Part shown: piece by piece, positions 1 through 21,470 of the stretch
Numbering within the stretch: the first letter of the stretch is position 1
Layout of the letters: each line of letters starts with the position of its first letter
DNA from: a virus
Virus record (IMG/VR): IMGVR_UViG_3300045120_000508
Span: 1 to 21,470 of that record
Reading direction: 5' to 3' (one strand)
DNA: 21,470 nucleotides
Made by a program: the position numbers and the translations under genes
Notes under the pieces: model-generated
The model's database searches: none
Told to the model about the DNA's origin: nothing
The model's input: only the letters and a program-made list of their open reading frames with translations

Positions 1-1
1 T

Positions 2-94
2 ATTTATTCGTCGTTAGATGCGGTGACATGGACAGAGCGAACACCTTCCATTGTTGATCCTTCTTCTACGCTCTACGCAGTTGCGGGTCGATAA
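2..94 (+). CDS. C-terminal end of a phage tail/surface protein (5' cut by window edge)
   Basis: An open frame enters from the left edge and runs 30 codons to TAA at 92-94. Its text contains YSSLDAVTWTERT and ends LYAVAGR. The pattern 'SSxDxVTWTxRT ... LYAVA' is the unit of a beta-propeller-like repeat (NLYAVAYGNGxFVAVG.. / SSDGVTWTxRTS) common in phage tail fibres and surface proteins. This is family knowledge and I could not check it by search. All downstream neighbours are structural genes on the same strand, which fits. Only the last repeat is visible, so total length and N-terminal attachment domain are unknown. Confidence 0.6.
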   Translation: MYSSLDAVTWTERTPSIVDPSSTLYAVAGR

Positions 95-188
95 CATCAT
101 AGGTAATTGTAGGACGATAGATAATGATCTGGCTCCTCATATTGCTGCTTCAGCTACGGCATCCTTATTTGCAGTTGTAGGACGCTAG
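93..188 (+). pseudogene. possible +1-frame continuation of the upstream tail gene
   Basis: In the +1 frame relative to the preceding gene, the sequence is open from 27 to the TAG at 186-188 and ends SLFAVVGR, closely resembling the LYAVAGR terminus of the frame that stops at 94. A third similar stretch (AATTGTAGGACGATAG, ~105-120) would read IVGR-stop. The region may be a frameshifted last repeat, a decayed duplicate, a sequencing indel, or a product of +1 slippage at the CGA-TAA stop. It has no convincing start codon or ribosome binding site of its own, so I do not call it an independent gene. Confidence 0.3.
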
Positions 189-191
189 CCC

Positions 192-986
192 ATGCGCCGA
201 AAACTATTTGTTGAAAGTTGTGCTCCAGTTAGTATGATAAGAGGACCAATTGCCCCTTATGTCGCAAGCGCTGTCAGTTTTGACGGAAATACATATTTTG
301 AATGGGCATCTGGCTTAGCAGGCGTCGTCAATGGTACAAAGGGCATATTTTCGTTTTGGGGCAACGGGGATTTGGGGACATTAAGCCCGTTTTGGGCTGG
401 ACAGATTATTCTTTATTCTAATAATTCGTGCGTTGGTATGGGTCCTACTGGCGGGGTTGATGCACGCGAGGTCGGCGGATTTCTTGCAGCCACAACGACA
501 GACCCGGCAAACCTTGATTGGGACAGCGCTCCAGGCGCATATACAAATTCGATTTGGAATCATTTCCTGTTTTCGTGGGATTTGGGATTCGTGCCAGGGT
601 CTCGCCGGTTGGCGATGTATGTTAACGACACGCTGGTTCCGTATATCATCAACCAGGACAATGATTTTGGCCCAATTAAATACGACGATGCGCCATTTTA
701 CTTTGGGACTTCATCTCCTGGCAGCTTTGCGACCGTGGGAGATTATGCGGACGTCTATGTGAATTTTACGGACACCATCGTTGAGGCGGGAAACACCATT
801 GCTGAGGCAAATCGCCGGAAGTTTATTACGGCAGACGGCAAGCCCGCGGATCCGTCAGGATTCCCCTCGAATTCTATTATTTTATTCAGCGGTGGAGCTG
901 CGACATTTGGAACAAACCAGGGTAGCGGCGGTGCGCCGGTGTTGACCGGTTTGCTTACTGATGCAACCACAAGCCCGAGCGATTGA
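192..986 (+). CDS. LamG/concanavalin-like phage surface protein
   Basis: A 264-residue protein starting at ATG 192, with AGGA at 179-182 as ribosome binding site. It shows alternating beta-strand text typical of the LamG/concanavalin-A-like lectin fold: AVSFDGNTYFE near the N-terminus, then FLFSWDLG...RRLAMYVNDTLV (a motif in which a small 'sample' is described as having a display strand), and a C-terminal DYADVYVNF followed by FITADGKPADPSGFP. The phrase 'FITxDGKPxDPxGxP' recurs in phage LamG-like proteins as I know them. The fold usually binds glycans, so a role as a tail fibre or virion decoration protein that touches the host surface is plausible. It sits between another tail protein and further structural genes. 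No signal peptide or enzyme motif is visible. The fold is moderately sure; the location in the virion is inferred. Confidence 0.65.
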   Translation: MRRKLFVESCAPVSMIRGPIAPYVASAVSFDGNTYFEWASGLAGVVNGTKGIFSFWGNGDLGTLSPFWAGQIILYSNNSCVGMGPTGGVDAREVGGFLAATTTDPANLDWDSAPGAYTNSIWNHFLFSWDLGFVPGSRRLAMYVNDTLVPYIINQDNDFGPIKYDDAPFYFGTSSPGSFATVGDYADVYVNFTDTIVEAGNTIAEANRRKFITADGKPADPSGFPSNSIILFSGGAATFGTNQGSGGAPVLTGLLTDATTSPSD

Positions 987-987
987 A

Positions 988-1461
988 ATGCCTATTGTAT
1001 CCTCTGAGATAACAGCAACCAACGTCCAGAAAGATGGGCGGATATGGGTACGTGAGCTTCATACGGATCAGGTTGCAGTGCAGTACGTGCGTAATTATCT
1101 CGCCAATGCGACTGACGATCTCAACGCTGCGCTTGCAGCCTACGCTATTATTCTTTCCTCTAATATCAACCTCGCGGAGATTGCCAGCAATGTCGCGTCT
1201 GTCACACTTAACGGCTCGCTAGCGACAATCAGTCTGGTTTACTCGACAGCGGCGGACAACCGCGCCGCCGGGCGGGCGGCATACCTGAATTCGACGCGTA
1301 CTGAGGCCATAATGATTGGCGACTTTCTCAACACGCTGACTGACGCTCAGCTTGCGAACATCTTTAACATAACAACGGGGCAGGCCGCGACTCTTAGGAC
1401 GAACAAGCTGGCGCCTGCGGCTTCGTTGGCGACATCAATTCGATCGGCGATGGGGCAATAA
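988..1461 (+). CDS. small phage structural protein of unknown function
   Basis: A 157-residue protein. I choose ATG 988 (MPIVSSEIT) because it starts one base after the upstream TGA (984-986); an in-frame ATG at 961 would overlap the upstream gene by 26 bases. The N-terminus (EITATNVQKDGRIWVREL) and the mostly helical remainder ending in DFLNTLTDAQLANIF...LRTNKLAPAASLATSIR resemble small proteins encoded next to tail fibre genes in phages, but I cannot assign a function. It has no cysteines, transmembrane segment or signal peptide. Its TAA is followed directly by the ATG of the next gene in the same frame, so translation is probably coupled. It could be a fibre chaperone or a minor virion component; neither is shown by the sequence. 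Confidence 0.7.
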   Translation: MPIVSSEITATNVQKDGRIWVRELHTDQVAVQYVRNYLANATDDLNAALAAYAIILSSNINLAEIASNVASVTLNGSLATISLVYSTAADNRAAGRAAYLNSTRTEAIMIGDFLNTLTDAQLANIFNITTGQAATLRTNKLAPAASLATSIRSAMGQ

Positions 1462-3282
1462 ATGGCTTTGGTCGATAATGCATGGTACGTCAATTATGGC
1501 GACGGCTCGGCTGGAGCCGGCAAGAAATCGTATTTTGACGTAGCGCAGTGGGCCGCGCTAACGGTTTATGCAGCAGGTGCTTTGGTTCGTCAACTTGCTG
1601 CCCCTGCTGTTGGTTCTGAACGTGTTTTCGTTTGTATCGTGGCAGGTACTTCACTCGCTGCTGAACCTTCTTGGACATTAACGCGTGGCGCTAAGACCGC
1701 CGAAGCCGCTGGTCCTACGTGGCAGGAATGTACCGGCATCGCTGCGCTCAACGGTGATGCGGCCAACACGCCATCTTGGACAATTACAGCTACGCCTCCG
1801 GGTGGCGTGAAGAATACTGCGGTGACGCTTGGGCAAGTTATCAAGCGCGACAGTGGAGCAAGTTACCAGATCGCCACGACAGCAGGCACGGCGGGCAACG
1901 GTGCCGAACCTGCGTTTTCGAATACTGCAGGGACGACCACAGCCGACAACACCGTGACATGGACGTCGCTTGGTGTGGTCGGCAATTTCACGGGATGGCA
2001 GGCGCCGCATGCCAGAATTGCTAACGCGCTTACTGCCACCTGGGGGCAAGCAGGCAACACGTTTTATGTGGCAAATAATCACGCGGAAACACAGTCCACA
2101 GCAAATACACTTGCGTTTCCTGGCACATCTGCTTCTCCAAACTTTACGTATTGTGTTGATCGCGCGGGTAGCTTGCCTCCCGTTAGCGCGGATTTGAAAA
2201 CGACGGGAAGCGTGACGACAACCGGCAACAGCAATCTGTCGATCACAACAGGTATAGTATATATCTATGGCATAACGTTTAACGCGGGTACTGGGGTAGT
2301 AGCCGCCACGCTGTCTATTGCTTCCGGCTTCAACAGTTCAGTAAAGTTGGAAAATTGTGCACTTAATAAAGCCGGAACCACTGGCACATCTACAGCTATT
2401 AATCTTAACAACAACGTTGGGCAAGTCATACTAATTAATACAACGATGCAGTTTGGAGCCGTTACTGATTCGGTAAATCCATCAAGAGGCGTTGTTGTTT
2501 GGGAAAACACTCCGTCGGCTATTCAAGGAGCGACCCTTCCAACCAGTTTGTTTAATGGTGGTGGCAGTGGTGGCTCGGCTCCTGATTTTTTTATTAGGGG
2601 AATAGACTTATCCGCGCTTTCAGGCAAAACGCTTGTTTCTACCGTACCAAGTTCGTTACGTTTCGTCTTTCAAGATTGTAAGTTGCCTGCTTCTGTTACT
2701 GTGTCAGGTACTCCTACAGTCAACGTAGGAGGGCGCGTTGATGCGATCAGATGCGACAGTGGCGCCACTAATTATCGCGATGAGCGCTATAATTATCAAG
2801 GCACGCAAACTGTCGAAACAACGATCATCCGCACTGGCGGCGCTACGGACGGAACAACTCCAATTTCGTGGAAGCTTGTTTCTACCGCCAACAGCAAGTG
2901 GGTATATCCCTTTGAAGCGCAGCCCATTGTCATCTGGAATGAGCGCACTACTGCAATTACGACGCTGACGATTTATGGCACCACGACGGGTGGCGGCGTG
3001 CCAAACAACGACGACATCTGGGTTGAAGTGGAATACCTCGGCTCCTCTTTAACGCCGCAAGGGTCGTTTATAACAACCACGAAGGCGGACAATCTCGCTG
3101 CTTCTGTTACGACCAACAATAGTGCTGACGCTTCGGTCTGGGGCGGTGGCGGTGCGGGCAACGGCTTCAAGATGGTCGTTCCGTCGTTTACGCCTGGAAT
3201 GAAGGGCCCTTTCAACATCATAATTCATGTCGCGAAGGCCACATCGACGTATTACATCGACCCAAAACCTGTAATAACCTAG
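1462..3282 (+). CDS. tail/surface protein with two carbohydrate-binding-like modules
   Basis: A 606-residue protein whose ATG directly follows the upstream TAA; GGGG at 1452-1455 can serve as ribosome binding site. Two copies of a module are readable: residues ~26-92 (W.A.T.Y.AGALVRQ...VFVCIVAGTS..AEPSW...WQECTG) and ~109-170 (LGQVIKRDSGASYQIATTAGTAGNGAEPAF...TVTWTSLG). The pattern 'G.VV....Y.....GTSG..EP.W...G.T...GTVTW' is widespread in phage tail proteins and resembles CBM5/12-type chitin-binding text. Residues ~180-480 are Asn/Thr/Ser-rich with recurring short hydrophobic strands, consistent with a beta-helix. The C-terminal ~100 residues (WVYPFEAQPIVIWNE...) look like a beta-sandwich. 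The gene is AT-richer than most downstream genes (23 of 60 bases GC at 2401-2460). The likely role is receptor recognition or capsid/tail decoration; this is inferred. Confidence 0.65.
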   Translation: MALVDNAWYVNYGDGSAGAGKKSYFDVAQWAALTVYAAGALVRQLAAPAVGSERVFVCIVAGTSLAAEPSWTLTRGAKTAEAAGPTWQECTGIAALNGDAANTPSWTITATPPGGVKNTAVTLGQVIKRDSGASYQIATTAGTAGNGAEPAFSNTAGTTTADNTVTWTSLGVVGNFTGWQAPHARIANALTATWGQAGNTFYVANNHAETQSTANTLAFPGTSASPNFTYCVDRAGSLPPVSADLKTTGSVTTTGNSNLSITTGIVYIYGITFNAGTGVVAATLSIASGFNSSVKLENCALNKAGTTGTSTAINLNNNVGQVILINTTMQFGAVTDSVNPSRGVVVWENTPSAIQGATLPTSLFNGGGSGGSAPDFFIRGIDLSALSGKTLVSTVPSSLRFVFQDCKLPASVTVSGTPTVNVGGRVDAIRCDSGATNYRDERYNYQGTQTVETTIIRTGGATDGTTPISWKLVSTANSKWVYPFEAQPIVIWNERTTAITTLTIYGTTTGGGVPNNDDIWVEVEYLGSSLTPQGSFITTTKADNLAASVTTNNSADASVWGGGGAGNGFKMVVPSFTPGMKGPFNIIIHVAKATSTYYIDPKPVIT

Positions 3283-3286
3283 GCAA

Positions 3287-4408
3287 ATGCCTCGTTCTTA
3301 CATAGTCGCACCCGGTGTCTATCTCAATGAGACGGGCACGCGTAGCTATATTGTCGCTCCCGGCGTCTATGTAAACGAAACCGAATCCTTCGTTTCCTCC
3401 TGGCAGCAGCCGCTCTCAATACCGGTTCGATCCAGGAAAGTCGCCGCGGCCCTCCTGGTTGCCGCCTGCTGCTGGACGCCGTTTACCCCGAGCGGGGCGG
3501 AAACCGTCACCGTCGACAAGTGGTACCAGCCACTCTCGACGCCGGTCCGCGACGCCGCCTTCGAAGTCATCTCCAACACCACGAACTTCGTTGTCCCGCC
3601 CGACAACGGCAATCTGGACAAATGGTATCGGCCATTGTCCGAGCCAACACGCCGGAAGCCTCCGCCGGCTCAGCAGGCGCTGGCTTGGAGCGGGTTCACC
3701 CCGGCGGCGGAAGTCGTTACCATCGATAAGTGGTATGCGGCTTGGCGCGAGCCGGTCCAGGACAAGGCGTTCGAAGTCGTTTCCGACATCGCTGCTTTTG
3801 CCGCTATCCCCACTCCTGCCGCTACCATTACCGAAGACGAATGGCATCAGGCATGGTCCGTACCCGTTCGTCTGAAACCGGGGCTGCGCGGCTACCTGCA
3901 GCAACCGCTGACGTTCGTCGCGAAGCCCGTCGTTTCCTTCTCGTGGTTCAACTCGCTCAACGAGCCGCCGAAGACAAAGAAGCTCAGCGCCTCCCAGCAG
4001 CAGGCTGTCGCCTGGGTTCCGTTCCGCGAAGTTGTCACCGAGGACAAGTGGCATCAGCCCTGGTCCGAGCCTGTCCGCCGCAAGCCGCCGCTGCGCATCG
4101 CGCCCGAGACGGCGATGGTGCCGTTCGCGACGCCGTACGCCGTCGTCAGCTTCGGCTGGAACGTCCCGCAGAACGATCTCGCGCCGCGCCGCAAGCCGGG
4201 GCTGGAAGCGCGTTACCAGCAAGCCGCGGCTTTCTACCCCTATCCGATCGTTCCCATCACCCTGGCGGTCATGGCCGCGACCGAGACGCCGGATGTGATG
4301 GATACCGACGGAATCGCCTATAGTCCGCCTTCCGGCGCCCTTGTGGGCGTCATCGAGCTGTCGACGGATTCGGTCCCAACCGCGATCGTCTCGATCCGGC
4401 AGCGGTGA
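3287..4408 (+). CDS. Trp-repeat phage structural protein (eight ~36-residue repeats)
   Basis: A 373-residue protein. The N-terminus is a tandem duplication: RSYIVAPGVYLNET (residues 3-16) and RSYIVAPGVYVNET (19-32). It is followed by eight repeats marked by Trp at residues 39, 79, 113, 149, 186, 220, 255 and 291 (spacing 34-40). The repeat core is W[YH]QP[LW]S.PVR.K, clearest at WYQPLSTPVR, WHQAWSVPVRLKPGL and WHQPWSEPVRRKP. The C-terminal ~50 residues (AVMAATETPDV...LVGVIE...IVSIRQR) resemble the small protein encoded at 7347. No membrane segment or catalytic motif stands out; the short hydrophobic AAALLVAACC stretch (~53-62) lies between repeats. I recall similar WHQPWSEPVR proteins in Rhizobiales phages and prophages, always without known function. 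The gene is strikingly GC-rich (43 of 60 bases at 3661-3720). It lies just before the tailspike, so a fibre or baseplate-like scaffold role is plausible. Confidence 0.7.
   Translation: MPRSYIVAPGVYLNETGTRSYIVAPGVYVNETESFVSSWQQPLSIPVRSRKVAAALLVAACCWTPFTPSGAETVTVDKWYQPLSTPVRDAAFEVISNTTNFVVPPDNGNLDKWYRPLSEPTRRKPPPAQQALAWSGFTPAAEVVTIDKWYAAWREPVQDKAFEVVSDIAAFAAIPTPAATITEDEWHQAWSVPVRLKPGLRGYLQQPLTFVAKPVVSFSWFNSLNEPPKTKKLSASQQQAVAWVPFREVVTEDKWHQPWSEPVRRKPPLRIAPETAMVPFATPYAVVSFGWNVPQNDLAPRRKPGLEARYQQAAAFYPYPIVPITLAVMAATETPDVMDTDGIAYSPPSGALVGVIELSTDSVPTAIVSIRQR
3293..3382 (+). repeat. tandem 14-codon duplication at the start of the Trp-repeat gene
   Basis: Codons 3-16 (3293-3334) and 19-32 (3341-3382) encode the same peptide except for one Leu to Val change. 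The DNA differs by synonymous change in eight of the 14 codons (for example TCT versus AGC for Ser, GCA versus GCT for Ala). The copies are therefore old at the DNA level and conserved at the protein level. Confidence 0.85.
3401..4204 (+). repeat. array of eight ~36-residue coding repeats
   Basis: The repeats are marked by TGG codons at 3401, 3521, 3623, 3731, 3842, 3944, 4049 and 4157. Consensus is W[YH]QP[LW]S.PVR.K, often preceded by T[EV]DK or ITED. The sixth copy (WFNSLNEPPKTKK) and eighth copy (WNVPQNDLAPRRKP) are the most diverged. The units are visible in protein but are not identical in DNA. Confidence 0.8.
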
Positions 4409-4417
4409 GCATTCGAT

Positions 4418-7342
4418 ATGACGATTTCGAAGTTTTACAATCGGGTCATGTTCCAGGCGGTGGCCGGGGGCACGGGCAATTTCATCGTCAACACCGCGAT
4501 CAGCGGTTACAGCACCCCTGCCCAGCGCGGCGTGACTGATGGCGCGACCGTTTCTTATACGGCCGAATCGCTCGACAAGACCCAGTGGGAAGTCGGTACC
4601 GGGGTCTACACCGCGGCCTCGACCACAGTGGCGCGAACGACCATTCGCGAGAGTTCGAACGCCAACCTGATTGTCAACTTCAGCGCGTCTCCGATCGTGT
4701 TTCTGGATTACCAGGCGCAAGATATCGATACCGCTCCGGACTGGGTCAACGTCTGGGACTTTGGAGCAGATCCAACCAACACGACCGATTCTACCACGGC
4801 AATCCAGGCGGCGATTGATTACGCCTACGCCAATGGCGTTGGGACCATTTACATTCCTTCCGGGAATTACAAGGTTTCTGATTCTCTTTATCTTGATCCG
4901 CCAGGGAATCTTAGGTCAAATTTTGCCAACCCAACGATTTTCAATTTCTCGTTGGCACTGATCGGCGATCCGGGGCTGCCGAATGCTGAAGGCGACGGAA
5001 CGCAACTTCTCTACACCGTTGATGATCGTGGAGCGCTTTATGTCGGACCAGGGCAAGGTATGTTGGTTAAGGATCTCAACATCCGTGGCCCTGGCGGCCT
5101 TTGGCATATTCAGCAGAATATTAATGGAATCGGGTTGGGGCTGACTGGAGGTAGCGGGGGGTCAACCCGCGCAAGGATTGAGAATGTATTTGTGGCTAGT
5201 TTCTATACCAGCTTCAAAACTGGAGCTAATAACTTCAATGCGCTTTGCGATTCCAACACCTTTATAAAGTGCTGGGCTTATAATGGCTACTACGGATTTT
5301 ATCTCGCTCAGACTCAGAATTTCATCAATAGCTTTATCGATTGCCAGCCTGATTGCCACTTCGGCGTTTATAATCCCAACGGGGTTGACGTTAAGGTTCT
5401 TGGCGGCAATTACACTGCAAGCGGAGTCGTGGCTTCATTTGCTATTTCGGCAGTCTCCGCGCTGACTGTTGCGGCGGCTGGTAATTCGTTTAACTATACA
5501 TTCACCGCCGTCATCACTACCCCAGATTTTTTCTGGACAGGTGGTTCTAACGGTCCGGCTTACGACACCTTCTCGTTTGAGACCGCGCATTTCGGCGTAG
5601 TTCCGTGCACTCTAGTATCGTATGTCGCCGGAACTAAAACAGCTACTTTCAAGATCTACCCGATGTGGAGCTATTACAATTTCGGGCTTGATAACGCTAA
5701 AACCGCCTCGGATTTGGAAGCTGAGATTCAAGCCTGCTTGATAGTTTTTGCTGCGGAGCACGTTACCGCTTTTACCGGCAACAACTTCTCGATTGATGGC
5801 ATCCACATCGAGAATCCAAACACTCCTACGACTGTGGTTGACGGCCAGGTCGTCTTCGGGTCTAACCGGCCAAACACTATTAAAAATCTTTTTTGCAACT
5901 GGGATCCAACTGAGTCGAGCAGTTCGGCTAGCGGCAACCCAGATGTGCGCGCGAGATATATGTGCGGAGCGGCGCATTTTCCGTTCTTCACTACGGGCTC
6001 ACTTGGGACCGGAAGCGGCGTCAGCGATATCCGCATTTCGTCATGTACTTTGGGCAACGCTGTCCCAATGATGATAGATATCGTTGGCAACTCCTCGCTG
6101 ACCATCGACAATATTGATGGATATCTCAACGTTCGTTCGGGCGATTTTGGCGGCGAGATCAATGCTACGGACCCCAACAAACCGTATTATGAAGCTGGAG
6201 TTTTTGGAGATACCGATCATTTCTTTGTTTTTACATTCGCTGACAGTTGGCGTCGGAGCGGTTTTGGGTTCGCTCCTATGTGGGGTTGGCGGCCGGCTCC
6301 GTGGACTACTCCTGCCGTGCGATCGGGCGATGTCGCGGTTCTCAGTGGAGTTCTGCCGACATTGGCATCGCCGACTACGTGCAGCTACCCAATTCTTTGG
6401 GGCGGTCAAACATATCGCGAAGCCGCTTTTTCTAATGTCCCCACGAAGGAATTTTATTCAGCGCATTCTTGTTATAGTTACGGTCAAGACCTGACAACCG
6501 TCAACTGCCCTGGACTTAGCTGGTCGTACAAGGGGCATAGCTTTTGCGTCTACTGTAACGACACCAACTTCATATTTCCAGGGCTTGGGATTAAGCTCAA
6601 TGACGGGGTGAGCGATGTAGCGTATGTTGTTACGGGGACCTTTCCGAATCTCGGATACTTCACTGTTGCGAAATTGTCGGCTCTTCCGAGCGTTACCGGA
6701 ATGTTGTCGGGGCTAAAAACCACCGTATTCACTGGCTCGACAATCGTACAGGAAGCTTATGTGATCACTCCGGTTGGCCGTCCGCCAGGCGGCCAATTTT
6801 TAGGTGAGGGTTTTTACACCAGTCCTGCTACGAGTTTTGCGCTTGCAAGTACCGGCGGTCCGGTGAACGGGTTTGCGGCTTTTGCCAAAGATATAACAAT
6901 ATCGTGGTCAAGCACGACAATTTGGTTTAATACGAATGATGTTGGTATTACGCGCAATGCTGCCGGCGTATTGGAAGTAAATAACGGCACAGCGGGGACT
7001 TTCCGCGATCTGAAATTGCGAAATTTTCAGGTCACACAGTACATCGCGGTTCCGGCGCCTGTTACAAAGACTAACGACTTCACGGTTGCCGATACCGAGA
7101 CGTGGCTAATCAACAACAAGGCTGGTTCGACCTGTACCGTTACCTTGCCGGCACCTGCGAGCTATGCAGGGCGACAAATCACAATTAATAATTATCAGGC
7201 TCAGACAGTGGTTTCGGCGTCGGCAAATGTCGTTCCGCAGGTAGGCGGCGCGGCTGCTACTGCGATCCTCCCAGGGACGGCAGGCAAGTGGGCTACGCTC
7301 GTCAGCGACGGAACGAATTGGGTAATCATGCAATCGGGATAA
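4418..7342 (+). CDS. pectate-lyase-fold phage tailspike
   Basis: A 974-residue protein. Residues 1-105 (MTISKFYNRVMFQAV...QWEVGTGVYTAASTTVARTTI) form the usual phage N-terminal virion-attachment domain. At ~108-157, VWDFGADPTNTTDSTTAIQ, then a Gly-rich turn and IYIPSGNYKVSDSL, is the classic entry to a right-handed beta-helix of the Pectate_lyase_3 / tailspike type. Residues ~160-870 are Asn/Gly-rich with many short strands and aromatic ladders, as in a parallel beta-helix. The last ~80 residues (DTETWLINNKAGSTCTVTLPAP...GKWATLVSDGTNWVIMQS) are a C-terminal domain found on many tail fibres, likely trimerising. Such spikes bind and often cleave capsular or O-antigen polysaccharide; which residues are catalytic cannot be read here. 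The beta-helix part is AT-richer than the flanks, suggesting exchange. Length fits the family. Start at 4418 is the first ATG after the upstream stop. Confidence 0.85.
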   Translation: MTISKFYNRVMFQAVAGGTGNFIVNTAISGYSTPAQRGVTDGATVSYTAESLDKTQWEVGTGVYTAASTTVARTTIRESSNANLIVNFSASPIVFLDYQAQDIDTAPDWVNVWDFGADPTNTTDSTTAIQAAIDYAYANGVGTIYIPSGNYKVSDSLYLDPPGNLRSNFANPTIFNFSLALIGDPGLPNAEGDGTQLLYTVDDRGALYVGPGQGMLVKDLNIRGPGGLWHIQQNINGIGLGLTGGSGGSTRARIENVFVASFYTSFKTGANNFNALCDSNTFIKCWAYNGYYGFYLAQTQNFINSFIDCQPDCHFGVYNPNGVDVKVLGGNYTASGVVASFAISAVSALTVAAAGNSFNYTFTAVITTPDFFWTGGSNGPAYDTFSFETAHFGVVPCTLVSYVAGTKTATFKIYPMWSYYNFGLDNAKTASDLEAEIQACLIVFAAEHVTAFTGNNFSIDGIHIENPNTPTTVVDGQVVFGSNRPNTIKNLFCNWDPTESSSSASGNPDVRARYMCGAAHFPFFTTGSLGTGSGVSDIRISSCTLGNAVPMMIDIVGNSSLTIDNIDGYLNVRSGDFGGEINATDPNKPYYEAGVFGDTDHFFVFTFADSWRRSGFGFAPMWGWRPAPWTTPAVRSGDVAVLSGVLPTLASPTTCSYPILWGGQTYREAAFSNVPTKEFYSAHSCYSYGQDLTTVNCPGLSWSYKGHSFCVYCNDTNFIFPGLGIKLNDGVSDVAYVVTGTFPNLGYFTVAKLSALPSVTGMLSGLKTTVFTGSTIVQEAYVITPVGRPPGGQFLGEGFYTSPATSFALASTGGPVNGFAAFAKDITISWSSTTIWFNTNDVGITRNAAGVLEVNNGTAGTFRDLKLRNFQVTQYIAVPAPVTKTNDFTVADTETWLINNKAGSTCTVTLPAPASYAGRQITINNYQAQTVVSASANVVPQVGGAAATAILPGTAGKWATLVSDGTNWVIMQSG

Positions 7343-7346
7343 GAAC

Positions 7347-7592
7347 ATGATGGGATTTGCGCCTCTTGCCGCCGTTCCGCTCGCTGCAAGAGAGAGCTTC
7401 TCGCCGTTTACCATCTCGTTCACCGCTGTCTTGTCGGCGATCGAGTTTGCCGATACCGCCTTGTTCGGCGGCATCATGTTCAACGCGCCGGTTGATGGTA
7501 TTGTCGGCGTGATCGAGGACGCCGTGCCTCTGCCCGTCGCGGCACCGGTCGTTGCTTTGCCGTCGGTCAACATAGCTATCCGCGAGCGGTAA
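7347..7592 (+). CDS. small phage protein related to the C-terminus of the Trp-repeat protein
   Basis: An 81-residue protein beginning at ATGATG, five bases after the tailspike stop. It contains FTISFTAVLSAIEFADTALF, then VDGIVGVIED and ends VNIAIRER. The end of the Trp-repeat protein (AVMAATETPDV...GALVGVIE...IVSIRQR) has the same layout: AV.A.E..D, then VGVIE and a terminal I.IR.R. I infer a shared small beta module present in two copies on either side of the tailspike gene. No function is known to me. It carries no signal peptide or cysteine. The start could equally be the second ATG. Being so small it might be a spike-associated adaptor or decoration protein, but nothing proves it. Confidence 0.6.
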   Translation: MMGFAPLAAVPLAARESFSPFTISFTAVLSAIEFADTALFGGIMFNAPVDGIVGVIEDAVPLPVAAPVVALPSVNIAIRER

Positions 7593-7629
7593 GGCGTGGT
7601 AGGGTAAAGAGAAATAGTCGGGGATTGAA

Positions 7630-7908
7630 GTGGCATACAATATTACTCAAGGTAGTACGGTCGAATTCACGGTCGAATTCCTTGATTCGAGCGGCAATCT
7701 CACTGTGCCATCGGGCGCAACGCTGACCATGACCTATACGTCAATTTCCGGCACGACGGCCTCTTCGACCATCACCATGACGCAATCCAACCAGTTCTTC
7801 ATCGCGACCTGGGGCTCCGGCCAGGCGAAGGTGGGCTTTGCCAACTACTCGATCATCGGGACCGGCGGGACGCCCGCGCTCGGGCAGCTTCGCCTCCTTG
7901 GACCATAG
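7630..7908 (+). CDS. small Ig-like beta-sandwich phage protein
   Basis: A 92-residue protein with a GTG start at 7630, preceded by GGGGA at 7620-7624. The first residues are MAYNITQGSTVEFTVEFLDS. The rest (LTMTYTSISGTTASSTITMTQ...FIATWGSGQAKVGFANYSIIG) follows the seven-strand text of small immunoglobulin-like or BppU/virion domains: strand, 'D.SGN...P', strand, 'F.A.W.S..A..G...YSI' and a final RLLGP. Such proteins decorate heads or tails. It lies between the tailspike group and the adaptor genes with only seven bases before the next start. The 37 bases upstream (7593-7629) hold its ribosome binding site and show no promoter or terminator I can support. Confidence 0.65.
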   Translation: MAYNITQGSTVEFTVEFLDSSGNLTVPSGATLTMTYTSISGTTASSTITMTQSNQFFIATWGSGQAKVGFANYSIIGTGGTPALGQLRLLGP

Positions 7909-7915
7909 GTGAACC

Positions 7916-8614
7916 ATGTTTCCGGCTGCCGTTAAAACCACTCGCTCATACGACTTCAATCCCTCGGGCGCCGAGATCGTCCTGGACGCGTTCGGGCGCT
8001 GCCAGATCAGGCCGTCCGAGATCACGCAATCGCACATGTTCGCCGCGCGCATGAAGCTGAATTTGCTGCTAAGCGAGTGGTCCAACAACCAGGTGAACCT
8101 GTGGGAAGTGAACCTGCAATCCATCCCGCTCGTTCAAGGATCGGCCACATACTCGGTGCCAGCCGAGATCGTCATGATCCTGGATATGTATATTTCCTAC
8201 GGCACGCCATCCGTCGACCGCTACCTCAATCCGCTGTCTCGCACAGAATACACTGCCATCGCCAACAAGACGGCACAAGGCTCTCCCTCGCAGTTCTGGT
8301 TCAACCGGCTGATCTCGCCGACGGTGACGTTCTATCTGGTTCCGGACGGCGCGCTGTCCTACACCGCAAAATACTACGCGGTGCGGCAGACCCAGGATGC
8401 CGATGTCACCAACGGTTATAACGTCGAAGTGCAGAGCCGCTGGATGGCGGCATTTACCGCCGGCTTGGCCTGGATGTTGTCCGAGACCTACATGCCGCAG
8501 TTGGAAGACAAGCTGTTCGCGCGCTATCAGCGCGCATGGAACATTGCGGCGGCCCAGGATACGGAAAACGCCCCGCTCTACATTGGTCCGCAGTTGGGAT
8601 CGTACTTCCGATGA
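7916..8614 (+). CDS. P22 gp4-like head-tail adaptor (tail accessory factor)
   Basis: A 232-residue mostly helical protein. The text ALDAFGRCQIRPSEIT-type (here VLDAFGRCQIRPSEITQSHM) followed by AARMKLNLLLSEWSNNQVNLWEVN is typical of the P22 gp4 / podovirus adaptor family. Those proteins form a ring below the portal after packaging and bridge to the tail. The middle has 'GSATYSVPAEIVMILDMYI' and later FWFNRLISPTVTFYLVPDG, a beta insertion seen in these adaptors. The C-terminal AAFTAGLAWMLSETY...LEDKLFARYQRAWNIAAAQDTE is a long helix pair. AGGTGA lies at 7907-7912 before ATG 7916, and its TGA overlaps the next ATG (ATGA). Family assignment rests on remembered motifs. P22 gp4 has also been described as having a muralytic activity; no such active site is claimed here. 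Confidence 0.7.
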   Translation: MFPAAVKTTRSYDFNPSGAEIVLDAFGRCQIRPSEITQSHMFAARMKLNLLLSEWSNNQVNLWEVNLQSIPLVQGSATYSVPAEIVMILDMYISYGTPSVDRYLNPLSRTEYTAIANKTAQGSPSQFWFNRLISPTVTFYLVPDGALSYTAKYYAVRQTQDADVTNGYNVEVQSRWMAAFTAGLAWMLSETYMPQLEDKLFARYQRAWNIAAAQDTENAPLYIGPQLGSYFR

Positions 8615-9438
8615 GCTTCCGTCCGCACGGCAAAGCATCTGTCGACTCGCGTTCGCCGCGGGCGCTGGGGGTATGCGATCGGTGCGGCTTCATGTATAAT
8701 CACGACGCCCTACAGGACCAGCTGCGTTACCGCGGCCCCCGTCTGCAGAACCTCGGCCTTCTTGTCTGCCTATCCTGCCTCGATATTCCCAACGAGCAGG
8801 AACGTACTATCGTTCTTCCGCCGGATCCAATACCGATTAACTTCGCGCGGCCGGAAAACTACGTGGTCGCTGACAACCCTGTTTCTGGACTGGGCTACGA
8901 TCCGGCCAATGCCTTCCTGCCGACAACGCAGTTTGGCATGAGCATAGGCAACATGGTGATGGGCGCTGGCGTCAACGCCGCTTTCGATGGCGGGGTTGTG
9001 GTCAGCTCCGTCGCTACGACCGTCAGCCGCGGCTTCTCCAACTGCGCCAATCTGGCCAACAGCGTCTCAGGATTCAACAATTGGGTAGGAAAGAACTGGG
9101 CGGCCGATGCGACCGGCGGCCTCACGACGACGCCTTCGACCGTTACCCCGCAGACGCATGTCGTGTCGAGCTTCACGCTGATCGCCCCCGCCGACCAGCC
9201 CTTTCTGCTGACGGGAGCCGCTCAGTATCGTATTCAAGGATCCGACAACGGCGCCACCTGGTCGACCCTCGCCTTTGGAACGACAGCCGGCACCGCAGGC
9301 GAGATCATTACTGATGACGCGATCACGCAGGCGCCCTACCAGTACCATCGCGCAGTCATCCGGGGAGATGGCGTATCGCAAGTCGGAATTGCGCAGCTCG
9401 TGTTGAATATCTCCGACGCAGGGGCCAATGACATATGA
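8611..9438 (+). CDS. zinc-knuckle plus beta-sandwich phage virion protein
   Basis: A 275-residue protein. I choose ATG 8611, which overlaps the upstream TGA as ATGA, rather than an in-frame ATG at 8536 inside the upstream gene. An N-terminal zinc-knuckle is plain: C22-D-R-C25 and C53-L-S-C56, around a basic helical stretch (DQLRYRGPRLQNL). It is followed by LDIPNEQERTIVLPPDPIPI. Residues ~140-275 (GWNNWVGKNWA-like text, SSFTLIAPADQPFLLTGAAQ, YRIQGSDNGATWSTLAFG, ... YQYHRAVIRGDG) look like a galactose-binding/discoidin-like beta-sandwich. I recall the 'CDRCGF.YN...L..Q....G..LQNL..LVC..CLD' signature as conserved in podovirus structural clusters, unnamed. The knuckle is probably structural. 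A virion location is inferred from position between two adaptors. Confidence 0.7.
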   Translation: MSFRPHGKASVDSRSPRALGVCDRCGFMYNHDALQDQLRYRGPRLQNLGLLVCLSCLDIPNEQERTIVLPPDPIPINFARPENYVVADNPVSGLGYDPANAFLPTTQFGMSIGNMVMGAGVNAAFDGGVVVSSVATTVSRGFSNCANLANSVSGFNNWVGKNWAADATGGLTTTPSTVTPQTHVVSSFTLIAPADQPFLLTGAAQYRIQGSDNGATWSTLAFGTTAGTAGEIITDDAITQAPYQYHRAVIRGDGVSQVGIAQLVLNISDAGANDI

Positions 9439-10154
9439 CTTTGACATATGACAGCTTCGTCACCCAGCTCGCCAACATGGCGCCCGTGTCGTCCGCCAAT
9501 GCGGAGTTTCTCACCGCGCTGCCCGGCGTAATCGACTACGCCGAAGGCCGCATCTACCGCGAGCTGGATCTGCTTTCCGTCCGCGTTACCGACACGTCCG
9601 TCTCGTGCTCATCAGGCGTTCGATCCATCAACCTGTCGACGACGCAGGGAACGCTGCTTGTCGTGGATCGCCTCAACATCTTCACGCCGGTCGGCACGAC
9701 ATCGACCAACACGACACGCAGCCCGACCTACTTCACAAGCCCCGACTTCGTGGACGCAAGCTACCCGTCGGCTACTTCCTCGCTGACTGGCGTGCCCGAG
9801 TTCGCCGCCCGCGTGAATGACACGCAGATCATCTTCGGGCCCACGCCGGATGAGGCATATGGAACAGAAGTCGTGGCGACGATCCGCCCGAACCCACTGT
9901 CATCGGGCAACAGCAGCACATGGCTGACACAGAACCTGCCGGAGCTGTTCTTTGCCGGAGCCATGGTATTCTACACCGGCTACCAGAAGAACTTCGGCTC
10001 GCAGGGTGACGATCCGCAATCGGCGCAGTCGTGGGAAAATGTTTTTACCACGTTGCTCAAGACAGCTGCAGTCGACTCGCTGCGCGCCAAGATCCAATCG
10101 CAAGGCTGGACCCCGCAAATTCCCAATCCGATCGCAACCCCGCCGAGGGCCTGA
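9435..10154 (+). CDS. SU10-type / podovirus head-tail adaptor
   Basis: A 239-residue protein starting in an ATGA overlap with the previous stop. The N-terminus (MTLTYDSFVTQLANMAPV...FLTALPGVIDYAEGRIYRELDLL) is the hallmark of the phage adaptor family I know from SU10-like podoviruses. It is a helical pair ending in 'IDYAE.RIYRELDL'. The middle beta region carries ...PEFAARVNDTQIIFGPTPD and the C-terminus NLPELFFAGAMVFYTGYQKNF...QSWENVFTTLLKTAAVD is helical, a common adaptor ending. It is expected to sit between portal and nozzle. A tandem TGA-TAA stop (10152-10157) separates it from the next gene, which is in the same frame. Confidence 0.75.
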   Translation: MTLTYDSFVTQLANMAPVSSANAEFLTALPGVIDYAEGRIYRELDLLSVRVTDTSVSCSSGVRSINLSTTQGTLLVVDRLNIFTPVGTTSTNTTRSPTYFTSPDFVDASYPSATSSLTGVPEFAARVNDTQIIFGPTPDEAYGTEVVATIRPNPLSSGNSSTWLTQNLPELFFAGAMVFYTGYQKNFGSQGDDPQSAQSWENVFTTLLKTAAVDSLRAKIQSQGWTPQIPNPIATPPRA

Positions 10155-10157
10155 TAA

Positions 10158-12200
10158 GTGCCGCTTGCGACCACCATACTTCGGCCCGGCGTGAATTCAC
10201 AGCGTACGTTGGCTGGAAATGAAGCTGGCGTATCGGTATCGAATCTCATTCGGTACAAGGACCAGATCATTCAGAAGACCGGCGGCTGGAACCAATTCTA
10301 TACCGGCACCTTCGGCTCGACGATCCGCGACATTCATGCCTGGCAGGGATCGACGGGAACCGGATATCTCGCGGTCGCGACCACCGGATCGACCGGCGCA
10401 CTAAACGTCATTACCGCGGGCTCGCTTGGCGATCTGTCGCCGCAGACCAACACTACAAACCACGCCGTCAATTTCTCGATCTCATCGGGAAGCGCGCTGG
10501 TCACGATCGTCGATGTTGGTTCGAGCGCATCGGTCTACGACACGATCTATCTCAATACGCCGGTTGCGATCGGCAACCTGCTCCTGAACGGGGCCTACGC
10601 CGTCACGACCGCGCTTGGATCGAGCGCCTACCAGATCACGTCCAGCGTTGTCGCTTCGACTACCATTGCCAGCAGTGGCACATTGCCAACGTTCACGACC
10701 GCAGCGGGCGAAGCGTCGGTTCTTGTCACACTCTCGAACCACAATTTCCAGGCTATACCGGGATTGCTGCAGCAATTCATCGCGCCAACGCCGACCAGCC
10801 CGTCAACCAGCTTGGTCATTCAAGGTTCTTACGAAATCAACTCGGTTATCGATTCCACCTCGTTTCGCATCACGGCTGCCACGGCGTCGACCGGCGCCGG
10901 CACAGTGACGATGAACAGCACATTGGCGCAGATCGTCTACTACATTTCGATTGGACCGCCTCCGACCGCCGGCGGCTATGGGCTCGGCGGCTATGGGCTT
11001 GGCGGCTACGGCATAGGATCTCCCGTTACGGGCGGTACCGGTACGCCGATCACGGCGACCGATTGGACGCTCGACAATTGGGGCGAGGCACTTCTGGCCT
11101 GCCCGACCGACGGTCCGATCTATGTGTGGTCGCCACGCAGCGGCTTCACGACAGCATCGGTGATCCCGACAGCGCCGTTCTTCAATGGCGGCATCTTCAT
11201 TTCCATGCCGCAGCAGATCCTGGTGGCTTGGCGTTCGACGCAATCAACCGGCGTTCAGGGGCCGCTCATTGTCCGCTGGTCGGATGCGGCGAATTACAAC
11301 GAGTGGACGGTTTCGAACCAGACGACTGCCGGCTCGTTCGTGATCCCGACCGGATCACGCATTATCGGCGGTCTACAGGCTCCATCTCAAGGCATAATCT
11401 GGACAGATGTTGACGTATGGGCGATGCAATACATTGGCGGCGACGTCGTATTCAACTTTACCCGAATCGGTTCTGGATGCGGATTGATCGGGCCGCATGC
11501 CGCCGGCGTTATTGCCGGAACCGTGTACTGGTGCAGCAACGCATTCCAATTCTTCCGGCTTGGGCAAAACGGCACCGAGCCTATTCCGTGCACGGTATGG
11601 GACTTCATTTTTCAGAACCTATCGACAGCGCAGCAAAGAAAGATCGTCTGCGCGCCCAACTCGGTCTTCAACGAGATCACATGGTATTTCCCTTCATCGT
11701 CCAGCACGGGCGAGAACGATTCGTACGTCAAGTATAATATCGTTGAAGGGGAATGGGACTACGGGACGCTTGCCCGAAACGCCTGGATCGACGTTACCGG
11801 GCAAGGTACGCCAATCGCGGCTGATACGCAGATCATATATCAACATGAACAGGGATATGATAACGTCAGCCAGCCGATAAATCCGATCTTCGAAACCGGC
11901 TACTGGTCAATCGCCGAAGGCAACGAGATGGCTTTTGTCGATTGGGTGCTGCCCGATATGAAATTCGGGACTTATTCGGGAGCGAAGACGGCGACATGCA
12001 GCATAACGTTTCTGGTTACGGATTACGCAGGTGACACGCCACGGGAATATGGCCCGTTCACGTATACGCAAACTACGCAGTACATCACGACACGATTTCG
12101 AGGGCGCTTCATGGCGATGAGAATTGAAAGCAATGATACCGGATCCTTCTGGCGCATCGGCGCTTTGAAGTATCGCTGGGCGCGGGCAGGGAGGCGCTGA
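10158..12200 (+). CDS. P22 gp10-like tail nozzle / hub protein
   Basis: A 680-residue protein starting at GTG 10158, with GAGGG at 10145-10149 at normal spacing. It opens MPLATTILRPGVNSQRTLA, then NLIRYKDQIIQKTGGWNQF. Repeated WSPRSGF / VRWSDAANYNEWTVS / IIWTDVDVWAMQYIGG units are the blades of a beta-propeller. The end (FGTYSGAKTATCSITFLV..., FRGRFMAMRIESNDTGSFW) matches the C-terminal part of podovirus stabilisation/nozzle proteins (P22 gp10, SU10 nozzle type). In P22, gp10 assembles on the gp4 ring and seals the packaged genome. Residues 272-286 hold three exact-type copies of GGYG[LI], a flexible or exposed loop. Length is compatible with the family. The gene follows its expected adaptor partner and overlaps the next start as TGATG. 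Confidence 0.75.
   Translation: MPLATTILRPGVNSQRTLAGNEAGVSVSNLIRYKDQIIQKTGGWNQFYTGTFGSTIRDIHAWQGSTGTGYLAVATTGSTGALNVITAGSLGDLSPQTNTTNHAVNFSISSGSALVTIVDVGSSASVYDTIYLNTPVAIGNLLLNGAYAVTTALGSSAYQITSSVVASTTIASSGTLPTFTTAAGEASVLVTLSNHNFQAIPGLLQQFIAPTPTSPSTSLVIQGSYEINSVIDSTSFRITAATASTGAGTVTMNSTLAQIVYYISIGPPPTAGGYGLGGYGLGGYGIGSPVTGGTGTPITATDWTLDNWGEALLACPTDGPIYVWSPRSGFTTASVIPTAPFFNGGIFISMPQQILVAWRSTQSTGVQGPLIVRWSDAANYNEWTVSNQTTAGSFVIPTGSRIIGGLQAPSQGIIWTDVDVWAMQYIGGDVVFNFTRIGSGCGLIGPHAAGVIAGTVYWCSNAFQFFRLGQNGTEPIPCTVWDFIFQNLSTAQQRKIVCAPNSVFNEITWYFPSSSSTGENDSYVKYNIVEGEWDYGTLARNAWIDVTGQGTPIAADTQIIYQHEQGYDNVSQPINPIFETGYWSIAEGNEMAFVDWVLPDMKFGTYSGAKTATCSITFLVTDYAGDTPREYGPFTYTQTTQYITTRFRGRFMAMRIESNDTGSFWRIGALKYRWARAGRR
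10971..11015 (+). repeat. three tandem 15-base repeats in the nozzle gene
   Basis: Units at 10971-10985, 10986-11000 and 11001-11015 read GGCGGCTATGGGCTC with one change in the second and several in the third. They encode GGYGL, GGYGL and GGYGI. Being in frame and a multiple of three, the array could expand or contract without harming the reading frame. Confidence 0.85.
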
Positions 12201-12427
12201 TGGGAGCCTCTCTTACCGATCTGCTGACGGCGATGCAGAACGGCGTCAACGCCATCAACTCGTTGAATGCCAGATTGACTACGACATTTCTGCAGCAGGG
12301 CGTTGTCGTGTCGTCAGCGGTTGCAACAGCGGGGTCCACCATAACGTTTGCATCTTCGCAAGCAGCCGGCTTCATTGCCGTAACAACGTCCAGTGGGGCA
12401 GCGTATTATCTGCCGGTGTATAGGTAA
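12200..12427 (+). CDS. short conserved-type phage protein, unknown
   Basis: A 75-residue protein; ATG 12200 overlaps the nozzle TGA (12198-12200). The first ~30 residues (MGASLTDLLTAMQNGVNAIN) predict an amphipathic helix. The remainder (VVVSSAVATAGSTITFAS...AGFIAVTTSSGAAYYLPVY) reads as three or four beta strands ending in a YLPVY motif. Small helix-plus-strand proteins ending 'G.AY.LPLY' occur beside fibre and nozzle genes in many phages, in my recollection, without a known function. Tight coupling to the nozzle gene suggests equal-stoichiometry synthesis, and a minor tail component is a reasonable guess. No signal peptide, cysteine or catalytic motif. Confidence 0.65.
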   Translation: MGASLTDLLTAMQNGVNAINSLNARLTTTFLQQGVVVSSAVATAGSTITFASSQAAGFIAVTTSSGAAYYLPVYR

Positions 12428-12433
12428 TCTAAT

Positions 12434-13678
12434 ATGGCCAGCCCTACAACTAACAAAGGCTACACCTACCCTGCGCACGGCGGCGCGGTTGGATCGTGGG
12501 ACACCAATCTTAACGGCAACTTCGAGTATCAGGATTTGAACCTGGGAGGCTATTATCAAATCGTTGCTTCATCGACGACTGCGGCCGTCACATTAGGCGC
12601 GACGAACGCAACAATCCCCAGCACCGCGCGCAGCATCACGATCTCGGCCAGCATTGCGCAAAATCTGTTCTACAATCTAACCGGCACGCTCACTTCCTCG
12701 CTCGCCATTAACATGCCAGCGGCCGGGTCGATCTACGTCTTCGGCAACAACCTGACATCTGGATCATCCTACGACGTAGTAGCCCAGCCGACTGGTGGAA
12801 GCGGCGTCACGCTCGTCTCCGGCGGTCAGGGCATCATCAGCATGACGTCGACCGGCGCCAATTACGCACAGAACACCTACAGTTCCATTACGACGTCGAG
12901 CGGGATTACGGCTGGCGGCCCAGTAACGCAGAATTCAAGTCAGTATGGCAAACTTGCGACCGGCGACACGACATCGCGGCCGGGGGCGCCGACGGTCGGA
13001 ATGATCCGCTACAACACATCCATCAGCGGAGTGGAGTATTGGAACGGAACGGTCTGGATCCTCCTGGGACAAGCCCCGACGGTTCAACGGGCCACGGGAG
13101 GTTCTGGAAACTACTCGCCTTCAACCGGCGTAATTCGCATTCGCGTTAGAATGTGCGGAGGCGGAGGTGGAGGAGGTGCGCGCACCTCTAATAGCGGATC
13201 GACTGGCGGTACGACGACCTTTGGCAGCTGGACGTGTATTGGCGGTACCGGCGGCGGGGCATCTGCATCTGCGCAGGGAGGCGGCGGTTCGGGCGGCGCC
13301 ACCGGTACAGGAACATTTATTAATCGTGTTGCTGGCGGCGCCGGCAACGCAGGCGGTATCAGTAATAGTGCAACCGTATATTCGCCTGGCGGGGCAGGCG
13401 GGACTAATCCGTTCGGCGGCGGAGGCAACGCTTCTATCGGCGGCGGTTCTGGAGCCGTAGCCGCAAACAGCGGCGCCGGCGGCGCCGGCGGCGGGGCGAA
13501 CGGAGCAGCTAATAGCGGCAGTGGTGGCGGAGCAGGCGAATACCTTGAATTCTGGGTCAATAACCCTGGAGTGACAGCGTTTGCTGTTGGTGCTGCTGGT
13601 GCTGGAGGAGCGGCAGGAGGTACGGCAGGTGCAAGCGGAGCAGCTGGTATCATCATCATCGAAGAATTCTATGCGTAA
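12434..13678 (+). CDS. tail fibre with glycine-rich (polyglycine) receptor-binding tip
   Basis: A 414-residue protein. Residues 1-45 (TNKGYTYPAHGGAVGSWD...LNLGGYY) are an attachment domain common on phage fibres. Residues ~40-165 are Thr/Ser-rich beta text with SGGQGIISMT. The segment 'PGAPTVGMIRYNT...VEYWNGTVWI' (~180-212) is a small fold found on many fibre ends. From ~225 to the end the protein is dominated by Gly (GGGGGGG, GGAGGGANG, and similar) with short hydrophobic ends, closing in GAAGIIIIEEFY. This matches the polyglycine-II sandwich tips of fibres such as Salmonella phage S16 gp38, where loops between glycine helices bind receptor. The resemblance is structural, not proven homology. 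The tip is therefore the best candidate for host-range variation. The upstream AGGT (~12420) can act as ribosome binding site. Confidence 0.8.
   Translation: MASPTTNKGYTYPAHGGAVGSWDTNLNGNFEYQDLNLGGYYQIVASSTTAAVTLGATNATIPSTARSITISASIAQNLFYNLTGTLTSSLAINMPAAGSIYVFGNNLTSGSSYDVVAQPTGGSGVTLVSGGQGIISMTSTGANYAQNTYSSITTSSGITAGGPVTQNSSQYGKLATGDTTSRPGAPTVGMIRYNTSISGVEYWNGTVWILLGQAPTVQRATGGSGNYSPSTGVIRIRVRMCGGGGGGGARTSNSGSTGGTTTFGSWTCIGGTGGGASASAQGGGGSGGATGTGTFINRVAGGAGNAGGISNSATVYSPGGAGGTNPFGGGGNASIGGGSGAVAANSGAGGAGGGANGAANSGSGGGAGEYLEFWVNNPGVTAFAVGAAGAGGAAGGTAGASGAAGIIIIEEFYA
13150..13665 (+). repeat. glycine-codon-rich low-complexity tip region
   Basis: A run rich in GGC/GGA/GGT codons with recurring pieces such as GGCGGCGCCGGCGGCG encodes the polyglycine tip. 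Short imperfect direct repeats of this kind allow in-frame slippage. It produces a long spurious open frame on the opposite strand (13111-13659), which is not a gene. Confidence 0.7.
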
Positions 13679-13687
13679 GGTGCAACC

Positions 13688-14293
13688 ATGCCGCTGATAA
13701 AATCGGGTTCACGCAACGCCATCTCAACCAATATTTCGGAAATGGTTCATGCCGGGCATCCGCAGAACCAAGCGGTGGCGGCCGCCATGCGTAATGCCCG
13801 AAAGTACGGAAAGAATTTCGCTTCCGGAGGTACTTCCTGGCAGGAACGCGCTTCCGGCCGCGCCCTGGCCCACGAAGGCATGATCAAGTCGGCGGTGCCG
13901 GGGCGCACGGACGCGTTGCCCATCACGGTCGGAGGTGGGGCGTATATCCTGCCAGCCGAACATCTCGCGGCCATCGGGCAAGGCAACTCGATCGCCGGCG
14001 GCCAGATCGCCAATCAGATGCTCGGGCTTTCCAAGAAAGGCGGCTTGCGCACGCCGCGCGCCATCATTCACAAGCAAGGCCGGATGAAGATGCCGAAGAT
14101 CGCCGATGGCGGCGCGGCACCCGACGTTGATATCGTCGCAGCTGGCGGTGAATATGTCGTGAGTCCGGAAAAGGTACGCGAGATCGGCGGTGGCGATCTC
14201 GACAAAGGACATCGTGTGTTGGATGCGTGGGTGATGTCCACGCGCAAGCAGCATATTAAAACTCTCAAGAACCTCAAACCGCCGAAGAAATGA
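13688..14293 (+). CDS. phage protein with HPxxQAVA motif and duplicated Gly-rich module
   Basis: A 201-residue protein with AAGGTG at 13677-13682 as ribosome binding site. The N-terminus SISTNI-like text (here AISTNISEMVHAGHPQNQAVAAAMRNARKYG) matches a small helical domain (DUF6496-like, from memory) common in phage genes. Two related modules follow: ITVGGGAYILPAEHLAAIGQGN (~82-103 region) and IVAAGGEYVVSPEKVREIGGGD (~149-170 region). They share 'GG.Y.[LV].PE.[LV]..IG.G[ND]', a signature I know from ejection or internal virion proteins. FASGG (44-48) and IADGG (138-142) echo motifs in the large protein downstream. The C-terminus is basic (MSTRKQHIKTLKNLKPPKK), as for a DNA-contacting tail. 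Its stop overlaps the next start as ATGA. Packaged with the genome is a plausible inference. Confidence 0.65.
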   Translation: MPLIKSGSRNAISTNISEMVHAGHPQNQAVAAAMRNARKYGKNFASGGTSWQERASGRALAHEGMIKSAVPGRTDALPITVGGGAYILPAEHLAAIGQGNSIAGGQIANQMLGLSKKGGLRTPRAIIHKQGRMKMPKIADGGAAPDVDIVAAGGEYVVSPEKVREIGGGDLDKGHRVLDAWVMSTRKQHIKTLKNLKPPKK

Positions 14294-14769
14294 CAGCACC
14301 TTCTATCGTTCGCGTGGCCGGCCCGGATGATTACGCCGAAGTCTGGCGGCTGTTTCTGACCGGGCACGCCGAGAATGGGATCTTCGAGCTGGCCCCGCAA
14401 AAGGTCGAGCACTTCGTCAGCCGCGCGCTCTGGCCGGAGCGCATAGACCCTATGGATACCGGTCCGCGCGGCGTTATCGGCGTCATCGGCGCCCCAGGGG
14501 CTCTGGAAGCCCTGGCGTTTCTGGTGATCGGCGAAGTGTGGTACACCCGTGACAAGCATGTCGGAGACTGCTTCGTGTTTGTCGCTCCCGATCATCGCCG
14601 CTCCCGGCACGCCATGGCGCTTCTGGAATGGATGAAGCATCAGGCTAGGCTGACGGCGTTGCCGCTGATGAGCGGGGTCGTTTCGACCGAGCGGACGGAA
14701 GCCAAATGCGTGCTCTACCGGCGCATGTTCCCGAAGGTCGGCGAAGTGTTTTTGTGGCATAGCAGTTAG
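14290..14769 (+). CDS. GNAT-fold acyltransferase-like protein
   Basis: A 159-residue protein starting in an ATGA overlap. The text reads as a GNAT: an N-terminal VAGPDDYAEVWRLFL helix, a central ALAFLVIGEVWYTRDKHV strand pair, then DCFVFVAPDHRRSRHAMALLEWMKHQA. The last segment corresponds to motif A, where VAP.HRRS.H replaces the classical Q/RxxGxG/A but keeps the basic, helix-capping layout used to bind acetyl-CoA pyrophosphate. A C-terminal KCVLYRRMFPKVGEVFLW strand completes the fold. Such proteins are frequently encoded in podovirus structural operons, beside ejection proteins, with unknown substrate. It may modify a virion protein or a host factor, but it may also have lost activity. No substrate can be read from the sequence. 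Confidence 0.75.
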   Translation: MTAPSIVRVAGPDDYAEVWRLFLTGHAENGIFELAPQKVEHFVSRALWPERIDPMDTGPRGVIGVIGAPGALEALAFLVIGEVWYTRDKHVGDCFVFVAPDHRRSRHAMALLEWMKHQARLTALPLMSGVVSTERTEAKCVLYRRMFPKVGEVFLWHSS

Positions 14770-14777
14770 GATCAGTC

Positions 14778-17700
14778 ATGGGCGGAAATTGTTGGGGATC
14801 CGATACGACGGTCAACCAGAGCCAGACGTACCGCCCCGCGCCACAGGCCAAAACCGCCATTACCGGCGCGCTGACCCAAGCACAGAACGTCGCGCAGACG
14901 CCGTTCCAGACGCCACAGGCGCCTGTTGCCGGCTTCTCACCGGATCAGATGCAGGCGTTCCAGGGCGTGCGCAACGCCCAGGGACAGGCGCAGCCGTATC
15001 TCGAGCAGGCTCAAGATTATTTCAGCGGCAACCGGGTCAATCAGTTCCTCAATCCCTACGCCGCCAACGTCATGGCTGGGATGAAGGATCTGTTCGGCTC
15101 GCAGATGAGCAAGGCGACCGGCAACCTGACCCAGCAGGCAGGCGGCGTCGGCGCCGATCGTATTGCAGTCGGGCAAGGTGAATTGCTGCGTCAGCAGCAG
15201 CTGGCCGCGGGGCAGACACTCGCGGGGCTGTACCAGCCGGCGCTGAGCGCCTCCCAGAACGCCGGTTTCGGTATCGGGGCTCTGGGCCCGGTCGCGCAGA
15301 ACGCCGCGCTACAGGGCTCGCAGGCGCAGCTTGGTACCGGCGGCCTGCAGCAGCAATTGCAACAGGCACAGCTGAATGCGCCGTACCAGCAGGAGCTGGC
15401 GCGCATCCAGTGGCCGTACCAGAATGCACAATTCAATGCCGGGATCACGGCTTCGCTGGCGCCGGGGCTAGGCGGCACGACCGCGGGCCAGACGACTTAT
15501 CCACAGCCAAGCCCGTTCGGGCAGATCGCTGGGCTTGGGATGGCCGGCCTCGGAGCGTACGGCGCAATGGGAGGCTTTCAGGGGCTGAGCAATCTGAACC
15601 AAGGCTATAATTACGACGGCTCCATGAGTGGAAATCAATGGGTCGCTGCCGGTCAAGGCCAAGGGCCGTATGCCGCAGATGGCGGCCGAATCAACCCGTA
15701 CGCCACCGGCGGCGTGGTTGGTTATGCCGAAGGCGGCGAAGCCGATGACAGCATGGATGATCAAATCCAGGCGGCCGAGATCCAGATGCTGCGCGATGCC
15801 GGTAATACGTCCGCCGCTGGTATTCATGCACCACAATCTGGCGTGCAGCCGATCAACATCGCGCCACAAACGCTGGTTCCAACCGGGCAGATTCCTCAGA
15901 TCCAGCCGCATATTCCACAACTGCAGGCGCCGCAACAACAAGGCGGTGGCGGCGGGATGCTTGGACAGATTGCCGGTACTGCTCTGAAAGTGCTGCCTTT
16001 TCTTAATCAGGGCGGCGCTGTCAATGGTTACGCCGAGGGCGGTGCGGCCGAAGAAAAGTCTTCGTACTACGATAAATTCCTGAAAGCCTTGCGTGGGATC
16101 AACGAGGCCATCGCGCCGACGCCGCACACCGGCTCGATCGGCAATGACATGCTGGCAGCATTGCCGTTTGCCAGCCTGGGGCTGCGTCCTAGCGGTATTA
16201 GATTACAACCTTCGCCGACAGGCACTGGAAATCCACGGATGCAAATTCGCGGGCGCTTCATGTCGACCGACCCGGCCAAGAACCCGCACGGCAACGAAGC
16301 CATGCTACATCATCCAGCCATCGGCAAGTGGCCGTTTATTGCCTCGGGCCAGCTTGCGGCAAATGCGATCGGATCGGATGACGCGCCAACGATCGAGCAC
16401 GCGCCTCCCCCAATGCGACATAATGACGCAGACATGATGGCGAGTGCCGGCAAAGGCGCGGATGAAGGCAATCCGTTCGCCGAACGTTGGGGCGAGATGG
16501 CTCCTCCGACCGAGAGCCCGCGGCAGGATCCGTTGTTCATGCAAAGCGGCATGCAGGATGCGCCCCCGCGCGCGATGCCTGAGCATGTGCCGCTTCCACG
16601 CTCCAATCCGTTTGTGCCGATGGCGCTCAACTACGAGCGCAAGAAGCGCGAAGCAACCATAGCGCCGCCTGTCCCAGACCGACCGCCTCCGTATCGTCCG
16701 ATGCACATGGCGGAAGGCGGCGAAGTTGAAGACGAAGTAATGTCGCCGTTCACGCGGCGGCAAGCAGCGCTGGAAGAAAGCGATCCATTTGAGCGCGCCG
16801 CACTGCGTACGCGCGAAAGTGTACGTCCGACTTCCGGCCGTAAAGAAGGGCCGTTGATGGGAGCTGCTGGAACGGCGCTCGCAATCGCAGGCAGCCCGGA
16901 AGCAATGCTGGCAAGCTACGCACCACGACTTGGTGGCGCGCTCTATGGCCTTGCGGCCGGAACAGCGCCGACCGAGGCAGGCGAGCCGGAATTTAAATGG
17001 TCTGATCCTAATAAGGATCGGGCGAAACGTCTTGGTGATATCGAAGCTGCAATTGCACTAGAGTCAGAGCGTAAAACGAAATCGGCTCCAGGTACGCAAA
17101 AAGCTCGAATTGATAGTCTCGCAAAAGAAAAAGAAGCGCTCTTAGCGTCTCGCGGGGAGGATTATAATCTTGCTCGCGAGACGTTTACTGCAGAGCAAGA
17201 TAGGCTTCGGCAGGCAGCTATCGATAAAAAGAAAGCCGAAACGTCGTTGTTCGACAAAATTCCGGGAACGCGCGCAGCGATCACGGCAGCCTCTCCAGCC
17301 GTTTCTTTTCTCGGCGGCAAATATCTCGGAAAGCGCTTGTCACCGTGGGCATCTATTCCGATCGGCGCCACTACCGGCGCCATTGAAGGGGGAGCATCGA
17401 TTGCCGGCCCAACGGAAATGGATATCAACAGCTTGCCGCGATCTTCCGCCACGCGCCAGGAAGCCGAGGCCGACCTGGACAAGAAAAGCTACTGGCAGCG
17501 CGTTGCATTAGCGTCCGGCGTGAGCGGTGCGTTCGGCGCGCTTGGCGCCACTAAAGGATATGCCAGCACGCGGCCTGTTCGCTCGAACGCTCCCGATCTT
17601 TCAAATGTTGCGCAGAAAGCTGTGCAGGCCGCTTCCGCTCCTAGAATGAAAACTCCGTATGTGCTGCCGGATGGATCGACAGTCTTTAAATATCCTAGCG

Positions 17701-19169
17701 GCAGGTGGCACACAGGTAAAACATTTACAGGCGCTCCTGATCTCAGCAAAGCAAAAGCAGGGAAGCCGATTCCCTACGCATCTGGAGGCGCGACCGATAC
17801 TTTTAATGATCGTTACAATCTCAACAAAGTAAGAAGTGACCTTGGATATGATGACATAGGTTCTACGGCAGGGCCGGAAAAGCTAGCGCCTGGCGTAGAG
17901 CCGTTCGGCGACCGCTGGAACGCGCTGTCAGATCCATGGGCTTCCGAACTTCAGCCGGCAGCCACGCCGCCGATCGCGTCGTCGACGCGGCTTAATCAAG
18001 AAGTTGAGGACGAAGCACCCGCGCCGCCTCCACGATCAAAGCCCGAAGTTGAATTCGACGGCAACGATCCTGATAACCCCTGGGCGCCTCCACAGAAGCG
18101 TTCGGATCTGGTCGACAATCCCTGGCTGGCGCTGATGCAGGCCGGGCTCGGCACCATGGCGGCAGCCGGGCATCGCGACTCGCACGGCCTTCCGACGTCG
18201 CCGCTGGCGGCCATCGGTCAGGGTGGCATGAAGGGCGTGGAAGCACTGCGCGAGCAGCAGACCGCGCGCATGAAGCAGCAGAGCGTCGATCAAGCCGCCA
18301 AGCGCTTGGAAACTGAAGCCGCGCGACATCTGCGGGCGATGGGCGAAACTGAACGGCATCACAAGGCAATGGAAGAATACCAGAAGCAGCGCATAGGGCT
18401 ATCTGGAACTGTTGACGAAGATGCCGTAAGTCGCAGAGCCGATCGTATTGGAAACTATCTCGAACCTCCTCCAGGGCCGGGATCCCGCGATCCACAAGCT
18501 AAAGCCGCCATGGATAAAGTACGGGAGCGCTATCCGGACTATCGCGGATCGCGCTATGCCGGTGAAGCTGCAGCAGACAAGATCATAGCGACTGCCGATC
18601 CGCGTGCGATCAGCAATGCCATAAGCGGACTTGAGAAACAGTCCGCAGGCATCACCGCGTTTGAAAACACGGCAAGAAAGAACGGACAAGTCTTGATCGG
18701 GCTTGCCGATAAAGTAGATACAACCGGCATTCCGGTTATCGAGCGCTGGATTCGCGCTGGCAGAAATGCCGTCAAGGGCGATCCAGATGTCAGCGACTTC
18801 AACTTGCAATATCGTCTCTACACGGCCGAAGTTGCCAAGATCATAACCAACCCGAACCTGACCGGCGTTCTGACCGATACTGCCAGAAAGGAAGTGTCTG
18901 ACGCACTATCGCCTAATGCGTCGGCGCAGCAAATAAGGTCGGCCGTAAAACTGCTCGAAAAAGATTTCGACAACCGGTCCGAAGCTATCGCTGAAACAAA
19001 AGCAGCGTTGCATAAAAAACTTGGCGCCGGGCGTCCAGGCGCACCGCCAGCGGCTCCGGAACCACCTCCTGCTGCTCCCGCTGCTAAAGAGTTCACCGGA
19101 AGGACGGCGACAAATCCAGCGACTGGCAAAAAATTGCGCGAAAAAGCTGATGGATCGTGGGTAGAATAA
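14778..19169 (+). CDS. large internal virion / DNA ejection protein
   Basis: A 1463-residue protein, AGGA at 14768-14771 ahead of ATG 14778. Residues ~1-230 are Gln/Ala-rich helices (QAQPYLEQAQDYF, LLRQQQLAAGQTLAGLYQP, QQQLQQAQLNAPYQQEL) of the kind seen in podovirus ejection proteins. Residues ~298-1004 hold recurrent YA[ETS]GG / MAEGGE motifs (Y298, Y316, Y418, M642, Y1000). A charged coiled-coil (~740-820: LGDIEAAIALESERK ... FTAEQDRLRQAAIDKKKAET) precedes small-residue, membrane-competent stretches (~828-876, 'GGKYLGKRLSPW...GATTGAIEGGASIAG'; ~912-930). Residues ~1112-1165 and ~1230-1420 (DKVDTTGIPVIERWIRAGR, ITNPNLTGVLTDTARKEV) match segments I know from phage internal proteins. A Pro/Ala linker leads to 'NPATGKKLREKADGSWVE'. 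It probably helps form a conduit for the genome; no lytic-transglycosylase motif is evident. Confidence 0.7.
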   Translation: MGGNCWGSDTTVNQSQTYRPAPQAKTAITGALTQAQNVAQTPFQTPQAPVAGFSPDQMQAFQGVRNAQGQAQPYLEQAQDYFSGNRVNQFLNPYAANVMAGMKDLFGSQMSKATGNLTQQAGGVGADRIAVGQGELLRQQQLAAGQTLAGLYQPALSASQNAGFGIGALGPVAQNAALQGSQAQLGTGGLQQQLQQAQLNAPYQQELARIQWPYQNAQFNAGITASLAPGLGGTTAGQTTYPQPSPFGQIAGLGMAGLGAYGAMGGFQGLSNLNQGYNYDGSMSGNQWVAAGQGQGPYAADGGRINPYATGGVVGYAEGGEADDSMDDQIQAAEIQMLRDAGNTSAAGIHAPQSGVQPINIAPQTLVPTGQIPQIQPHIPQLQAPQQQGGGGGMLGQIAGTALKVLPFLNQGGAVNGYAEGGAAEEKSSYYDKFLKALRGINEAIAPTPHTGSIGNDMLAALPFASLGLRPSGIRLQPSPTGTGNPRMQIRGRFMSTDPAKNPHGNEAMLHHPAIGKWPFIASGQLAANAIGSDDAPTIEHAPPPMRHNDADMMASAGKGADEGNPFAERWGEMAPPTESPRQDPLFMQSGMQDAPPRAMPEHVPLPRSNPFVPMALNYERKKREATIAPPVPDRPPPYRPMHMAEGGEVEDEVMSPFTRRQAALEESDPFERAALRTRESVRPTSGRKEGPLMGAAGTALAIAGSPEAMLASYAPRLGGALYGLAAGTAPTEAGEPEFKWSDPNKDRAKRLGDIEAAIALESERKTKSAPGTQKARIDSLAKEKEALLASRGEDYNLARETFTAEQDRLRQAAIDKKKAETSLFDKIPGTRAAITAASPAVSFLGGKYLGKRLSPWASIPIGATTGAIEGGASIAGPTEMDINSLPRSSATRQEAEADLDKKSYWQRVALASGVSGAFGALGATKGYASTRPVRSNAPDLSNVAQKAVQAASAPRMKTPYVLPDGSTVFKYPSGRWHTGKTFTGAPDLSKAKAGKPIPYASGGATDTFNDRYNLNKVRSDLGYDDIGSTAGPEKLAPGVEPFGDRWNALSDPWASELQPAATPPIASSTRLNQEVEDEAPAPPPRSKPEVEFDGNDPDNPWAPPQKRSDLVDNPWLALMQAGLGTMAAAGHRDSHGLPTSPLAAIGQGGMKGVEALREQQTARMKQQSVDQAAKRLETEAARHLRAMGETERHHKAMEEYQKQRIGLSGTVDEDAVSRRADRIGNYLEPPPGPGSRDPQAKAAMDKVRERYPDYRGSRYAGEAAADKIIATADPRAISNAISGLEKQSAGITAFENTARKNGQVLIGLADKVDTTGIPVIERWIRAGRNAVKGDPDVSDFNLQYRLYTAEVAKIITNPNLTGVLTDTARKEVSDALSPNASAQQIRSAVKLLEKDFDNRSEAIAETKAALHKKLGAGRPGAPPAAPEPPPAAPAAKEFTGRTATNPATGKKLREKADGSWVE

Positions 19170-19170
19170 G

Positions 19171-20676
19171 ATGGCCGAACTTCCAGAAGGTTTTGTCGTT
19201 GACGCCCCGACTGCTTCGCCGAGCGGGCTTCCGGAAGGCTTCGTCTTAGATCAAGCTGACGAATCGAAAACGGTTGCGCAGCAGCTCAATCTTCCGCAGC
19301 CGATTGTCGATGCGTCTAATGAAGCGCAACGTACCACCTCGGAAGCTTTCGGCAGCGCCAAGCAGGATCTGAGCGAAAGTCTCAGTCCGAGGAAAGGTGC
19401 GCGCGATGAAGGTTTCTGGGAAGGCTACGGCCGCGATCTCCTGGAAACACCTGCGCGCTTCGGCAAATTTGCACGCGGCCTCGCAACGGCTGCGGGAGTT
19501 CCATTGGCTCCAGCCTATGGTGCTGCCAAGTCTCTAGTCGGCCGTCCCATGGCAAGCGCCATTCATACGGCCGGTCAATACATCAACCCGGAGGTTGCCG
19601 CCCAGCAGACGCCGGGAAGCATTTACGAGGATATTCGCGAGGACGTCGGATCGGCGCTTGGGACTGTCGCAGGCCGCGCGGCGCAAACACCAAGGGCACC
19701 GCATGCTTCGCTCGCAGAGATAAAAGCTGCCTCCCAGACAGCGTACAAACATCCGGATGTCGCGGCCGTGGAAATCGGTCCGCAGGCGGTTCGCGGACTG
19801 GCCAACGTCATTGAAGGCGATTTGGTAAACGCCGGGTTTCATCCATCTGCCGGGCTTGGCGATAAGACCTTCCAAGCTATAGATCGCATGCGCCCGCGTG
19901 TTGGCGCCAATGCCCCGGTCACGATCAGCGATCTCGACAACACGCGCCGAACGCTTGGAAGAATCGCGAAGGAAAAAGACGCGCAAGGGCAGATGACGCA
20001 GGAAGCCGCGGCAGCTGCGAAGGCTATAGACCATATCGACAGCTTCTTGCCCAACCTCAAACAATCCGATCTGCATGCCGGCAATGCGGCGAAGGCTAAC
20101 AGCATCCTGCAAGATGCCCGAAAGGATTGGGCGTCCTACAAGCGCGGCAGTCTGGTCGATATGCTTGAAGAGAATGCCGGCAAGATGGCCGGCTCGAACT
20201 ATTACGGCGGGAATCTCAACAACAATATCCGCCAGGCATTCCGTCCCTACGGCAAATTCCGTCATCAGAAAATCCCCGGCTGGACTGATGAATCAAAAGC
20301 GGCTTTGGATCGCATCGTGTCGGGAGGATCAAAAACTTCTCTGGCAAACATGGCGCGTAACGCCGGTCGTTTGGCCCCCGATACCAAGCTCGGTATTATG
20401 GGGCACATGGCCGCATACTCACTTAGTGGGGGGCACACACTACCAGTAGCAATGGCAGGCTACGCCGCCAAGAAGCTCGGCATCGCCCTGACCAAGCGCA
20501 ATGTGAATAAGCTGCGCAACATACTGATTCGAGACAGCGCTTTGCAGCAGGCCCGCCAAGCAGCCATGGTGCCGAAGACCGGTTTAGGAGCAAAACTGGC
20601 CCCGGCAGCGTGGACTCAGATTCCCGAACATCGCCGCCAGATCTCAGAGCCGGTCGTCAACCCCTACGCGCCCTGA
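19171..20676 (+). CDS. second internal virion / DNA injection protein
   Basis: A 501-residue protein, one base after the previous stop, without an obvious ribosome binding site, so probably coupled. The N-terminus carries LPEGFVVD (residues 4-11) and LPEGFVLD (20-27), a short motif repeated in many phage internal proteins in my recollection. Residues ~55-110 are helical (LSESLSPRKGARDEGFWEGYG). Residues ~180-330 (AEIKAASQTAYKHPDVAAVEI, ..NVIEGDLVNAGFHP, PVTISDLDNTRRTLGRIAKE..., AKAIDHIDSFLPNL, ...ILQDARKDWASYKRGSLVD) form a helical module found widely in phage ejection proteins. The end (MAGYAAKKLGIALTKRNVNKLRNILIRD) is basic and amphipathic, suited to DNA or membrane contact. It pairs with the large gene upstream as a second ejection component. 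No enzyme motif is recognised. Confidence 0.7.
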   Translation: MAELPEGFVVDAPTASPSGLPEGFVLDQADESKTVAQQLNLPQPIVDASNEAQRTTSEAFGSAKQDLSESLSPRKGARDEGFWEGYGRDLLETPARFGKFARGLATAAGVPLAPAYGAAKSLVGRPMASAIHTAGQYINPEVAAQQTPGSIYEDIREDVGSALGTVAGRAAQTPRAPHASLAEIKAASQTAYKHPDVAAVEIGPQAVRGLANVIEGDLVNAGFHPSAGLGDKTFQAIDRMRPRVGANAPVTISDLDNTRRTLGRIAKEKDAQGQMTQEAAAAAKAIDHIDSFLPNLKQSDLHAGNAAKANSILQDARKDWASYKRGSLVDMLEENAGKMAGSNYYGGNLNNNIRQAFRPYGKFRHQKIPGWTDESKAALDRIVSGGSKTSLANMARNAGRLAPDTKLGIMGHMAAYSLSGGHTLPVAMAGYAAKKLGIALTKRNVNKLRNILIRDSALQQARQAAMVPKTGLGAKLAPAAWTQIPEHRRQISEPVVNPYAP

Positions 20677-20712
20677 AATTAGGAATCGCTGAAGACTTGT
20701 GGTAATAGTGGA

Positions 20713-20734
20713 TGCACAACCCCGGAGTTGTGTA
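20713..20734 (+). promoter_or_regulatory. hairpin overlapping the ribosome binding site of the secreted-protein gene
   Basis: TGCACAAC (20713-20720) pairs with GTTGTGTA (20727-20734), eight pairs including one G-T, around the loop CCCGGA (20721-20726). The Shine-Dalgarno GGAG (20724-20727) is in the loop and first stem base, and the A of start ATG 20734 closes the stem. No T-run follows, so it is not a standard terminator. It lies in the 57-base gap between the ejection gene and the lysis-type genes. It could slow initiation or present the GGAG in an accessible loop. Confidence 0.5.
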
Positions 20735-21087
20735 TGCGAGGCGCTATAGCTGTCATATTATTCACGTTATTTTCCACAGCCTTTGCACAGGCTCAAGAAC
20801 ATTTTCACCCTCCCGAACACGCCGCGATTCACGAAGACTTCTACCAAAACTGGATGAGGCCGGATAATCCGACCATTTCTTGCTGCAATCGAAAGGATTG
20901 CGCTCCAGTCGAACATGTTCGGCGCAATAGTGCCGGGCAATGGGAGTTGCAGCGATCTCTTGACGGCGTCTGGATCACCGTCCCTAACGAGAGGATTGAG
21001 CTGAACCGGGATAGCCCAGATGGCCGATCGCATATGTGCTCGCAAGGCGAGCTAATCTTTTGCGCCATTATCGGATCAGGGGGGTGA
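20734..21087 (+). CDS. secreted Cys-rich phage protein
   Basis: A 117-residue protein. I choose ATG 20734 (MRGAIAVILFTLFSTAFAQAQ) because GGAG at 20724-20727 is well placed; a TTG at 20728 is a weaker in-frame alternative. The N-terminus is a clear signal peptide with a hydrophobic core (AIAVILFTLFSTAFA) and a likely cut after AQA (18-20). The mature part begins QEHFHPPEHAAIHEDFYQNW and has five Cys: C50, C51, C56 (SCCNRKDC), C102 and C110. I recall this 'HPP..A.H..FY..W..P......SCCN..DC' pattern in short secreted proteins of Rhizobiales and their phages, without known function. An export signal fits a periplasmic role: lysis helper, superinfection factor, or virion component matured in the periplasm. 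It is followed four bases later by another small gene. Confidence 0.7.
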   Translation: MRGAIAVILFTLFSTAFAQAQEHFHPPEHAAIHEDFYQNWMRPDNPTISCCNRKDCAPVEHVRRNSAGQWELQRSLDGVWITVPNERIELNRDSPDGRSHMCSQGELIFCAIIGSGG

Positions 21088-21091
21088 GGGG

Positions 21092-21334
21092 ATGGTAACT
21101 AGAGGTTGGGGGCCGTTCAAGCAGAATTGGATTTCGATCTGTTCGGCGCATCCGGACGGTAGTCCGGATGATTCTTGCTTGTGCTGTCAAGCAGGAGAGT
21201 GGCACAACGTAATAATACGGCGCATCGATTCGGCTGTATGGAAAACTGCGCCGTGGCTGAATTTGTGGTGGCACAACCGCAAAAACAGCAGAACTAGGCG
21301 ATTTTTTCGTCAACATTTTCCGAACATCAGGTGA
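21092..21334 (+). CDS. small Cys-containing protein of unknown function
   Basis: An 80-residue protein, ATG 21092, four bases after the upstream stop, with a G-rich GGGGGGTGAGGGG leader. It contains C17 and a C29-L-C-C32 cluster (SPDDSCLCCQAGEWHN), then a Trp/Arg-rich end (WKTAPWLNLWWHNRKNSRTRRFFRQHF). No signal peptide or transmembrane segment is visible, so it is not a typical holin. Its stop overlaps the endolysin ribosome binding site (AGGTG 21329-21333, TGA 21332-21334), which suggests coordinated translation. Basic, aromatic C-terminus and cysteines could indicate a membrane- or nucleic-acid-associated peptide, but I do not recognise the family. Confidence 0.55.
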   Translation: MVTRGWGPFKQNWISICSAHPDGSPDDSCLCCQAGEWHNVIIRRIDSAVWKTAPWLNLWWHNRKNSRTRRFFRQHFPNIR

Positions 21335-21337
21335 CAG

Positions 21338-21470
21338 ATGGCATGGCCAGCAGATAAGCGCTTCATGACCCCTGACCAATTCAAGGCGCACGTCGATGCG
21401 CTTGATTTTACGGCCTGGAAGCCGATCGGCATTGTCTGGCATAACACGGCCGAACCGAACCTGAAGCGCT
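21338..21470 (+). CDS. N-acetylmuramoyl-L-alanine amidase-type endolysin, 3' end cut by window edge
   Basis: The first 44 codons of a gene starting ATG 21338, preceded by AGGTG at 21329-21333. The protein opens MAWPADKRFMTPDQFKAHV and reaches GIVWHNTA (31-38). The 'PWPADKRFMTP..F......L.F..W.P.GIVWHNTA.P' layout is known from Rhizobiales phage endolysins of the Amidase_2 / T7 lysozyme-like class. In that class the His of HNT (H35 here) is a zinc ligand and the enzyme cuts the MurNAc-L-Ala bond of peptidoglycan at the end of infection. The remaining zinc ligands and catalytic residues are beyond the window. Position after the small secreted genes fits a lysis cassette. Confidence 0.8.
   Translation, partial: MAWPADKRFMTPDQFKAHVDALDFTAWKPIGIVWHNTAEPNLKR

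Follow-up and report, generated by a model that had tools for sequence, protein, structure and literature searches.

A modular tryptophan-repeat protein family encoded near adaptor genes of environmental phages

The tail-fibre shafts of phage T4 (gp34, gp37 and gp12) are elongated and built from quasi-repeats close in length to the units described here, and choline-binding repeats are tandem, Trp-rich, surface-binding units of ~20 residues with conserved aromatic residues. Among phage surface proteins, phi29 gp8.5, T4 Hoc, T5 pb10 and N4 gp17 are head fibres or outer decoration proteins with a presumed role in host adhesion (PMC7602432), and the adaptors of SU10 carry long tail fibres (PMC9509320). 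Here we describe a Trp-repeat protein encoded by an uncultured virus of bacteria, in a stretch of 21,470 bases (IMG/VR virus record IMGVR_UViG_3300045120_000508) referred to below as the window. Our results indicate that this protein belongs to a widespread and apparently undescribed family, present in dozens of environmental phage contigs.

The repeat gene (3287..4408, plus strand, as are all its segments) is an ATG-started open frame of 373 aa, and homologous frames in other phages stand in a similar gene order. A 434-aa antisense frame at 3416-4720 was rejected as a gene, the conserved frame being the sense one. An earlier note had placed the repeat at 3401-4204, which lies inside the frame but spans residues 39-306 only. 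Outside the array lie the N-terminal segment (residues 1-36, 3287..3394), which contains RSYIVAPGVYxNETxx twice and is unlike the FQYQxKTEPV start found in many relatives, and residues 326-373 (4262..4405), which form a C-terminal module (MAATETPDVMDTDGIAY...VGVIEL...IVSIRQR) common to many members when the C-termini are compared side by side. Between them, a unit HMM recognizes unit 1 (W39, 3395..3514), unit 2 (W79, 3515..3616), unit 3 (W113, 3617..3724), unit 4 (W149, 3725..3835), unit 5 (W186, 3836..3937), unit 6 (W220, 3938..4042), unit 7 (W255, 4043..4150) and unit 8 (W291, 4151..4261). These eight repeat Trp, among 14 Trp in total, stand exactly where the note had put them, with a spacing of 34-40 residues.

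The eight-unit Trp repeat is far beyond chance. When the two halves of the protein were aligned with each other the score was 119, whereas 300 shuffles reached 63 at most. A unit HMM trained on 179 units from other phages, leaving out the window and its nearest relative, matched the protein in eight stretches with E = 1.8e-60. The eight-fold, ~36-residue repeat that had been proposed is thus recovered, except that unit 8 is degenerate: its Trp is retained, the core is gone, and the HMM matches only residues 301-325, in the second half of the unit (WNVPQNDLAPRR). The core W[YH]QP[LW]S.PVR.K had been assigned to most copies, but it is complete in unit 7 alone (WHQPWSEPVRRK); most other units differ from it by one to a few residues, and the core of unit 6 is weak and partly degenerate (WFNSLNEPPKTK).

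Relatives were collected from IMG/VR with protein seeds and two degenerate DNA patterns for W..P[LW]SEPVR. With the unit profile, these scans gave 70 non-redundant open frames with ~555 units and 1-21 units per protein, a count that includes the frame of the window itself, a doubtful one (L057) and several fragments from a single contig. The aligned units have the approximate consensus DKWHQP[LW]SEPVRxKxGLxAxxQQFLA...PxPxxPETVTE, and the Trp is in place in 503 of the 555 unit matches. Conservation of the spacing among relatives had been set beforehand as a test, and the spacing is indeed kept, the Trp-to-Trp distance being mostly 30-46 with a median of 36; a second cluster at about twice the median probably reflects a unit missed by the profile. 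The Trp core of ~12 residues aligns nearly without gaps while the linkers differ by many residues, a pattern more suggestive of linked beads than of a packed solenoid. An N-terminal motif resembling FQYQxKTEPV is present in 33 of the 58 members with a complete start (loose pattern), and many members end in a small module, xATETNxDxxxFxIxVY...AxVSIxE. Some members carry fused domains, namely Laminin_G_3 in L080, TIG in L003 and Gly_rich_2 in L024, and Laminin_G_3 genes adjoin the repeat gene in L002 and L005. Single-unit members occur, a single gene cluster can hold up to three members (L044, for example), and in several longer related contigs every match falls within one cluster. A scan of a contig collection (genome_contigs) gave seven loci, with a real array in L058 only; this contig, assigned to a Patescibacteria MAG, encodes a member with 11 units and is probably a phage contig. 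The L057 frame (Roseibium) is probably a chance match, and the remaining loci of that scan had no unit match.

Variation in copy number between relatives had also been proposed as a check, and it is evident when the window (8 units) is compared with L002 (14 units). The adaptors of the two are 93-95% identical and their repeat proteins 52% identical. Window units 2, 3, 4, 6, 7 and 8 pair in order with L002 units 3 (71% identity), 4 (82%), 11 (82%), 12 (71%), 13 (94%) and 14 (82%). L002 units 5-10 have no in-order counterpart in the window, and the corresponding place in L002 holds no partner for window unit 5, whose best L002 match is unit 9 (59%). This ordered pairing indicates in-frame gain or loss of entire units.

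In the libraries and collections searched the family is new, although its general kind, the repetitive phage surface protein, is already known. In Pfam, PHROGs, NCBIfam, PADLOC and PDB, the matches to the window protein did not rise above chance level: a Pfam scan up to E = 1 returned one chance match under the cut-off, none of the PHROGs tail families matched, and the solved structures in PDB, fibres and SU10 proteins included, had no sequence match. As regards the folds of head fibres and decoration proteins (Ig-like, coiled coil, beta-tulip and OB), the window protein had no match in Pfam, PHROGs or PDB and its AlphaFold2 model was of low confidence, and no Pfam profile of a choline-binding or other known cell-wall-binding Trp repeat matched the window protein or its relatives. 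The repeats were not found in 50,697 phage records searched by tblastn with five family members, two of them run at E up to 0.1. The sole match, a Streptomyces phage (two records), was rejected as repeat evidence because the matched region overlaps the fused TIG domain of L003. MW202675, the closest record with the entire tail block, had no unit match in the stretch examined, and in the literature the motif string was unmatched and no description of such a repeat was found.

In the window, the repeat gene is followed by a tailspike gene, an 81-aa gene, a 92-aa gene, an adaptor gene, a 300-aa gene, a second adaptor gene and a gene for a nozzle-like protein. The tailspike (4418..7342, +) has a pectate-lyase-like domain (PF12708, 2.5e-12; phrog_2234, 2.8e-15). 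A spike with the same N-terminus stands at the equivalent place in L002 (9600-11606) and is missing from most relatives; the first 132 residues of the two tailspikes are 83% identical and no further match was found, as befits an anchor that is kept while the receptor-binding part is swapped. The 81-aa gene (7347..7592, +) encodes a free-standing version of the C-terminal module of the repeat protein, with 39% identity (8e-11) to the C-terminal part of the repeat protein of L075 and 42% over 38 aa (2e-05) to that of the window. It stands after the tailspike gene and just before the 92-aa gene, and the arrangement is the same in L002. Since this gene copies the C-terminal module, the tailspike may have been inserted at, or within, a duplicate of the repeat gene.

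In many relatives the 92-aa gene (7630..7908, +) comes straight after the repeat gene; its similarity to small genes of L047 and L051 is too weak for a claim of homology. Of the two adaptor genes, the first (7916..8614, +; PF24175, 1.2e-07) is adaptor-like and of SU10 type and the second (9435..10154, +; PF24175, 3.4e-15) is an SU10-type adaptor gene; both score above the cut-off. The 300-aa gene between them (8536-9438) has two CxxC pairs resembling a small zinc ribbon, and its true start is probably near 8611, as the listed start overlaps the adaptor gene. The virion structural protein that follows (10158..12200, +; phrog_3287, 1.8e-56) is 43% identical to the "phage stabilization protein" of MW202675 and is probably a tail nozzle or stabilisation protein. 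A gene resembling those for ejection proteins is found further downstream in the same module. The structural gene block also contains a GNAT-type acetyltransferase gene (14290-14769), which is conserved in L013, L041 and L063, and the structural block of Roseobacter phage CRP-901 likewise holds a GNAT gene.

The place of the repeat gene was compared in the 57 members for which over 400 nt of sequence downstream was available. The 92-aa gene or an adaptor gene follows within 200 nt in 26 of these and further on in 13, and neither was found in the available flank of the other 18. In podovirus-type loci, namely L002, L008 and L013, the relatives in which the upstream major head protein gene was identified, the repeat gene comes after that gene and before the adaptor genes. 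PF24175 adaptors are present in the window and in all 11 related records tested (12/12), and many relatives, like the window, have the nozzle-like gene, so that the window has the PF24175 adaptor beside a nozzle-like protein that characterizes an SU10-type module; PF17236 (SU10 major capsid) matched nothing, its control included. In long-tailed L035 and L032 the repeat gene lies directly upstream of a PF05521 head completion gene, and in long-tailed L051 it is followed by a small gene, a PF05135 connector gene and, further on, the tape-measure gene. In most loci the gene is within the head-neck block, from major head protein to connector or adaptor, as for a head fibre or decoration protein, and in L051, L035 and L032 it is not among the tail-tip genes after the tape measure, where a tail fibre of long-tailed phages would be encoded. 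The exceptions are L029 and L078, with the repeat gene before the head protein gene, and L026 and L034, with the repeat gene near terminase- or portal-like genes. A gene place kept across tail types points to the head or neck rather than the tail tip. The earlier note had linked the repeat protein to the tailspike, and the two do adjoin in the window and L002, but many relatives have the 92-aa gene or the adaptor at once with no tailspike between, so the tailspike is a local neighbour rather than part of a conserved arrangement.

Other genes recur around the repeat gene. Just upstream of it, unrelated-looking proteins (L003:5886-6599, L008:6613-7332, L063:427-1299, L072:6364-7509 and L075:8501-9607) tend to share a short C-terminal tail finishing in GY, which could be a docking tag. 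In several loci of the other phage types, a small Cys-rich gene recurs upstream (L026:3528-3776, L035:1783-2064, L051:1234-1491, L053:3982-4239 and L058:4449-4709). The structural block of many relatives contains a conserved gene of ~290-360 aa (KIALIGTAPSSRMLAPF...ACSPGN; L002:3789-4655, L003:713-1690, L008:2746-3687, L042:3891-4970 and L087:7163-8035), three copies of which gave no Pfam match.

We tentatively favour, at somewhat less than an even chance, the reading that the repeat protein is an extended, flexible beads-on-a-string protein of the virion, located in the head-neck region and serving in multivalent adhesion much like a head fibre or neck whisker. Both a virion protein and a beads-on-a-string form had been suggested earlier; the former fits the gene context in short- and long-tailed phages, from which we infer virion membership, and the latter fits the range of 1-21 units, the variable linkers and the whole-unit gain and loss between close relatives. 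Each unit would consist of the short motif W-x-x-P-[LW]-S-E-P-V-R-x-K and a variable linker of ~20-30 residues to the next, and the C-terminal module and, in many relatives, the N-terminal FQYQxKTEPV motif would be the likely anchoring ends. Entire units would be duplicated or lost, probably via recombination between copies, and length and valency would thereby differ between related phages. We speculate, by analogy, that adhesion is mediated by the Trp cores and that the string would tether the particle, by numerous weak contacts, to the surface of the host or to its surroundings, a role parallel to that thought for Hoc, pb10 and the phi29 head fibres. The adhesin-type domains in some members (Laminin_G_3, TIG and Gly_rich_2) are counted for an adhesive string. 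A broader proposal, which is possible but somewhat doubtful, is that the family, occurring across more than one tail type, is an undescribed class of string proteins whose Trp-Pro-Ser-Glu-Pro-Val-Arg core would be a docking or ligand-binding bead, beads would be added or dropped to tune reach and valency, and adhesin domains would be plugged in. Against a head-neck string are the gene place, which is not uniform (L029, L078, L026 and L034), and the adjoining tailspike in the window and L002; fast divergence and unit loss would also fit a disordered region under weak constraint.

The AlphaFold2 models bear on several alternatives. For the window protein the mean pLDDT was 52.6 and the pTM 0.21 (monomer, 44 aligned rows), and for the three-unit relative L048 the mean pLDDT was 46.6, with a beta-hairpin, at low confidence, in the C-terminal module only; neither monomer model, from thin alignments, has a regular repeat fold or a solenoid-type pattern of secondary structure. 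The absence of a compact fold is as expected for a string, and low pLDDT in monomer models from thin alignments would fit a disordered string and an obligate trimer equally. A regular compact solenoid of Trp units, which had been suggested earlier, is not supported by these models, and although the mean regularity of unit length (median 36) speaks for it, we consider it very improbable given that the spacing spans 30-46 and the Pfam repeat families had no match. The trimer could be the shaft of a tail fibre or spike-associated fibre, with three wound chains, the unit as a segment and the unit count setting the length. At ~36 residues the repeats match quasi-repeats of known phage fibres in length, the tailspike adjoins in the window and L002, adaptors of the kind that bear the long tail fibres in SU10 stand next to the gene, and some members have glycine-rich or Laminin_G_3 domains fused to them. 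Such a shaft nevertheless seems unlikely, since linkers that differ by many residues are unusual in a regular shaft, single-unit members occur, tail fibres of long-tailed phages are not normally encoded ahead of head completion, and no solved fibre matches in sequence.

The same conserved linear core with its charged E and R and its variable linkers has the look of a docking motif, and with the Pro-rich composition, the lack of a predicted fold and the adjoining connector genes it would also suit a disordered scaffold, in which each Trp core docks a head, neck or tail subunit and tethers parts such as spikes rather than contacting the host. The adhesin-type fusions argue against such a scaffold, as does the range of 1-21 units among members of similar gene place, which indicates no fixed stoichiometry, and we regard it as distinctly unlikely. 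The nearby head genes and the ejection-protein-like gene downstream in the same module could suggest an internal protein that is packaged in the head and ejected together with the DNA, but the Laminin_G_3 and TIG fusions and the neighbours typical of outer surfaces make this highly improbable.

In comparison with known systems, the window resembles the SU10-type short-tailed neck and tail module in that its adaptors match PF24175 above the cut-off and its relatives share the block, whereas the repeat protein itself has no match to SU10 protein structures. The family likewise has no sequence match to the T4 gp34, gp37 and gp12 shafts, from which it also differs in its variable linkers and single-unit members. 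Like choline-binding repeats it is tandem with conserved aromatic residues, but with another pattern and no Pfam match. Head fibres and decoration proteins are built with Ig-like domains, or with a coiled coil in the case of gp8.5, whereas the family has a repeated Trp-Pro linear motif, most of the scanned members showed no detectable Ig domain, and no fold was predicted with confidence. Proteins otherwise read as hypothetical are now given a unit model and a gene place, and, if the units are adhesive beads, copy number would offer phages a simple and testable route to alter surface binding. What the family shares with head fibres and decoration proteins is its setting: those are surface proteins, and most loci of this family lie in the head-neck gene block.
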